Source: Burkholderiaceae bacterium 26
Lineage (GTDB): Bacteria; Pseudomonadota; Gammaproteobacteria; Burkholderiales; Burkholderiaceae
Reading direction: 5' to 3'
Assembly (NCBI GenBank): GCA_000955795.1
Contig: JYOB01000005.1
Span: forward strand, 96,786-160,785
Length of the DNA: 64,000 nt
Part shown: piece after piece, positions 1-64,000 of the stretch
Position numbering within the stretch: position 1 is the stretch's first letter
Layout: each line of letters starts with the position of its first letter
The notes under the pieces: generated by a model
Told to the model about the DNA's origin: nothing
The model's input: the letters and a program-made list of their open reading frames with translations, nothing else
Databases searched by the model: none
Translations under genes and position numbers: made by a program

Positions 1-66
1 AGCAATCCCGAAGAAAACGCGCAATTTATCGATGCCTTTGCCGCATCGATGCAGGAAGCCCCATGA
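1..66 (+). CDS. hisC: Histidinol-phosphate aminotransferase, C-terminal end (partial)
   Basis: Only the last 21 codons are inside the window, ending at TGA 64-66. The visible tail contains [11 protein letters not shown], which resembles the usual HisC ending where a GTPEEN-type turn precedes the last helix. The hisB start codon overlaps the stop (ATGA), so the two are translationally coupled, and hisC-hisB adjacency is common in this group. HisC is a PLP enzyme converting imidazole acetol phosphate to histidinol phosphate. The call rests on the short tail plus position, so it is probable rather than certain. Confidence 0.65.
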
Positions 67-653
67 GCCGCCGTGTCGAGGTCACTCGCAACACCTCTGA
101 AACGCAGATCCGCGTCGCCCTTGATTTGGACGGCACGGGCAAGCAAACGCTGAACACCGGCGTCCCCTTCCTCGACCACATGCTCGACCAGATCGCCCGC
201 CACGGCATGGTCGACCTGGACGTCTCGGCTACCGGCGACACCCATATCGACGATCATCACACCGTGGAAGACGTCGGCATCACGCTGGGCCAGGCCGTCG
301 CCAAAGCCATCGGCGACAAGAAGGGCATCGTGCGCTACGGCCACAGCTACGTGCCGCTGGACGAAGCCCTGTCGCGCGTGGTTATCGATTTCTCCGGCCG
401 TCCGGGCCTGGAGTTCCACGTGCCGTTCACGCGCGCGCGCGTCGGCAGCTTTGACGTGGACCTGTCCATCGAATTCTTCCGCGGGTTCGTCAATCATGCC
501 GGCGTGACGCTGCATATCGACAACCTGCGCGGCGTCAACGCGCACCACCAGATCGAGACCGTGTTCAAGGCCTTTGGACGCGCGCTGCGCATGGCGGTGG
601 AGATCGACCCGCGCGCTGCCGGCACGATTCCGTCGACCAAGGGCGCCCTGTAA
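63..653 (+). CDS. hisB: Imidazoleglycerol-phosphate dehydratase
   Basis: Catalyses dehydration of imidazole glycerol phosphate to imidazole acetol phosphate, a manganese-dependent step of histidine synthesis in the cytoplasm. The 196-residue protein is the monofunctional length, without the N-terminal phosphatase half of the E. coli HisB. Both metal-binding repeats are visible: [14 protein letters not shown] near residue 62 and [18 protein letters not shown] near residue 160. Its ATG lies inside the stop of the preceding gene, which points to operon transcription from upstream. Confidence 0.97.
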
Positions 654-708
654 ATCACCGCGTCGGCCTGGCCGCGCCTACCCGACTCCCAAACCGGCCG
701 CCGATCCG

Positions 709-1332
709 ATGGATCTGACAAAAAGCTTTTTCTCGCTGCTCGCGCTGATCAACCCGATCGGGGCGATCCCGTTCTTCATCAGCCTGACCGAGAGCCAGAC
801 GGATGAAGAGAAGCGCCGCACCATCAAGGTCGCGTCGATTTCGGTGGCGATCGTGATTGGTCTGTCGGCGTTGCTCGGCGAGCAGATCATCAGCTTTTTC
901 GGGTTCTCGGTTGGTTCGCTGCAGGTCGGCGGCGGGATCATCATGATCATGATCGCGCTGAACATGCTCAATGCGCAGACCAGCCGCACCAAGGCCACGC
1001 CCGAAGAAGAGGACGAGGCCGGTGCCAAGGCCAGCATTGCAGTTGTGCCGCTGGCGATTCCGCTGCTCACGGGCCCAGGCTCGATCAGCACGGTCATCGT
1101 CTATGCCGGCAAGACCAAGCATTGGTGGGACCTGTTTCTCCTGGCTGGGGTCGGTGTTGCGATCGCAGTCGTGGTCTGGATCGTGTTGCGCGCGGCCGAG
1201 CCGATCGCCCGTGTGATCGGCCGCACCGGCATCAACGTCGGCACGCGGTTGATGGGCTTGATTCTGGCGGCGCTGGCCGTGGAATTCATTGTTGATGGGC
1301 TGAAAACCCTGTTGCCCGTACTTAGGGCCTAA
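709..1332 (+). CDS. MarC/UPF0056-family integral membrane protein
   Basis: A 207-residue hydrophobic protein beginning MDLTKSFFSLLALINPIGAIPFF, with about six membrane segments and a charged loop (PEEEDEAG) in the middle. This is typical of the MarC/YhgN family, whose function is unresolved; early links of MarC to antibiotic resistance were not upheld. I chose the ATG at 709 because the family N-terminus starts there; the upstream extension to 574 is arginine-rich and unlike the family. It sits between hisB and hisH, so it is probably cotranscribed without being a histidine enzyme. Confidence 0.88.
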   Translation: MDLTKSFFSLLALINPIGAIPFFISLTESQTDEEKRRTIKVASISVAIVIGLSALLGEQIISFFGFSVGSLQVGGGIIMIMIALNMLNAQTSRTKATPEEEDEAGAKASIAVVPLAIPLLTGPGSISTVIVYAGKTKHWWDLFLLAGVGVAIAVVVWIVLRAAEPIARVIGRTGINVGTRLMGLILAALAVEFIVDGLKTLLPVLRA

Positions 1333-1340
1333 GTTAAGTC

Positions 1341-1994
1341 ATGACTAAGATCGCAATCGTCGATTACGGCATGGGCAATCTGCGCTCGGTAGCGCAAGCC
1401 TTGATGGCCGTTGCTCCAGAGGCCGATGTGCGCATCAGTGCGCAAGCGGACGAAATTCGTTCGGCCGACCGCGTGGTGCTGCCGGGGCAGGGCGCCATGC
1501 CCGATTGCATGGCCGCGTTCGACCAGTCCGGCCTGCGCGACGCTGTGCTGGAGGCATCGCGCAGCAAGCCGATGCTTGGCGTGTGCGTGGGCGAGCAGAT
1601 GCTGCTCGAGCGCAGCGCCGAGGCGCGCCCGGGGCAGCAGTACACCGAAGGGTTGGGCCTCATCAAAGGCGATGTGGTCCGCTTTGACCTGGACGGCCAG
1701 TTGCAGCCGGACGGTTCACGGTACAAAGTGCCTCAGATGGGCTGGAACCGCGTGCACCAAAGTCGTGCCCACGCCCTATGGGAAGGTGTGGCGGATCAGA
1801 GCTACTTCTATTTCGTGCACAGCTACTACGCCCGGCCTGCCAACGCCGACGAATCGGTCGGAGAGACCGAATACGGCGTGCGGTTTACCTCCGCCATCGC
1901 CCGGGATAATATTTTTGCAACACAGTTTCACCCGGAAAAAAGTGCGCAAGCCGGCCTGCAGATCTACCGGAACTTCGTGCACTGGAATCCGTGA
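1341..1994 (+). CDS. hisH: Imidazole glycerol phosphate synthase, glutaminase subunit
   Basis: Class I glutamine amidotransferase that releases ammonia from glutamine and channels it to HisF. The 217-residue protein shows the nucleophile motif [10 protein letters not shown] near residue 79 (family form GxCxGxQ) and the His-Glu pair in FHPEKSAQ near residue 196. It begins 8 nt after the marC-type gene and lies upstream of hisA and hisF, the usual order. The 76 nt to hisA contain no obvious terminator. Confidence 0.97.
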
Positions 1995-2070
1995 CACCCG
2001 CCGTGGCGTCGCAATCGAATCCATTTTTCGCCCTTTTTAATCTTTTCCCCTCAACTCTGTCGTCACGCTT

Positions 2071-2814
2071 ATGTTGCTCATCCCGGCCATCGACCTGAAG
2101 GACGGTCAGTGTGTGCGCCTCAAACAAGGCGATATGGATCAAGCCACCGTATTCTCGGAAGACCCTGCAGCCATGGCGCGGCATTGGGTCGAGCAGGGTG
2201 CGCGCCGCTTGCACCTTGTCGATCTGAATGGCGCTTTCGCGGGCAAGCCGCGTAACGAGGCGGCCGTCAAGGCGATTCTCGCCGAGGTGGGCGATGAGAT
2301 TCCCGTGCAACTCGGCGGCGGCATCCGCGATCTGGGCACCATCGAGCGCTGGCTCGACGATGGTTTGTCGTACGTGATCATCGGCACGGCGGCGGTCAAG
2401 GATCCGGGCTTTCTGCGGGACGCATGCACGGCGTTCGGCGGCCACATCATCGTCGGGCTCGACGCCAAGGACGGCAAGGTGGCGACCGACGGCTGGAGCA
2501 AGCTCTCCGGCCACGAAGTCGTTGACCTCGCTAAGAAGTACGAAGACTACGGCGTCGAAGGCATCATCTACACAGACATCGGCCGCGACGGCATGCTGCA
2601 GGGCATCAACATCGATGCCACCGTCAAGCTGGCGCAGTCGGTGAAGATTCCGGTCATTGCCAGTGGCGGCCTGTCGAACCTGAAGGACATCGACCATCTT
2701 TGCGCGGTCGAAGAATATGGCGTGGAGGGCGTGATCTGTGGTCGCGCGATCTACTCCGGCGACCTGAACTTCAAGGAAGCGCAAGCCCTTGCGGACAAAC
2801 TCGGCGCGGCCTGA
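2071..2814 (+). CDS. hisA: ProFAR isomerase (phosphoribosylformimino-5-aminoimidazole carboxamide ribotide isomerase)
   Basis: Amadori isomerase of histidine synthesis with a (beta/alpha)8 barrel. The 247-residue protein starts [15 protein letters not shown], which places the catalytic Asp at residue 8. The second catalytic Asp is in [11 protein letters not shown] near residue 169. Phosphate-binding glycine motifs LGGGIRD and ASGGLSN are present. It is the barrel paralogue of the downstream HisF. Confidence 0.97.
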
Positions 2815-2861
2815 TCGTTGATCCAGCCGTGCACAACGGGCGCTCCGGCGCCCGACTCATC

Positions 2862-3638
2862 ATGCTAGCCAAACGAATCATCCCCTGCCTGGACGTGACC
2901 AACGGCCGGGTGGTCAAGGGCGTCAATTTCGTCGAATTGCGCGACGCCGGCGACCCCGTCGAAATCGCACGCCGTTACGACGAGCAGGGCGCCGACGAAA
3001 TCACCTTCCTCGACATCACGGCCACCTCGGACGGGCGTGACCTGATGCTGGGCATCATTGAAGCGGTGGCTTCGCAGGTGTTCATTCCGCTGACGGTGGG
3101 TGGCGGGGTGCGCGCGCTGGAAGACGTGCGCCGGCTGCTCAATGCCGGTGCGGACAAGATCAGCATGAACTCGTCGGCTGTGTCGAATCCGCAACTGGTT
3201 TCGGACGCCAGCGCCCGCCATGGCGCGCAGTGCATTGTCGTGGCCATTGACGCGAAGAAGGTGTCGGGCGAAGGCGAGGCGCCGCGCTGGGAGGTCTTTA
3301 CGCACGGCGGCCGCAAAGGCACGGGCTTGGACGCCGTGGCGTGGGCACGTGAAATGGCGCAGCGTGGCGCCGGCGAAATCCTGCTCACCAGCATGGACCG
3401 GGACGGCACCAAGGCCGGCTTCGATCTGGAACTCACGCGCGCCGTGTCGGACGCAGTGCCGGTGCCGGTCATCGCCTCAGGTGGCGTCGGCAACCTGCAG
3501 CATCTGGCAGACGGCATCCAGCAAGGTCACGCCGATGCGGTGTTGGCCGCCAGCATCTTCCATTACGGCGAATACACCGTCGGCCAGGCCAAGCAATTCA
3601 TGGCGGAGCATGGCATCCCAGTACGGATCGGACTATGA
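2862..3638 (+). CDS. hisF: Imidazole glycerol phosphate synthase, cyclase subunit
   Basis: Makes imidazole glycerol phosphate and AICAR from PRFAR using ammonia from HisH. It is 258 residues long when started at ATG 2862 ([20 protein letters not shown]), the standard family N-terminus; the open frame extends upstream to 2700 but overlaps hisA and is not family-like. The catalytic Asp pair lies in PCLDV and in [11 protein letters not shown]. The stop overlaps the hisI start as ATGA, so translation is coupled. Confidence 0.97.
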
Positions 3639-4057
3639 GCAAGAAGTGGCTGAACAAGGTCCACTGGGACGACAACGGCCTGGTGCCTGTGATCGTGCAG
3701 GAGCAGGGCAGCAATGATGTCCTGATGTTCGCCTTTATGAACCGCGAGGCGCTGCAGAAGACCGTGGAAACCGGCGAGGCCGTGTTCTGGTCGCGCTCGC
3801 GCAAGCGCTTGTGGCACAAGGGCGAGGAGTCCGGTCACATCCAGAAGGTGCACGAAATCCGTTTGGACTGCGACGAAGACGTAGTCTTGCTCCGCGTCAC
3901 ACAAATCGGTGGCATCGCCTGCCATACTGGGCGCCACGCGTGCTTTTTCCAGAAGTTCGAAGGCAATGTGGAGGACGGCGACTGGCACACCGTCGAGCCC
4001 GTGCTCAAGAGCCCCGACGACATCTACGCCGGCAAGCCCGGCCACACTCATGAGTGA
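3635..4057 (+). CDS. hisI: Phosphoribosyl-AMP cyclohydrolase
   Basis: Opens the purine ring of phosphoribosyl-AMP in the third histidine step, using zinc. The 140-residue protein is a stand-alone HisI, separate from HisE, unlike the fused enzyme of enterobacteria. The zinc and active-site cysteines are in [10 protein letters not shown] and [12 protein letters not shown]. It overlaps hisF by 4 nt and hisE by 8 nt. Confidence 0.97.
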
Positions 4058-4424
4058 CACCCTGCGCCGCCTGGGCGAGGTGCTCGAATCCCGCAAGCTC
4101 GCCAACGGCGGCGACCCGGAAAAGAGCTACATCGCCCGCCTGTTCAACAAGGGCGACGATGCCATCCTCAAGAAGATCGGCGAAGAGGCCACCGAGACGG
4201 TCATGGCAGCCAAGGACGCCCGCGCCGCAGGCATGACCGACGAGGCGCGCAGCAAGGTCGTCTATGAAGTGGCCGACCTCTGGTTCCACACCATGGTGTT
4301 GCTGTCGCACTTCAACCTCACGCCGGATGACGTCGTCAGTGAACTGGCGCGCCGCGAAGGGCTTTCCGGTCTGGAAGAGAAGGCGCTGCGCAAGTCGCAG
4401 GCGCGCGACGCGGCGGGTGACTGA
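4050..4424 (+). CDS. hisE: Phosphoribosyl-ATP pyrophosphatase
   Basis: Hydrolyses phosphoribosyl-ATP to phosphoribosyl-AMP and pyrophosphate (second histidine step). It is 124 residues from ATG 4050, within hisI. The MazG-like helical metal motif is visible in [16 protein letters not shown] and [13 protein letters not shown]. The start fits the family N-terminus [16 protein letters not shown]. It is the last his gene of the cluster. Confidence 0.96.
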
Positions 4425-4455
4425 CTACGGTGACGAATCGTCGCAGGGAGGCAGC

Positions 4456-4830
4456 GTGGACAAATACGCAGCAGCAATGGTGGTGACAGACGACGCGGAG
4501 CGCCTGGCCGGACTGCGTCGCCTGACGCATATTCTGTATGCGCTCTACGCCATTTTTTGGCTGACCGGCGGTATCACTGCATTGATTGCCATCATCGTCG
4601 GGTATGTTAAGCGCGACGATGTGCGGGGCACGCTGTATGAGTCGCACTTTCGTTGGCAAATCCGTTCGTTCTGGTGGTGCGTACTGTGGGGTGTGATCGG
4701 CGTGCTGCTCATTCCCGTGGCTTTCATCGGCTTTGCCGTCCTGTGGGCTCTGGGCATCTGGATGCTGTATCGTATTGTGAAAGGTTGGCTGTATTTGAAT
4801 GACAGCAAACCGATGTACGCAAATCCGTAA
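4456..4830 (+). CDS. DUF4870-type small membrane protein
   Basis: A 124-residue protein with three to four hydrophobic segments, including YALYAIFWLTGGITALIAII and WGVIGVLLIPVAFIGFAVLW. A short N-terminal arm precedes the first segment, and the middle carries YVKRDDVRGTLYESHFRWQIRS. This layout matches the DUF4870/YidH-like small membrane proteins; the function is unknown. I chose GTG 4456 because a strong GGGAGG ribosome site lies at 4446-4451 and no ATG gives full length. It sits between hisE and tatA, probably in the same transcript. Confidence 0.8.
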   Translation: MDKYAAAMVVTDDAERLAGLRRLTHILYALYAIFWLTGGITALIAIIVGYVKRDDVRGTLYESHFRWQIRSFWWCVLWGVIGVLLIPVAFIGFAVLWALGIWMLYRIVKGWLYLNDSKPMYANP

Positions 4831-4892
4831 AATCAACCAATGGCGCCGCCACCGTTGCGACGCCACCAGCCGTATTTACGTGGGAGTAGGAC

Positions 4893-5150
4893 ATGGGTTC
4901 CTTTAGCATTTGGCATTGGCTGATCGTGCTGGTCATCATCATGATGGTGTTCGGCACGAAGAAGCTGCGCAACATCGGTTCGGATCTGGGTAGCGCCGTG
5001 AAGGGCTTCAAGGACGGCATGCGCGAAGGGCAGGAAGACAAGCCCGCAGGTTCGCAACAACCGCAACAGACCGCCGGCCAGCCGCCGCGCGAGCTGCACG
5101 ATGCGACGACGATCGACGTCGAAGCGCGCGACAAGTCCAAGCAAGGCTGA
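4893..5150 (+). CDS. tatA: Sec-independent translocase subunit TatA
   Basis: Pore-forming subunit of the twin-arginine translocase, which exports folded proteins across the inner membrane. The 85-residue protein has one N-terminal membrane helix ([16 protein letters not shown]), then the hinge [14 protein letters not shown] and an amphipathic helix, ending in a polar Gln/Pro-rich tail. Likely local substrates are the Rieske protein (GRRNLL signal) and perhaps the binding protein at 13186 (SRRRWL). Confidence 0.96.
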
Positions 5151-5168
5151 ACCGGCGCGCGCTGACCG

Positions 5169-5681
5169 ATGATCGATCTCGGCATTTCCAAGCTGGCGCT
5201 GATTGGCATGGTGGCGCTCGTCGTCATCGGGCCGGAGCGTCTGCCCAAGGTGGCGCGCACCGCTGGCGCCTTGCTTGGCCGCGCACAGCGCTACATCGCC
5301 GACGTGAAGGCCGAGGTCAGCCGCGAAATCGAGCTTGAGGAGTTGCGCAAGATGCGCACCGACTTCGAGCAGGCCGCGCGCAATGTCGAGCAGACCATCC
5401 ACCAGGAGGTCAGCAAGCACACGACCGAGATCAACGAACGCCTGAACGAGGCGCTTGGTGATCCCGCGCAAACGGCGACCTCCGCTCCAGACTGGCGCCC
5501 GGCACCGGGCAAGTCGCGCAATGGCCGCAACAGCTGGCGCAACAAGCAACTCTCGATGCCCAAGTGGTACCGCCAGAAGCAAGGCGTGCGCATGTGGGCG
5601 CAATCGGGTGCGGCACGCGTCAAGCGTCATCGTCCGCCCATCGTTGCCGCACAGTCGCGTGCGCGCTCCTTCTTCGAATGA
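5169..5681 (+). CDS. tatB: Sec-independent translocase subunit TatB
   Basis: Receptor component that works with TatC to bind twin-arginine signals. The N-terminal helix MIDLGISKLALIGMVALVVI is followed by GPERLPKVARTAGALLGR, the TatB signature (GPERLP). A long charged amphipathic region and a basic C-terminus (KWYRQKQGVRMW) follow. At 170 residues it is of usual TatB length. It lies 18 nt after tatA. Confidence 0.96.
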   Translation: MIDLGISKLALIGMVALVVIGPERLPKVARTAGALLGRAQRYIADVKAEVSREIELEELRKMRTDFEQAARNVEQTIHQEVSKHTTEINERLNEALGDPAQTATSAPDWRPAPGKSRNGRNSWRNKQLSMPKWYRQKQGVRMWAQSGAARVKRHRPPIVAAQSRARSFFE

Positions 5682-5742
5682 TTTTTCGGGCGCGGGCCGT
5701 TTCTGCGGTGCCGCGTCCTGACTTCCCTTTTTCCTACCCGAC

Positions 5743-6546
5743 ATGAGTGCCGCTCCGCTCGATCCGCAAGAGTCGCCCGAGGACGGCGCGCAGGAAACCT
5801 TCATTTCGCACTTGGTCGAGCTGCGCGAGCGCATCGTCAAGGCAGGTGCAGGCGTGCTGCTGGTCTTTCTGGGCCTGGTCTACTGGGCGCCGGATATCTT
5901 CAACCTGTTCTCGCGGCCGTTGATCCAGGCGTTGCCCAAGAACGGCCACATGATCGTGACTGACGTCACCGGCTCGTTCTTCGTGCCGATGAAGGTGACG
6001 CTGCTGGCCGCCTTCCTGATTGCACTGCCGTGGGTGCTGTACCAAATCTGGCGCTTTGTGGCACCAGGGCTGTATACGCACGAGAAGCGGATGATCATGC
6101 CGCTGGTGGTGAGCACCTACGTGCTGTTCCTGTGCGGTGTGGCATTCGCATATTTCCTGGTTTTCCCGACGGTGTTCAAGGTGATGGCGCACTACAACGC
6201 GCCGCTGGGTGCCGAAATGTCGACCGACATCGACAAGTATCTGAGCTTTGCGATGACCACGTTTCTTGCCTTCGGCATCACCTTCGAGGTGCCGGTGGTG
6301 GTGATGGTGCTGGTGCGCTTTGGCATCGTGAGCCTGGATAAGCTGCGGCAGGCACGGCCATACGTGGTGGTGGGTGCGTTCGTGATTGCCGCGGTGGTGA
6401 CGCCCCCGGATGTGATGTCGCAGCTACTGTTGGCCGTGCCGCTGTGGTTGCTGTACGAGCTGGGGCTGATCTTGGCGGCAATTTTCCTGCGTCAGGCCAC
6501 GGCTGCGGAGAACAATCCTGAGCACTTGCCGGTGGTGAAGGACTGA
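5743..6546 (+). CDS. tatC: Sec-independent translocase subunit TatC
   Basis: Six-helix inner-membrane protein that recognises the twin-arginine motif. The 267-residue protein shows the conserved N-terminal stretch FISHLVELRERIVKAG and the first-loop region RPLIQALP. Later hydrophobic segments include VVVGAFVIAAVVTPPD. It completes tatABC, and a strong terminator follows at 6568-6602. Confidence 0.97.
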   Translation: MSAAPLDPQESPEDGAQETFISHLVELRERIVKAGAGVLLVFLGLVYWAPDIFNLFSRPLIQALPKNGHMIVTDVTGSFFVPMKVTLLAAFLIALPWVLYQIWRFVAPGLYTHEKRMIMPLVVSTYVLFLCGVAFAYFLVFPTVFKVMAHYNAPLGAEMSTDIDKYLSFAMTTFLAFGITFEVPVVVMVLVRFGIVSLDKLRQARPYVVVGAFVIAAVVTPPDVMSQLLLAVPLWLLYELGLILAAIFLRQATAAENNPEHLPVVKD

Positions 6547-6567
6547 CTCGCCGACCCAGCGTCAGCC

Positions 6568-6602
6568 AACAAAAAAGGCAGCCGAGGCTGCCTTTTTTGT
6601 TG
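6568..6602. terminator. Bidirectional intrinsic terminator between tatC and the ABC operon
   Basis: The stem GGCAGCC/GGCTGCC with a GAG loop is flanked by six A's on the left and six T's on the right. It can therefore end transcription from tatC on the plus strand and from the ABC ATPase gene on the minus strand. Confidence 0.9.
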
Positions 6603-6631
6603 CCGATGAATCCGCTGTTGCGGCCTTTGCC

Positions 6632-7709
<1,078 letters not shown>

Positions 7710-7717
<8 letters not shown>

Positions 7718-9521
7718 GGAGCTTCACTCCGAAACGCAGTGCGATGCCGAGGCCGACGGCCACCAGCACGATATTGACGAAGGACAGCGCGGCAACGATA
7801 TCGATGGCGCCGCCCGCCCACAGGGAAACCAGCATCGAGCCGATCGTCTCGGTGCCCGGCGACAGCAGGTACACACCGGTCGAATACTCGCGCTCGAAAA
7901 TCAGGAAGATCAGCAGCCAAGCGCCCAGCAGGCCGTAGCGCGTGAGCGGCACGGTCACGTCGCGTGTGGTGCGGGCACGGGTGGCGCCCACCGAGCGTGC
8001 GGCTTCTTCCAGCTCCGGACCGACTTGCAGCAGCGCGGCCGAGATCAACCGCAGGCCATAGGCCAGCCACACCACCGTGTAGGCGATCCACACGCTGAAG
8101 ATCGTGCTGCGCAGGTCGCGCAGGCTCGGCACGATGTTCTCGATGATCCAGTTGGCGAACGGCAGGCCGCTGTCGGTCAGGCCGGTCTCGATCCAGTTGG
8201 GCACGAACAGAAACACCCACAGGAAGGCCAGGCCAGCCAGGAGACCCGGAATGGCACGAGGCACCAGCACGCTGTAATCGAGGAAGCGCGTCCAGCCATC
8301 CGGCTTGCGGTGCATGGCCAGGCCGATGCACGTGTAGCAGCCCACCGCCAGTGCGCCGCCGATCACGCCGATGAGCACCGTGTTGACCATCGCACGCAGG
8401 AACTGCGGCTGCTCGAAGATCTGCTGGAACGCCGTGGTCGAGAACGCCTCGACCAGCGACACGCCTTCACCCCAGTTCGACACGAAGGCGCGCAGCGCGA
8501 TACCCGAGAGCGGCACCACCACCGTTACGAAAAACCACAGCACCACCACCGCCCACGCCGGCCAGCGCCAGTTGCCCAGCGGCAGCGGACGGCTGCGCGT
8601 GACCTTGCCCTTGACCGTGACAAAGCGGTTGGCCGACTTCAGCATGTAGCGTTGCAGCAGCACCAGCGGGAACGTCACCATCACGAGGCAGACCGCCACG
8701 GCCGCCATCAGGTGATACGCCGGCGTGCCGAGCTTGTTCGTCAGCTTGTACAGATACGTCGCCAGCACGAGGTGGCCTTCCGGATCGCCCAGCACGAGCA
8801 CCAGGCCGAACACCTCGAAGCCCAGGAACGTCACCAGCACGGCTGCGTACAGCAGGGCAGGGCGCACCATCGGCAGGCTCACGTTGAGCGCCACCGACAG
8901 CGGCGATGCCCCCGCGATACGGGCGGCTTCTTCCACGTCAGAACCGAGGCTGCGCAGCGCCGACGAGACATACAGATACACGTGAGGCACGTGCGTCAGG
9001 CCGGCAATGATGATGATGCTTGTGAACGAATACACGTTCCACGGCGCACCGCCAAACAGGTTCTTGAACCACACGGTGTAGAAGCCCACGGGGCCGGCGG
9101 AGACCACGTAGCCAAACGCCAGCACCATCGGCGAGACGAACACCGGAATCATCAGCAGCGGTTCGAGAACGCGTCGGCCGGGCAAGTCCGAGCGCACCAT
9201 CAGGAACGCCAGGATGCCGCCCAGCGGTACCGAGATCACCGCCAGGCCGAAAGCGAGCGCCGTGGATTTCTCAAAGGCCTGCCAGAAATCCGAATCCGTA
9301 AAGATGAAGCGATACGCATCCAGCCCCGCCAGCGCGTCGGGCATGAAGAACGGCGCGGACAGAAAGCTCTGGTAGAAGATCAGCGCCAGCGGCGTGAAAA
9401 TCGCCAGCGCGGTAAGCAGAATGACCACGCCGCGCGGCAAAGCCTGTCCCGCACGCGTCCAGGGCGAGCGCTTGAGGGTGACTTGGCGAGCGGCGGCACG
9501 GTCTTGCGCTAGAGAACGCAT
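7710..9521 (-). CDS. ABC transporter permease, fused double-domain (FbpB-like)
   Basis: A 603-residue inner-membrane protein made of two homologous permease halves, about twelve helices in all. This is the fused arrangement of FbpB/AfuB-type importers. Each half carries an EAA-type loop, for example DVEEAARIAGASPLSVALNV near 255 and LEEAARSVGATRARTTRDV near 510. The ATG at 9521 is preceded by a GGAGG site. It lies between the ATPase and binding-protein genes in one minus-strand operon. Confidence 0.92.
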
Positions 9522-9608
9522 GGTGCCTCCAGGAGGAACCGGCGCCAGATAAGGATGGCGCCGGCGGGTCGGTCAGATGAGAAGGGTGCCGGTGATCAGC
9601 GGATCAGA

Positions 9609-10715
9609 TCAACGGCCGGCGGCGGTGCGCCATTGCTTGATGAAGTCCAGACGCTTCTTGGGTTCCAGGAAGGCCAGGATCGATTCGTCAACCGGAATCG
9701 GCTTGATGCTGTTGCCGAGAATCTTCTTCAGGCCTGCGGCGGTGGCTTCGCCCGTCACGTCTTCACGCAGCGAGTGCAGATCCGACTTGTTGGCGAGGAT
9801 TTCCTGGCCGCGCTTGGACAGGATGTAGTCCAGCCACAGCTTGGCCGCGTTCGGGTTCTTCGCCTTCTTGGCGATCATCGCCACGCGCGACACCACCAGC
9901 GTGTAGTCCTTCGGATAGACGATGCCGATCGACGGATCCTTCTTGGCGCGTGCAATCGCGTACGAACCGAGGATGTTGTACGCCACCAGGTTTTCACCCG
10001 AGGCCACGCGCTCCATCATCGTGCCGGTGGAGGACTGCAGCACCAGGTTCGGGCCCACCGCCTTGACGAAGTCGAAGTACTGCGGCGAATCGAGATTGTC
10101 TTGCGCCGCCATCATGAAGCCCACGGCCGACTTCTCGATGTCGTACGTCGTGACCTTGTTCTTGAAGCGCTCGGGTTGGCTGGCGACCAGCTTGGCGAAA
10201 TCGGCGTGCGTTTGCGGCACTTCCGAATCTTTGATGAGGCGCTTGTTGTACAGGAACACGGCCGGCTCATACGTCGTGCCGTATGCGATGCCCTTGTGGA
10301 CCGCCCACTTCGGGAGGTTCGGCACTTCGGGCGAGTCGTACTTCATCGCGTAGGTCTGCGCGAGCTTGAGCTGCGAGTCCATCGACGAGTTCCACATCAT
10401 GTCAGCCGAGGCGCCACCGGCTGCCTGCTCGCTGATGAAGCGGTTGTACAGCTCGCTGCTGTTCATGTCGTTGTACTCGACCTTCACACCCGGGTAGAGC
10501 GACTCGAAATCCTTGATCAGCGGATCTGCAGCCTTGGTGTCGGTCGTCGCATACACCACCACCTTGCCTTCCTTCTTGGCGGCGGCAATGGTATCGGCAT
10601 AGCTGGCGGGGTAGCCGGCCGGGACTTGTGCGAAGGCGGCGGCGCTGAGGGTCAGGGCGGTTGCTGCAATCGAAGCGAGAGCGGCGTGCGCAGGCGTAAA
10701 GCGTCCACGAAGCAT
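9609..10715 (-). CDS. ABC transporter periplasmic substrate-binding protein
   Basis: A 368-residue protein with a Sec-type signal peptide ending near AAAFAQ (about residue 30), then a type 2 periplasmic binding fold: KKEGKVVVYATTDTKAADPLIKDF, and TTYEPAVFLYNKRL further in. This is the AfuA/FbpA-like family 1 binding-protein class. It is the first gene of the importer operon. It is clearly paralogous to the protein at 13186-14328: both share a VxVYxTTD start and a YGTxYEPxVFxYN block. Confidence 0.9.
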   Translation of the reverse strand: MLRGRFTPAHAALASIAATALTLSAAAFAQVPAGYPASYADTIAAAKKEGKVVVYATTDTKAADPLIKDFESLYPGVKVEYNDMNSSELYNRFISEQAAGGASADMMWNSSMDSQLKLAQTYAMKYDSPEVPNLPKWAVHKGIAYGTTYEPAVFLYNKRLIKDSEVPQTHADFAKLVASQPERFKNKVTTYDIEKSAVGFMMAAQDNLDSPQYFDFVKAVGPNLVLQSSTGTMMERVASGENLVAYNILGSYAIARAKKDPSIGIVYPKDYTLVVSRVAMIAKKAKNPNAAKLWLDYILSKRGQEILANKSDLHSLREDVTGEATAAGLKKILGNSIKPIPVDESILAFLEPKKRLDFIKQWRTAAGR

Positions 10716-10837
10716 GAGTTTGTCTCCTGTTTGCTTGTGATGGCGTGAGGCCGGCTACTTATGGCTTGTTGCTCGTAGCTCGGACGGATGGCCCCAGGTG
10801 CGGCGGATTATAGAAATCGCGCGCTTTCGCCACGCTT

Positions 10838-12367
10838 TCATTGCGGCTGCTGCATCGCAGCATGTTCAAAGGGGGCTGCCGCAGTCGCCAGTGGCACGCG
10901 AATCCGCGCCGATAAACCGACGCCACCGTGCTCGTTCGGCTCGCCGTCGGCCAGCTCGATTTGCCCGCCGCTACGCGCAGCATAGGCACGTGCGATTGCC
11001 AGACCGAGGCCCGAACCTTCGGCGGCATAGCGGGCGTCTTTAGGCGCGACTTTGGGTTTACCCGAGCGACTTCCGCCCTCGTGCGCACGGCGGAAGCGCT
11101 GGAAGGCGTGTGCGCGCTCGTCGGCGTTCATGCCGGGCCCGGTGTCGTCTACGCAGACCAGTGCGGCATCGCCTTCGGCCATGGCGCGTACGGTGATGCG
11201 TCCGCCCGCCGGCGTGTAGCGGATGGCGTTGTGCACGAGGTTGGAGAGCGCCTCGCGCAGGAAGGCCGGATAGCCGATGACGGGCAGCGCCATGGCGAGG
11301 CCGCCGTCATCCCACCCGAGGTCTTGCTGCTTTTCGCGCGCCAGCGGCAGTGCGTCGACCACCACGTCTCGCGCCAATTCACCAAAGTCAAAGATTTCGG
11401 CCGGTGCATCCTGTCCGGCATGTCGTGCGCGGGCAAGGGCGAGCAATTGCGTGGTCAGCCGGTTCGTCGACTGCAGGCGCGCGATGATGGCGGACAGGCT
11501 TTCGCGCACGCGCGCCGGGTCGGTTTCGCGCAGCGCGTATTCGGCCTGCGTGAGCAGCACGGCCAGCGGCGTGCGCAACTGGTGCGACGCATCGGCAAGG
11601 AACTGGCTTTGCGCCTCTGCAAGTTCGGCGTAGCGATGAATGTGGTGATTGATCGCGTTGACCAGCGGGCGCACTTCAGCGGGCACGTCCGTGGCGTCGA
11701 GCGGCCGCAGGTCATCCGACGCACGCACGCCGATGCTGCGTGCCAGCCGATTGAGCGGCCGCAGCGCGACGGTCACGCCGAGCCACAACAGCGCGGCGCT
11801 GACCGCCACCAGCGCCGCATCGCGCAGCAGCGTACCGCGCCACACCGCCTGCTGCAGCGCGCGTCGCGTCTCGATGGTTTCCGCCACCTGAATGACGATG
11901 CGCGCCGGCAGCCCCGGCTGGTAGAGCGGCTTGGCCACGGCGGCCACGCGCACGGGCTCGTCGTGGTACACCGCGTCGTAGAAGAGCGGGGTGTCATTTT
12001 CCAGCCGCGTGACGGGCAGCGGCAGATCGTCGTAGCCGGTCAGCGCGGCTTCAGGCGCCTTGCCGGGCAGGGACTCGAACGCGACGCGGTAATAGACATT
12101 GCTCTGCGCGGTCGATTCGAACATCGACAGCGCCACATACGGCACGTTGACCTGGACCTGCCCGCGCTCGATCGTCACGCCGTTCTCGATGGCGCGCACC
12201 GAGCCGAGCAGGGCGCGGTCGTACGCGCGATCGGTCGCGCTACGCAGCGCCTGGTACGCCGAGACGATGTCGATGGCCAGCACACCCACCAGCCCCGGCA
12301 GTAGCAACCAGAGCAGCGTGAGTTTCAGGCTGCGCGGCAGCCGAAGCCAGGCGAGCCGCTTCATCAT
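10838..12367 (-). CDS. Sensor histidine kinase, TctE-like
   Basis: Membrane kinase of 509 residues. An N-terminal helix (LTLLWLLLPGLVGVLAIDIV) is followed by a periplasmic domain of about 140 residues typical of the TctE group (2CSK_N) and a second helix near 185-205. The H-box is DASHQLRTPLAVLL near 260, the N-box NLVHNAIRYTP near 385, and the G-boxes DTGPGM and GSGLGLAIARAYA. It overlaps the regulator gene by ATGA, so the pair is cotranscribed. Position suggests that it controls the neighbouring importer genes. Confidence 0.92.
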   Translation of the reverse strand: MMKRLAWLRLPRSLKLTLLWLLLPGLVGVLAIDIVSAYQALRSATDRAYDRALLGSVRAIENGVTIERGQVQVNVPYVALSMFESTAQSNVYYRVAFESLPGKAPEAALTGYDDLPLPVTRLENDTPLFYDAVYHDEPVRVAAVAKPLYQPGLPARIVIQVAETIETRRALQQAVWRGTLLRDAALVAVSAALLWLGVTVALRPLNRLARSIGVRASDDLRPLDATDVPAEVRPLVNAINHHIHRYAELAEAQSQFLADASHQLRTPLAVLLTQAEYALRETDPARVRESLSAIIARLQSTNRLTTQLLALARARHAGQDAPAEIFDFGELARDVVVDALPLAREKQQDLGWDDGGLAMALPVIGYPAFLREALSNLVHNAIRYTPAGGRITVRAMAEGDAALVCVDDTGPGMNADERAHAFQRFRRAHEGGSRSGKPKVAPKDARYAAEGSGLGLAIARAYAARSGGQIELADGEPNEHGGVGLSARIRVPLATAAAPFEHAAMQQPQ

Positions 12368-13065
12368 GCGCTGCTATCGCCGGCGGCGGGCGTTTCACCA
12401 TCGCCGGCTTCGAGCATGTAGCCCAGCCCGCGCACGGTGACGATCTGCACGCCCGTGCCCGCCAGCTTTTTGCGCAGGCGGTGCACGACCACCTCCACTG
12501 CATCGGGGCTGGAATCGCTGTCCAGGTTGAAGACCTTGTCGAACAGATGCACCTTGCTGATCGGCTGGCCGGTCTTGTGCAACAGCGCCGACAGCGCGGC
12601 GTGCTCACGCGGCGTGAGCGACAGCGGCTCGCCGGACAGCAGGAATGCCTTGCGTCCGGTGTCGAACTCCAGCGGCCCGCAACGCAGACGGGGGAACGCT
12701 CGGCCGCGGCTGCGGCGGATGAGCGCCATCAAACGGGCTTCCAGCTCGGACAACGCGAACGGCTTGGTGAGGAAATCGTCCGCGCCGGCATTGAGGCCGC
12801 GCACGCGCTCGTCCAGCGCGCCCTGCGCGGTGAGGATCAATACCGGCGTGCGGTCGTCGCGCGCGCGCATGTCGGCCAGTACGGCAAAGCCATCCTTGCG
12901 CGGTAAGCGCAGGTCCAGCACCACCGCGTCAAATTCTCCGGAGCCGAGGAACGCTTCCGCGATGACGCCATCGGCCGCGCGCTCGATCACGAAGCCGCTT
13001 TGCGCCAGCGCGCGCGCCAGCCATGCGGCCAATTCTTCCTCATCCTCCACCAGCAAAATCCGCAT
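12364..13065 (-). CDS. OmpR-family response regulator, TctD-like
   Basis: DNA-binding regulator of 233 residues. The receiver domain (1-115) has the acidic pair in LLVEDEEE, the phospho-acceptor Asp in VVLDLRLPRKDG near residue 51, and the Lys in LTKPFALSELE near 101. A winged-helix OmpR/PhoB output domain follows (LTPREHAALSALLHKTGQPIS, then VHRLRKKL). It is the first gene of the regulator-kinase pair and is divergent from the binding-protein gene at 13186, with 120 nt between them. Confidence 0.95.
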   Translation of the reverse strand: MRILLVEDEEELAAWLARALAQSGFVIERAADGVIAEAFLGSGEFDAVVLDLRLPRKDGFAVLADMRARDDRTPVLILTAQGALDERVRGLNAGADDFLTKPFALSELEARLMALIRRSRGRAFPRLRCGPLEFDTGRKAFLLSGEPLSLTPREHAALSALLHKTGQPISKVHLFDKVFNLDSDSSPDAVEVVVHRLRKKLAGTGVQIVTVRGLGYMLEAGDGETPAAGDSSA

Positions 13066-13185
13066 CGGGTGTCTCTCAATATCGTTCTGGCTACTTTTTC
13101 ATGATAATGCGTGGCGCCCTGATCTCGGCCACATCGCCGATCACACCGTCCACCTGATGCGCAGCACAGTTGCGCTTCAACAGGC

Positions 13186-14328
13186 ATGTCGTCCATCCTC
13201 AATTCCCGTCGCCGTTGGCTATGTCAGACCGCCGCCTTGCTGGCTGCAAGCGGCGTCGTCGCGCGCGGGGCGCAGGCGCAGTGGCTGGCCCGTCCGGCGC
13301 CGGAGCTGCCGTCGTACTACCCGCGCGATTACGGCGCGATGATCGACGCCGCGCGTCGCGAAGGCCGTGTCACGGTGTATTCCACGACGGATTTCTCCGC
13401 CGCGTACCCGCTTATCCGCGCCTTCGAAACGCGCTACCCCGGCATCACCGTTGACTACCGCGAGCAAAACAGCGACGACATTTACCGGCGTTTCCTCGCT
13501 GAATTCGCCGCCAAGTCGCCGGGCGCCGACGTGGTCTGGAGTTCGGCCATGCCCGAGCAGTTCAAGCTGGTGAACGACGGCCACGCACTCTCGTACGCAT
13601 CGCCCGAGCGGCCGTACCTGCCGTCATGGGCCATCTGGAAGAACGAGGCCTACGGCACGAGCTACGAGCCGGTCGTCTTCGTCTACAACACGCGACAGCT
13701 GCCGGCCGAGTTGATCCCGTCCACCCACGCTGACTTCGCCCGCATTCTGAATGGCCATCGTGACTTGCTGCGCGGCCGCGTCGCCTCGTACGACATTGAG
13801 CACTCCGGCTCGGCCTTCCTCTTCGCCGCCGAAGACGCGCGCACCACGCCGGTGTTCTGGGATGTTGCCAAGGCATTGGGTGGCGTCAACGTCAACTTGT
13901 ACATCACGACGGCCGCGATGCTGGAGCGCGTCGCTTCCGGCGAAAGCCTGCTCGCCTACAACGTGATCGGCTCGTACGCCGCGCGCTACGCCGATCGCAA
14001 CCCGGCGCTCGCCATCAAGATGCCCACCGACTACACGCTGGTGGCTACGCGCGTCGCCTTCATCGCGCGGCGTGCTGCCCGCCCGAACGCCGCGCGCCTC
14101 TGGCTCGACTTCATGCTTTCGCGTGATGGTCAGAGCGTGATGGCAGACCGCGCATTCCTGTTTTCGCTGCGCCAGGACGTCGAGACCGGGCTCACTGCCA
14201 AGCGCCTGCTCGCCGAACTTGGAAATACGCACCGGCCCATCCCCGTCGGCCCGGGTTTACTCGCCCATCAAGATCAGCTCCGTCGTGCCGATTTCCTAAA
14301 GCGATGGCACGCAGCACTCGGTCGATAA
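13186..14328 (+). CDS. Periplasmic substrate-binding protein, possible co-sensor of the two-component system
   Basis: A 380-residue binding protein paralogous to the one at 9609-10715 (for example VTVYSTTDFSAAYPLIRAF and YGTSYEPVVFVYNTRQLP). The N-terminus SSILNSRRRWLCQTAALLAA resembles a twin-arginine signal, unlike the Sec-type signal of its paralogue. No ATPase or permease gene accompanies it; it sits divergent from the response regulator. In the Salmonella pgt system a periplasmic protein (PgtC) works with the kinase PgtB to sense ligand, so a sensing role is a reasonable inference. It may also simply feed the adjacent importer. Confidence 0.85.
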   Translation: MSSILNSRRRWLCQTAALLAASGVVARGAQAQWLARPAPELPSYYPRDYGAMIDAARREGRVTVYSTTDFSAAYPLIRAFETRYPGITVDYREQNSDDIYRRFLAEFAAKSPGADVVWSSAMPEQFKLVNDGHALSYASPERPYLPSWAIWKNEAYGTSYEPVVFVYNTRQLPAELIPSTHADFARILNGHRDLLRGRVASYDIEHSGSAFLFAAEDARTTPVFWDVAKALGGVNVNLYITTAAMLERVASGESLLAYNVIGSYAARYADRNPALAIKMPTDYTLVATRVAFIARRAARPNAARLWLDFMLSRDGQSVMADRAFLFSLRQDVETGLTAKRLLAELGNTHRPIPVGPGLLAHQDQLRRADFLKRWHAALGR

Positions 14329-14389
14329 AAAGAGAATAAACGATCACTTTTGCTGTAGCGTGGTGCGAGGGCGACAATTCAGAACCGTC

Positions 14390-14537
14390 ACAAACTCCCC
14401 AAGTTTGTTGGGCGGGAAGAGGGTGACAATCGCCCGCCAACCCCAGTGCCACCGCGCAAAAAGCGGGTCGCGCCCCCCTCTTAACGGGGTCTGGCGCGTG
14501 TTGCCCATGAGCAACAACTTGGCCGCAAATCGCGGCC
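14390..14537. other. Cluster of five stem-loops between the binding-protein gene and the porin
   Basis: The 333-nt gap 14329-14661 has no credible ORF but holds consecutive inverted repeats. They are a perfect 7-bp stem with loop CCCCA (14390-14408), an 8-bp stem with one bulge (14408-14416 with 14433-14440), and a two-part stem CGCGCC/GGCGCG enclosing CCCC/GGGG (14469-14498). Then come GTTGC/GCAAC (14500-14515) and GGCCGC/GCGGCC (14521-14537). This could be a small RNA, a structured leader or a protein-binding region. No poly-T tail ends the series. Confidence 0.55.
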
Positions 14538-14577
14538 CAGAGCCAGAAAGGGTTTCCGGAATCAGTCAACGCTGGCA

Positions 14578-14583
14578 CATAAT
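14578..14583 (+). promoter_or_regulatory. Possible -10 box of the porin gene
   Basis: CATAAT lies 78 nt before the porin ATG. A poor -35 candidate (TTTCCG at 14553-14558) is 19 nt upstream. If it is used, transcription would start near 14590 and the stem-loop cluster would lie upstream of the porin mRNA. An AAGGA ribosome site precedes the ATG. Confidence 0.4.
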
Positions 14584-14661
14584 GCGGTCAGACGTGAGGT
14601 ATCTGCGTCGTCCATAAGGACAGTCAAGATTTCCCAATCAGTTGACAAGGAAAGTGTCGAT

Positions 14662-15768
14662 ATGAAGATGAAACTGTTTGCAGCTGCTGTTGCAGCTCTG
14701 GCCGCCGGTGGCGCCTATGCACAATCCTCCGTGACCCTGTACGGCGTGGTCGACGCTGGTCTGACCTACGCAAACAAGGTTCCGGGCGCAACCGCTGGTT
14801 CGAGCGGCTCGCGTTTTGGCCTGGATTCGGGCGGCCTGTCGGGCTCGCGTTGGGGCCTGCGTGGCGTTGAAGACCTGGGCGGTGGCCTGAAGGGTATCTT
14901 CAACCTGGAAAGCGGCTTCAACCTGGACACGGGTACGTCGGCTCAAGGTGGCCGTCTGTTCGGTCGTAACGCTTACGTCGGTCTGCAAGGCCAGTGGGGT
15001 CAACTGACCCTGGGTCGTCAGCAAAACCTGCTGTATGACTTCTCGCTGATGTATGACCCGATGGCAATCGCCACGCGTTACTCGCTGGCCTCGCAAGACG
15101 CGTTCTTCGCTGGTCGTGCTGACAACGCCGTCAAGTACGTCGGCACGTTCGGTGGCCTGAGCGTCTCCGGTCTGTACTCGTTCAACTACAACGGCAACGA
15201 AGTGGCTGGCAGCAACAAGACCGGCCGTGAGTGGAGCCTGGGTGCTAACTACGCTGGCGGCCCGCTGGGTATCGGCGCAGTGTACGACCAGACCAACTCG
15301 ACGACCGTTGGTAGCGACAACCGCGAACAACGCGCCACGATCGCTGGCACGTACGCTTTCGGCCCGGCCAAGCTGTACGCTGGCTACCGTTGGTACAAGG
15401 CTAACTACGCAACTGTTGCTGGCAACGGCAACCTGCGTTCGAACCTGTACTGGGCTGGCCTGGGTTACCAAGCTACTCCGGCTCTGTCGCTGACGGGTAC
15501 GGCTTACTACCAACAGTTCAAGAACAGCGGTACGGGCAACCCGTGGCTGTTCGTGGTCGGTACCGACTACGCTCTGTCGAAGCGCACCGACGCCTACTTC
15601 AACGTGGCCTATGCTAAGAACAGCGGCGGCTCGGGTCTGGGCGTGATGGGTCTGAACGACACTGGCTACGCTGGCACGACGCTGACGGGCGGCAACCAAG
15701 TGTTCTCGGGCCCGAACAACAGCAACAACCAGTTCGGCGCTACCGTCGGCCTGCGTCACAAGTTCTAA
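14662..15768 (+). CDS. Gram-negative general porin (OpcP/Omp32 type)
   Basis: Outer-membrane trimeric beta-barrel for diffusion of small solutes. The 368-residue protein has a clear signal peptide (MKMKLFAAAVAALAAGGAYA), begins its mature part with QSSVTLYGVVDAGLTY and ends in LRHKF, the terminal Phe needed for barrel assembly. Alternating short strands and Gly/Asn-rich loops follow the family pattern. Codon use is strongly biased (many GGT, GCT, CGT) compared with its neighbours, consistent with very high expression. It is monocistronic, with its own terminator. Confidence 0.96.
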   Translation: MKMKLFAAAVAALAAGGAYAQSSVTLYGVVDAGLTYANKVPGATAGSSGSRFGLDSGGLSGSRWGLRGVEDLGGGLKGIFNLESGFNLDTGTSAQGGRLFGRNAYVGLQGQWGQLTLGRQQNLLYDFSLMYDPMAIATRYSLASQDAFFAGRADNAVKYVGTFGGLSVSGLYSFNYNGNEVAGSNKTGREWSLGANYAGGPLGIGAVYDQTNSTTVGSDNREQRATIAGTYAFGPAKLYAGYRWYKANYATVAGNGNLRSNLYWAGLGYQATPALSLTGTAYYQQFKNSGTGNPWLFVVGTDYALSKRTDAYFNVAYAKNSGGSGLGVMGLNDTGYAGTTLTGGNQVFSGPNNSNNQFGATVGLRHKF

Positions 15769-15805
15769 TTTGACGCGCTCGTAAGGGCGCATCGAATTAA
15801 ACGGT

Positions 15806-15842
15806 TAAACGCCGATTCCGAAAGGGATCGGCGTTTTTCTTT
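15806..15842 (+). terminator. Intrinsic terminator of the porin gene
   Basis: AACGCCGAT and ATCGGCGTT pair, extended by TCC/GGG around a GAAA loop, followed by TTTTTCTTT. Confidence 0.93.
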
Positions 15843-15845
15843 GTG

Positions 15846-16140
15846 CGAACGATCCGTAGCGTGCCTCCATGCTCGAAACGCTGCCGAGGATGGCTCGGCT
15901 TGATGTGCAAGCTTCGGTTGATGATGCGAGTGCAGGCGAAGCGAGCGGGAAGTCGTCTCGCTTGCTGTCTTGTGGCGGCATACACCCGGGTGCGCCGACG
16001 CCGCCCCCAGCAGAGCGTGACGCAGGCAGTTCGCAGCGATGTCGCGCACCTCTGTTGGTCTGATCGCTTGTTGAGCGGGCGTGGCCGCATCAAGGTGGCC
16101 CACCGCCTCAACGTGTTGGCTTGATGGCCAAGCGTGCGCG
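15846..16140. other. Intergenic region without a recognisable gene
   Basis: About 300 nt lie between the porin terminator and the terminator of the convergent protease gene. Short frames exist on both strands, but they are Arg/Cys-rich and resemble no family. I see nothing functional here. Confidence 0.5.
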
Positions 16141-16142
16141 CA

Positions 16143-16178
16143 TAAAAAAACGGCGGCACATCTGGCCGCCGTTTGTGT
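16143..16178 (-). terminator. Intrinsic terminator of the HtrA-like protease gene
   Basis: On the minus strand AAACGGCGG pairs with CCGCCGTTT around a short loop and is followed by a run of seven T's (A's at 16144-16150 on the plus strand). Confidence 0.88.
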
Positions 16179-16195
16179 ATCTTGAAACCTGCTGC

Positions 16196-17410
16196 TTACT
16201 GTGGTTCTTCGTCGTCCTGCGAGGGCATCGGTACGTTGCGACGCGTCGGCGGCGGACGCTTGCCGACCACGATAGTCAGTTCCACCGCCTTGCCTTTGCG
16301 CGACACCGTTACTTTGGCTTCCGCGCCGGGTTGCAGCTGAGCGATGCTGTTGAGCAGCGCCGTCGTATCCAGGATCGGCTCACCGTTGACGCTGGTGAGA
16401 ATGTCTCCCGGGCGCAGGCCCGCCTTGTCCGCGGGGCCACCTTGAACCACGGCGGCAATCAGCGCGCCATCCTTGCGGGACAAGCCAAACGACTCGGCAA
16501 TTTCCGGCGTCACATCCTGCGGCTCAACGCCGATCCAGCCGCGCACCACGCTACCGGTCGAGATGATCGATTCCATCACCTGCTTGGCCAGCGACACCGG
16601 AATCGCAAAGCCAATGCCCAGCGAGCCACCCGAGCGCGAGTAGATCGCTGTGTTGATCCCGAGGAGGTTGCCGTCGGCATCGACCAGCGCGCCACCCGAA
16701 TTGCCTGGGTTGATCGCCGCGTCGGTCTGGATGAAGTTTTCGAAGGTGTTGATGCCCAGATGGCTGCGACCCAGGGCGGAGACAATGCCCATCGTCACTG
16801 TCTGGCCCACGCCGAACGGGTTGCCGATTGCAAGCACCACGTCACCAACGCGCACATTCTCCAGCCGGCCCAGCGTGATGGCGGGCAGATTCGGCAGGTT
16901 GATCTTGAGGACGGCCAAGTCGGTTTCGGGATCGGAGCCGACCACCTTGGCGTTGGCCTTGCGGCCGTCGGTCAGGGCGACTTCAATCTCGTCGGCGCCG
17001 TCCACCACGTGGTGGTTCGTTAGAATGTAGCCTTCCGAGCTGACGATCACGCCCGAGCCAAGACTGGCCGTGGGTTCCTGGCGTTGTTCCGGGGCGCGGT
17101 CTCCGAAGAAGAAGCGAAACCACGGATCTGCGCTGGCCTGCGGGTTATTGCCGCGCTTCGGCGCGTTCTTGCTGCTGAAGATGTTGACCACCGCAGGCAT
17201 GGCGACCTTGGCGGCCTCCGCGTAGGAGTTGCTGGAGGTGCCGCCGTGGCCGAGCGGCGCGACTTCCTTAAGCGCAACAATTGGCGAGCCGGATTGCACT
17301 GCCACCTTGCCGCGCTGCAGCCAATCAGGCTTGAGCGTGGCGATCACAAACCAGACGGCCAGGACGACCGTGACGGCTTGCGCGAAGAACAGCCAAAAGC
17401 GGCGCAACAT
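16196..17410 (-). CDS. Membrane-anchored HtrA-family serine protease (DegS/AlgW-like)
   Basis: Periplasmic protease of 404 residues tethered by an N-terminal helix (FWLFFAQAVTVVLAVWFVIA). The trypsin-like triad is visible: His in LTNHHVVDGADE near 135, Asp in PETDLAVLKI near 165 and Ser in NPGNSGGALVDADGNLLG near 240. One PDZ domain follows (RPGDILTSVNGEPI near 325). A membrane anchor plus one PDZ domain fits DegS/AlgW, which start the envelope-stress cascade by cutting an anti-sigma factor; DegP/DegQ have two PDZ domains and are soluble. No sigma or anti-sigma gene is nearby. Confidence 0.9.
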   Translation of the reverse strand: MLRRFWLFFAQAVTVVLAVWFVIATLKPDWLQRGKVAVQSGSPIVALKEVAPLGHGGTSSNSYAEAAKVAMPAVVNIFSSKNAPKRGNNPQASADPWFRFFFGDRAPEQRQEPTASLGSGVIVSSEGYILTNHHVVDGADEIEVALTDGRKANAKVVGSDPETDLAVLKINLPNLPAITLGRLENVRVGDVVLAIGNPFGVGQTVTMGIVSALGRSHLGINTFENFIQTDAAINPGNSGGALVDADGNLLGINTAIYSRSGGSLGIGFAIPVSLAKQVMESIISTGSVVRGWIGVEPQDVTPEIAESFGLSRKDGALIAAVVQGGPADKAGLRPGDILTSVNGEPILDTTALLNSIAQLQPGAEAKVTVSRKGKAVELTIVVGKRPPPTRRNVPMPSQDDEEPQ

Positions 17411-17429
17411 AGAGCGAAATTGAGTCCAA

Positions 17430-18176
17430 ATGGATCGAAAAGAACTTGAATTGTACTTGAACGACCTGTTACAGGCGGCCCGTTTTCGGGACTATTGCCC
17501 CAATGGTCTACAGGTACAAGGGCGCGACGCCATTACGCATATCGTGACGGGGGTGACCGCCAGCCTGGCACTGATCGAAGCCGCCATCGAAGCCCGTGCC
17601 GATGCCATCCTCGTGCATCACGGCTATTTCTGGAAGGGCGAGGACGGCCGTGTCGTGGGGCAGAAGCATGCGCGCCTGAAGCAACTTCTGGCGCACGATC
17701 TCAACCTGTTCGCGTATCACCTGCCGCTCGATGCGCATCCTGAACTGGGCAACAACGCGCAGCTGGGTGCGTTGCTGGGCATCTCGCCCCAGGGCCGGTT
17801 CGGCGACGATGAACTTGGCTGGATTGGGACGCTTGCCGAAGCGACTACGCTGGGCGCTTTTGCGCAGACGGTGTCGGCCAAGCTGAATCGGGCGCCCCTC
17901 GTGATCGGCGAGGAGGATCGCCCGGTGCGCACAGTCGGGTGGTGCACGGGCGGTGCCCAAGGTTGGTTTGATGCTGCCGTGGCCGCCGGTGTGGACGTGT
18001 ATCTGAGCGGTGAGGCGTCGGAGCAGACCACGCATCTCGCGCGCGAATCGGGGGTTGCCTATATCGGTGCCGGCCACCACGCCACCGAGCGTGGCGGCGT
18101 TCAGGCGCTCGGCAATCACCTGGCCGAGCGCTTCGGCGTGCGTCACACCTTCATTGATATCCCGAATCCGGTGTGA
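17430..18176 (+). CDS. Nif3-like dinuclear metal centre protein (YbgI family)
   Basis: A 248-residue cytoplasmic protein of the Nif3/YbgI family. The metal-ligand motifs are visible: [13 protein letters not shown] near 63, [17 protein letters not shown] near 95, and [21 protein letters not shown] near 215. The family forms hexameric toroids with two metals per subunit; a GTP cyclohydrolase-like role has been suggested but is unsettled. It is divergent from the protease gene, with starts about 20 nt apart, so the two promoters must overlap the coding ends. Confidence 0.9.
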
Positions 18177-18188
18177 TTCGACGTCCGA

Positions 18189-18617
18189 TTACGGCTTGGT
18201 CTTAAGGCTGTCACGAATCTCGCGCAGTAGCAGGATGTTTTCCGGCGTTTCAGCGGGTGCTGCCGGCGGGTTGGCGTCGATCATGCGCGTGATGGCGCGC
18301 ACCATCAGAAACACGATAAATGCCAGAATTAGAAAGTTGACCGCCACGGTGATGAAGTTGCCGTAGGCGAAGACTGGCACGCCAGCCTTCTTCAGATCGA
18401 CAAGGGTGTGCGGCACGCCCGCCGGCGCCTCTGCCAGCTGGATGAACAAGTTCGAGAAATCCAGCTTGCCAACGATACGGCCGATCAGCGGCATGATCAG
18501 ATCATTGACGAGCGAATCCACGATTTTGCCGAACGCCGCACCGATGATCACACCCACTGCCAGGTCGATCACGTTGCCGCGCATGGCGAATTTCTTGAAG
18601 TCTTGCATCAGTGCCAT
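18189..18617 (-). CDS. mscL: Large-conductance mechanosensitive channel
   Basis: Homopentameric inner-membrane emergency valve opened by membrane tension during hypo-osmotic shock. The 142-residue protein has the N-terminal amphipathic helix [32 protein letters not shown] (split here only by reading), the first membrane helix from about 17 to 45, and a second helix [16 protein letters not shown] near 95. A charged C-terminal helix ends the protein. A GGAGAAAA ribosome site precedes the ATG. It is convergent with the Nif3-like gene, 12 nt apart. Confidence 0.96.
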
Positions 18618-18809
18618 CGGTTTTCTCCGGATTGTTTGATTCGAGACAAACGGTCAAGCTAACGAACGGTTGACCTGAATTGTTGAAAGCGAGGCTGCAA
18701 GAGCCATGCCAAAGCCTTGTCAGCATTGGGCTGGCGGGCGATCGGCGTGTTCACTATATCCGTAACCGCTGCGCCCGGCGACCGCTATCGTTCGCTCGGT
18801 ACGCTCGGG

Positions 18810-18815
18810 TATAAT
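18810..18815 (+). promoter_or_regulatory. -10 box of the petABC operon
   Basis: A perfect TATAAT lies 48 nt before the petA ATG. The -35 region is weak (TATCGT at 18786-18791, 18 nt spacer). It implies a leader of about 40 nt. Confidence 0.6.
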
Positions 18816-18862
18816 TTTTGGTTGACGCGAATCTATCTTGATTTCTCATCCTGGGGTCTTGA

Positions 18863-19471
18863 ATGAGTGACCAGCAAAACGTGGACAAGGGTCGCCGTAA
18901 TCTATTGATTGCGACGTCCGTGGCTGGTGGTGTGGGAGGGGTTGCAGTTGCGGCCCCTTTCGTTTGCACATTCGCACCATCTGAAAAAGCCCGTGCAGCG
19001 GGCGCGCCCATAGAGGCCGACGTGAGTGACCTGGCCCCCGGCCAGATGAAGGTGGTGGAATGGCGCGGCAAGCCGGTCTGGCTGCTAAAGCGCACGCCCG
19101 ACATGCTGGAATCGCTCAAGAAGACCGATAACGAAGTCGCCGACCCCAAGTCCGACGTGCCCTTCACCATGAAGACGCCGGACTACTGCAAGAACGAAAC
19201 CCGCTCCCGTGCCGAGCATAAAGACCTGCTGGTCGTGGTCGGCATCTGCTCGCATCTTGGTTGCTCCCCGTCTGGTCCGTTTCCCGCCGGCGCCAACGTG
19301 CAGCTTGCCGGAGACCCCGGCTTCGTCTGCCCGTGTCACGGTTCAACGTTCGACCTGGCTGGCCGCGTGTTCAAGAACAAGCCTGCGCCGCAGAACCTCG
19401 ACGTTCCGCCGTACATGTTCCTGTCCGACACGAAGCTGGTGATCGGTAAAGACGAGAAAGGAGAGGCTTGA
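18863..19471 (+). CDS. petA: Ubiquinol-cytochrome c reductase iron-sulfur subunit (Rieske)
   Basis: The 2Fe-2S subunit of cytochrome bc1, which takes an electron from ubiquinol and passes it to cytochrome c1. At 202 residues it has a twin-arginine signal anchor (GRRNLLIATSVAGG). Both cluster-binding loops are present: CSHLGCSPSG near 130 and CPCHGSTFDLAG near 153. The Tat signal links it to the tatABC genes in this window. It is the first gene of petABC. Confidence 0.97.
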   Translation: MSDQQNVDKGRRNLLIATSVAGGVGGVAVAAPFVCTFAPSEKARAAGAPIEADVSDLAPGQMKVVEWRGKPVWLLKRTPDMLESLKKTDNEVADPKSDVPFTMKTPDYCKNETRSRAEHKDLLVVVGICSHLGCSPSGPFPAGANVQLAGDPGFVCPCHGSTFDLAGRVFKNKPAPQNLDVPPYMFLSDTKLVIGKDEKGEA

Positions 19472-19473
19472 TC

Positions 19474-20874
19474 ATGGCCGAGAAGAAGGTGGAGACAACC
19501 GGGCTGCTGGGCTGGATCGATGCACGCTTCCCGGCATCGGAGCTGTGGAAGGCGCATCTGTCGGAGTACTACGCGCCGAAGAATTTCAACTTTTGGTATT
19601 TCTTTGGTTCCCTGGCGCTGCTGGTGCTGGTGATCCAGATCGTCACGGGCATCTTCCTGGTGATGAACTACAAGCCGGACGGCACGCTCAACGCCGCTGG
19701 CATCCCCGTCGCCTACGCGAGCGTGGAATTCATCATGCGCGAGGTGCCGTGGGGCTGGCTGGTGCGGTACATGCACTCGACCGGCGCTTCGGCGTTCTTC
19801 ATCGTCGTGTATATGCACATGTTCCGCGGCATGCTGTACGGCTCGTACCGTAAGCCGCGCGAGCTGGTCTGGATCTTCGGCTGCCTGATCTTCCTGTGCC
19901 TGATGGCCGAAGCCTTCATGGGCTATCTGCTGCCATGGGGCCAGATGTCGTACTGGGGCGCGCAGGTGATCGTGAACCTGTTCTCCGCTATCCCGCTGAT
20001 CGGCCCGGACCTGTCGCTGTGGATCCGCGGCGACTACGTGGTGTCCGACGCGACGCTGAACCGCTTCTTCTCGTTCCACGTCATCGCTGTGCCCCTGGTG
20101 TTGCTGGGCCTGGTGGTAGCGCACATTATCGCGCTGCACGAAGTGGGCTCCAACAACCCGGACGGCGTCGAGATCAAGGCCAAGAAGGATGAGCGCGGCA
20201 TTCCGCTCGACGGCATTCCGTTCCACCCGTATTACTCGGTGCACGACGTCGTCGGCGTCGCGGTCTTCCTGTTCATCTTCAGCGCGATCGTGTTCTTCGC
20301 GCCGGAAATGGGCGGCTACTTCCTGGAAGCCAATAACTTCATCCCGGCAGACTCGCTGAAGACGCCGCTGCATATTGCGCCGGTCTGGTACTTCACGCCG
20401 TTCTACTCGATGCTGCGCGCGACTACGTCGGACTTCCTGCCGTGGCTGTGGGGCTTCATCGCGATCATGCTGGGTCTGCTGTTCGTGCGTTCCAAGAGCA
20501 TGAAGGTCAAGGGCGTGGCGGTAGCTGTGGCCGTGGTCTTGGCTCTGGGCTTCGCTTTCATCGACGCGAAGTTCTGGGGTGTGGTGGTGATGGGCGGTTC
20601 GGTGGTGATCTTCTTCTTCCTGCCGTGGCTGGATCAGTCGCCGGTCAAGTCGATCCGCTATCGCCCGGGCTTCCACAAGACGCTGCTGATCCTCTTCGTG
20701 ATCGCCTTTGCGGTGCTGGGCTATCTGGGCATTCAGCCGCCGAGCCCGATCGGTTCGATCATCTCGCAGATCGGCACCATTCTGTACTTCGCGTTCTTCC
20801 TCGCGATGCCGATCTGGAGCCAGATCGGGACGTTCAAGCCAGTGCCTGAGCGCGTCACATTCACGCCGCACTGA
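19474..20874 (+). CDS. petB: Ubiquinol-cytochrome c reductase cytochrome b subunit
   Basis: Membrane core of bc1 carrying the two b haems and both quinone sites. It is 466 residues from ATG 19474, which has an AAGGAGAG site 8 nt upstream; TTG 19468 is in frame but overlaps the petA stop. Haem-ligand helices are visible (VRYMHSTGASAFFIVVYMHM near 94 and FFSFHVIAVPLVLLG near 200). The Qo motif region around PYYSVHDVVG is followed by further hydrophobic segments. An extended C-terminal helical part is usual for proteobacterial PetB. Confidence 0.96.
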   Translation: MAEKKVETTGLLGWIDARFPASELWKAHLSEYYAPKNFNFWYFFGSLALLVLVIQIVTGIFLVMNYKPDGTLNAAGIPVAYASVEFIMREVPWGWLVRYMHSTGASAFFIVVYMHMFRGMLYGSYRKPRELVWIFGCLIFLCLMAEAFMGYLLPWGQMSYWGAQVIVNLFSAIPLIGPDLSLWIRGDYVVSDATLNRFFSFHVIAVPLVLLGLVVAHIIALHEVGSNNPDGVEIKAKKDERGIPLDGIPFHPYYSVHDVVGVAVFLFIFSAIVFFAPEMGGYFLEANNFIPADSLKTPLHIAPVWYFTPFYSMLRATTSDFLPWLWGFIAIMLGLLFVRSKSMKVKGVAVAVAVVLALGFAFIDAKFWGVVVMGGSVVIFFFLPWLDQSPVKSIRYRPGFHKTLLILFVIAFAVLGYLGIQPPSPIGSIISQIGTILYFAFFLAMPIWSQIGTFKPVPERVTFTPH

Positions 20875-20911
20875 TTCGAGCCGAGCACAAGGACCCATGA
20901 AGGACACAAGA

Positions 20912-21655
20912 ATGAAAAAGCTGCTTGCGATTTTCGCCTTGGCCGGTCTCGTGTTTGCCGCGCCTGTGATGGCCAATGAGGGCGGCGTGCCGCTCGATCC
21001 GGCGCCCAACCAGTCCAGCGACACGTCTGCGCTGCAGCGCGGTGCCAAGCTGTTCGTCAACTATTGCCTGAACTGCCACGGCGCCAGCGCCATGCGCTAC
21101 AACCGCCTGCGCGACATCGGTTTGAGCGAGGAGCAGATCAAGCAAAACCTGCTGTTCTCGTCAGACAAGGTCGGCGACACGATGCACATCGCCATGGACC
21201 GCGAGGACGCGAAGAAGTGGTTTGGTGCCGTACCGCCGGACCTGTCGGTGATTGCCCGGGCGCGCGGCAGCGACTGGCTCTACACCTACCTTCGCACGTT
21301 CTACCGTGACGACACGCGTCCGACCGGCTGGAACAACCTGGTCTTCGACAAGGTCGGCATGCCGCATGTGCTGTGGGAGCTGCAAGGCCAGCAAGTGCCG
21401 AAGTACGCCGAAGTGAAGTCCGAGCATGGCGAAGCCGAGAAGAAGCTCGTCGGCCTTGAAGTGACGGTCCCGGGCAAGATGAACAAGGTCGAATATGACC
21501 AGGCAGTCGCCGATCTGGTCAGTTATTTGGACTGGATGGCTGAGCCTGCGGGCAACCTGCGCAAGCGCCTCGGCGTCTGGGTATTGCTGTTCATTGGCGT
21601 GTTCTTCGTGCTGGCCTGGCGCCTGAATGCGGCCTATTGGAAGGACATCAAGTAA
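20912..21655 (+). CDS. petC: Ubiquinol-cytochrome c reductase cytochrome c1 subunit
   Basis: Haem-c subunit that passes electrons from the Rieske protein to soluble cytochrome c. From ATG 20912 it has 247 residues with a signal peptide MKKLLAIFALAGLVFAAPVMA. The haem-binding CxxCH is in NYCLNCHGASAMRY near 52, and a C-terminal anchor helix (GVWVLLFIGVFFVLAWRL) holds it in the membrane. ATG 20897 (five codons upstream, weaker spacing to its AAGGA) is a possible alternative start. It ends the petABC operon. Confidence 0.95.
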   Translation: MKKLLAIFALAGLVFAAPVMANEGGVPLDPAPNQSSDTSALQRGAKLFVNYCLNCHGASAMRYNRLRDIGLSEEQIKQNLLFSSDKVGDTMHIAMDREDAKKWFGAVPPDLSVIARARGSDWLYTYLRTFYRDDTRPTGWNNLVFDKVGMPHVLWELQGQQVPKYAEVKSEHGEAEKKLVGLEVTVPGKMNKVEYDQAVADLVSYLDWMAEPAGNLRKRLGVWVLLFIGVFFVLAWRLNAAYWKDIK

Positions 21656-21673
21656 AATCCGTGTTTTCCGGGC

Positions 21674-21725
21674 AAGGGCTAGGCCGGTGGAGAACTGGCT
21701 CTAGCCCTTTGCCTTTTCGCTTTTG
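21674..21725 (+). terminator. Intrinsic terminator of petABC
   Basis: AAGGGCTAG (21674-21682) pairs with CTAGCCCTT (21701-21709), with an inner GCC/GGC. It is followed by the T-rich stretch TTGCCTTTTCGCTTTT. Confidence 0.75.
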
Positions 21726-21804
21726 TGCCGTGGCGATGTCATTTGTCGTCACGGCTGTACCGTCATAGGGCCGCCCCCGGCCCATGCGCCAAGGAACTAC
21801 AACC

Positions 21805-22416
21805 ATGATGGTCTTGTACTCGGGCACCACTTGCCCGTTCTCGCAGCGTTGCCGCCTCGTCCTGTTCGAAAAGGGCATGGATTTCGAGATTCGCGACGTC
21901 GATCTCTTCAACAAGCCGGAAGATATCGCGGTGATGAACCCGTACGGCCAGGTGCCCATCCTGGTTGAGCGCGACCTGATTCTGTACGAGTCGAACATCA
22001 TCAACGAGTACATCGACGAGCGCTTCCCGCACCCGCAGCTGATGCCGGCCGATCCGGTGCAGCGCGCCCGCGCCCGCCTGTTCCTGTTCAACTTCGAGAA
22101 GGAACTGTTCACGCACGTCTCCGTGCTCGAGAACGAAAAGGGCAAGGCCGCCGAGAAGAATCACGAGAAGGCACGTGCGGCCATCCGTGACCGCCTTACG
22201 CAGCTGGCTCCGATCTTCCTGAAGAACAAGTACATGCTGGGCGAAGAGTTCTCGATGCTGGACGTGGCGATTGCGCCGCTGCTGTGGCGTCTGGACCACT
22301 ACGGCATTGAGGTCTCCAAGAATGCGGCCCCGCTGATGAAATACGCTGAGCGTATCTTCAGCCGTCCGGCGTATATTGAAGCGCTGACGCCGTCGGAAAA
22401 GGTCATGCGCCGCTGA
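21805..22416 (+). CDS. sspA: Stringent starvation protein A (GST-fold)
   Basis: A glutathione S-transferase-fold protein that binds RNA polymerase and is needed for stationary-phase and acid-stress expression in E. coli. It is 203 residues from ATG 21805, preceded by AAGGAAC at 21791. The thioredoxin-like N-terminal half starts MVLYSGTTCPFSQRCRLVLFEKGM and includes NPYGQVPILVERDLILYESNIINEYI. A helical half with ML(G)EEFSMLDVAIAPLLWRL follows. It is paired with sspB as usual. Confidence 0.94.
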   Translation: MMVLYSGTTCPFSQRCRLVLFEKGMDFEIRDVDLFNKPEDIAVMNPYGQVPILVERDLILYESNIINEYIDERFPHPQLMPADPVQRARARLFLFNFEKELFTHVSVLENEKGKAAEKNHEKARAAIRDRLTQLAPIFLKNKYMLGEEFSMLDVAIAPLLWRLDHYGIEVSKNAAPLMKYAERIFSRPAYIEALTPSEKVMRR

Positions 22417-22488
22417 TTGCCGCTGGGTCGCCGGTCTCGCCCGGGTTGCACGTGTGCGCGGCCGCGCCCAACGGTCACTGATTTCATC

Positions 22489-22986
22489 ATGTCGGAAACA
22501 TCCACCAAGCCCTATCTGATCCGTGCCATCTATGAATGGTGCACGGATAACGGCTTCACGCCGTACATCGCTGTCTTCGTCGACAAGAGCACCAACGTGC
22601 CGCGCGAGTTCGTCAAGAACGACGAAATCGTGCTGAACGTGAGCTTTGACGCGACCAGTCAGCTCGACATGGGCAACGAGTGGATCACGTTCCACGCGCG
22701 GTTCTCGGGCGTGTCGCGCAAGATCGAGGTGCCGATCGAAAACGTACTTGCCGTGTATGCGCGCGAGAACGGGCAGGGTATGGCATTCCCGGTAGAGCGC
22801 AGCACGCCGACGACACAGGCCGCGACCGAACGCGAGAATAATCCGCCGCCCAAGCTGGCCGCGGTGGACTCTGAGTCGGTGCCTGCGCCGGTCCCTGTCG
22901 AAGCGGAAACCGGCCCGGAAGACGAACCGACACCGCCGAATGTGCCGCGCATCGGTGGCAAGCCCGCACTAAAGGTCGTCAAGTAA
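22489..22986 (+). CDS. sspB: ClpXP protease specificity-enhancing factor SspB
   Basis: Adaptor that delivers SsrA-tagged peptides to ClpXP. It is 165 residues from ATG 22489. The N-terminal fold begins TKPYLIRAIYEWCTDNGFTPYI and includes the groove segment ARFSGVSRKIEVPIENVLAVYARENG. A disordered acidic/proline linker leads to the C-terminal ClpX-binding tail IGGKPALKVVK, close to that of the E. coli protein. The upstream extension to 22417 is not family-like. Confidence 0.95.
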   Translation: MSETSTKPYLIRAIYEWCTDNGFTPYIAVFVDKSTNVPREFVKNDEIVLNVSFDATSQLDMGNEWITFHARFSGVSRKIEVPIENVLAVYARENGQGMAFPVERSTPTTQAATERENNPPPKLAAVDSESVPAPVPVEAETGPEDEPTPPNVPRIGGKPALKVVK

Positions 22987-23015
22987 CGCGTGTTAGGTTA
23001 GAATCGCGTTTCTTT

Positions 23016-23091
<76 letters not shown>

Positions 23092-23096
23092 GCATC

Positions 23097-23134
23097 ACGA
23101 AAACGGTCTCCCTTGCGGAGGCCGTTTTCTTTTG
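23097..23134 (+). terminator. Intrinsic terminator after tRNA-Thr
   Basis: GAAAACGG and CCGTTTTC pair, with inner CTCC/GGAG around a short loop, followed by TTTTGT. Confidence 0.88.
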
Positions 23135-23162
23135 TCCGGCGGCCCGTTCAACTTTGCGAGCC

Positions 23163-23492
23163 TCAACCGCGCCGCACCCAGATTACCTTGCCGCCCTGAA
23201 TGCCCAGATTGCGGCGCTCTTCTCGGTAGTCCATGGTGCCGGGCAGGGCTTTGCCGTCGCGCTCGCTGATGCGCCAGAGGCAGCCGTTGAGCAGGGCGGC
23301 GGCGTCCTGTTCGGATTTGCCGATCAAGGCGCTGTCAGGACCTGCGGCCGCCTGACAAGTGGCCGTGGCTGGTGTGTGTTCGGTCATCTTGGATTCGGCC
23401 CCGTTCCTGGTCTGTTCTGAGACTGCCGTCGAGCAGCCCGCCATGCCCGCTATTGCAGCAATCGTAGTGAGCAGCGTTGCTAAGCGCGTCAT
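23163..23492 (-). CDS. Lipoprotein with I78-type peptidase-inhibitor domain
   Basis: A 109-residue protein with a lipoprotein signal (LTTIAAIAGMAGC, Cys near residue 20), a short linker and a C-terminal domain containing ALIGKSEQDA and GTMDYREERRNLGIQGGKVIWV. These match the pattern of the I78 inhibitor family (a Gly-x-TMDYR-x-x-R core, then a gkV strand), whose fungal member inhibits elastase. ATG 23492 has GGAGG four bases upstream; the longer frame to 23531 lacks such a site. The inhibitor role in this organism is inference. Transcription is convergent with the tRNA. Confidence 0.75.
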   Translation of the reverse strand: MTRLATLLTTIAAIAGMAGCSTAVSEQTRNGAESKMTEHTPATATCQAAAGPDSALIGKSEQDAAALLNGCLWRISERDGKALPGTMDYREERRNLGIQGGKVIWVRRG

Positions 23493-23700
23493 ACAACCTC
23501 CGTCTGATATCGCTGTGGCGAGCGCCCCCACGTGATGCGCTCGATCGTGACGGCAGTGTACCGATACCGACTTGCGAGACGCCTCTCATCGGGTTGTTGC
23601 CGTCGCGCAATGGGCTTCGTAACAGCTCCAAGAAAACGCTTGCCGCCGTCAACGAGACTTTGTTACTCTGCGCCCCGTCATAGCTACGGAGTGCATCTCC

Positions 23701-23739
23701 ATGGACAGTTGTTCTAGTCGATCCTCGATCGCACATTGA
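23701..23739 (+). CDS. Possible 12-codon leader peptide upstream of the OprB-type porin
   Basis: ATG 23701, with GGAG at 23688-23691, opens a 12-residue frame MDSCSSRSSIAH ending in TGA. It is followed by a two-tier hairpin at 23776-23810 and a second stem at about 23813-23835. A frame with the same MDS-S-R beginning occurs at 25390. Translation is unproven; the resemblance between the two sites is the reason for listing it. Confidence 0.3.
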   Translation: MDSCSSRSSIAH

Positions 23740-23775
23740 ACGGCTAGACAGTCTCGGCGCACCGTCTTCGCGCCT

Positions 23776-23835
23776 CACCACTGCCTAGCCGTATTGCACG
23801 GCGGGTGGTGGCGCTTGCGTAGGTTCTCTGCGCAA
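23776..23835 (+). promoter_or_regulatory. Structured leader hairpins upstream of the OprB-type porin
   Basis: CACCAC (23776-23781) pairs with GTGGTG (23805-23810), enclosing GCCGT/ACGGC (23788-23802) with loop ATTGC. CTTGCG and CGCAAG form a second stem just downstream. The gap 23493-23960 holds these structures and the short frame at 23701, with no other gene visible. There is no T-run, so an RNA leader is more likely than a terminator. Confidence 0.45.
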
Positions 23836-23960
23836 GTCCCTTCCTGAATTCGATTGTTGTATCCGGCACAGCCGCGTGGCTGCGTGCGTTTGCGCGCGCC
23901 GTGACGCGGCGCGGCCGGCGTTCGCCTACGCCTGTCAGAGAAACGGGCGGGGGAGGTCTC

Positions 23961-25373
23961 ATGCTGTTTCTCTCGATGCTGCAGTACGTTTGGGTCGCGG
24001 TGCGTCCGCTGGTTTGGGTTCGCTTGCTGATGGGCGCAGCGGCCATTGTGTCGGTGATGTCGATGGCGCATGCGGCGGATGTACCCGCTTCAGCGGGTGA
24101 CGTTTCGCGCATCGCCAGCGGCGAACTGGACGACCGTTTCGGTTTCCATGGCCAAACCACCTACGTGTGGCAACGCAAACCTGCATTCGACGCTGCGGTC
24201 AGCGGCGGCAACAGCCTCGGCGCCGCCCGCGCCAAGAGCTATTCCTTCACGGCCACACTCGACTTGGGCATGCGCTTGTGGAAGGGCGCCGAGTTCCACT
24301 TCAACCCCGAGGTCGCGCAGGGCGTGGCGTTCTCGGAGCTGCATGGCCTCGGTGGCTTGCCCAACGGCGAGCTGGCCAAGACGGCCGGGACGAATCCAAC
24401 GCTGTACCGCGCGCGCGCTTTCCTGCGCCAGACGTGGGGCCTCGGTGGCGACACGGAAAAGGTCGACGCCGATTTCAACCAGTTCGCCAACGTCGTCGAC
24501 AAGCGCCGTGTGGTGCTGACTGCCGGCGACTTCGCCGTGCCCGATGTGTTTGATGCGGTGTCTTATGCGCAAGACCCGCGCACGCAGTTCTTGAACTGGT
24601 CGTTCATGGCGCATCCGTCGTTCGACTATCCCGCCGATGCGCGTGGCTACAACTGGGGCGTGGCGCTTGAGTACATCGACAGCGAGAACGGTTGGGCCGT
24701 GCGCGCTGGCCGCTTCCTGCAGCCGGAACAATCGAACGGGTTGCCGCTCGACACGCGATTCCTCAAGCACTACGGCGACATCCTCGAGCTGGAGAAGCGC
24801 TACACGCTGTTCGGCCAGGAAGGCACGGCGCGGTTGCTCGGTTGGCGCAACGAGGCGCATATGGGCCGATTTGACGATGCGATGGCACTTGGCGCCGCCA
24901 CGGGTGCGGCGCCCGACGTTGGGCTGGTGCGCAAGGCACACGCAAAGCTGGGCGTTGGCATTTCGTTCGAACAGAAAGCCGGCGACAACCTCGGCCTGTT
25001 CGCACGCCTGAACTGGTCGGACGACAAGACCGAGACGTACGCCTTTACCGAAGTCGGCCGGAGCGTGTCGTTTGGTGGATTGCTCAAGGGCGCCACTTGG
25101 CACCGTCCGAACGATGTGCTGGGCGTGGCCGTCGCGGTGAACATGCTGGGGCCGGATCACCGCGCCTATCTGGCCGCGGGCGGCAGCGGCGCGTTCCTTG
25201 GCGATGGCGGCTTGAACTATGGCCCCGAGCGCGTGCTGGAAGTGTTCTACAGCTTGCAGGTAACCAAGGCCCTGGCGATCAGCCCGGATTTCCAACTCAT
25301 TCAGAACCCGGGCTACAACCGCGATCGCGGTCCGGCCAAGTTCGTGGGCGTACGCGTCCACGCCGAGTTCTAA
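23961..25373 (+). CDS. OprB-family outer-membrane porin
   Basis: A 470-residue beta-barrel precursor. The signal sequence ends near MSMAHAAD (about residue 38), followed by a family-typical block FGFHGQTTYVWQRKPAF and the OprB-like segments NPEVAQGVAFSELHGLGGLPNGELAK and FRARAFLRQTWGLGG (here YRARAFLRQTWGLGG). It ends VGVRVHAEF with terminal Phe. OprB proteins admit sugars, but this branch is often found beside metal transporters, and here an Nramp-type gene follows, so a metal-ion role is possible. ATG 23961 has GGGGGAGG just upstream. Confidence 0.88.
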   Translation: MLFLSMLQYVWVAVRPLVWVRLLMGAAAIVSVMSMAHAADVPASAGDVSRIASGELDDRFGFHGQTTYVWQRKPAFDAAVSGGNSLGAARAKSYSFTATLDLGMRLWKGAEFHFNPEVAQGVAFSELHGLGGLPNGELAKTAGTNPTLYRARAFLRQTWGLGGDTEKVDADFNQFANVVDKRRVVLTAGDFAVPDVFDAVSYAQDPRTQFLNWSFMAHPSFDYPADARGYNWGVALEYIDSENGWAVRAGRFLQPEQSNGLPLDTRFLKHYGDILELEKRYTLFGQEGTARLLGWRNEAHMGRFDDAMALGAATGAAPDVGLVRKAHAKLGVGISFEQKAGDNLGLFARLNWSDDKTETYAFTEVGRSVSFGGLLKGATWHRPNDVLGVAVAVNMLGPDHRAYLAAGGSGAFLGDGGLNYGPERVLEVFYSLQVTKALAISPDFQLIQNPGYNRDRGPAKFVGVRVHAEF

Positions 25374-25389
25374 CCGTAGGAGGACCCAT

Positions 25390-25434
25390 ATGGACAGTCC
25401 GAGTCGACCTTACCGAACGTCTTTTTCTCACTAG
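25390..25434 (+). CDS. Possible 14-codon peptide directly after the porin gene
   Basis: ATG 25390 begins 16 nt after the porin stop and has an ideal AGGAGG at 25378-25383, six bases upstream. The frame MDSPSRPYRTSFSH ends in TAG. A two-tier hairpin follows at 25461-25490. The strong ribosome site serving so short a frame suggests a leader peptide or an uncharacterised micropeptide; there is no direct proof of expression. Confidence 0.4.
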   Translation: MDSPSRPYRTSFSH

Positions 25435-25460
25435 GCGAGTCCGCCGCACGGTTGTTCCCT

Positions 25461-25490
25461 GCTGCTGACTTGCCGCCCTGGCAAGGCAGC
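25461..25490 (+). promoter_or_regulatory. Two-tier hairpin between the porin and Nramp-type genes
   Basis: CTTGCC (25469-25474) pairs with GGCAAG (25480-25485) around GCCCT, and GCTGC (25461-25465) pairs with GCAGC (25486-25490). No T-run follows, so it may be a regulatory or RNA-processing element rather than a terminator. It mirrors the hairpin upstream of the porin in placement after a short MDS frame. Confidence 0.45.
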
Positions 25491-25595
25491 GGTGTCTGCA
25501 TCGCTCCTTGATCGTTTCGACTATGCCGCCGCGTGTTCAACGCGCGCGGCCATTGCTGCGTGCCGGGCGTCTATGCACGCGGCGAGGAGTGTGTC

Positions 25596-25802
25596 ATGCG
25601 CAAATTCAATATTCCCGCTCGTCGTTTCTCGGCGATCGCGCTGCCGTTCAGTTCGCCGTTTGTGCAGGCCCGGGCGGGTGTGCCCGAGCGTGCCGACGCC
25701 GCGTCGACCACGTCCAACCGGCGCGCCGGTGACGGCGGCCAAACGCTTTCCAACCACGGCTACGCGGCCGCGGCCATCCGGCTCTCGCGCACCTATTGGT
25801 AG
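25596..25802 (+). CDS. Small possibly exported protein, unknown
   Basis: A 68-residue frame starting MRKFNIPARRFSAIALPF with a GAGGAG ribosome site about eight bases upstream. The N-terminus has basic residues then a short hydrophobic stretch, weakly like a signal peptide; the remainder is Ala/Ser/Arg-rich with no recognised motif. It lies between the porin and Nramp genes, 45 nt before the latter. It could be a real small gene or a chance frame. Confidence 0.4.
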   Translation: MRKFNIPARRFSAIALPFSSPFVQARAGVPERADAASTTSNRRAGDGGQTLSNHGYAAAAIRLSRTYW

Positions 25803-25847
25803 TTCAACGGCGGGTAATCCGACAACACAACACAAACGGAGGTCGAT

Positions 25848-27491
25848 ATGACCCAATTCGCTTCGGGCATCGACGCGCCACCACGTCACGCCGCGCTCGA
25901 CGATGCCCACGTGGGTGATATTCGCGGCGCGCTCGGCACCATCGCGCACCACGATACGGGCGCACGTAATAGCTGGCGCGCGCGCTTGCGAACGCTGCTC
26001 GCCATCCTCGGGCCCGGCCTGATCGTGATGGTCGGCGACAACGACGCCGGCGCCTTCGGCACGTACACACAGGCTGGGCAGAACTACGGCACCACGCTGC
26101 TGTGGACGCTATTGCTGCTCATTCCGGTGCTGTACGTGAACCAGGAGATGGTGCTGCGCTTGGGCGCCGTCACGCGCGTTGGCCACGCGCGGTTGATCTT
26201 TGCGCGCTTCGGCAAGTTCTGGGGCAGCTTCTCCGTCATCGATCTGTTCCTCGTGAACGCGCTGACGCTCGTGACGGAGTTCATCGGCATCAGCCTGGCG
26301 CTCGAGTACCTCGGCATCCCGCGACATTGGGGCGTGTGCGCGGCGGCGGTGCTGGTGATGCTGGCCGCGTCCACCGGAGATTTCCGCCGCTTCGAGCGCT
26401 TTGCGCTGGTGCTGGTGGCGGGCAGCCTCACGCTCATCCCGGTGTTCGTGATGGTGCATCCGCCGATGGCGCAGGTGGCGCGCGATTTCTTCGTGCCGGC
26501 GCTGCCGGCGGGGGCACCGCTGGCCGAGGTGATGTTGCTGATCATCGCCATCGTGGGGACGACGGTGGCGCCGTGGCAGTTGTTCTTCCAGCAGAGCTAC
26601 GTGATCGACAAGCGCATCACCGCGCGTTTCATTCGCTATGAACGCGCCGATTTGTGGCTCGGCATTGTCCTCGTGATTGCCGGCGCGGTGGCAATGATCG
26701 CCTTCAGCGCTCAAGCCTTTCACGGCACGCCGGAGTTCGGCAACTACACCGATGCGCTCGGCACGGCGCACGGCCTGGAGCGCCACTCGGGCCGCTGGGC
26801 CGGCGTGCTGTTTGCGATTGCGCTGCTGGATGCCAGCATCATCGGCGCGTGCGCGGTGTCGTTGTCGACCGCGTATGCGATTGGCGATGTGTTTGCCGTC
26901 CGGCACTCCCTGCATCGCAAGCCGACGGAGGCCAAGGGTTTCTATGCCGTGTACTTCGGGCTGACGTTGCTGGCCGCAGGGCTGGTGCTGACACCGGGCG
27001 TGCCGCTCGGTCTGCTGACCAACGCCGTGCAATCGCTGGCAGGGGTGCTGTTGCCAAGCGCCACGGTGTTCCTGCTGCTGCTGTGCAACGACAAGGCTGT
27101 GTTGGGCCCGTGGACGAACGGTCGCGCGATGAACATCTTCACCGGCGGTGTGGTGGCTGTGCTGGTGATGTTGTCGGTCATCCTCACTGCCGCCGTGCTG
27201 TTCCCCGGCATTGGCGAATTCGAGATTGGCGCCATCCTGATCGGCGGCACGCTGATCGCGGTGGTGATGTCGCTCGTGCTGTGGCGTATCGGGCGACGTA
27301 CCCATCGGCCGCACCATCCGCGGCGCGTGAGTGTGCTGGATCGTGATCACTGGACCATGCCATCCCTCGAGCAGCTCACGCCTGCGCGCTGGACGCCACT
27401 CAAACGCACATGGATGTTTGTGCTGCGCGGTTACCTCGTTGTGGCGGCAGGGCTGGTGCTGGTGCGGATTGTTGGGCTCCTTAGCCAGTGA
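25848..27491 (+). CDS. Divergent Nramp-family transporter
   Basis: A 547-residue inner-membrane protein with about eleven to twelve helices. It aligns to the Nramp fold through GPGLIVMVG plus a TQAG block in helix 1 and GTTVAP in helix 6. The canonical metal ligands differ: DPGN of helix 1 reads DAGA (about 66-69) and MPHN of helix 6 reads APWQ (about 241-244). The Asn and Met ligands and the helix 6 His are therefore absent. Manganese or iron transport cannot be assumed; Nramp-related magnesium transporters also lack the Met. GGAGG precedes ATG 25848. The C-terminal 60 residues are an unusual basic cytoplasmic loop plus a last helix. Confidence 0.88.
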   Translation: MTQFASGIDAPPRHAALDDAHVGDIRGALGTIAHHDTGARNSWRARLRTLLAILGPGLIVMVGDNDAGAFGTYTQAGQNYGTTLLWTLLLLIPVLYVNQEMVLRLGAVTRVGHARLIFARFGKFWGSFSVIDLFLVNALTLVTEFIGISLALEYLGIPRHWGVCAAAVLVMLAASTGDFRRFERFALVLVAGSLTLIPVFVMVHPPMAQVARDFFVPALPAGAPLAEVMLLIIAIVGTTVAPWQLFFQQSYVIDKRITARFIRYERADLWLGIVLVIAGAVAMIAFSAQAFHGTPEFGNYTDALGTAHGLERHSGRWAGVLFAIALLDASIIGACAVSLSTAYAIGDVFAVRHSLHRKPTEAKGFYAVYFGLTLLAAGLVLTPGVPLGLLTNAVQSLAGVLLPSATVFLLLLCNDKAVLGPWTNGRAMNIFTGGVVAVLVMLSVILTAAVLFPGIGEFEIGAILIGGTLIAVVMSLVLWRIGRRTHRPHHPRRVSVLDRDHWTMPSLEQLTPARWTPLKRTWMFVLRGYLVVAAGLVLVRIVGLLSQ

Positions 27492-27509
27492 CGCCGTCCT
27501 GTGAAGGAC

Positions 27510-27534
27510 GAGGGAGCCATCTGGGTGGCTCCCC
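27510..27534 (+). terminator. Hairpin after the Nramp-type gene, possible terminator
   Basis: GGGAGCCA (27512-27519) and TGGCTCCC (27526-27533) form an 8-bp stem. There is no T-run directly after, so termination is uncertain. Confidence 0.4.
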
Positions 27535-27539
27535 AAGAT

Positions 27540-27558
27540 GAGAATTGTTCTTATTATT
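27540..27558. promoter_or_regulatory. Candidate Fur-like box
   Basis: The minus-strand reading of this 19-mer matches the classical Fur consensus at about 13 of 19 positions by hand alignment. It lies in the 630-nt gap between the Nramp-type gene and cyoA. Fur control of cyo is known in E. coli, but this site is more than 500 nt from cyoA, so its target is unclear. Confidence 0.35.
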
Positions 27559-28122
27559 CGCAGCCTATTTGGGCGCACATCTGGGGATAACGTCGGGTGC
27601 GCGCCACTGTGGCTGATTGTCGCAGTGCAACAACAGGCACTTTCGATTTGCTTACCCGCAAAGCCACGTAAACCCTAGCCGTACGGCGAGGGCATCACTT
27701 GTCAATCGACGCCGTTTTCTATTTGCCTGAGCACATAGCGCAATCCGGAGCGCCATCTGGCGGTAAGATCGCGCCCGCATTCCACTCCCAACCGCGCTCC
27801 CCCAACGGGCGCATGACGTAGTGCCTGCTCCGACCTTTTACGCCCCCGATCTGTCGTCCGCCGCTTTGTGCGACGCGGCGGCGCTCGACTTCGCCCATGC
27901 CCGGCATGAGCGAAGCCCGCCTCGCCAACTGAGGGCGTTGGGTTCAGCTTCTCCCTGACCGGCGCCTGATGTGATCGAAGATCCGCTGCTGCACCCAGGC
28001 CTATTCGGGGTGACGGTAGTTCGGTCTTTTCTCATTTCCCGCGTTTTTCCGCCTGTGGCCGCTGTCTGGGCTGCTGGGCTCCCGTGATGTCCGGAAGCAT
28101 CGCCGGCGCAATTGTGCAAGAC
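27559..28122. other. Long intergenic region upstream of cyoABCD
   Basis: No family-like ORF is visible on either strand. The region presumably carries the cyo promoter; I could not identify a convincing -35/-10 pair. TTGTCA at 27699 is a -35 candidate without a good partner. Confidence 0.4.
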
Positions 28123-29109
28123 ATGAAGAACACACTCGTTCCACATATGAAGCGGCTCCTCGCCGCAAGCCTCCCGCTCTTGCTGGCGGGTTGCAACCTG
28201 ACGGTCCTGGACCCGAAGGGGATGATTGCGGCTGAAGAAAAGACGCTGATCCTGGTGGCGACCGGCCTGATGCTGCTAGTGGTCATCCCCGTGATCGTGC
28301 TGACGCTGGTGTTTGCGTGGAAGTACCGCGCGTCCAACACCAAGGCCCGCTACGAGCCGGACTGGTCGCACTCCAACGCCATCGAGGTCGTGGTGTGGCT
28401 GATCCCCTGCCTGATCATCATCGTGCTGGGCGTGATCACCTACAAGTCCACGCACGCGCTCGATCCGTACAAGCCGATCGAATCGGATGTGAAGCCCATC
28501 ACCGTCGAGGCCGTTTCGCTCGACTGGAAGTGGCTGTTCATCTATCCGGAACTGAAGATCGCGACGGTCAATCAACTGGCGTTCCCGGCCAACACCCCGA
28601 TCAACTTCAAGATCACGTCCGACACGGTGATGAACGCGTTCTTCATCCCGCAGCTCGGCAGCCAGGTGTACGCCATGGCGGGCATGCAGACCAAGCTGCA
28701 CCTGATCGCCAATGAGACCGGCGTGTTCGACGGCATGTCGTCGAACTACAGCGGCTCGGGTTTCACGGGCATGAAGTTCAAGGCCACGGCCATGACGAGC
28801 GAAGAGTTCGATGCTTGGGTCAAGCAGGTTCGCGAGTCGTCGCAGAACCTGACCAAGGAAGGCTACGCCGAGCTGTCCAAGCCGAGCGAGAAGGTGCCGC
28901 CGGCGGCGTACGCATCGGTCGACCCGACGCTGTATCACAGCATCCTGCACAAATACATGGACAAGATGGGCGAGGGCGAGAAGGTCCTGACGCTCGACGA
29001 GGCGCTCGAAGGCGCCAACTGCACGACGGCCACGGCTGAGGCGGCAACGCGTCCGCTGCCGGTGCAGTCCGCCCTGCCAGCGCCCAAGAGCGCGGCCAAG
29101 AATTCCTAG
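28123..29109 (+). CDS. cyoA: Cytochrome bo3 ubiquinol oxidase subunit II
   Basis: Membrane-anchored subunit of the bo3 quinol oxidase. The lipoprotein signal LLAASLPLLLAGCNLTVLDPKG is followed by two membrane helices and a cupredoxin-like domain (LDWKWLFIYPELKIATVNQLAFPANTPI). The copper-A cysteines of cytochrome c oxidases are absent from the block MNAFFIPQLGSQVYAMAGMQTKL, which marks a quinol oxidase. The start is uncertain: ATGs at 28087, 28123 and 28147 are in frame and none has a strong ribosome site; 28123 gives a normal signal peptide. Confidence 0.93.
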   Translation: MKNTLVPHMKRLLAASLPLLLAGCNLTVLDPKGMIAAEEKTLILVATGLMLLVVIPVIVLTLVFAWKYRASNTKARYEPDWSHSNAIEVVVWLIPCLIIIVLGVITYKSTHALDPYKPIESDVKPITVEAVSLDWKWLFIYPELKIATVNQLAFPANTPINFKITSDTVMNAFFIPQLGSQVYAMAGMQTKLHLIANETGVFDGMSSNYSGSGFTGMKFKATAMTSEEFDAWVKQVRESSQNLTKEGYAELSKPSEKVPPAAYASVDPTLYHSILHKYMDKMGEGEKVLTLDEALEGANCTTATAEAATRPLPVQSALPAPKSAAKNS

Positions 29110-29118
29110 GAGTTGACG

Positions 29119-31098
29119 ATGTTTGGCAAGTTGAGTCTGGAGGCCATTCCGCTGCACGAGCCCATCGTGGTCGTGACGGTGTCGGCCATTCTGTTGGGTG
29201 GCGCAGGCGTGTTCGGCCTGATCACCTATCTCAAGAAGTGGACCTACCTCTGGAATGAGTGGATCACCTCGGTCGATCACAAGAAGATCGGCGTGATGTA
29301 CTGCATTCTGGCCATCGTGATGCTGCTGCGCGGCTTTGCCGACGCCATCATGATGCGCTCGCAACTGGCGGTCGCCTCGGGCGGTGGTGCCGGCTATCTG
29401 CCGCCTGAGCACTATGACCAGATCTTCACCGCGCACGGCGTGATCATGATTTTCTTCATGGCCATGCCGCTGATGACGGGCCTGATCAACCTGATCGTGC
29501 CGCTGCAGATTGGCGCGCGCGACGTGGCATTCCCGTTCCTGAACACGCTGTCGTTCTGGTTGGCTGCTGCAGGTGTGGTGCTGATCAACGTGTCGCTCGG
29601 CGTGGGTGAATTTGCTCGCACTGGCTGGCTGGCGTACCCGCCGCTGTCGGAGCTGGCGTACAGCCCGGGCGTGGGGGTCGATTACTACATCTGGGCGTTG
29701 CAGATATCGGGCCTGGGGACATTGCTGACCGGCGTGAACTTCGTCGCGACCATCTTCAAGATGCGCGCGCCGGGCATGACGCTGATGCGCATGCCGATCT
29801 TCACCTGGACCGCCCTGTGCGCCAACATCCTGATCGTGGCCGCCTTCCCGGTGCTGACCGTGGCGCTGGCGCTGCTGGGTGCCGACCGCTATCTGGACAT
29901 GCACTTCTTCACGAACGGCGGCGGCGGTAACGCCATGCTGTACGTGAACCTGATCTGGATCTGGGGCCACCCCGAGGTGTACATCCTGATCCTGCCGGCC
30001 TTCGGCATGTTCTCGGAAATCGTCTCGACGTTCTCGCGCAAGAAGCTCTTCGGCTACACGTCGATGGTGTGGGCGACCGCCGGCATCACCGTGCTGTCGT
30101 TCCTGGTGTGGCTGCACCACTTCTTCACCATGGGCTCGGGTGCGAACGTCAACGCGTTCTTCGGTATCGCGACGATGATCATCTCGATCCCGACGGGCGT
30201 GAAGATCTTCAACTGGCTGTTCACGATGTACCGCGGCCGCGTCGAGCTGAACTCGATGATGCTGTGGACGATCGGCTTCATGATCACCTTCGTGATCGGC
30301 GGCATGACCGGCGTGCTGCTGGCCGTGCCGGGCGCCGACTTCCTGCTGCACAACAGCCTGTTCCTGATCGCTCACTTCCACAACACCATCATCGGTGGCG
30401 TGGTGTTCGGTTACCTGGCGGGTATCACGTACTGGTTCCCGAAGGCCTTCGGCTTCAAGCTGGACGAGAAGTGGGGCAAGCGCGCTTTCTGGTGCTGGTT
30501 CGTGGGTTTCTACACCGCGTTCATGCCGCTGTACGTGCTGGGCTTCATGGGCATGACGCGTCGTCTGAACCATACCGACAACCCGGCATGGCAACCGTGG
30601 CTGATCGTTGCCGTGATCGGCGCCGCGATCATCGCCTGCGGTATCGCTTCGCAGCTCATCCAGATCTTCGTGAGCATCCGCAACCGTCATGCGCTGGCTG
30701 ATCTGACGGGCGACCCCTGGGGCGGCCGTACGCTGGAGTGGGCGACGTCGTCGCCGCCGGCGCACTACAACTTCGCCCGCGTGCCGGTCATCCGTGACAT
30801 CGACGCCTTTGCAGACATGAAGGCGCGCGGTGAAGTGCTGACGCAGGTTGCACCGAGCTACGAAAAGATCCACATGCCGAAGAACACCGGCGCCGGCTTC
30901 TTCATCGGCATGTTCTCGATCGTGATGGGCTTCGCGCTGATCTGGCACATCTGGTGGATGGCCGTGCTGGGTCTGGTCGGCATGATCGGCAGCTTCATCC
31001 TCCGCAGCAACAACGACGACATCGATTACTACGTGCCCGCTCACGAGGTTCACGAGACCGAGTCGGCCTACTTCCAACGTATCGGTTCGCAGGCTTAA
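29119..31098 (+). CDS. cyoB: Cytochrome bo3 ubiquinol oxidase subunit I
   Basis: Catalytic haem-copper subunit that reduces oxygen to water and pumps protons. It is 659 residues from ATG 29119, which has TAGGAG six bases upstream. Key features are visible: [15 protein letters not shown] (low-spin haem His), [15 protein letters not shown] (copper B His plus crosslinked Tyr) and [10 protein letters not shown] (copper B histidines). HFHNTIIGG further on gives the remaining haem ligands. About fifteen helices are expected, as in CyoB. It follows cyoA by 9 nt. Confidence 0.96.
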
Positions 31099-31101
31099 AC
31101 C

Positions 31102-31743
31102 ATGGCTTCCAATGTTCTAGACGGTCACGCCGCGCACGGTCACGCGCACGGCCACGACCACGCGCATGACCATGCGCACCACCACGATGCCGCAGACACC
31201 AAGGTCTTCGGCTTCTGGGTGTACCTGATGAGCGACTTGATCATCTTCGCGTCGCTGTTTGCCACGTTCTGCGTCCTGCGCGGTGCGACGGCGGGCGGCC
31301 CGACGGGCAAGGAACTCTTCGATCTGTCGTATGTGGCAATCGAAACCGGCATCCTGCTGGTGTCGTCCATCACCTACGGCATGGTGATGATCAGCCTGCA
31401 GAACGGCCGCAAGGACCAAGTGATGCTGTGGCTGGGCATCACGCTGCTGCTGGGCGCCGCGTTCGTCGGTATGGAAATCAACGAGTTCCATCACCTGATT
31501 GCAGAAGGCGCGGGCCCGAGCCGCAGCGCGTTCCTGTCGTCGTTCTTCCTGCTGGTCGGCACGCACGGCCTGCACGTGGCGAGCGGCATGCTGTGGATCA
31601 TCGTCCTGATGTGGCAGATCAGCCGCAAAGGGCTGACCCCGACGCAATCGACCCGCCTGTCGTGCCTGAGCCTGTTCTGGCACTTCTTGGACGTGGTGTG
31701 GATCGGCGTGTTTACCGTCGTGTATCTGCTGGGAGCGATGTAA
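31102..31743 (+). CDS. cyoC: Cytochrome bo3 ubiquinol oxidase subunit III
   Basis: A 213-residue, five-helix subunit of the bo3 complex. Recognisable segments include [21 protein letters not shown] and [20 protein letters not shown]. The first 30 residues are unusually histidine-rich (many HGHAHGH-type repeats), well beyond what the oxidase fold needs and suggestive of metal binding. It lies 3 nt after cyoB and abuts cyoD. Confidence 0.95.
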
Positions 31744-32112
31744 ATGGAACAGACCAACGTTTCGACGGGCATTGCCCACGATGATGCCCACGGCCATGCA
31801 GCTGGCGGCGCCGGCCATGCCACCGTCAAGGGCTACCTGATCGGCTTCGTGCTGGCGGTGATCCTGACGGCCATCCCGTTCAAGATGGTGATGGACGGCG
31901 GCTACTCGCACCAGACGGTGCTGGTGACGGTGATGGCCCTGGCGGTCGTGCAGATCGTCGTGCACCTGATCTATTTCCTGCACCTGGACGGCTCGTCCGC
32001 CCAGCGCTGGAACGTGATGGCCTTCCTGTTCACGCTGCTGATCCTGGCGATCGTCATTGTCGGCTCGCTGTGGGTCATGCATAACATGAACGCCAACATG
32101 ATGACGATGTAA
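31744..32112 (+). CDS. cyoD: Cytochrome bo3 ubiquinol oxidase subunit IV
   Basis: Small three-helix subunit of 122 residues that assists oxidase assembly. Family segments are visible: KGYLIGFVLAVILTAIPF, QIVVHLIYFLHLDGSSAQRWN and FTLLILAIVIVGSLWVMHN. The N-terminus also carries several histidines (AHDDAHGHAAGGAGH). The ATG directly follows the cyoC stop. There is no cyoE downstream. Confidence 0.94.
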   Translation: MEQTNVSTGIAHDDAHGHAAGGAGHATVKGYLIGFVLAVILTAIPFKMVMDGGYSHQTVLVTVMALAVVQIVVHLIYFLHLDGSSAQRWNVMAFLFTLLILAIVIVGSLWVMHNMNANMMTM

Positions 32113-32136
32113 CGAGGCTTGGCCTCTGTTGCATCG

Positions 32137-32170
32137 GAAGGGCGCCCCCTGGTGGGCGCCTTTTTCTTTT
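32137..32170 (+). terminator. Intrinsic terminator of cyoABCD
   Basis: AAGG-CGCCC (with one bulged G) pairs with GGGCGCCTT, followed by TTTTTCTTTT. Confidence 0.88.
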
Positions 32171-32263
32171 GCTCGTGCGGCCTTGAGCCTTGGGTTTGCC
32201 ATGCCCCGGCTTTGTTAAACTCGCCGGGTTCCCCATTTCTGCGTTTCCCCCCGCAATTCCGCC

Positions 32264-33931
<1,668 letters not shown>

Positions 33932-33937
33932 GCGAGA

Positions 33938-33963
33938 ATACGCGGGTCTTTCGGCCCGCGTTC
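33938..33963. terminator. Hairpin between convergent ettA and the CDGSH gene
   Basis: CGCGGG (33941-33946) pairs with CCCGCG (33955-33960) around a T-rich loop. The T tract is weak, so efficiency is uncertain. Confidence 0.5.
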
Positions 33964-33967
33964 CTGC

Positions 33968-34201
33968 TTACGGCGACCGGTCCGCCTCAACCGGCGCAGG
34001 TGCGTCGAGGTTGCTGTCAAACTCGACGCGCTTGTGCGAGCCGTCACAGAACGGCTTGTTCAGCGAGTGCCCGCAGCGGCACAGCCATGCCTGCCCTTCC
34101 TCCACCGGTAATTCGCGTCCGCCCTGGGTGACGATCCGGAAGCTTCCCTTGATGTGATACGGGCCGTTGTTGCGGACCGTGATGACAACGTCGTCGGCCA
34201 T
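33968..34201 (-). CDS. CDGSH iron-sulfur domain protein
   Basis: A 77-residue protein with the 2Fe-2S signature CRCGHSLNKPFCDGSH (three Cys and one His ligand) near residues 41-56. The N-terminal strand region VVITVRNNGPYHIKGSFRIV is typical of small bacterial CDGSH proteins. Their role is thought to be redox or cluster transfer, but it is undefined in bacteria. It follows the YbaK-domain gene by 10 nt, likely cotranscribed. Confidence 0.9.
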   Translation of the reverse strand: MADDVVITVRNNGPYHIKGSFRIVTQGGRELPVEEGQAWLCRCGHSLNKPFCDGSHKRVEFDSNLDAPAPVEADRSP

Positions 34202-34211
34202 GGCCGCCTCC

Positions 34212-34700
34212 TCAGAAGAGGATGCCCTGCATGCGATACGCGAAATGAGCGGGCTTGGCGTCGCGCATCAAGGCCATGAACTGATCCATGTCCATATGCA
34301 CGACGTTTTCGTGGTCGCCAGCTTCGAAGTAGACGTCGCCGTGGGTCATCAGGCTGCTGTCGATGTAGGTCGGCATGCCGTAGGCCGTGCCCACAGGCGG
34401 AACGGCCCCTGCATCGCAGTCCCGGAAGACTTCGCGCAACTCCGATTCATCGGCCAGCGTCAGGTCCATGCGCCCCGATTCCTTTTGCAGCTCGGACAGA
34501 TGCAGGTGATACGTGGATGGCAACACGGCCGCGACATAGCCAAGCTTGTCTTCGAGCAACAGCGTCTTGGCCAGACGGTCGCCCGGGACATGCGCAGATT
34601 GCGCGGTTTCAGTGCTCGTGTGGGTATGCGGATGACGAATCACCTCGTACAGGCAGCCCTTGCTGCGCAGGCAGCCGTCGAGGGTGCTGGAGATCGACAT
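34212..34700 (-). CDS. YbaK/aminoacyl-tRNA deacylase-domain protein
   Basis: A 162-residue protein of the YbaK/ProX superfamily, which hydrolyses mischarged aminoacyl-tRNAs or related esters. Visible family blocks are KTLLLEDKLGYVAAVLPSTYHLHLSELQK (note the conserved Lys near 45) and AVPPVGTAYGMPTYIDSSL, with a later GDHENVVHMD. The exact tRNA substrate cannot be told. It is the first gene of a pair with the CDGSH gene. Confidence 0.85.
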   Translation of the reverse strand: MSISSTLDGCLRSKGCLYEVIRHPHTHTSTETAQSAHVPGDRLAKTLLLEDKLGYVAAVLPSTYHLHLSELQKESGRMDLTLADESELREVFRDCDAGAVPPVGTAYGMPTYIDSSLMTHGDVYFEAGDHENVVHMDMDQFMALMRDAKPAHFAYRMQGILF

Positions 34701-34803
34701 GGCGTCCTCCCGTGTGCTGTGCGACCGGCGGCGGGATTGCTGTGGCCGCTACGTCAGCATAGGTCGGTTTGCGGATTGCGCAGGCATTCGAGCGTACAAA
34801 AGC

Positions 34804-34831
34804 AACGGGCCGCTCGTGTGAGCGGCCCGCG
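34804..34831 (-). terminator. Hairpin downstream of the PXPV-repeat gene
   Basis: CGGGCCGCTC (34806-34815) pairs perfectly with GAGCGGCCCG (34820-34829). On the minus strand a partial T-run (GCTTTTG) follows, so it probably ends the gene at 34870. Confidence 0.7.
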
Positions 34832-34869
34832 TGGCGATGTAGTTATCTGTTCGCGCTAGGCGTCAGGCA

Positions 34870-35178
34870 TTAGCGGTCCCAGCCGCGGTGCCAGCCGTGA
34901 TCGTGGCGCCATTCGCGTTCGCGCCACTCGTGACGGCGCCATTCACGCTCACGCCAGTCGTCGCGGTCGCGATAGTAGCCGCCATAGACGACCGGGGCAG
35001 GGGCATAGACCGGGGCCGGGCGATACACCACGGGCGGCGGTGCATAGACAGGGGCCGGGGCCACGTACACCGGTGCAGGCACGCCGATCGACACGCCGAC
35101 ATCCACATGCGCCAGCGCCGCCGTCGAGGCGCACAGCGCGGCGCCACCCAGAACGAATGCGAGCAGTGTGCGTTTCAT
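34870..35178 (-). CDS. Exported PXPV-repeat protein
   Basis: A 102-residue protein with a signal peptide (MKRTLLAFVLGGAALCASTAALA), then VDVGVSIGV, a proline repeat section (PAPVYVAPAPVYAPPPVVY) and an Arg/Trp/His-rich tail with repeats such as WREREWRRHEWRERE. Small PXPV-repeat proteins of this kind are common in Burkholderiales; function is unknown. The related lipoprotein at 40688 shares the PAPV/APVY wording. Confidence 0.8.
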   Translation of the reverse strand: MKRTLLAFVLGGAALCASTAALAHVDVGVSIGVPAPVYVAPAPVYAPPPVVYRPAPVYAPAPVVYGGYYRDRDDWREREWRRHEWREREWRHDHGWHRGWDR

Positions 35179-35309
35179 GATGCTTCTCCTTACGGTTGCG
35201 AGGCCGGGGCGGAGGTGCCGTCGACTTCGTGTATCAAGTTCGTGATGCCATTTTATGAACCGGCGGACGCTTCAGGTGATACGCAAATCCTACGGATGTA
35301 ACGGGAAGT

Positions 35310-35345
35310 AAAACGCCCCACCGGCAAGACACTGGTGGGGCGCGG
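35310..35345 (-). terminator. Intrinsic terminator of opgGH
   Basis: CGCCCCACC (35314-35322) pairs with GGTGGGGCG (35334-35342). On the minus strand it is followed by GTTTTACTT. Confidence 0.82.
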
Positions 35346-35367
35346 TATTTCACGTGGGGCGGCTCGT

Positions 35368-37956
35368 TCAGCCCTGTGCAGGCTCCCAGGCCGTTCGCTG
35401 TTCAGGTGACGACCACACCGCCAGGTGCAGCGCCGACAGCGCGAACGGATCCGACAGCAATACCAGCTTCTGCTTGCCTGTGAGCCTGTCGGGGCCGACT
35501 TCCAGTGCGTGACGCACATGTGCTTCCCGCACAGCAATCAGGCGCCGGTCGTGCGGAAAACGGGCCGTGCCGATCGCGCACATCAGCGCGTTGGTGACGG
35601 GGTCGACCACCGCCTGACGGAAGTCCGGCATCGGCGGCGCATTGCGCAGGTGCTTGCGCGTGGCGCGAAGTTCGCGCGGCGGGCGCACTTCCTCCGGGAT
35701 CATGAACAGGCGCAGGCGCCGCATGCGGCGGCCCAGGCTCACGCGGCTGGAGAGCACCGACAGCGGAATCGACACGATCAGCGCGCCCACGACTGGCGAA
35801 AGCCACCAGAGGAAGCTCGGGTTCAGCCAATACACGATCGCAGCCCAGACGATGCCGATCACGGTGTGCAGGCCGTGGCGGCGGACGGCGTCGCCCCAAT
35901 GAGTTTGCGCGTCTTCGCGCGGCGGCGATTTCCAGTGCACCTTCCAGCCGAGGAACGCGGCCGTCACGAAGCGCGTGTGGAACAGCATGCGCACTGGCGC
36001 AGCCAGCACCGAGAACGCTGCCTCAATCGCCATCGACAACGCCAGGTGGATCGCCCCGCCAAAGCGCTTCGGCCCCTGGGCCCACAGCACCAGCACGCTC
36101 AAAATCTTCGGCAGGAACAGCACGGTGGCGGTAGCGGAAAACAGCGCGGCGGCTTTTTCTGGATGCCACTCCGGCCAGATCGGGAAGAGCTGGCGCGGCT
36201 GCGTGAAGTACTCCGGCGCGATCAGCGTGTGCTTGGCCAGCAGGGCCGTCGACAGGATCAGGAACAGGAACCACAGCGGTGCCGACAGATATGCCATCAC
36301 CCCGGTGATGAACACGGCGCGGTGCACACGATGGAAGCCCGGCGCGCCGAACAGGCGGAAGTTCATCAGGTTGCCGTGGCACCAGCGGCGGTCGCGGCCC
36401 AGTTCGTCGAGCAGGTTGGGCGGCATTTCCTCGTAGCTGCCGTCCAGGTCGTAGGCGATCCACACGGCCCAGCCGGCGCGGCGCATCAGCGCGGCTTCGA
36501 CAAAGTCGTGCGACATGATCTCGCCTGCAAGCGAGCCCTTGCCCGGAATCGGTGCCAGCGCGCAGTGCTTGATGAATGGGTCCAGCCGGATGATGGCGTT
36601 GTGGCCCCAGTAGTGCGATTCGCCGAGTTGCCAGTAGTGCAGGCCGGCCGTGAACAGCGGCCCGTACACGCGCGTGGCGAACTGCTGGATACGTGCGTAC
36701 AGCGTGTCGCGGCCGGCGGCGCGCGGCGCGGTCTGGATGATGCCCGCGCTTGGCGCACCTTCCATCAACTGCACGAGGCGCGTCAGGCAATCGCCGCTCA
36801 TTACGCTGTCGGCGTCGAGCACGATCATGTAGCGGTATTTGCCGCCCCAGCGCCGGCAGAAATCGTCGATGTTGCCGCTCTTGCGCTTCACGCGGTGGCG
36901 ACGCCAACGATAGAAGATGCGACCGAAACCATGGAGCGCGCGGCAGATATGCAGCCATGCGTCGGCTTCTGCGGTGCGGATGTCCGGGTCGCCGGAGTCT
37001 GAAAGCACGAAGAAGTCGAAGTGTTCCAGATGCCCCGTGCGCTGCAACGATTCGTACGTTGCGCGCAGCCCCGCAAACACGCGCTGCACATCTTCATTGC
37101 AGATCGGCATGACGATGGCCGTGCGCGCATCGTCCGGAATCGTGGCGTCGGGCGTGGCGCGGCGCGAGATGACGAAGCGGTCGCCGTGGAAGGCCAGCAG
37201 CAGGAAGCCGGTGATGGCCGTCCAGAAGCCTGCCGACACCCAGCAGAACAGCACTGCAAACAGCACGATGATGATGGCTTCGAGCCAGTCGGCGCCGTGG
37301 TACGGCAGCACCGTGCTCATCGCCCAGGTGGCAGCGATGGTCTGCGCGATCATCAGCGCCAGCAGCGTGAGGCGGCGGCGCGAGCCAACGAAGCGCCAGA
37401 TGCCTTTCGGGTCCGGCGAGTCGGGCGCTTCATACGGCACTGGCTTCTTGCCGCCATGCATCCAACGGTCGACGGCCTTGCGGGTGCGCCAGATCGGCCC
37501 GAGCACCCAGGGCCAAGGCACCATCGAGCGGCGCGCAGGCGTAGGCCCGGTATCCAGGTGGATGCGGCCTTGGCTGTCGCGCTCAAGTGGCGGCGCGGGC
37601 TCGGCAGAGGGCTCCGTCGACGCGGCATCGGCGCGCGTGGCGCCATAGGCGGCATCCAGACGCGAGCCTACAGAAGCGTAGGCCGGCGCATCGGCGTCGA
37701 TCGAGGTCGTCTGCGCCGGGTCAAGCCTAGCCAGTGCGCGATGCAGCTTGGCGAGCGCTGCCGCATCGTCGTCGCCCGCTGTGATGCCCGCGGTGCGCAG
37801 CAGCGCAGCGCGCGCCTCGGCCGCCAGCGGCAGCGCCTCTAGGTAATGGTCGGCCACAGACTGCGCTGTGGCAGGGGTGGTGGAGGGGGCGGTGCCAGCG
37901 GCACCGTCAGTCTGGGCTGTCGTCACGTTCAGCCCGGAGGTAACAGGTAGCTCCAC
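35368..37956 (-). CDS. opgH: Osmoregulated periplasmic glucan glucosyltransferase
   Basis: Inner-membrane glycosyltransferase that polymerises the beta-glucan backbone from UDP-glucose. The 862-residue protein has an Ala/Asp-rich N-terminal cytoplasmic domain, membrane helices near 205 and 235, then a GT2 domain. Visible motifs are [28 protein letters not shown] and [15 protein letters not shown], with the acceptor-site block [11 protein letters not shown] (QxxRW-like). More helices follow. The start is GTG and overlaps opgG by 28 nt. Confidence 0.95.
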
Positions 37957-39521
37957 GTCTCAGAAAGTCCGGTGCCGCCGCTGCGCAGGTAGCCACGCAT
38001 TTCGACGGGTTTATCGTCGTCGACCCGCTTGAGGCGCACGGTCACGCGCCAGCCGCCGGTCGCGGTGTTGGGTTGGCCGAAGATCGATTCGATCTTGCCG
38101 TTGGCATCTGCCGAGAAAACGGGCTCAACCGGTGCATTGGGCGGAAGCTTCGCCAGCGCGGGGCCTTCAAAGTCGACCACGAAGGCGATCGTATCGTCGG
38201 GCTTGCGCTCGTCGGGGCGCTTGGTCGTCCAGCCGTGCGAGCGGCGCGTCTGCGTAACCCACGCCAGCGCCGGTTTCTTGTCGGCGTCTTTCTGCCACAG
38301 CAGGCGGTATTCGAGATTGAACGGCTGATGGGGCTTGGGCGGGTTCTCTGGCACCCAGTAGGCGACCACGTTGTCGTTCGTCTCGTCTGGCGTCGGAATC
38401 TGCACCAGCTCCACACGGCCCGCGCCCCATTTGCCGACGGGCTCGACCCACGCGCTCGGGCGCAGCTCATAGCGGTCGCCGATTTCCTGGTAGCTGGAGA
38501 ATGCACGGTCACGCTGCATCAGGCCGAAACCGCCCGGATTGGTCGTCCCGAACGAGCTGACCAGCAGGCGCTTGGGGTTCGTCAGCGGACGCCAGATCCA
38601 TTCGCCTGTTCCGGAAAGCACCGACAGGCCGTCGGAGTCATGCACTTCGGGGCGGAAATCCAGCGCAGGCGCCGGTTGGTTCTCGCCAAAGAAGAACATG
38701 CTGGTGAGCGGGGCGATGGCCAGCTTGCTCACGTTCTCGCGCATGTACAGCTGCGCCTTGACGTCGACCGCCGTGTCGCTGCCCGGCTTGATGACAAAGC
38801 GGTAGGCACCCGTGGCGCGGCGCGAGTTGAGCAACGCGTAGATCGTCAGCTCTTTCGCATTGGCGGCCGGGCGTTCGATCCAGAAATCGGTGAAGCGGGG
38901 GAATTCCTCGCCTGAATTGAGCGCGGTGTCGATGGCCAAGCCGCGCGCGGAGAGACCGTAGACCTGCCCCTTGCCGATGCCTCGGAAGTACGACGCGCCC
39001 AGGAACACGATGACCTCGTCCTTGTACTTGGGCGTGTTCATCGGGTAGTGCACGCGGAAGCCGGCAAAGCCGAGCTTCTGCAACTGCTTCGGGTCGAGCT
39101 TGACCGGGCCGTAGTCGAACAGGCGCGGATCGAAGCGGATTTCGCGCACGCCGGCGGGCGACACCTCGTTGATCTTCACGGGCTGGTCGTAGTACGAACC
39201 CTCGTGGAAGAAACCGAGTTCGAACGGCAGCTTGTCGCGGCGCCAGTAAGCCTGGTCGGACTTGAAGCGGATCTCGCGGTACTGGTCGTAGCGCAACTCG
39301 CGAAGTTCGCGGGGCAGGGTTTCGGCGGGCGCCTGGTACGGCTTGGAGGCCAGTTGCTTGGCGCGTACGGCCACATCGTTGAAACCGAAGGCCAGCGCAG
39401 CATGCGCCGAAGCCAGTGCCAGCAGGCCCACGGCCAACCGCGCATAGCCGGCTACCGAACGGTTGCGTGCCGCGCGAGCGGCCCCCGGCGTGCGGGAGGA
39501 AACAGCGGAGGGAATGTTCAA
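37929..39521 (-). CDS. opgG: Periplasmic glucan biosynthesis protein OpgG
   Basis: Periplasmic protein required for making or branching osmoregulated glucans. The 530-residue precursor has a signal peptide ([21 protein letters not shown]) and the family N-terminus [19 protein letters not shown]. Later segments are [18 protein letters not shown] and [24 protein letters not shown]. The longest frame begins at TTG 39521 and I see no in-frame ATG before the signal, so TTG is the probable start, with no clear ribosome site. It is first in opgGH. Confidence 0.94.
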
Positions 39522-39825
39522 AATGAGATCGCGTCTATGCGGCGGGCCGAGGAACGTGACGCTTCGGTCCTGCCGGTCATTCGTCTGTGCCGCCGAGATT
39601 TTACCCGCCGTACCTTTGCGAGATCAAAACCGGCAACATTTTGATAATGTTTCTGGCCGTATCGGACCGCCATCGGCGTCAAATGGCGTGTAATCAGGCG
39701 GTCTGTGGCGGGTCAACCGTTCGGTTGAGGGGAACGCACACCGGCGGCTGGCGGTCAGAACCGCTTTCCTGTGTGCCGGGATTTCCGCATGGCACACTCT
39801 CGGCTTTTTCCTCCATGGAGTTCGC
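39522..39825. promoter_or_regulatory. Divergent promoter region between opgG and an exported-protein gene
   Basis: About 300 nt separate two divergent genes. AT-rich stretches near 39630-39655 (ACATTTTGATAATGTTTC) are likely promoter DNA, but I cannot assign -35/-10 pairs with confidence. Confidence 0.4.
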
Positions 39826-40566
39826 ATGACCTGCTGGACGCGACGCGCCACGGCAACTGCCGCGCTTGCCTTTTCGACCTCGTTGCTCGCGCCTGTGGCG
39901 TTTGCCGCACCCGCAGCCAAGGCGGCTCCAAAGGCTGCAGCGCTTGCCAAGGCAGTGCGCGATCCCGGCGACGTGGCGGTGCTGCTGGATACCTTCCCGC
40001 TCGGCAAGCCCCTGCGCAAACTGCCCTCGTGCGAAGACGTACGCGCGAATGGCGGCAAGGATGTCGCCGAATATTGCTCCGACGCGCTTGAATCGCATGG
40101 CCGCACGCGCTCGCTGGGCGTGCCGCAGGCATCGCGCCCCGAGTTGATGGACGGGCCGCAGGCCGTGCTGTTGATTGACCAGGATGGCAACATCGCCGGC
40201 ATTTTCGTGCCGACGCGCGGCGTCGATACCGAGCAGCGCGTCTTCCAGGCCCTGTCCGATCGTTACGGCAAGCCCGCGCAGGAAGGCAAGGCGCCGCTCA
40301 AGCTCAAGTCTGGTAAGACGGTCGATTCGCTGCGCGCACGCTGGGCAGGCCATCAGACCATCATCACGATGTACGCGATTCCCGAAGAGCCGCAGAACGG
40401 CACGGTGGAATTCCTTTGGGCGCCGCGTGCCGGGGCGGTCATGGACCAGATGCGTGCGGAAGTCGATCCGAATGCGCCCAAGCCGGCTGCTGCGTCCGGT
40501 GTGGCGGCCTCGGCACCCGCCGCGACGGCTAAGCCCTCTGCAGGCAAACCGGCGCCTAAGCAGTGA
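39826..40566 (+). CDS. Exported protein of unknown function
   Basis: A 246-residue precursor with a signal peptide ending around VAFAAP (residue 28), an Ala/Lys-rich linker, a globular part (VLLDTFPLGKPLRKLPSCEDV, then YCSDALESHGRTRS, QAVLLIDQDGNIAGIFVPT) and a low-complexity Pro/Ala/Lys tail. I do not recognise a family. Two cysteines (SCEDV, EYCSD) could form a disulfide, and dsbC is in this window. It is divergent from opgG. Confidence 0.75.
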   Translation: MTCWTRRATATAALAFSTSLLAPVAFAAPAAKAAPKAAALAKAVRDPGDVAVLLDTFPLGKPLRKLPSCEDVRANGGKDVAEYCSDALESHGRTRSLGVPQASRPELMDGPQAVLLIDQDGNIAGIFVPTRGVDTEQRVFQALSDRYGKPAQEGKAPLKLKSGKTVDSLRARWAGHQTIITMYAIPEEPQNGTVEFLWAPRAGAVMDQMRAEVDPNAPKPAAASGVAASAPAATAKPSAGKPAPKQ

Positions 40567-40687
40567 ACTTACGGACACACGTTCGTAGTTTTCGGTTACA
40601 CCGCTTACACCCGCATGACGCCGGCGTCGCTCGCGTCGGCTTATAACGTCCACGTGGCTCCACTAGCGGGGCCGAAGGACGCTAATC

Positions 40688-40858
40688 ATGAAAATCGTGG
40701 CTCTGGCCTTGTTGGCCGCGACGCTTGGGGGTTGCGCGGTGTATCCGGCACCGGTAGCCGTGGCGCCTGTGCCTGTCTATGCTGCACCGGCTTATCCGGC
40801 CTATTACGGCGGCTATTGGGGTGGACCTTCGGTGTACTTCAATTACCACCACCGCTGA
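40688..40858 (+). CDS. Small PXPV-type lipoprotein
   Basis: A 56-residue frame with AAGGA seven bases upstream of ATG 40688. The signal MKIVALALLAATLGGC ends in a clear lipobox, then come VYPAPVAVAPVPVYAAP and an aromatic/glycine tail YYGGYWGGPSVYFNYHHR. Codon use and the ribosome site argue that it is real despite its size. It resembles the exported PXPV protein at 34870. Function unknown. Confidence 0.8.
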   Translation: MKIVALALLAATLGGCAVYPAPVAVAPVPVYAAPAYPAYYGGYWGGPSVYFNYHHR

Positions 40859-40880
40859 TCACCCGTTGGCTGATCTGCGT

Positions 40881-41504
40881 CTAGTCCGTTGAACGCAGGC
40901 CCGGCCAGCCGGGCGTTAATGTCTGCGGCAAGCCAAGCAGATCCAGCACGCGCCCGACCGTGTGGTCGACCAGGTCGTCGATCGTCTTGGGGCGCTGGTA
41001 GAAGCCCGGCACGGGCGGGAATACGATTCCGCCCATCTCGGTGACGGCCGTCATGTTGCGCAGATGCGCTAGATTCAACGGCGTTTCGCGCACCATCAGG
41101 ATGAGGCGGCGACGCTCCTTGAGGGTGACGTCGGCCGCGCGCGCAATGAGGTTGTCCGACAGGCCGTGCGCAACGGCCGCCAGCGTCTTCATCGAGCAGG
41201 GCGCCACCACCATCGCTTCCGCCGCAAACGAGCCGCTGGCAATGGTCGCGCCGATATCGCGCACGTTATGCACGACGTGCGCCAGCGCTTCTACTTCTTC
41301 GCGTGCCATGTGCAGCTCGTGCTGCACGTTCATCAGCCCTGCGGGCGACATCAGCAGGTGCGATTCCACCCCCGCTGATTCGCGCAGGCCCTGCAGAACC
41401 TGCAGCAGCCGCACACCGTAGATTGCCCCCGACGCCCCCGTGATGGCCACGATGATGCGGCGCACAGGTGGCGTCTGGACCGTGGAGTTCACGGGCAAGG
41501 TCAC
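40881..41504 (-). CDS. ubiX: Flavin prenyltransferase UbiX
   Basis: Makes prenylated FMN, the cofactor for the UbiD decarboxylase in ubiquinone synthesis. The 207-residue protein has the Rossmann-like start RIIVAITGASGAIYGVRLL and the flavoprotein blocks GSFAAEAMVVAPCSMKTLAAVAHG and LKERRRLILMVRETPLN. The tail FYQRPKTIDDLVDHTVGRVLDLLG is family-typical. No ubiD lies alongside in this window. Confidence 0.95.
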   Translation of the reverse strand: MTLPVNSTVQTPPVRRIIVAITGASGAIYGVRLLQVLQGLRESAGVESHLLMSPAGLMNVQHELHMAREEVEALAHVVHNVRDIGATIASGSFAAEAMVVAPCSMKTLAAVAHGLSDNLIARAADVTLKERRRLILMVRETPLNLAHLRNMTAVTEMGGIVFPPVPGFYQRPKTIDDLVDHTVGRVLDLLGLPQTLTPGWPGLRSTD

Positions 41505-41522
41505 GCTTAGCCGAAAACTAGA

Positions 41523-41834
41523 TCAAGCAGCCAGCAGCGGCTGCAGTTCGCCGCTCTGGTACATCTCCATCATGATGTCCGAACCGCCGATGAATTCGCC
41601 CTTGACGTAGAGCTGCGGAATGGTCGGCCAGTTGGCGTAGTCCTTGATGCCCTGGCGGATTTCATCGTCTTCCAGCACGTTGACGGTGTGCGGCCGGTCC
41701 ACGCCGCAGGCCTTCAGGATCTGGATGGCGCGGCCCGAGAAGCCGCACATCGGGAATTGCGCCGTGCCCTTCATGAAGAGGACGACGGGGTGGCCTTTGA
41801 CGATCTGGTCGATCTTTTCGTGCGTGGTGCTCAT
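41523..41834 (-). CDS. grxD: Monothiol glutaredoxin, Grx4 type
   Basis: Iron-sulfur cluster carrier rather than a classical thiol reductase. It is 103 residues from ATG 41834 with the monothiol motif CGFS in KGTAQFPMCGFSGRA and the glutathione/cluster elements WPTIPQLYVKGEFIGGSDIMMEMY. A longer frame to 41945 runs into the end of prmC and lacks family similarity. Confidence 0.96.
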   Translation of the reverse strand: MSTTHEKIDQIVKGHPVVLFMKGTAQFPMCGFSGRAIQILKACGVDRPHTVNVLEDDEIRQGIKDYANWPTIPQLYVKGEFIGGSDIMMEMYQSGELQPLLAA

Positions 41835-41902
41835 GGGGAGACTCGATTTGGTGAGGGGCGGCAGCTGGGTGTCCGAGCTGACATCCGCATTGGAAAACCT
41901 CT

Positions 41903-42805
41903 CTATTTTAGCGAGGAACGCGCACTGGCGTTTTGATCCAGCCATTGTCCGCCGCTGCAGCGGTCGTGGCCGGCCAGGTCTTGCGCGGTGAAGACGTTGG
42001 CGAAGCCGGCGCCGCCCAGCAGCGCCCGCACGGGTTCGCCCTGGTCGTAGCCGTGTTCGAGCAGCAGCCAGCCGCCGGAGGCAAGCCGTGCATGCGCCCC
42101 TGCGACGATGCTGCGCAGGTGGCGCAGGCCGTCATCGTGGTCGGTGAGGGCGCTGGCGGGTTCGAAGCGCAGGTCGCCCTGGTCGAGATGCGCGTCGGTG
42201 GCGGCGATGTACGGCGGGTTGCTGGCGATCAGGTCGAAGGCGTGTGGCGCATCGGTTTCGGCCAGCGCGCCATACCAGTCGCCCAGCGCTGCCTGGACGT
42301 TGGCGGCCCCCAGCGCCTCGGCGTTGCCGATTGCCACGGCCAGCGCATCGGCGGAGGCATCGGTGGCCCATACGCGCGCGTCGCGTCGCGCCAGCGCAAT
42401 CGTGATGGCAATGATGCCGCTGCCCGTGCCCATGTCGAGCACGGCTGGCGCGTCGCGTTCTTCCAGGCGGTCCAGCGCCTGTTCAACGAGCAATTCCGTA
42501 TCGGGCCGCGGAATCAGCACGGCTGGCGTCACCTTGAACGTGCGGCCGAAGAATTCACGTTCGCCCAGCAGATAGGCCATCGGCTCGCCGGCCAGGCGGC
42601 GGGTGGCGAGGTCGCTGATTTGCGCGCGCGCGGCCACGTCGATGGCGCATGTGTCTTGCGTGATGAGTTGCACGCGCGACAGGCCCGTCACGTGCGAGAC
42701 CAGCATCCGTGCTTCCAGAGCAGGCAAGCCGGCGCACGCCAGCGCCGTCAGCGCGTCGGACACGCGAGCCAGGGTTTCGGGCGAAATGACGGAAGCAGAC
42801 GACAC
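41903..42805 (-). CDS. prmC: Release factor glutamine methyltransferase
   Basis: Methylates the glutamine of the GGQ motif in RF1 and RF2 using S-adenosylmethionine. From GTG 42805 it has 300 residues. The SAM site is VLDMGTGSGIIAITIALARRD and the catalytic NPPY is in DLIASNPPYIAATD. The N-terminal helical domain includes LVSHVTGLSRVQLITQ. The open frame continues upstream to 43060, but that part is Arg/Pro/Thr-rich and overlaps another gene. prfA, whose product is the substrate, lies just upstream, consistent with the usual prfA-prmC pairing. Confidence 0.93.
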   Translation of the reverse strand: MSSASVISPETLARVSDALTALACAGLPALEARMLVSHVTGLSRVQLITQDTCAIDVAARAQISDLATRRLAGEPMAYLLGEREFFGRTFKVTPAVLIPRPDTELLVEQALDRLEERDAPAVLDMGTGSGIIAITIALARRDARVWATDASADALAVAIGNAEALGAANVQAALGDWYGALAETDAPHAFDLIASNPPYIAATDAHLDQGDLRFEPASALTDHDDGLRHLRSIVAGAHARLASGGWLLLEHGYDQGEPVRALLGGAGFANVFTAQDLAGHDRCSGGQWLDQNASARSSLK

Positions 42806-42845
42806 GGCAACAGACCAGCAGCGAAGATCGGGCGCACAAAATAAC

Positions 42846-42875
42846 ACGGGCCCGGCCGAAGTGGCGCGGGCCCGC
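42846..42875 (-). terminator. GC-rich hairpin between prmC and the Ala-rich lipoprotein gene
   Basis: CGGGCCC (42847-42853) can pair with GGGCCCG (42868-42874). No T-run is evident on either strand, so termination is only a possibility. Confidence 0.35.
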
Positions 42876-42902
42876 GAGCGGGTCGGTTTGGTTAAACGGC
42901 GC

Positions 42903-43271
42903 TTATTGCTTGGTCGCGTCCTTGACCTTGTCGGCCGCTTCCTTCGTGGCGTCAGCGGTCTTGTCGGCTGCAACCTTGGCGGCGTCGGCCGTCTTGTCGG
43001 CTGCGGTCTTGGCGGCATCCTTGGCCTGGGCCAGCGCGCCCGATGCAGAGACCTGCGCATCCGAAGCGGCTTGCGAGAGTTCCACCTTGGCGGCGTCGGC
43101 GGCCTTGCTCACGGCGGTGCCGGCGTTGTCGATCGCCTGTTTGGCGGCGTCCTTCGATTGCTCCATCGCGCTCTTGGCAGCTTGGTCGGTGGCGTCGTCT
43201 TTCTTGCCGCAGGCGGCCAGGCCGAGTGCGAGGGTGGTAGCGACAGTGATGGCCAGCAGTTGGGTACGCAT
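42903..43271 (-). CDS. Alanine/lysine-rich helical lipoprotein
   Basis: A 122-residue protein with a lipoprotein signal (LLAITVATTLALGLAAC) followed by KKDDATDQ and an almost uninterrupted Ala/Lys/Asp amphipathic helix with an 11-residue-like repeat (AADKTADAAKV, AADKTADATKE, AADKVKDATKQ). Such repeats resemble apolipophorin or LEA-like helices and coiled-coil envelope spacers. ATG 43271 has AGGAGA seven bases upstream. Function unknown. Confidence 0.82.
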   Translation of the reverse strand: MRTQLLAITVATTLALGLAACGKKDDATDQAAKSAMEQSKDAAKQAIDNAGTAVSKAADAAKVELSQAASDAQVSASGALAQAKDAAKTAADKTADAAKVAADKTADATKEAADKVKDATKQ

Positions 43272-43453
43272 TGCGATTCTCCTAATCGTGATGTTGCCGC
43301 GCTTGTTGATGAGCGCGCACCGGATGCGACCGGCGATGCACTCGGCGTGATCGAGATCGATTATAGGAACGCGAGGCCGGCTCGCCATCGCGCAAAGCTG
43401 TATCAAACGCAAGCGGATGTTACGGAGCGCGCGCTTTTTTAACGATTGGGCGA

Positions 43454-44536
43454 TCAGGCGTCTTCGCCCAGCGCCGCGAGTTGTTCCGCTTGGTGCTCGG
43501 CCGCCAACGCGCCCACGAGTTCGTCGATGTCGCCGTCCATGATCGCGTCGATCTTGTACAGCGTCAGGTTGATGCGGTGATCGGTCACGCGGCCTTGCGG
43601 GAAGTTGTATGTGCGGATGCGGTCGGAGCGGTCGCCCGAGCCGATCAGGCTCTTGCGGGCGCTGGCTTCCTTGGCTTGCGCCTCGCGCTCCTGGCGATCT
43701 TTCAGGCGCGCAGCCAGCACCTGCATGGCGCGGTCCTTGTTGCGGTGCTGGCTGCGGTCATCCTGGCATTCCACCACCAGGCCAGTCGGCAGGTGGGTAA
43801 TGCGCACGGCGGAATCCGTCTTGTTGATGTGCTGGCCGCCCGCGCCGGACGCGCGGAACGTATCGATGCGCAAATCCGCCGGGTTGATCTGGATGTCGGC
43901 CAGTGCGTCGGCCTCGGGCATGACCGCCACGGTGCAGGCCGACGTGTGGATGCGCCCCTGCGCCTCGGTGGCCGGCACGCGCTGCACGCGGTGGCCGCCA
44001 GATTCGAACTTCAGGCGCGAGTACGCGCCTTCGCCCACCAGCCGCGCAATCACTTCCTTGTAGCCGCCCAAGTCCGATGGCGATTCGCTCACGATCTCCA
44101 CCTGCCAGCGCTGCCGTTCGGCGTAGCGCGTGTACATGCGCAGCAAGTCGCCGGCAAAGAGCGCGGATTCATCGCCGCCCGTCCCAGCGCGGATTTCCAC
44201 GAAGATGTTGCGGTGGTCGTTCGGGTCTTTGGGCAGCAGCAGGCGCTGCAGCTCGCCTTCGAGGGATTCCTTGCGCTCACGCGCGGCGCGAAGTTCGTCT
44301 TCGGCAAACGCCTTCATGTCCGGATCGGCCGCCAGTTCCTGTGCGGTGGCGATGTCTTCCTCGGCCTGTTTCCACGCGGCAAATTGCGCGACCACGGGCT
44401 CCAGCTCGGCGTGCTCGCGCGTGAGCTTGCGGTATTGGTCGAGGTTGGCGGTGGCGTCTTCACGCGCGAGCAGCGCGTTGATTTCGACGATGCGCTCGGC
44501 CAGTTGGTCGAGCTTGGACAGCATGCTGGGCTTCAT
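43454..44536 (-). CDS. prfA: Peptide chain release factor 1
   Basis: Terminates translation at UAA and UAG. The 360-residue protein has the catalytic GGQ in [20 protein letters not shown] near residue 232 and the codon-recognition region [15 protein letters not shown] near 186. The N-terminal helical domain starts [16 protein letters not shown]. It lies downstream of hemA and upstream of prmC, the common order in proteobacteria. Confidence 0.97.
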
Positions 44537-44646
44537 TCGGGCAATCGCGGAGGGAAACGCTGGAAGCGAGGGCGGCGCATGATACCGCGCCAGAAGTTGC
44601 GTGCCGGAGTGAAAACATGCGGCGCGCGCGTGCGATGCGCTGGCCG

Positions 44647-45954
44647 CTAGCGCTCGGAGTGGCTGGACTGGCGGAACAACGCCGGCAGCAGGTCGATGAG
44701 CTGTTCGCGGCCTTCGCCCTGCGTGTGGTTGAGCGCATGCGTCGGGCCGTGGAGGAATTTCTTGGTGAGCGCCTGCGACAGCGCTTCGAGCACCAGCGCC
44801 GGATCATCGCCGCGCGCAAGCATGCGCTGAGCGCGTTCCAGCTCACCCTGGCGCAGCGTTTCGGCCTGCGCATGCAGATCGCGGATGATGGGCACCACGC
44901 TGCGCGCATCGAGCCAGTGCATGAAGTTCAGCACGCGCGTTTCGATGATGGCTTCGGCCTGTGCCACGGCAGCCTGCCGCAGCGCGTTGCCCTCGCGCAC
45001 GATGGCGCCCAGGTCGTCCACGGTGTAGAGGAATACGTCGGACAGACGCGCGACCTCGGGTTCGATGTCGCGCGGCACGGCCAGGTCGACCATGAACATG
45101 GGGCGGTGGCGGCGCTGCTTGATGGCGCGCTCAACGGCGCCCAGGCCGATGATGGGCAGCGTGCTGGCCGTGCACGAAACAACGATGTCGAACTCGGCGA
45201 GCTTGGTCGGCAGTTCGGCCAGGCGCACGGCGCGAGCGTTCAGGCCCTGGTTCGACAGCGATTCGGCGAGCTTCTCGCCGCGTTCCAGCGTGCGGTTGGC
45301 GATCACCACCTCACGCGGCGTCTGCGCGGCGAAGTGCGTGGCGCACAGCTCGATCATCTCACCGGCGCCGATGAACAATACGCGCTGATCGGCGATAGAT
45401 TCGAAGATGCGCTGCGCCAGGCGCACGGCGGCAGCGGCCATCGACACGGAATGCGCGCCGATCTCCGTCGTGCCGCGCACTTCCTTGGCCACCGCAAAGG
45501 TGCGCTGGAATAGCTGATTCAGGTACGTGCCCAGGGCGCCCGCTTCGGTGGCGGTGCGCACGGCGTCTTTCATCTGGCCGAGGATCTGCGTCTCACCCAG
45601 CACCATGGAATCGAGCCCGCTGGCCACGCGGAACGCGTGGCGTACCGCCAGCGATTGCCCGAGCGAATACACATGGGGCGCGAGTTCGCCGGGGTCGATG
45701 TTGTGGTGCTGTGCCAACCAGCGAATCGCATGCTCGTGCGCGGTCTGCTCGGGCAGGTTGCCGTCGGTGGCGCAGTAGATTTCGGTGCGATTGCAGGTGG
45801 AAAGGATGGCCGCTTCGGCCGTGCTTCTAAGGTGCGGCAGGTGCTGGCGCAGCGTGCCCAGCGCGGGCTTGAGCTGCTCGAGCGGAAACGCCACCTTCTC
45901 GCGCAGGGAAAGCGGCGCAGTGTGGTGGTTGATTCCGAGGGTCAGCAACTGCAT
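44647..45954 (-). CDS. hemA: Glutamyl-tRNA reductase
   Basis: First committed enzyme of tetrapyrrole synthesis by the C5 route, reducing glutamyl-tRNA to glutamate semialdehyde. It is 435 residues from ATG 45954 ([20 protein letters not shown]). The catalytic cysteine is in [14 protein letters not shown] near 50; the NADPH-binding domain holds [17 protein letters not shown], and the substrate region [15 protein letters not shown] is clear. The upstream extension to 46083 lies beyond the -10 box and is unlikely. Confidence 0.96.
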
Positions 45955-46002
45955 GTGGGGCGGCCGGTTAATTGGGGACGGCACGAATTTTGAGCACTTT
46001 GG

Positions 46003-46008
46003 ATTATA
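46003..46008 (-). promoter_or_regulatory. -10 box of hemA
   Basis: On the minus strand this reads TATAAT, 48 nt before the hemA ATG. I see no good -35 at normal spacing; TTGACC at 46038-46043 is too far. Confidence 0.5.
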
Positions 46009-46178
46009 ACGCCCGGCCCCCGGATGAGCAGGACCCAGGTCAAATCTGGTGGCATGTGTGGACGAATGTCGATTATTCGTCACGCGCTGCGCGGTGGGCC
46101 ACCGTGGCCTTCTGCAGCTTCCTGCGCTAAGGTACGCGTCCAGTTAAGTCGCTCATTAGTAATACGGAGAGAACAGGC

Positions 46179-46421
46179 ATGGGGTGGATCGGGCCGCTGT
46201 GGATCGGGCTGGCGGTGGGCGTGGCGGCGCGTTGGTTGCATCCCGCAGGCAAACGCCTGGGGTGGGCGGCTGCGCTGGTGACGGGCGGGATTGGCGCGTT
46301 GTTCGGTTACTACAGTGGCCAGTTCGCCCACCTCTATGCCGATGGACAAATCATGGCGTGGACGGCCGCCGTGGTGGGCGCCATGCTGCTGCCCGCCGCG
46401 TGGGGCCTGTTGCGCCGCTAG
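46179..46421 (+). CDS. Small membrane protein, GlsB/YeaQ-like
   Basis: An 80-residue, three-helix protein (GPLWIGLAVGVAARWL; GWAAALVTGGIGALFGYYSG; AWTAAVVGAMLLPAAWGLL). The size and Gly-rich helices resemble the GlsB/YeaQ/YmgE family, members of which are general-stress proteins of unknown role. A CGGAGAGA ribosome site precedes the ATG. It stands alone between divergent hemA and a convergent kinase gene. Confidence 0.7.
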   Translation: MGWIGPLWIGLAVGVAARWLHPAGKRLGWAAALVTGGIGALFGYYSGQFAHLYADGQIMAWTAAVVGAMLLPAAWGLLRR

Positions 46422-46451
46422 GGCGAGTGTCCTGCGGCGTTCTGGCGCGGT

Positions 46452-48410
46452 TCAGCCCGCGCCCACGCCGGCAGTGCGCGCATCGCGCGCGGCCAGGTAG
46501 CCGGCCATCAGCGTTTCCAGCCGCTTGAAGTCCACCGGTTTGGTCAGGTGATCCGTAAAGCCCGCGTCGCGGCAGCGGGCGATGTCTTCTTCCATGCCGT
46601 AGCCCGTAATCGCAATCGACGGTGCGGCTTGCCGCTCGGCAAAAATACGCACCACGTCCAGGCCGCTGCCGTCAGGCAGACCAATGTCGCTGATCAGCAG
46701 ATCGAACGTGCCAGATTCAGCGGCTTGCATGGCCGTGCGGGCACTATTGGCCACGGCGACGCTGTGACCGAGAATCTCCAGCATCTGCGACATGGCTTCG
46801 GCCGTATCGGCGTTGTCTTCCACCAGCAGCACGTGCAAGCCGCGCGTCGGTTGGGCGCGTGGCAAGGGTGGCGAGGGGGGTGTCTCGGGCTGCACCATCT
46901 CGGTGGCCAGGGGCAGCGTGAGCGTGAACGTGGCGCCCTCGTGGCGGCCGGCGCTCTCGGCAATCAATGAGCCCTCGTGCTTCTGCACCAGCGCGTAGGC
47001 AATCGCCAGGCCCAGGCCCAGCCCGCCAAAGCGCTGCGTGATCGATGCGTCGGCCTGTTCGAACGCCGAGAAGATACGCGGCAGTGCGTCGAGTTCGATG
47101 CCGATGCCGTTGTCCTTCACCGCCACGGCCACGGTGGCGGGCGACGGGTTCCAGACGCGCACCTCGATGGCGCCGCCGTCGGGCGTGAACTTGACGGCGT
47201 TGCGCACCAGGTTCCAGATCACCTGCTGGATGCGTGCGCCGTCGGCATACAGCCGGCTGCGGCCCGCCTCGAAGCACGTCTTGAGCGACAGCCGCTTGGC
47301 CTGCATGTCGTTGCGCGACATCTCCAGCGTGCTTTCCAGCAGCGGATACAAATCGACCAGCGCAAAGCTCACCGCCAGCTTGCCGCGCGCAATGCCGGTG
47401 ATGTCGAGCAGGTCGTCGATCAGGCGCGCTTCCAGCTCGGCATTGCGGCGCACGACTTCCAGCTGTGCGACCACATACGCCGGCAGATCCTGGCGCAGTT
47501 CCAGCAGATGCACAGCGGTCAGGATTGGCGTGAGCGGCGTGCGCAGTTCATGCGAAAGCACGGCCAGGAAGTGGTCCTTGGCGTGGTTGGCGGTCTCGGC
47601 TTCTTCCTTGGCACGGCGCAGGGCGTCGGCGGCGATGCGCTCTTCGGTGGAGTCGCGGATGATCTTGGAGAAGCCAACCAGTTGCCCGGTCTCGTTGTGG
47701 ATGGCGGTGACCACGCTGGATGCGTAGAACGGCGTGCCGTCCTTGCGCAGCATCCAGCGGTCGTCGGTGAGGCTGCCTTCGCGGCGCACGCGCTCCAACT
47801 TGCGCTGGAATTCACCGGCCTCGCGCGCGGCCTGCGGATACAGAATCTCGGCCGACTTGCCGAGGATGTCCTCGCGTGCATACCCGAGAATGCCGCGCGA
47901 TGCCGCGTTCCAGGTGCGCACGATGCCCTGCGGGTCCAGCGAGAGCACGGCGTGCTCCTTGAGCGCGTTGATCAGCAGGCGGAAGTGCGTTTCCGCCTCG
48001 CGCAGGGCGGCTTCGGCGGCGATGCGCTGGCGGCGCTCGGCCGCTTCGGCCAGCGCGCGCAACAGCACCACGGGCAGGCGCTGCAGGCGCTGCTTGATGA
48101 CGTAATCGGTGGCGCCGCGCTTGAGCATGTCCACCGCGTGCTCCTCGCCCAGCGCACCCGATACGAAGATGAACGGCGTTTGCGGCGCCATGCGGCGCGC
48201 AATGTCCAGCGCCTCCGCCCCCGTGAATTGCGGCAGCATGTAGTCGGCCAGGATGGCGTCGAAGGTCCGTGCGCTGAGCTGGGCGATGAAGTCGGTCTCG
48301 TTGTCGACCAGCGTGGTGTCGGCTTGCAGGTTGGCGGTTTCCAGCCGCGCGCGCGTCAGTTCTGCGTCGAGCGGATTGTCTTCGACCAGCAGCAGTTGCA
48401 GATTGGGCAT
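46452..48410 (-). CDS. Hybrid sensor kinase: receiver-PAS-kinase-receiver
   Basis: A soluble 652-residue phosphorelay protein. In order: an N-terminal receiver (LLLVEDNPLDAE, phospho-Asp in ILADYMLPQFTG near 57, Lys in TDYVIKQ), a PAS domain near 145-265 (WNAASRGILGYAREDILGK) and a dimerisation H-box FLAVLSHELRTPLTPI near 290. Then the ATPase (NLVRNAVKFTP, DNGIGI, FGGLGLGLAIA) and a C-terminal receiver (LLVEDNADTAE, ISDIGLPDGSG near 575). No membrane segments. It is last in a three-gene operon with a single receiver and a phytochrome-like kinase, and probably forms a relay with them. Confidence 0.92.
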   Translation of the reverse strand: MPNLQLLLVEDNPLDAELTRARLETANLQADTTLVDNETDFIAQLSARTFDAILADYMLPQFTGAEALDIARRMAPQTPFIFVSGALGEEHAVDMLKRGATDYVIKQRLQRLPVVLLRALAEAAERRQRIAAEAALREAETHFRLLINALKEHAVLSLDPQGIVRTWNAASRGILGYAREDILGKSAEILYPQAAREAGEFQRKLERVRREGSLTDDRWMLRKDGTPFYASSVVTAIHNETGQLVGFSKIIRDSTEERIAADALRRAKEEAETANHAKDHFLAVLSHELRTPLTPILTAVHLLELRQDLPAYVVAQLEVVRRNAELEARLIDDLLDITGIARGKLAVSFALVDLYPLLESTLEMSRNDMQAKRLSLKTCFEAGRSRLYADGARIQQVIWNLVRNAVKFTPDGGAIEVRVWNPSPATVAVAVKDNGIGIELDALPRIFSAFEQADASITQRFGGLGLGLAIAYALVQKHEGSLIAESAGRHEGATFTLTLPLATEMVQPETPPSPPLPRAQPTRGLHVLLVEDNADTAEAMSQMLEILGHSVAVANSARTAMQAAESGTFDLLISDIGLPDGSGLDVVRIFAERQAAPSIAITGYGMEEDIARCRDAGFTDHLTKPVDFKRLETLMAGYLAARDARTAGVGAG

Positions 48411-48436
48411 GGGGGCGAATGCTCCGGATGGGGCGG

Positions 48437-48904
48437 CTAGCTCGCCGGCAGCAACGTGCGGCGTGCCCGGGTGGAGCCGGGCGGCGGTTCGTTGAGCACC
48501 GCCCAGAACACCCCCAGGTCGGCAATCGCATCGACAAACGCGCGAAACTCCACCGGTTTGACCACATAGGCGTTGACCCCCAGCTCGTAGCTGCGCAGCA
48601 GGTCGGTTTCTTCTCGCGACGAGGTAAGCATGACCACCGGCAGGCTCTTGAGCATGGGCGTTGCGCGAATCTCAGCCAGCACTTCCAGGCCGTCGACTTT
48701 CGGCAGCTTCAAGTCGAGCAGCACCACGGCCGGGTTGCCCGGCACGCGTTGCGCGTAAAGGTTGCGTGCGTGCAGGTAATCCAGCGCTTCAGCGCCGTCC
48801 CGGGTGACGACCACATCGTTGGCAAGCTGGCTGCGCTCCAACGCCAGCAGAGTCAGCTCGAGGTCGTTTGGGTTGTCTTCGACGAGCAGGATGGGTTTGA
48901 GCAT
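48437..48904 (-). CDS. Single-domain response regulator (Rcp1-like)
   Basis: A 155-residue receiver without output domain. It starts MLKPILLVEDNPNDLELTLLAL, has the phospho-Asp in AVVLLDLKLPKVDG near 63 and the Lys in AYVVKPVEF near 112. This matches the small regulators found beside phytochrome kinases (Rcp1 family), consistent with the upstream gene. I chose ATG 48904; the long frame upstream overlaps the kinase gene in another frame. Confidence 0.93.
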   Translation of the reverse strand: MLKPILLVEDNPNDLELTLLALERSQLANDVVVTRDGAEALDYLHARNLYAQRVPGNPAVVLLDLKLPKVDGLEVLAEIRATPMLKSLPVVMLTSSREETDLLRSYELGVNAYVVKPVEFRAFVDAIADLGVFWAVLNEPPPGSTRARRTLLPAS

Positions 48905-48944
48905 GGTGACAATGAACGTGGAAAGAACGATCAGGCATCGCGAG

Positions 48945-51239
48945 TCAGGGTGTGCTGAGGCCTGCCTCGGATACCGCCTGCGGGTCGGGCGTGCGCGGCA
49001 GCGCGAAGTAGAACGTCGCGCCGCGATTGAGCTCGCCCTCGGCCCAGGTGCGGCCGCCGTGGCGATCGATGATGCGCCGCACATTGGCCAGGCCGATGCC
49101 GGTGCCCTCGAACTCGTCCATGCGATGCAGCCGCTGGAACACGCCGAACAGCTTGGCCACGTATTCCATCGAGAAGCCCACGCCGTTGTCGGCAATACGC
49201 ACGATGGTTTCGGCGTCGGTCTGTTCGGCGTCGATATGGATGCGCGCCGGATCACGGTCACGCGTGTATTTGACGGCGTTGGAGAGCAGGTTGCGCATCG
49301 CCAGTTGCAAGAATGCCGGGTCGGCCCGTACCACGGGCAACGCGGCGATACTCCACTCGATATGGCGGCGCCCCTGGTCGATCGTCATGTCGCGCACGAC
49401 GCCGCGCACGAGCTGGGCGAGGTCGACATCGGTCAGGTGAAGCGCGCCCCGGCCCATCTGCGAGAAGGTCAGCAGATCGTCGACCAGCTTGCCCGCAAAG
49501 CGCGACGACTCCGAGATCGTCTGCAGAAAATGCCGCCCGCGCGCCGAGACGTGCTGGCCTTCCATCTCGTCGAGCAGTTCGGCATAGCCGGCAATGTGGC
49601 GCAGCGGCGCGCGCAGGTCATGCGAAACGGAATACGAGAACGCTTCCAGCTCGTGATTGGCGCGGCGCAGCTCGCTGGTCAACTCCGCGGCTTCTTCAGC
49701 GCGGCGCAGCACGATGTTGAGGACGGCGTAGCGGAACTCCGCGGCGGTCTCCACTTCGCTCGTACGCCATGGGCGCGAGGTGTGGGCGATGTGTTCCTGC
49801 CGATGGCGCGTGCGGCCGAGCATGTGCCCGGTAGCGTGGTCGGTGGCCAAGTCCGGTGCGTCGCCGGCCCAGCGCACGGTGTGCGGAGTCTCTGGGCGGA
49901 ACCACAGCACGTAGTGGCGATGCAGTTGCGAAACCTGCACGGCCAGCACGCCGCTGGCCTGGGGCAGCAGCGCGGCGCCGTCCGCATAGGTGGCGGCCAG
50001 GCGGTCGCTGTGGAAGACCTCGCCAGGGTGCTCGTTGGCCAGCCATTCGGTCAGGCGCAGGATGCTGTCTTCGTCAGGCGCGACACCGATGCGCACGCAC
50101 TCGCCCTGGCGCACGATGGCGGCGCCGCTGGCCGAGGCAAAGCGCAACAGATCGGCGGGATGTTCGATCAGGCCATCCTGGAAATGGTCACGGTCGGCCA
50201 TCGCGGCCAGCAGGCGTACCAGGATGCGTCGCAGTTCAAGCCGGTGGGCGATCTCGGCGCGGTCTTCCTTTGCTTCGATCTGCAGGGACAGAATCTGCGC
50301 CAGGTGTTCGCACGCCGTGCGCACCTCAAACGACAGCGAACAGGGCGTCGCATGGTGGCAGGCGATCAAGCCCCACAGGTTCCCGCGCACCGTAAGCGCC
50401 AGCGTGAGCGAGGCCTTCGCGCCAATGCGGCGCATGGTTTCGCGCTGGGCCTCGGACGCAGCGCGCAGGGCAGCGTACGTCAGATCAGTTGTGCGCCCCG
50501 TGGACGGATGCAGCGGGGGCACCAGCCCCACCGGCGTGTCGTCGACGTTTGCCACGAGCCGCAAGGGGTTGTGGCTATACAGGCTGCGCAGTTCGGGCGT
50601 CATGCCGGCGCCCGACAGGTGCGCGCCGACCAGCGTGTCATAGGCCTTGTCTCGCGCTTCGGCCACGGCCTGCAAGGAGCCATCGCGGTCAATGCGGTAG
50701 ATCGTGACGCGGCCAAAGTGCGTCAGGCGGCGGACTTCGCGTGCTGCCAAGTCCGTCAGCGCATCGACCGTGCTGACGGCTTGCAGGCTGGCAACGAACG
50801 TGCGCACCAGCGGGTACATCGATGCAAACGCGCCGTCGGCCGCATGCACCGCGGGTTCCAGCTCCAGGATCAGCGTGCGCTTGTGCCGGTGCATCACCGC
50901 GTCGAGCGCGTGGCCGTGCGGCGTCTGCAGCGTGCCGATATACAGCGGATGGCCGTCGATGCTGTGTGTGCCCAGGGCGCGCTCCAGCAACTTGCGGCCG
51001 GCGGTGCCGATCACACGGTCGACGGGGGCCTGCAGCGCAGTGGCCAGTGGCGTACCCAGGGCCGCCTCCAGGTTTTCGCTCACCTGACGGATGCATAAAT
51101 CAGGTTCGGACAGGCACAGCAACACCCCGCGCGACTGGATGGCGGCGTTGCTGCCACTACCTATGGCGTCGTCGATGTCGTCCACTACGGACAAGGGCGG
51201 AGGCGATTGCGAACTCATGGCGTCGGGCGAGTGCGCCAC
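48945..51239 (-). CDS. Bacteriophytochrome-like histidine kinase with degenerate chromophore pocket
   Basis: A 764-residue kinase with the phytochrome layout: PAS-like (about 20-130), GAF (150-325), PHY (330-505), H-box SYSVSHDLRAPLRHI near 540, and ATPase (NLLSNAVKYT, DNGVGF). The GAF end keeps NLWGLIACHH. However, no Cys precedes residue 42, where the biliverdin Cys normally lies. The PASDIP motif reads SGAGMTPE (209-216), the pocket His in SPxHxxY is replaced (SEAQRET), and the tongue PRxSF reads GRTRH. Light sensing by bound biliverdin is therefore doubtful. The ATG at 51218 is an alternative start. Confidence 0.88.
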   Translation of the reverse strand: MAHSPDAMSSQSPPPLSVVDDIDDAIGSGSNAAIQSRGVLLCLSEPDLCIRQVSENLEAALGTPLATALQAPVDRVIGTAGRKLLERALGTHSIDGHPLYIGTLQTPHGHALDAVMHRHKRTLILELEPAVHAADGAFASMYPLVRTFVASLQAVSTVDALTDLAAREVRRLTHFGRVTIYRIDRDGSLQAVAEARDKAYDTLVGAHLSGAGMTPELRSLYSHNPLRLVANVDDTPVGLVPPLHPSTGRTTDLTYAALRAASEAQRETMRRIGAKASLTLALTVRGNLWGLIACHHATPCSLSFEVRTACEHLAQILSLQIEAKEDRAEIAHRLELRRILVRLLAAMADRDHFQDGLIEHPADLLRFASASGAAIVRQGECVRIGVAPDEDSILRLTEWLANEHPGEVFHSDRLAATYADGAALLPQASGVLAVQVSQLHRHYVLWFRPETPHTVRWAGDAPDLATDHATGHMLGRTRHRQEHIAHTSRPWRTSEVETAAEFRYAVLNIVLRRAEEAAELTSELRRANHELEAFSYSVSHDLRAPLRHIAGYAELLDEMEGQHVSARGRHFLQTISESSRFAGKLVDDLLTFSQMGRGALHLTDVDLAQLVRGVVRDMTIDQGRRHIEWSIAALPVVRADPAFLQLAMRNLLSNAVKYTRDRDPARIHIDAEQTDAETIVRIADNGVGFSMEYVAKLFGVFQRLHRMDEFEGTGIGLANVRRIIDRHGGRTWAEGELNRGATFYFALPRTPDPQAVSEAGLSTP

Positions 51240-51508
51240 CCCGATGGCCTTGGCTGAATGCTTGGCGGGGGCGGCGGGCTGCCCCGGGCGGAAGCGGCCT
51301 GCCGGGGTTCAGCGTATTTGCCAGGTTCCTACGCAAGCGACGTGCCCGACACGCGAAAACGGCATGGCGATGCGCCCGGTAGAGCGCCGAAGCAGCGTTG
51401 TCGTCCCTTCCTGCATGTAAAAAAGTGCTGCTGGGCCGCCTCAACGTTACAAGGCTGGACGGTGCCCGCGCTGCCCTGTTGCCCAGGCTTGCATTTTCGC
51501 CTCGCCCA
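51240..51508. other. Intergenic region upstream of the phytochrome-like operon
   Basis: About 270 nt between the kinase gene and the ychF terminator. It must hold the promoter for the three-gene signalling operon. I see no gene or strong motif. Confidence 0.4.
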
Positions 51509-51546
51509 TGAAAAAAGCCCCGCAGCGATTGCGGGGCTTTTTCGTT
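51509..51546. terminator. Intrinsic terminator of ychF
   Basis: AAAAAAGCCCCGC and GCGGGGCTTTTT pair around a short loop. The A and T runs make it functional on both strands; it lies just downstream of ychF on the minus strand. Confidence 0.93.
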
Positions 51547-51559
51547 GTGCTTGTGCTGA

Positions 51560-52654
51560 TCAGACGTTGAACAGGAAGTGCAGCACATCGCCGTCCTTGA
51601 CGATGTATTCCTTGCCTTCGGCGCGCATCTTGCCGGCTTCCTTGGCACCTTGTTCGCCCTTGAACTGGATGAAATCGTCGTACGAAATCGTCTGGGCGCG
51701 GATGAAGCCGCGTTCGAAGTCGGTGTGGATGGCCGCAGCGGCGCGCGGGGCCGTGTCGCCGATGTGGATCGTCCAGGCGCGCACTTCCTTCACGCCGGCG
51801 GTGAAGTAGGTTTGCAGGCCGAGCAGCTTGAAAGCCGCGCGGATCACGCGGTTCAGGCCGGGTTCGTCCATGCCGATGTCGGCCAGGAATTCAGCCTTGT
51901 CAGCGTCGTCCAGATCCGCGATCTCGGCTTCGATGGCGGCGCACACGGCCACCACCGGCGAATTCGTCTGCGCGGCGTAGTTGCGCACGGCGTCCAGGTG
52001 CGGGTTGTTCTCGAAGCCGTCTTCGCGCACGTTGGCCACGTACATGGTCGGCTTGGCGGTAATCAAGCACAGCGGCTTGATGGTTGCCCACTCGTCGTCG
52101 GTCAGGTTCAGGCCGCGCACGGGTTTGGCTTCGTCCAGCACCTTCTGTGCCTTTTCCAGCACCGCGACCAGCTTGGCGGCTTCCTTGTCGTTGCCCGACT
52201 TGGCGGCCTTGGTGTAGCGCTGCAGTGCCTTTTCAACCGTGGCCAGGTCAGCGAGGGCCAGTTCGGTGTTGATGACCTCGATGTCGGCGATCGGGTCGAC
52301 CTTGCCGGCGACGTGGATCACGTTTTCATCTTCGAAACAGCGCACCACGTGCGTGATGGCATCTGTCTCGCGGATGTTGGCCAGGAACTGGTTGCCCAGG
52401 CCTTCACCCTTGGAGGCGCCCGCCACCAGGCCCGCAATGTCGACGAACTCGACCACCGCCGGCAGCACCCGCTCGGGCTTGACGATGTCGGCCAGCGCTT
52501 GCAGGCGGACGTCCGGCACTTCCACCACGCCTACGTTGGGCTCGATCGTGCAGAACGGGTAGTTCTCGGCAGCGATGCCGGCTTTGGTCAGGGCATTGAA
52601 CAGGGTCGACTTGCCGACGTTCGGCAGACCAACGATGCCGCATTGGAGGCTCAT
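51560..52654 (-). CDS. ychF: Ribosome-binding ATPase YchF
   Basis: Obg-family P-loop protein that prefers ATP and associates with ribosomes and oxidative-stress control. The 364-residue protein starts [19 protein letters not shown] (Walker A), has switch region [20 protein letters not shown] and the DxxG element [21 protein letters not shown]-terminal TGS domain ends [13 protein letters not shown]. It is transcribed alone. Confidence 0.97.
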
Positions 52655-52772
52655 GGTGAAAAAGGCTCTAAATCAAGGGGTTGCGTGACGCGGGGGAGGC
52701 GGCAGCACAGCGGAATCCGGGCTGTGCGCGTCGTTCACGGAAAGGCGTGATTGTAACCGCTCCGGATGGCGT

Positions 52773-53666
52773 CTAGCCCTGGGATGCTGCTTCGGGGCGC
52801 TTGCGCTGCGTGCGGCTGGCCAGCACCAGGGCAATGCCGCCGAGGATGGCGGCGGAGGCGGCTGCCAGGCGCGGGGTCAGCGGCTCCGCCAAGAACAGCA
52901 CCGCCCCGAACGCCGCAATGGGCGGCACCGACAGTTGTACCGCCGCCGCACGGATCGCCGACAGCCCTTTGAGCGCGGCGTACCAGATCACATAGCCGAT
53001 GCCCGAAGTGAGGGCGCCGGAGGCAAGCGCGAGCAGGATACCGGCCGGGCTGGCGTGTGCGCGGTCATACAGCAACATGCTCAGCGCGAGCGCCATGGGC
53101 GCGGCGCGCAGGAAGTTGCCGGCAGTGGCAGCCAGCGGATTGTCGAGCCCGCGCCCGCGCAGCGAATACACGCCCCAGGCGATGCCCGCCACCGTCATCA
53201 ACGCGGCGCCCAGGGGCGTCGGCGCTGTCACGCCGGGCGATACGAGATAGACGAGCCCACCTGCCGCCAGCGCAAACCCCGCCCAGCCAAGCGCCTCGAA
53301 CCGTTCGCCGGCACGCAGGCCGGCCGCCAGCATGGTGAGCTGCACCGCGCCAAACAGAATCAGCGCGCCGGTGCCTGCGCTCAGCGTCAGATACGCAAAC
53401 GAGAAGAAGACGACATAGACGAAGAGCATCGTCGCGGCAGCCCAATCCACACGCGCTGGCGGTGTCTGCCCCGCGCTTGCCCGCGCAAGGACGGCCAGCA
53501 CGACGGCGCCCGATACCAGTCGGATGCTGGAAAAGCTCGCCGCATCGATGGCCGCCTGTTGAAGCGCCAGCCGGCACAGTAGCGAGTTCGACGCGAACGC
53601 CACCATGGTGATGCAGGTGAGCAGCACGGTGCGCAGGGCGGGATGCGCGTCGTTTGTCTGGTCCAT
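52773..53666 (-). CDS. EamA/DMT-family transporter
   Basis: Ten-helix inner-membrane exporter-type protein of about 297 residues, made of two EamA repeats (VAFASNSLLCRLALQQA near 18 and VAGIAWGVYSLRGRGLDNPLA near 155). Substrate cannot be predicted; relatives export amino acids or metabolites. The ATG at 53666 has a weak GAGAA six bases upstream; ATG 53678 is also in frame. Confidence 0.87.
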   Translation of the reverse strand: MDQTNDAHPALRTVLLTCITMVAFASNSLLCRLALQQAAIDAASFSSIRLVSGAVVLAVLARASAGQTPPARVDWAAATMLFVYVVFFSFAYLTLSAGTGALILFGAVQLTMLAAGLRAGERFEALGWAGFALAAGGLVYLVSPGVTAPTPLGAALMTVAGIAWGVYSLRGRGLDNPLAATAGNFLRAAPMALALSMLLYDRAHASPAGILLALASGALTSGIGYVIWYAALKGLSAIRAAAVQLSVPPIAAFGAVLFLAEPLTPRLAAASAAILGGIALVLASRTQRKRPEAASQG

Positions 53667-53849
53667 GTGAGTTCTCATTCGATGGGCAATCGGCGCGCCA
53701 GAGATGCCTGGCTAGGGGATGTCGACGTGATTCCCATGCCCATATTCTTCGAGCGACAGACCGCGCGGGAGCGGCGCGATGTCCTCATTCTAGAAGGCGC
53801 CTTCGGTCAGACAAGGCGCCTCCCGGCTGCATGGCGAGGGGGAGACGGC

Positions 53850-53889
53850 GTTACGGGCCCCGTTACGCGTTACGTTCCAGAAACGTAAC
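53850..53889. repeat. GTTAC direct repeats and an inverted repeat upstream of the FliT-like gene
   Basis: GTTAC occurs at 53850, 53862 and 53869. The last forms a perfect 8-bp inverted repeat, GTTACGTT (53869-53876) with AACGTAAC (53882-53889), loop CCAGA. The 400-nt gap 53667-54077 holds this and AAGGCGCCT direct repeats near 53797 and 53812, but no clear ORF. It could be an operator or a hairpin. Confidence 0.5.
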
Positions 53890-54077
53890 AACTTCGCGTG
53901 AAGCGGCCGTTTTTCGGGCCTGCGACGCCCGCCATCAGATGCCCTCCGTATCCTGCGAGGCCAAGCCGGCAAAGGCTTGAGCGCCGTTTCCGCGCGAGCT
54001 GCGGACGGCGGCGGGCCGCCGGGCATGCCTATTGCACTGGCTTCCCGCAAACAACACGTTTGATTCTGGAGCACAGC

Positions 54078-54455
54078 ATGTCCTGGACCGTCGCCACCGC
54101 CGCCCGCCCGATCCATACGGTTTCCGACAGCGCCGGCCTGTTCGCCTGCTACGAGGCCATCGCGAGCTTGTCCGAAGACATGGTGGATGCGGCCGAACGC
54201 GGCGATTGGGACGAAGTGAGCTTGCTTGAGCGCGAATGCGCAGCCCATATGGAGCGCCTGGGTCACGGCCTGCGCCCGGCCTTGTCGCACGAAGAACTGC
54301 AACGCAAGCGCGACCTGATGATGCGCATTCTGGCCAACGACGCCCGCGTGCGTGCGCTGGTCTGCCCGCGCCAGGATGAGCTGATGCGCCTGGTCAGCGG
54401 CGAGCGCCGCGCCATCGGCGCACGTCAGGCGTACGCCGCCGTCTCGTACTACTGA
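54078..54455 (+). CDS. FliT-like flagellar chaperone family protein
   Basis: A 125-residue, mostly helical protein. The block LFACYEAIASLSEDMVDAAERGDWDEVSLLERECAAHMERL matches the FliT pattern (aromatic-rich helix, then S-x-x-M-x-x-A-A-x-x-G-x-W-x-x-L-x-x-L-E); FliT is a FliD chaperone and FlhDC inhibitor in enterobacteria. GGAG lies seven bases upstream of ATG 54078. No flagellar gene is nearby, so the assignment rests on sequence alone. Confidence 0.7.
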   Translation: MSWTVATAARPIHTVSDSAGLFACYEAIASLSEDMVDAAERGDWDEVSLLERECAAHMERLGHGLRPALSHEELQRKRDLMMRILANDARVRALVCPRQDELMRLVSGERRAIGARQAYAAVSYY

Positions 54456-54486
54456 GCGGCAGAGCGGTTCCGCGGCCGGACCCGAT

Positions 54487-54960
54487 TCAGCGGTCGGCCC
54501 GCAATTCTCCCCACGACATCAGCACCCGCTGGATGCTGCGCGCATAGGCGTCGCGGTGGACAGGCGTTTCCGAGTGATACGCGCCGATGGCCCGCCAGGT
54601 GTTTCCGTGGCGCACCATCTTTTGCTTGAGCAGCCAAGCCGCCACAAACACGTTGACGCAGGCGTCGGTGAGCGCACCGCGCGGCACGCCGTAGCGGGCC
54701 AGCGTACTGAAGTGGATCGAGTTGATCTGCGCCTGGCCGATGTCGACCGAGCCGTCGGCGTTGCGGTGGATGGCGCCGGCATCGCCCTTCGATTCAAACC
54801 ACACGATCGCGCGCAGCACCGCAGGGTTGACGCCCTGGTAGGTGCCCGCCTGCTCGAAGCAATCGCCCGAGGCGGCGTGCGCAGCAACGCTGGAGGCGGC
54901 CAGCACAAGCGCCGCGCCAAGGCGGCTGCAGGTCAAGCGAAGAGGGCGGGCGAGGGGCAT
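54487..54960 (-). CDS. Lytic transglycosylase, IagB/VirB1-like
   Basis: A 157-residue exported muramidase-type protein. A signal peptide (LGAALVLAASSVAAHAA) is followed by the SLT domain: DCFEQAGTYQGVNPAVLRAIVWFESKGD with the catalytic Glu in WFESKGD, then NADGSVDIGQAQINSIHF and TWRAIGAYHSETPVHR. Small enzymes of this kind open peptidoglycan for secretion systems or pili. It is last in a minus-strand trio of exported proteins. Confidence 0.88.
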   Translation of the reverse strand: MPLARPLRLTCSRLGAALVLAASSVAAHAASGDCFEQAGTYQGVNPAVLRAIVWFESKGDAGAIHRNADGSVDIGQAQINSIHFSTLARYGVPRGALTDACVNVFVAAWLLKQKMVRHGNTWRAIGAYHSETPVHRDAYARSIQRVLMSWGELRADR

Positions 54961-54981
54961 GACGGCTCCGGCGGTTTCTGA

Positions 54982-55320
54982 TTACTTCTGCAGGGCCACT
55001 TCAAGCTGACGCTCGATACCGGCCAGATACGTGTGCGATGCCTCCGACACCACCATGCGCGGCACCGGCTCGGTCGCCTTGCGCCACTGCGTGGTCAGAA
55101 CCTTGCGCTTGCCGCCGCGCGTGTGTACGGCGGGCGCGGCTTCGATTTCGGCACCGCCGCCGGGCGGCAGCATCGCCAGGGAGGGCAGGGGCGGATAGAC
55201 GCGGTCGGGCGCCGCAGCCGTCGCCGGCATCAGTGCGTCGGGTGGCGCGGCAAAGGCCGTTGCGGCCGGTGTCGCCAGCAGGCCAACGGTGAGCGGAAAG
55301 AGCAGATGGGTCATACGCAT
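54982..55320 (-). CDS. Small exported protein, unknown
   Basis: A 112-residue precursor with a signal peptide (LLFPLTVGLLATPAATAFAA), a proline-rich central part and a C-terminal segment SHTYLAGIERQLEVALQK likely to be helical. No family recognised. It lies between the lipoprotein gene and the transglycosylase gene with short gaps, so the three are probably cotranscribed. Confidence 0.7.
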   Translation of the reverse strand: MRMTHLLFPLTVGLLATPAATAFAAPPDALMPATAAAPDRVYPPLPSLAMLPPGGGAEIEAAPAVHTRGGKRKVLTTQWRKATEPVPRMVVSEASHTYLAGIERQLEVALQK

Positions 55321-55330
55321 GACGTTCCTC

Positions 55331-55720
55331 TTAATCCTGCGTGCGGATCGTCACGCTGTAAGGCTGGCTGGCGCTGACGGTCAGGTTTTCCAGGCGGACG
55401 TAGCCGGCGCGCTGCGCGGGCACGCCGTTCCACAGCGCCTGGTTCAGATAACGGAAATCCTGCGCCAGCGCGGCCACCTGAATCGTCGCCGGGCGTTTTT
55501 GCGCGGCGGCCAACGCGCCGGCCTTGGTCAGCACGGCGGTCAGTTGCGGGTCATGCGCGCCCAGTGCATCGGGCGGGATGGCGAAGGTCATGACTTCGCC
55601 CGTGGGCGCGGTGCGGGCCACCGGGGCCGGCGTCTGGGCAGGCATTTGCGCGCAGCCGGCCAGTGCCAGCAGCGCGGCCAGCGTCAGCGATACGGCGGAG
55701 CGTTCGGAAAAAGTCCACAT
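55331..55720 (-). CDS. Small lipoprotein, unknown
   Basis: A 129-residue lipoprotein: signal SLTLAALLALAGC with Cys near residue 23, then a Pro/Thr linker and a compact domain (EVMTFAIPPDALGAHDPQLTAVL, then YLNQALWNGVPAQRAGYVRLENLTV). I do not recognise the fold. It begins the exported trio. The ATG at 55720 lacks a clear ribosome site. Confidence 0.7.
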   Translation of the reverse strand: MWTFSERSAVSLTLAALLALAGCAQMPAQTPAPVARTAPTGEVMTFAIPPDALGAHDPQLTAVLTKAGALAAAQKRPATIQVAALAQDFRYLNQALWNGVPAQRAGYVRLENLTVSASQPYSVTIRTQD

Positions 55721-55907
55721 GGCGATAAGGAATGCGTGGATCGGACCCGCACTGTATCGGCCGGCCGCGCCCGTCAAAACGTCGAATTACCCGGCTTTTA
55801 TCGTCCATCCCGACGGATGGCTTGAGGGCCTGATTCAAGGTGAAAACGGCATCACATTACGGATTTGCGGTCGGGCGAAGTGTTTTGCACATATGCGGCG
55901 CAATCGG

Positions 55908-55928
55908 CATATTGGCGCGCCAAATATG
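55908..55928. promoter_or_regulatory. Near-perfect 21-bp palindrome, possible operator
   Basis: CATATTGGCG is mirrored by CGCCAAATATG with one extra A. Related ATATGCG elements flank it at about 55891 and 55924. It lies in the 367-nt gap between the exported trio (minus) and the UbiH-type gene (plus), where a regulator could bind to affect either side. Confidence 0.45.
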
Positions 55929-56072
55929 CGCTGCGCGCTGCAATGGGTTCGCGTGGCGCCAGCGTCTCGCCGCGGGGCTGGTAGGCGTAAACACCGGGGC
56001 CGCGGTGCGGCGCCGCCAAGTGTCGGCCGTGACACATTTGCGCGGCCACAAGGCTGGAAGACCCCTCGCCGC

Positions 56073-56078
56073 TATAAT
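56073..56078 (+). promoter_or_regulatory. -10 box just before the UbiH-type gene
   Basis: A perfect TATAAT ends nine bases before the ATG at 56088. If used, transcription would begin within a few bases of the start codon, giving a nearly leaderless mRNA. The -35 region is poor. Confidence 0.6.
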
Positions 56079-56087
56079 CGGCGCACC

Positions 56088-57383
56088 ATGAATACACCCG
56101 CGTTTTCCTCTTCCAAGGCTGTGCCCAAAGAGGCAGCGCCTTACCACTTGGCCGTGGTGGGCGGCGGCATCGTCGGGCGCGCCTGCGCGCTGCGGCTGGC
56201 GCAGATCGGCTTGCGCATCGCGCATATCGCACCGCCCGCCCCAGCCTCCGCGCCCGCTGGGCCGGATGCCTGGGATGCGCGTGTCTACGCGTTCTCGTCC
56301 AGCTCCCAGGCGCTGCTGGAGCAGCTGCGCATCTGGCCGGCGCTCGACATGACGCGCGTGCAGCCTGTGCACGACATGCGGATCTTCGGCGACGACGCTG
56401 CCGCACGCGGCGAGCACGCCCACCCCGACCTGCATTTTTCCGCCTACGCAGCCGGCACGCCGCAACTGGCGTGGATTGCCGAATCGTCGCTCGTCGAGCG
56501 CGCGCTGGAAACGGCGCTGCGCTTCGCCCATACGGTGCAGACCTTCCCGCACGCCGCCACCGGCTTCGAAATGGAAGCTGATGCCGTGCGGCTGACGCTG
56601 GCCGACGGGCAGACGATCCGCGCGGAATGCGTGATCGGCGCCGACGGCAAGAATTCGTGGGTGCGCCAGCAGGCTGGCATCGAGGCCGAAGCGAAGCCGT
56701 ATCGACAGCTTGGCGTGGTTGCCAACTTCCAGGCCGAGCGCTGGCATCAGGACACCGCGTGGCAATGGTTCCTCGGTGCATCTGCCGAGCAGGCCGCCGC
56801 AGCGGATGACACCGCCCCGTTGCGCGGCGAGATCCTCGCGATGCTGCCGTTGCCCGATCGGCGCATGTCGATGGTGTGGTCCGCCAGCGAAGACCACGCC
56901 CGCGAGCTGCTCGCGCTGTCGCCGGAGGCGCTGTGCCGCGCCGTGGAAGCCGCGGCCGGCGGCGCCATCGCCGCACGCTTTGGGCGTCTGTCGAATATCA
57001 CGCCGGCGCAGGGTTTCCCGCTCGTGCTGCAACACGCCAGCCGGGCGGTCGCGCCGCGTGTGGCGCTGGTGGGCGACGCTGCGCATGTGATCCATCCGCT
57101 GGCCGGGCAGGGCATGAACCTCGGGCTTCGGGATGTGGCCGAAATTGGCCGGGTGATGGCGGAACGTGAAACCATGCGCGATCATGGCGATCTGAGGTTG
57201 CTGCGCCGTTACGAGCGCGCCCGCCGCGAAGACCTGCTTTCGCTCACGGCCGCTACCGATGGTCTGCACAAACTGTTCGCCCTGCCGGGCGCGCTGCCCC
57301 GCACGGTACGCAACGCGGGGATGCGCATGGTGGGCATGACGCCATTTATCAAACGCTTGTTGATCAAGCACGCACTCGGCTGA
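56088..57383 (+). CDS. FAD-dependent UbiH/UbiF-family hydroxylase
   Basis: Flavin monooxygenase, probably for ring hydroxylation in ubiquinone synthesis. The 431-residue protein has the dinucleotide motif HLAVVGGGIVGRACALRLAQ near 20, the DG motif CVIGADGKNSWVRQQAG near 185 and the second FAD motif RVALVGDAAHVIHPLAGQGMNLGLRD near 325. Which ring position it acts on (UbiH, UbiF, UbiI or UbiM) cannot be decided from sequence alone. Confidence 0.9.
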   Translation: MNTPAFSSSKAVPKEAAPYHLAVVGGGIVGRACALRLAQIGLRIAHIAPPAPASAPAGPDAWDARVYAFSSSSQALLEQLRIWPALDMTRVQPVHDMRIFGDDAAARGEHAHPDLHFSAYAAGTPQLAWIAESSLVERALETALRFAHTVQTFPHAATGFEMEADAVRLTLADGQTIRAECVIGADGKNSWVRQQAGIEAEAKPYRQLGVVANFQAERWHQDTAWQWFLGASAEQAAAADDTAPLRGEILAMLPLPDRRMSMVWSASEDHARELLALSPEALCRAVEAAAGGAIAARFGRLSNITPAQGFPLVLQHASRAVAPRVALVGDAAHVIHPLAGQGMNLGLRDVAEIGRVMAERETMRDHGDLRLLRRYERARREDLLSLTAATDGLHKLFALPGALPRTVRNAGMRMVGMTPFIKRLLIKHALG

Positions 57384-57429
57384 GGCTGCCTCAGCGGGTT
57401 TGTGGTTTTTTGGGGTTCCAGGAGTCGTT

Positions 57430-58176
57430 ATGTCGTTTCGTATTCGGGTGGCGGCCATCGCCTCTGCGGTGGCCGTGGCAGCCATTGGCGCGGGCTATGT
57501 GTTGAGCGCCGGTGCCGCCGAGCCCGCATTGGACAAGGTCAAGGCCACGGTACAGAAGGCCCTGGGCCCGAACGTGGAAATCAAGAGCGTTACCAAGTCG
57601 CCGCTGGCTGGCCTGTACGAAATCAACCTCGGCAGCCAGGTCGTCTATAGCGATGCCACCGGCCGCTACGTGCTCAACGGCGACCTGCTCGATACGCAGA
57701 CCGCCACCAACCTCACGCAAGAGCGCCTGGCCGAGCTGAACCGCGTGAAGTGGTCCGACTTGCCGCTGGACCGAGCCGTGAAATGGGTCAAGGGCAACGG
57801 CGCACGCAAGATCGCCGTGTTCTCCGATCCGAACTGCCCGTACTGCCACAAGCTGGAGCAGATGCTCACGCAGGTCGACAACATCACGGTCTACACCTTC
57901 CTGTTCCCGATTCTGTCGGAAGACTCCAACACCAAGGCCAAGCAGATCTGGTGTTCGGCTGACCGCGCCAAGGCCTGGCGCGACTGGATGACCGCCAAGA
58001 CCGCCCCGGGCGGCGCCGGCACCTGCGACACACCGCTGGAAGCCAACCTGAAGCTGGGCCAGCAGCTCAACGTGACCGGCACGCCGGCCATCATCTTCCC
58101 GGACGGCACCCGGGCCCCGGGTCTGATCGACGCGGCCACGCTGGAGCGCAAGTTCGCCGCGCTCAAGAAGTCTTAA
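57430..58176 (+). CDS. dsbC: Thiol:disulfide interchange protein DsbC
   Basis: Periplasmic disulfide isomerase. From ATG 57430 (CAGGAG upstream) it has 248 residues: a signal peptide ending near GAAEP, an N-terminal dimerisation domain (ALGPNVEIKSVTKSPLAGLYEI) and a thioredoxin domain with the active site DPNCPYCHKLEQM near 138. The cis-Pro loop is VTGTPAIIFPDGTRAPG. A second cysteine pair (WCSADRA, GTCDTP) is typical of DsbC. A terminator follows. Confidence 0.96.
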   Translation: MSFRIRVAAIASAVAVAAIGAGYVLSAGAAEPALDKVKATVQKALGPNVEIKSVTKSPLAGLYEINLGSQVVYSDATGRYVLNGDLLDTQTATNLTQERLAELNRVKWSDLPLDRAVKWVKGNGARKIAVFSDPNCPYCHKLEQMLTQVDNITVYTFLFPILSEDSNTKAKQIWCSADRAKAWRDWMTAKTAPGGAGTCDTPLEANLKLGQQLNVTGTPAIIFPDGTRAPGLIDAATLERKFAALKKS

Positions 58177-58188
58177 TTCGCACGAAGG

Positions 58189-58219
58189 AAGCGCCGGTAG
58201 ATCCGGCGCTTTTTCTTTT
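58189..58219 (+). terminator. Intrinsic terminator of dsbC
   Basis: AGCGCCGG and CCGGCGCT pair around TAGAT, followed by TTTTTCTTTT. Confidence 0.93.
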
Positions 58220-58254
58220 GGCGCTTGCATTCACCTCACCCTCGGAGACTTGGC

Positions 58255-59271
58255 ATGTCGTTTCGCGCGCTGATGCTGGAAAAGCAGGATGGCGGGCCGC
58301 TGGCCCACATCGTCGACCTCGATGACGCGGCGTTGTCCACGCCCGAAGCGCTCGCCAACGACGTGACCGCTGGCGACGTGCTGATCCGCGTGGACTGGTC
58401 GACCATCAATTACAAGGACGGCCTGGCCATCACCGGCAAAGGCCCCGTCGTGCGCAAGTGGCCGATGGTGGCCGGTATCGACGGCGCGGGCGTGGTGCTC
58501 GATTCCTCGCACCCGGACTGGAGGACGGGCGATTCGGTCGTGCTCAACGGCTGGGGTGTCGGCGAGACGCACTGGGGTTGCCTTGCCCAGCAGGCGCGGC
58601 TTTCCGGCGATTGGCTGGTGGCATTGCCGGCGGGGCTCGACGCGCGCCAGGCCATGGCGATCGGCACCGCAGGCTACACGGCGATGCTCTCGGTGTTGGC
58701 GCTTGAGCGCGCCGGCGTGAAACCGGGCGACGGCGAGGTGCTGGTGACCGGCGCCTCGGGCGGCGTGGGCTCGATCGCCATCGCGCTGCTCGGCAAGCTG
58801 GGCTACCGCGTGGTGGCGTCCACCGGCAAGACGAGCGAGGCCGATTTCCTGCAGGCGCTGGGTGCTGCGGAGGTGATTGATCGCGCCGAGCTGTCCGCCC
58901 CAGGTAAGCCGCTGCAGAAGGAGCGCTGGGCGGCAGTGGTCGATTCGGTGGGCTCGCACACGCTGGTCAACGCCTGCGCACAGGTGCGCTACGGCGGCGT
59001 CGTCACGGCGTGCGGGCTGGCGCAGGGAATGGATTTTTCGGCAACCGTCGCGCCGTTCATCCTGCGTGGCATAACGCTGTGCGGGATCGACAGCGTGATG
59101 GCACCGCGTGCGGTGCGCCAGACCGCCTGGCAACGCCTGGCCGCCGATCTGCTGCCCGATCGTCTGGCCGCCATCACTCGCGAAGTGTCGCTCTCGGAGG
59201 CCATCGACGCTGCACACGACATCATGGCCGGCAAGATGCGCGGGCGCGTCGTGGTCGACGTCAACCGATAG
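58255..59271 (+). CDS. acuI: Acrylyl-CoA reductase / YhdH-type quinone oxidoreductase
   Basis: NADPH-dependent medium-chain reductase of 338 residues from ATG 58255 (GGAG upstream). The GroES-like half contains DGLAITGKGPVVRKWPMVAGIDGAGVV, and the nucleotide-binding half VLVTGASGGVGSIAIALLGKLGY. No zinc-ligand cysteines are visible, as expected for AcuI/YhdH. The enzyme detoxifies acryloyl-CoA in some bacteria; here its substrate is inferred by family. Confidence 0.92.
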   Translation: MSFRALMLEKQDGGPLAHIVDLDDAALSTPEALANDVTAGDVLIRVDWSTINYKDGLAITGKGPVVRKWPMVAGIDGAGVVLDSSHPDWRTGDSVVLNGWGVGETHWGCLAQQARLSGDWLVALPAGLDARQAMAIGTAGYTAMLSVLALERAGVKPGDGEVLVTGASGGVGSIAIALLGKLGYRVVASTGKTSEADFLQALGAAEVIDRAELSAPGKPLQKERWAAVVDSVGSHTLVNACAQVRYGGVVTACGLAQGMDFSATVAPFILRGITLCGIDSVMAPRAVRQTAWQRLAADLLPDRLAAITREVSLSEAIDAAHDIMAGKMRGRVVVDVNR

Positions 59272-59325
59272 GCTGGCAGGCCGGTTTGCGGACGATTTGC
59301 CTTCGGCAGCGTGGGACGGCAACGC

Positions 59326-59331
59326 TACAAT
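59326..59331 (+). promoter_or_regulatory. -10 box just before the M61 peptidase gene
   Basis: TACAAT ends eight bases before ATG 59339 and overlaps ATG 59330. If active, the message would start at or next to ATG 59339, i.e. be leaderless. The -35 region is not clear. Confidence 0.45.
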
Positions 59332-59338
59332 GTCCGCC

Positions 59339-61195
59339 ATGAAGCCGATCCGCTACACCATCGCCCCCGCCGCGCCTGAAGCGCACGTTTTCACCGTCAC
59401 CGTCACGGTTGACGCGCCTGACAGCCAAGGCCAGCGCTTTTCGCTGCCGGCGTGGATTCCGGGCAGCTACATGATCCGCGAGTTCGCACGCAACATCGTG
59501 CGGATCGAGGCATCGTCAGCCGACAGGCCGGTGCGCCTGACCAAGGTCGACAAGCACACGTGGTGGGCCGCCCCGTGCAGCGGGCCGCTGACGGTTTCAT
59601 ACGACGTCTATGCGTGGGACTTGTCGGTGCGCGCCGCGCATCTGGATGCCACGCACGGCTTCTTCAACGGCACGTCGGTATTCCTGCGTGTGGAAGGCGC
59701 GGATGACCAGCGGTGCCTGGTCGACATCCAGCCGCCCGCCGGAGATGCCTACCGGGGCTGGCGCGTGGCCACCGCGCTGCGCGAGGCCACTGGCCGCGTC
59801 CAGGGCAAGGCTGGCGCCAAGCGCTACGGCTTCGGCTGGTACGAAGCGGCCGATTACGACGAACTGATCGACCACCCGGTCGAGATGGGCGCGTTCGAGC
59901 TGGTGTCGTTCGAGGCCTGCGGCGCGCAGCACGACGCCGTCTTTACCGGCCGTGTGCCGAATCTCGATCTGGAACGCATCGCCCGCGACTTCAAGCGCAT
60001 CTGCGAAGCGCAGATCCGCCTGTTCGAGCCGCACACCGCCAAGGCGCCGTTCCTCGACAGCAACCGCCGCTACGTCTTCATGACGATGGTCACCACCGAC
60101 GGCTACGGCGGCCTGGAGCACCGTGCCAGCACCGCATTGATGTGCGCGCGCAACGACCTGCCCGTGACCGGCCGCGATGAGACCACCGAGGGCTATCGCA
60201 CCTTCCTTGGCCTTGTCAGTCACGAGTATTTCCACACCTGGAACGTCAAGCGCATCAAGCCGGCCACCTTCGTGCCGTACGCGCTCGACCGCGAGGTCCA
60301 CACACCGCTGCTGTGGCTGTTTGAAGGGTTCACCAGCTACTACGACGACCTGATGCTGGTGCGCTCGGGCCTGATCTCTGAAGCGCAGTATCTGGAGATG
60401 CTCGGCAAGACGTGGAACGGCGTGCTGCGCGGCAGCGGCCGACTGAAGCAGAGCGTGGCCGAAAGCTCGTTCGATGCGTGGACGAAGTACTACCGCCAGG
60501 ACGAAAACGCGCCCAACGCCATCGTCAGCTACTACACCAAGGGCTCCCTGGTGGCGCTGGCGCTGGACTTGACGATCCGCACCCAGACCCACGGCGAACG
60601 TTCGCTCGACGACGTGATGCGCGCCCTGTGGGTGACGTACGGCCGTGATTTCTATGCCGCCGGGCACACGCAGCGCGGCGTGACCGAAGCCGGGCTGATC
60701 AGCCTGATGGAAGAAACCACCGGTGTACGCCTGCGCACGCTGGTGCGCCAGCTGAGCGAGGGCCGCGACGACCCGCCGCTGCCGGCGCTCTTCAAGGCGA
60801 TGGGCGTTAGCGCCACGCGCAAGGCCGCCGATACGGCGCTCGCGCTGGGCGTCAAGACCGCCGCCGAGAACGGCTTCGTCAAGCTGCAGCAGGTATTCGA
60901 CGGCAGCCCGGCGCAGCGCGCCGGATTGTCTGCCGGCGATCTGATCGTCGCGGTGGACGGCTTGCGTGTGCCGTCGGGTCAGCTCGACAAGACGCTCACG
61001 CGCCATCGCGCCGGCGATATCGTGCCGGTGCACGTGTTTCGCCGCGACGAACTGATGACGCTGAACGTGACGCTCGCCGCCGATGCCACGCCGCAATTCA
61101 CGCTGGCGCTGGCGACGGAGCCGTCGCCGCTGCGCTCGGCGTGGCTGGGCAAGCGGGCGGCTGCGCGCAAGGTGGCGCGCGGCAAGTCGGCCTGA
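59339..61195 (+). CDS. M61 family metallopeptidase with PDZ domain
   Basis: A glycyl-aminopeptidase-like zinc peptidase of 618 residues. The N-terminal strand-rich domain contains FSLPAWIPGSYMIREFARNI; the zinc site HExxH is in FLGLVSHEYFHTWNVKRIKP near 298, with the downstream Glu in LWLFEGFTSYYDDL. A PDZ domain occupies about 505-590 (VFDGSPAQRAGLSAGDLIVAVDG). There is no signal peptide, so it is probably cytoplasmic. ATG 59330 is an alternative start. Confidence 0.93.
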   Translation: MKPIRYTIAPAAPEAHVFTVTVTVDAPDSQGQRFSLPAWIPGSYMIREFARNIVRIEASSADRPVRLTKVDKHTWWAAPCSGPLTVSYDVYAWDLSVRAAHLDATHGFFNGTSVFLRVEGADDQRCLVDIQPPAGDAYRGWRVATALREATGRVQGKAGAKRYGFGWYEAADYDELIDHPVEMGAFELVSFEACGAQHDAVFTGRVPNLDLERIARDFKRICEAQIRLFEPHTAKAPFLDSNRRYVFMTMVTTDGYGGLEHRASTALMCARNDLPVTGRDETTEGYRTFLGLVSHEYFHTWNVKRIKPATFVPYALDREVHTPLLWLFEGFTSYYDDLMLVRSGLISEAQYLEMLGKTWNGVLRGSGRLKQSVAESSFDAWTKYYRQDENAPNAIVSYYTKGSLVALALDLTIRTQTHGERSLDDVMRALWVTYGRDFYAAGHTQRGVTEAGLISLMEETTGVRLRTLVRQLSEGRDDPPLPALFKAMGVSATRKAADTALALGVKTAAENGFVKLQQVFDGSPAQRAGLSAGDLIVAVDGLRVPSGQLDKTLTRHRAGDIVPVHVFRRDELMTLNVTLAADATPQFTLALATEPSPLRSAWLGKRAAARKVARGKSA

Positions 61196-61213
61196 CGCGC
61201 GCCGCCTGATCCG

Positions 61214-63430
61214 ATGGATTACGTCCACGATCCACGCACCTTCCTCTACAGCCATTACGTCTCGCGCGGCATCCGTACTGCCACGGGCGTGATCGGCTTG
61301 ACGCTGCTCGCACTGCTGGTGATGGACCTGCAGGGCGCGATGGTGGTGTCGATCGGTGCGCTTTGCACCAGCCTCATGGATTTGCCCAGCCCGCTGCGGC
61401 ACAAGTTCAACGAGATGATGGCGTGCGTGCTGCTGACGACGGCCGTCACGTTTCTCGTGGCCGTGGTGACGCCGTACGCGATCCTGCCGGTGGTGATCGT
61501 CGTGGTGAGCTTCCTGGCGGGGCTCATGGTGGCGTACGGCAACAAGACGATGCCGCTGCAGTTTGCGGCGCTGTTCGTCATGACGCTCACCTTTACCGAA
61601 GAATTCGCTTTCCGCGAAGCCGTGGAACACACGTTGCAGTTCTTCCTCGGCGCGATCGGCTACATGGCCTTTGCGATGGCGGTAGCGTGGGGCCAGCGGC
61701 GACGCATCAAAGAACAGGTGCTGGCCGAATGTCTGTACGAACTGGCCGTGTACGTGGAACGCAAGGCCGGCTTCTACGACGCATCCAAGGATTTCGACGA
61801 GCAGTTCAATGCGCTCGTGCGCCAGCAGATTTCGGTGGCCGACAAGCAGCAGGTGGCGCGCGATTTTGTTTTCCGCGATAACCGCACCTCCAGCGACGGG
61901 CGCCTCGTGCAGGTCCACATGCGGATGCTCGACATCTACGAGTACCTGCTGTCTTCCAACACCGACTATGTCGTGCTGCGTCAATGGCTGGCCGATGCCG
62001 AGGTGTTGCGTCTGCTGCGCGAGCTGATCGAGCGCATGCGCCTGGACATCGAAGGCGTTGCCTATGCCGTCGGCCGTGATCGGCCATCGCCTACGCCGAT
62101 GTCGTACGACAAGGAGATGGCCGCCATCGAGGCAGCGCTGCTCGAACTCCAACGCGACCACCATGGCGTGCCGATCGAAGCCATTGCAGCGCTGGAAGAA
62201 TCGGTGGCCACGGTGCGCGGCGCGATCCGCCTGATGGCGCAATTGCATGCCGCCACCGACACGCAGGTCGAGCCGTCGCAGGTGCTGCTGCGTCCGGACA
62301 TGACGCCCTTCCTCACACGCCAGAAATACGAACTGCGCCTGGTGCTGGAAGAACTGACCTGGCGGTCTCCGGTGCTGCGCTTTGCGTTGCGCATCTCGAT
62401 GGCGGTGGCTGCCGGGTTGTGGATTGCCGACCACCTGCCATATGCGTCGCACGGCTACTGGGTATTGCTGACCATTGTCGTGATCCTCAAACCGACGTTC
62501 AGCATGACGCGCCAGCGCAACTTCGACCGGGTGCTTGGTACGCTCATCGGCTGCGTGATCGCGGCGGTGATTCTGCGCTTCACCCATTCGACCTGGATTC
62601 TGATGGGCGTGCTGTACCTGTCGACAGCGGCCAGCGCGGCGTTCGTCACCGTGCGCTACCGCTACACGGCCATTGCCGCCTGCGTGCAGGTGCTTATCCA
62701 GATCAACCTGCTGCTGCCGGGCAGCAAGGGCGCCATTGGCGAACGGCTGGTCGATACGCTGATCGGGGCGGCCATCGCGACCGCGTTCAGCTATGTGTTG
62801 CCCGCCTGGGAATATCGCAACCTGCCCAAGCTGGTGGATGACGTGCTGCGCACGAACCGGCGCTTTATTGAGGCCGCGCGCGAGCTGCTGCTCGGCACGC
62901 TCAAGGATGATTTCGCCTATCGCGTGCAGCGCAAGCAATTCATGGAATCGCTCACGGGGCTGATCTCGGCCTTCGCGCGGATGCTGGACGAGCCCAAGAG
63001 CCGCCACCGCGCCGTCGACAACCTCAACCGCTTCATCGTCCAGAACTACTTGGTGGCCGCGCATGTAGCGGCGGTGCGCATCCTGATGCGTCAGCGCGCG
63101 CAGGAGCTGGACGAAGCTGACACCCGCGCGTTGGTCGAGCAGACCGCCGAAGCCGCGCTCGAAAGCCTCGCTCGCGCCAAGGAGCGTTTCGATCAAGCCG
63201 TGCATGAAGGCGGTTGGGGCGTGCGTCCGCGCGATACGCAAGAGTTGGGCGCTGCGGATTTCGCCGATAAATCTGCCCGTTCCCGCATGGTCGATGCGGC
63301 AGCAGAATCGGATTCGCTATCGGCGATGCACTTGCTGGAGCGGCGCCTGCAGGCGCTGCGGGCCGATACGGCCAAGATTGCATTGCGCTGTGGTGCGCTC
63401 GGACGCGCGCTGCGTATCTCGAAGGACTAG
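61214..63430 (+). CDS. FUSC-family inner-membrane protein (YccS-like)
   Basis: A 738-residue protein of the fusaric-acid resistance/YccS type. Helices cluster in two blocks (GVIGLTLLALLVMDLQGAMVV onward to about 165, and ISMAVAAGLWIADHLPYASHGYW onward, 395-535). A long cytoplasmic helical region separates them and another makes the C-terminus. Such proteins are proposed aromatic-compound exporters, but YccS itself is uncharacterised. It lacks a neighbouring membrane-fusion protein gene, so an efflux assembly is not evident here. It is 18 nt after the peptidase gene. Confidence 0.88.
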   Translation: MDYVHDPRTFLYSHYVSRGIRTATGVIGLTLLALLVMDLQGAMVVSIGALCTSLMDLPSPLRHKFNEMMACVLLTTAVTFLVAVVTPYAILPVVIVVVSFLAGLMVAYGNKTMPLQFAALFVMTLTFTEEFAFREAVEHTLQFFLGAIGYMAFAMAVAWGQRRRIKEQVLAECLYELAVYVERKAGFYDASKDFDEQFNALVRQQISVADKQQVARDFVFRDNRTSSDGRLVQVHMRMLDIYEYLLSSNTDYVVLRQWLADAEVLRLLRELIERMRLDIEGVAYAVGRDRPSPTPMSYDKEMAAIEAALLELQRDHHGVPIEAIAALEESVATVRGAIRLMAQLHAATDTQVEPSQVLLRPDMTPFLTRQKYELRLVLEELTWRSPVLRFALRISMAVAAGLWIADHLPYASHGYWVLLTIVVILKPTFSMTRQRNFDRVLGTLIGCVIAAVILRFTHSTWILMGVLYLSTAASAAFVTVRYRYTAIAACVQVLIQINLLLPGSKGAIGERLVDTLIGAAIATAFSYVLPAWEYRNLPKLVDDVLRTNRRFIEAARELLLGTLKDDFAYRVQRKQFMESLTGLISAFARMLDEPKSRHRAVDNLNRFIVQNYLVAAHVAAVRILMRQRAQELDEADTRALVEQTAEAALESLARAKERFDQAVHEGGWGVRPRDTQELGAADFADKSARSRMVDAAAESDSLSAMHLLERRLQALRADTAKIALRCGALGRALRISKD

Positions 63431-63490
63431 CGCGGCCGGTGGCTGAAAGGCTTCGTACGGGCGGCGATCTTCCACCGCGACTGCGCTGAG

Positions 63491-63997
63491 CCCCGGACCC
63501 TCGACGACGGGGCTCAGAGAGCCGACGTCCAGCATCCGAGCGTCAAAGGTCAGCCTCAGCGGGCCAGAGTTGAGTCTCGGAGGGCCGACGATGGATCTCG
63601 AAGACTCAAACTCGAGTCGAAAAAAAGTCGAATTTGACCCTCAGAGAGTCGAGGTCGAGCCTCAGACAGTCAAAGGTGACCTTCGGAGCGTCGACGTTGG
63701 GCCTCGGAGGGTCAAAGAGTCGAGTCTCAGAGATTCGAAGCCGACCCTCGGAGAGTCGAAGTTGAGTCTCAGAGAGTCGAAGCCGAGTCTCGGAGAGTCA
63801 AAGTCGAGCCTCGGAGAGTCAAAGTCGAGCCTCGGAGAGTCGAAGCCGAGTCTCGGAGAGTCGAAGCCGGGCCTCGGAGAGTCAAAGTCGAGCCTCAGAG
63901 AGTCGAAGCCGGGCCTCGGAGATTCAACGTTGAGTCCTGGAGCGCCGAACCCGGCTTCCAGACACTCAAAGCCGACGCTCGGGGGCTCGTCGATGGG
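63491..63997. repeat. Array of about 24 tandem 21-bp units
   Basis: Counting by hand, 24 consecutive units fill this stretch: 22 are 21 bp, one is 22 bp (63617-63638) and one is 23 bp (63702-63724). Units 12 to 21 (63725-63934) are nearly identical; the flanking ones are degenerate, as is usual at array edges. The consensus reads CTCGGAGAGTCGAAGCC plus GAGT. The +1 and +2 length changes add to one codon. The array ends just before the window edge and may continue. Confidence 0.95.
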
Positions 63998-64000
63998 GCC
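63591..64000 (+). CDS. Possible heptapeptide-repeat protein, N-terminal part (runs off the window)
   Basis: From ATG 63591, with GGAGG seven bases upstream, the frame stays open for 136 codons to the window end. It starts MDLEDSNSSRKKVEFD, passes through PQRVEVE-like units between the two length changes, then repeats PSLGESK and variants (SSLGESK, PGLGESK). The same frame is open upstream to TGA 63444 without ATG. Codon use (AGT, AGA, GGA, TCA) is unlike the neighbours. The opposite strand is also open from the window edge to a TGA at 63662-63664, giving DFDSPRL-type heptads. The array could equally be non-coding. Confidence 0.35.
   Translation, partial: MDLEDSNSSRKKVEFDPQRVEVEPQTVKGDLRSVDVGPRRVKESSLRDSKPTLGESKLSLRESKPSLGESKSSLGESKSSLGESKPSLGESKPGLGESKSSLRESKPGLGDSTLSPGAPNPASRHSKPTLGGSSMG

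Follow-up and report, generated by a model that had tools for sequence, protein, structure and literature searches.

A 21-bp near-palindromic tandem array between FUSC and ung is very probably a non-coding member of an intergenic repeat family in Ralstonia and a related genus

The stretch of DNA analysed here (the window; 64,000 nucleotides of contig JYOB01000005.1 from Burkholderiaceae bacterium 26, a genome of 5.68 Mb) closes with a 21-bp tandem array that forms the spacer of a convergent gene pair, FUSC and ung. With high confidence, we regard this feature as a non-coding member of a family of arrays; the family is genome-wide and has a near-palindromic unit, which is not visible from a single window. 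A REP/BIME-like 3′-flank element fits best, because the array combines tandem turnover, self-complementarity on both strands, a location in 3′ flanks and a loosely kept unit. This reading is plausible and the one we prefer, albeit held at slightly less than even confidence.

A circular 21-state profile assigned about 24 units to positions 63487-64000, and TRF, with a score of 310, placed 14 copies of period 21 at 63626-63922 and detected a superperiod of 63 bp. Self-matching of the array reached 0.64 at lag 21, as compared to 0.21-0.37 at the reported lags that are not multiples of 21. The original prediction, made from the letters of the window, that some 24 units of 21 bp follow FUSC was confirmed, and the length changes of +1 (63624) and +2 (63716-63718) said to restore the frame jointly were likewise recovered (net +3). 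FUSC, the label that the same prediction gave to the left neighbour, is a 738-codon ORF with a coding log-odds of +0.29 per codon. Past the window edge lies a minus-strand gene which we take, from its sequence, to be ung (uracil-DNA glycosylase); the array ends at L005:4785 (window 63999), 17 bp short of the 3′ end of this gene, whose stop codon occupies window positions 64017-64019. The features of this locus are as follows.

61214..63430, plus strand: FUSC, the left neighbour, with its 3′ end toward the array
63486..63517, plus strand: 9-bp perfect inverted repeat CTGAGCCCC / GGGGCTCAG with a 14-nt loop, on the FUSC side, identified by eye
63487..64000, unstranded: 21-bp tandem array of ~24 near-palindromic units
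63591..63593, plus strand: ATG originally proposed as a start
63624..63624, unstranded: +1 length change in the array
63626..63922, unstranded: stretch where the units are most homogeneous (TRF: 14 copies, 63-bp superperiod)
63716..63718, unstranded: +2 length change in the array

By eye, the inverted repeat is mostly kept in seven aligned orthologs and is weakest in L044. Its 14-nt loop places it outside the reach of our terminator scan, which required a GC stem, a loop of 3-8 and a T run, and which found no intrinsic terminators in the FUSC–ung spacer (0.8 expected in shuffles). Searching Rfam 15 over the window returned a tRNA at 23016-23088 as the sole match above the gathering score, and none was obtained on L005, which carries the whole array. 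Elsewhere in the window, short tandem repeats with periods of 30, 18, 33 and 15 lie at 34905-35061 and 42927-43016, both within predicted genes.

Two readings of the array had been offered originally, a minisatellite that does not code and has its frames held open by the 21-bp period, and the start or end of a fast-evolving heptad repeat protein gene on one strand; our results support the former and not the latter. The open frames themselves exist on both strands, as such a gene would need: the plus-strand frame from ATG 63591, with GGAGG ahead of it, stays open to the window edge, and the minus strand is open for 112 codons (about 110 had been reported). That their codon use is deviant was confirmed, here relative to the genome, with per-codon log-odds of −0.24 (plus) and −0.19 (minus), far from the value of FUSC and from the minimum of +0.16 among 32 predicted genes of the same length class; the coding log-odds of the array was below zero in all six frames. 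Extension past 64000, suggested as a way to find a complete gene, yielded none: the plus-strand frame only continues through ung antisense, to L005:5630, and no listed minus-strand ORF of at least 60 aa reaches through the array. Across seven orthologous spacers (21 pairs, not independent of each other), substitutions were distributed over the three phases as 0.202, 0.220 and 0.197, i.e. with no codon-phase signal; FUSC diverged by 0.01-0.04 at codon positions 1+2 versus 0.15-0.39 at four-fold sites (20 pairs, one very close pair being left out). The ATG is kept in three of the seven orthologs (L005, L020 and L041), its aligned place reading ACG, CCG or TCG in L017, L019, L040 and L044. Gaps between orthologous spacers include 1- and 2-bp changes besides those of 21 and 42 bp, and frame-breaking indels of this kind in close relatives had been named beforehand as speaking against coding. 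None of the translated array frames matched a Pfam family above the cut-off, and the corresponding spacer of R. pickettii SSH4 is only 13 bp long. The position of the array between two convergent genes is a further point against coding.

The strongest point for a repeat protein was a deficit of stops, with 9 in the best frame per strand against 48 by column shuffling (35 arrays, after removal of indels; 0/200 shuffles). The two strands share the codon grid on which the deficit falls (14 versus 38 and 7 versus 48), the other four frames being nearer expectation. Yet it accompanies a depletion of TpA, which stands at 0.29 of expectation in the arrays (other dinucleotides, 0.92-1.15) and is low also at column pairs that produce no stop in the open grid (columns 12-13, 4 versus 10.4; columns 14-15, 1 versus 9.6). 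Ordinary spacers are likewise TpA-poor (0.56). Since TpA is depleted even where no stop results, the deficit no longer counts as evidence for translation; we take TpA avoidance to be its cause, with core columns 2-4 fitting either explanation. At least 110 stop-free codons on both strands were present in 31% of 500 arrays simulated from the unit profile and in 12% of 500 base-shuffled sequences, so that such openness is nothing unusual. Three causes account for the long open frames on both strands, namely the near-palindromic unit, a period divisible by three and the depletion of TpA; the period, originally put forward as the cause, is one of them and not the sole one. On the grounds of codon phase, the poorly conserved ATG, negative scores, the Pfam result and TpA, we reject a gene on either strand: it is very unlikely that the array is coding, and a heptad repeat protein in particular is scarcely credible. 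The locus is an annotation trap, given its long open frames on both strands of non-coding DNA.

The unit is a degenerate, near-palindromic 21 bp of approximately CTCNGAG-NN-YSR-nnnn-YSR-NN (arrays scoring under 60 were left out of the symmetry, covariation, folding and stop counts). Between its profile and the reverse complement of that profile the correlation is r = 0.92, as compared to 0.38 ± 0.08 for null profiles (0/2000 nulls), and the dyad recurs when the source genome (r = 0.93), G011 (0.88) and genus g14 (0.75) are considered separately. These profiles also agree with each other (source–G011, r = 0.91; source–g14, r = 0.84), an agreement favoured by the G011 and g14 arrays having been found with the source-genome model. 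Units are loosely kept, with identities between neighbours of 46-55% in three of five arrays and 67-69% in the other two. Some arrays alternate two unit types; in L056, units match at 0.65-0.75 at even and 0.45-0.48 at odd separations (1-8). Within the L056 array, an 85-bp block (84 + 1 bp) occurs in identical head-to-tail copies (L056:4862-5031), amounting to block-wise expansion.

Dyad centres fall at column 3 and column 13.5, that is 10.5 bp apart, and the profile has a sub-period of 7 (self-correlation at lag 7 of 0.53; null, −0.02 ± 0.12). Both properties would suit a phased protein-binding array, in which 21 bp correspond to two helical turns and the dyad units serve as sites for a symmetric, nucleoid-associated or topology-related DNA-binding protein that coats gene ends. 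However, such a protein is only putative, and the columns are very degenerate (13.8 bits of information per unit); we consider this explanation improbable.

Further arrays were located by similarity, by pattern and by a period-only scan. With a sequence-only model of 63 bp, the source genome returned 125 matches at E ≤ 0.01, both strands counted, corresponding to at least 17 array loci; this grouping is our own and a lower bound, as 150 of 1456 candidates were scored. All 16 genomes of the genus contained matches, from 3 to 102 each. Under stricter filters, 16 of 120 genomes of the bacterial family matched at E ≤ 1e-5: nine belong to genus g1, two, with 15-21 hits, belong to genus g14, and the other five had 1-3 hits. 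Filtering was likewise stricter for the order, where 2 of 200 genomes matched at E ≤ 1e-6, one being the source genome. FUSC proteins up to 99% identical occur in named Ralstonia, R. pickettii SSH4 included, and because these are the close named relatives we equate genus g1 with Ralstonia. Besides Ralstonia, the repeat model matches one further genus of the family; matches elsewhere are rare. Identification of g14 as Cupriavidus was unsupported. In a plasmid collection, the only one compared, the named DNA nearest to one g14 locus came from Burkholderia/Caballeronia and that nearest to another from Cupriavidus necator. A Burkholderia stagnalis stretch matching one g14 locus showed no array, and the plasmid collection searched with the array gave no match.

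The period-only scan covered ~778 kb, part of which had been picked for known arrays, so that array density is not to be scaled up from it. All six intergenic period-21 arrays in this sample belong to the family; the remaining intergenic calls were a weak period-15 call beside one array and three short contigs self-matching throughout, which we took as runs of N. A profile trained on the six arrays recovered the same six and nothing else above a score of 12, with two matches (scores 24 and 13) in the reversed control. Arrays within predicted genes had periods of 15, 18, 21, 23, 24, 26, 27 and 30, mostly multiples of three. That these six intergenic arrays share period 21, the weak period-15 call apart, when in-gene arrays vary from 15 to 30, adds to the case for helically phased protein sites, although common origin alone would yield a common period.

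All 43 array stretches in eight genomes (17 in the source genome, 13 in G011 and 13 in six others) are intergenic, genes having been called by a codon-score predictor that would not call the arrays themselves genes. In the source genome, the arrays occupy 7 convergent, 9 same-direction and 1 divergent spacers (n = 17), versus 44, 220 and 81 among 345 background spacers (60 bp or longer) from the part of this genome that was sampled, i.e. an excess of convergent locations (7/17 versus 12.8%, p = 0.003). Together with ten loci of other genera (6 convergent, 2 same-direction, 2 divergent), 13 of 27 are convergent against the same background (p = 8e-6). The excess is not clear in G011 (3 convergent, 8 same-direction and 1 divergent of 12 counted), where the counted set lacks the convergent FUSC–ung array and a further convergent array was removed for its low score. 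These counts omit arrays scoring below 30 or with one side lacking a gene, which kept 17/17 in the source genome, 12/13 in G011 and 10/13 in other genera. By BLAST of arrays with their flanks, as many as nine of the 17 source-genome arrays have a positional counterpart in G011 (our reading, some on one flank). A Rho-type, C-rich transcript strand was rejected, as the G-rich strand had no orientation bias relative to gene direction in tandem spacers (8/20, orthologous loci counted apart).

RNA folding of 16 own arrays on both strands, run on at most 330 nt per array, gave a mean z of −4.1 relative to dinucleotide shuffles, with 29 of 32 values below −2. Ordinary spacers also fold better than their shuffles (mean z −1.8; 17/40 below −2). 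Sampling arrays from the unit profile gave a mean z of −2.7, as compared to −0.4 for column-permuted profiles (24 each). The FUSC–ung array is predicted to fold into long ladders, built of short helices separated by small internal loops, with pairing between units. Across nine FUSC–ung spacers, z ranged from −1.0 to −6.9. In Ralstonia sp. ASV6 the array is divergent and only weakly recognisable, yet folds at z −5.3 and −6.9, and folding was weakest in R. soli (L015; z −1.0 and −2.2). Pairing columns showed no consistent covariation (z of +5.7 for one pair and between −3.6 and +2.2 for the rest), which speaks against a chain of one-unit RNA hairpins. Absent covariation is expected if partner units are interchangeable and equally if no RNA selection acts, and symmetry of the unit combined with it is a further point in favour of protein binding.

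Motif columns were less divergent than other columns in all 11 ortholog pairs, individually at p < 0.05 in three. At the FUSC–ung locus, pooled divergence was 79/476 versus 119/524 (0.166 versus 0.227, p = 0.017; three separate pairs, using a profile trained on the five remaining arrays), and at seven other loci it was 198/1372 versus 201/1030 (0.144 versus 0.195, p = 0.001); the pair L122.1–L153 (48% identity), outside the pooled figure, points in the same direction. The effect is small to moderate in size, and mutation bias driven by composition may also account for it. Non-motif columns evolve at about the rate of FUSC four-fold sites (0.273 pooled).

In relatives, array differences of 21, 42 and 84 bp recur, besides those of 1-2 bp. 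In R. pickettii SSH4 the FUSC and ung stop codons stand 13 bp apart, without an array and with both neighbours intact; the array is therefore dispensable in that strain. Ralstonia sp. NFACC01 carries an integrase-bearing insertion at the array's place. All this would be expected of a passive minisatellite, generated by slippage and unequal recombination and persisting where it does least harm, downstream of genes, with its symmetry reflecting common ancestry of the units and not present function. The exact block copy in one array, the near four-fold-site rate of non-motif columns and the inconsistent covariation favour the same explanation. It sits less well with the keeping of phase and symmetry in the three arrays of poorly matching neighbours, the uniformly slower motif columns, the recurrence of the profile in a second genus and the arrays matched in G011, and we judge it a serious possibility, though not a probable one.

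Other DNA occupies the FUSC–ung spacer of some relatives: an integrase-bearing element was observed in L012, and spacers of 1.5, 3.6 and 2.7 kb with no recognised array in L014, L016 and L018. The spacer looks like an insertion hot spot. If the arrays are functional, this single gene pair would serve as a natural experiment, since related strains vary in array size, have no array there or show an insertion at that position.

A gene for a REP-type transposase (Y1_Tnp; G000:C40:76998-77288, L178), single in the source genome, lies ~83-84 kb from the FUSC–ung array both there and in G011. It occurs in all 16 genomes of the genus, array-poor ones included, with two matches in one of them, and its 3.3-kb locus in the source genome holds no array. 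Where examined, no array was seen beside this single gene. Mobile small-gene modules were rejected as the carrier of the arrays: 7 of the 17 own loci adjoin one, five sharing one repeated module and two the other, and FUSC–ung has none. The first module measures ~670 bp, is separated from the array by 6-140 bp at five loci (L006, L088, L122 twice and L128) and carries a TATAAT-like box and a GCTGCCG/CGGCAGC hairpin. It also encodes a paralogous family of small proteins (~120-170 aa, ending like ...FVDAIDAYVSMSLGGRDVDPQTWDVLAAIERRGYSQ); the L006 protein, the member run, had no Pfam match, and the L006 copy of the module had no Rfam match at threshold. Chromosomal copies of C4 antisense RNA (Rfam RF01695, 57-72 bits), a phage-type regulator, were seen near 21-bp arrays. 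The second module, of ~250 bp (TTTGTCTTGCCAAAGAAAAGTAAGC...), occurs in direct and inverted copies near several arrays, in pieces ~79-93% identical. Their locations are:

L006:2540-3037, minus strand; also L088, L122 and L128, and the G011 loci L152, L155 and L157: members of the small-protein family
L088:6243-6332, minus strand: C4 antisense RNA (RF01695)
L122:3477-3568, minus strand: C4 antisense RNA (RF01695)
L122:16287-16376, minus strand: C4 antisense RNA (RF01695)
L128:4056-4144, plus strand: C4 antisense RNA (RF01695)
L130:4221-4319, plus strand: C4 antisense RNA (RF01695)
L080:4418-4974, L125:4209-4824, L154, L158 and L161: ~250-bp module

For the REP/BIME-like element that we prefer, a mechanism at the transcript 3′ end, with stabilisation and separation of convergent transcripts, can be proposed by analogy and is tenable, if tentative. 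RNA polymerase leaving either flanking gene would enter the array, and the 3′ transcript of either strand would fold into ladder hairpins. The folded tail might then stabilise the mRNA 3′ end and help to separate convergent transcripts, here those of FUSC and ung, as proposed for REP/BIME. As any unit could pair with any other, units might be gained, lost or diverged without loss of the property; interchangeability in pairing would explain how the sequence changes fast under a fixed period and symmetry. Going further, the arrays might represent an undescribed class of extragenic repeats, in which genus-wide head-to-tail arrays of 21-bp palindromes act as direction-independent 3′-end insulators, the selected property being self-complementarity of either strand across hundreds of bases, independent of the precise sequence, with turnover in steps of two helical turns. 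We think this extended proposal rather unlikely.

Among known systems, CRISPR arrays are intergenic and consist of regularly spaced, partly palindromic repeats. In contrast, the 21-bp array is continuous, with no variable spacers between conserved repeats. The VNTRs and minisatellites used in Ralstonia typing (PMC12366337, PMC4860299) resemble it in being tandem repeats, some of them intergenic, that vary in copy number. However, PMC4860299 kept minisatellites of 7-18 bp and required over 80% identity within an array, and the portions of both reports considered here treat loci singly and describe no dispersed family with a palindromic unit.

REP/BIME elements come closest. Like the arrays, they are short, palindromic, extragenic and multi-copy; their palindromic unit measures 20-40 bp, as compared to our degenerate 21-bp unit with its strong dyad. 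REPs lie mainly between convergent and same-direction ORFs (PMC3733652), and the source-genome arrays likewise prefer these over divergent spacers (7/9/1; excess unclear in G011). REPs are also insertion-sequence targets (PMC1525189), to which the integrase-bearing element in Ralstonia sp. NFACC01 is a parallel. Roles proposed for REP/BIME include mRNA stabilisation, termination and supercoiling (PMC3733652, PMC1525189). The REP terminal tag GTAG (PMC3733652) is nearly absent from the arrays, with 4 GTAG/CTAC in 13,455 array bases, and the tag CGTC is at about composition expectation by our estimate (143 CGTC/GACG in the same bases); lacking such a tag, the arrays are not claimed as REPs. They differ further in their head-to-tail 21-bp period, without spacers and with hairpins between units, and in number, with 17 array loci found here versus many dispersed REP units. 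Among the papers listed by our literature searches, some framed on REP/BIME and C4 RNA, none was recognised as an account of this repeat family; what is new here would be a REP/BIME-like element in a new format. If functional, the arrays would be a direction-independent 3′-end element of Ralstonia and a related genus, a tandem counterpart of the enterobacterial REP/BIME elements with their dispersed units.
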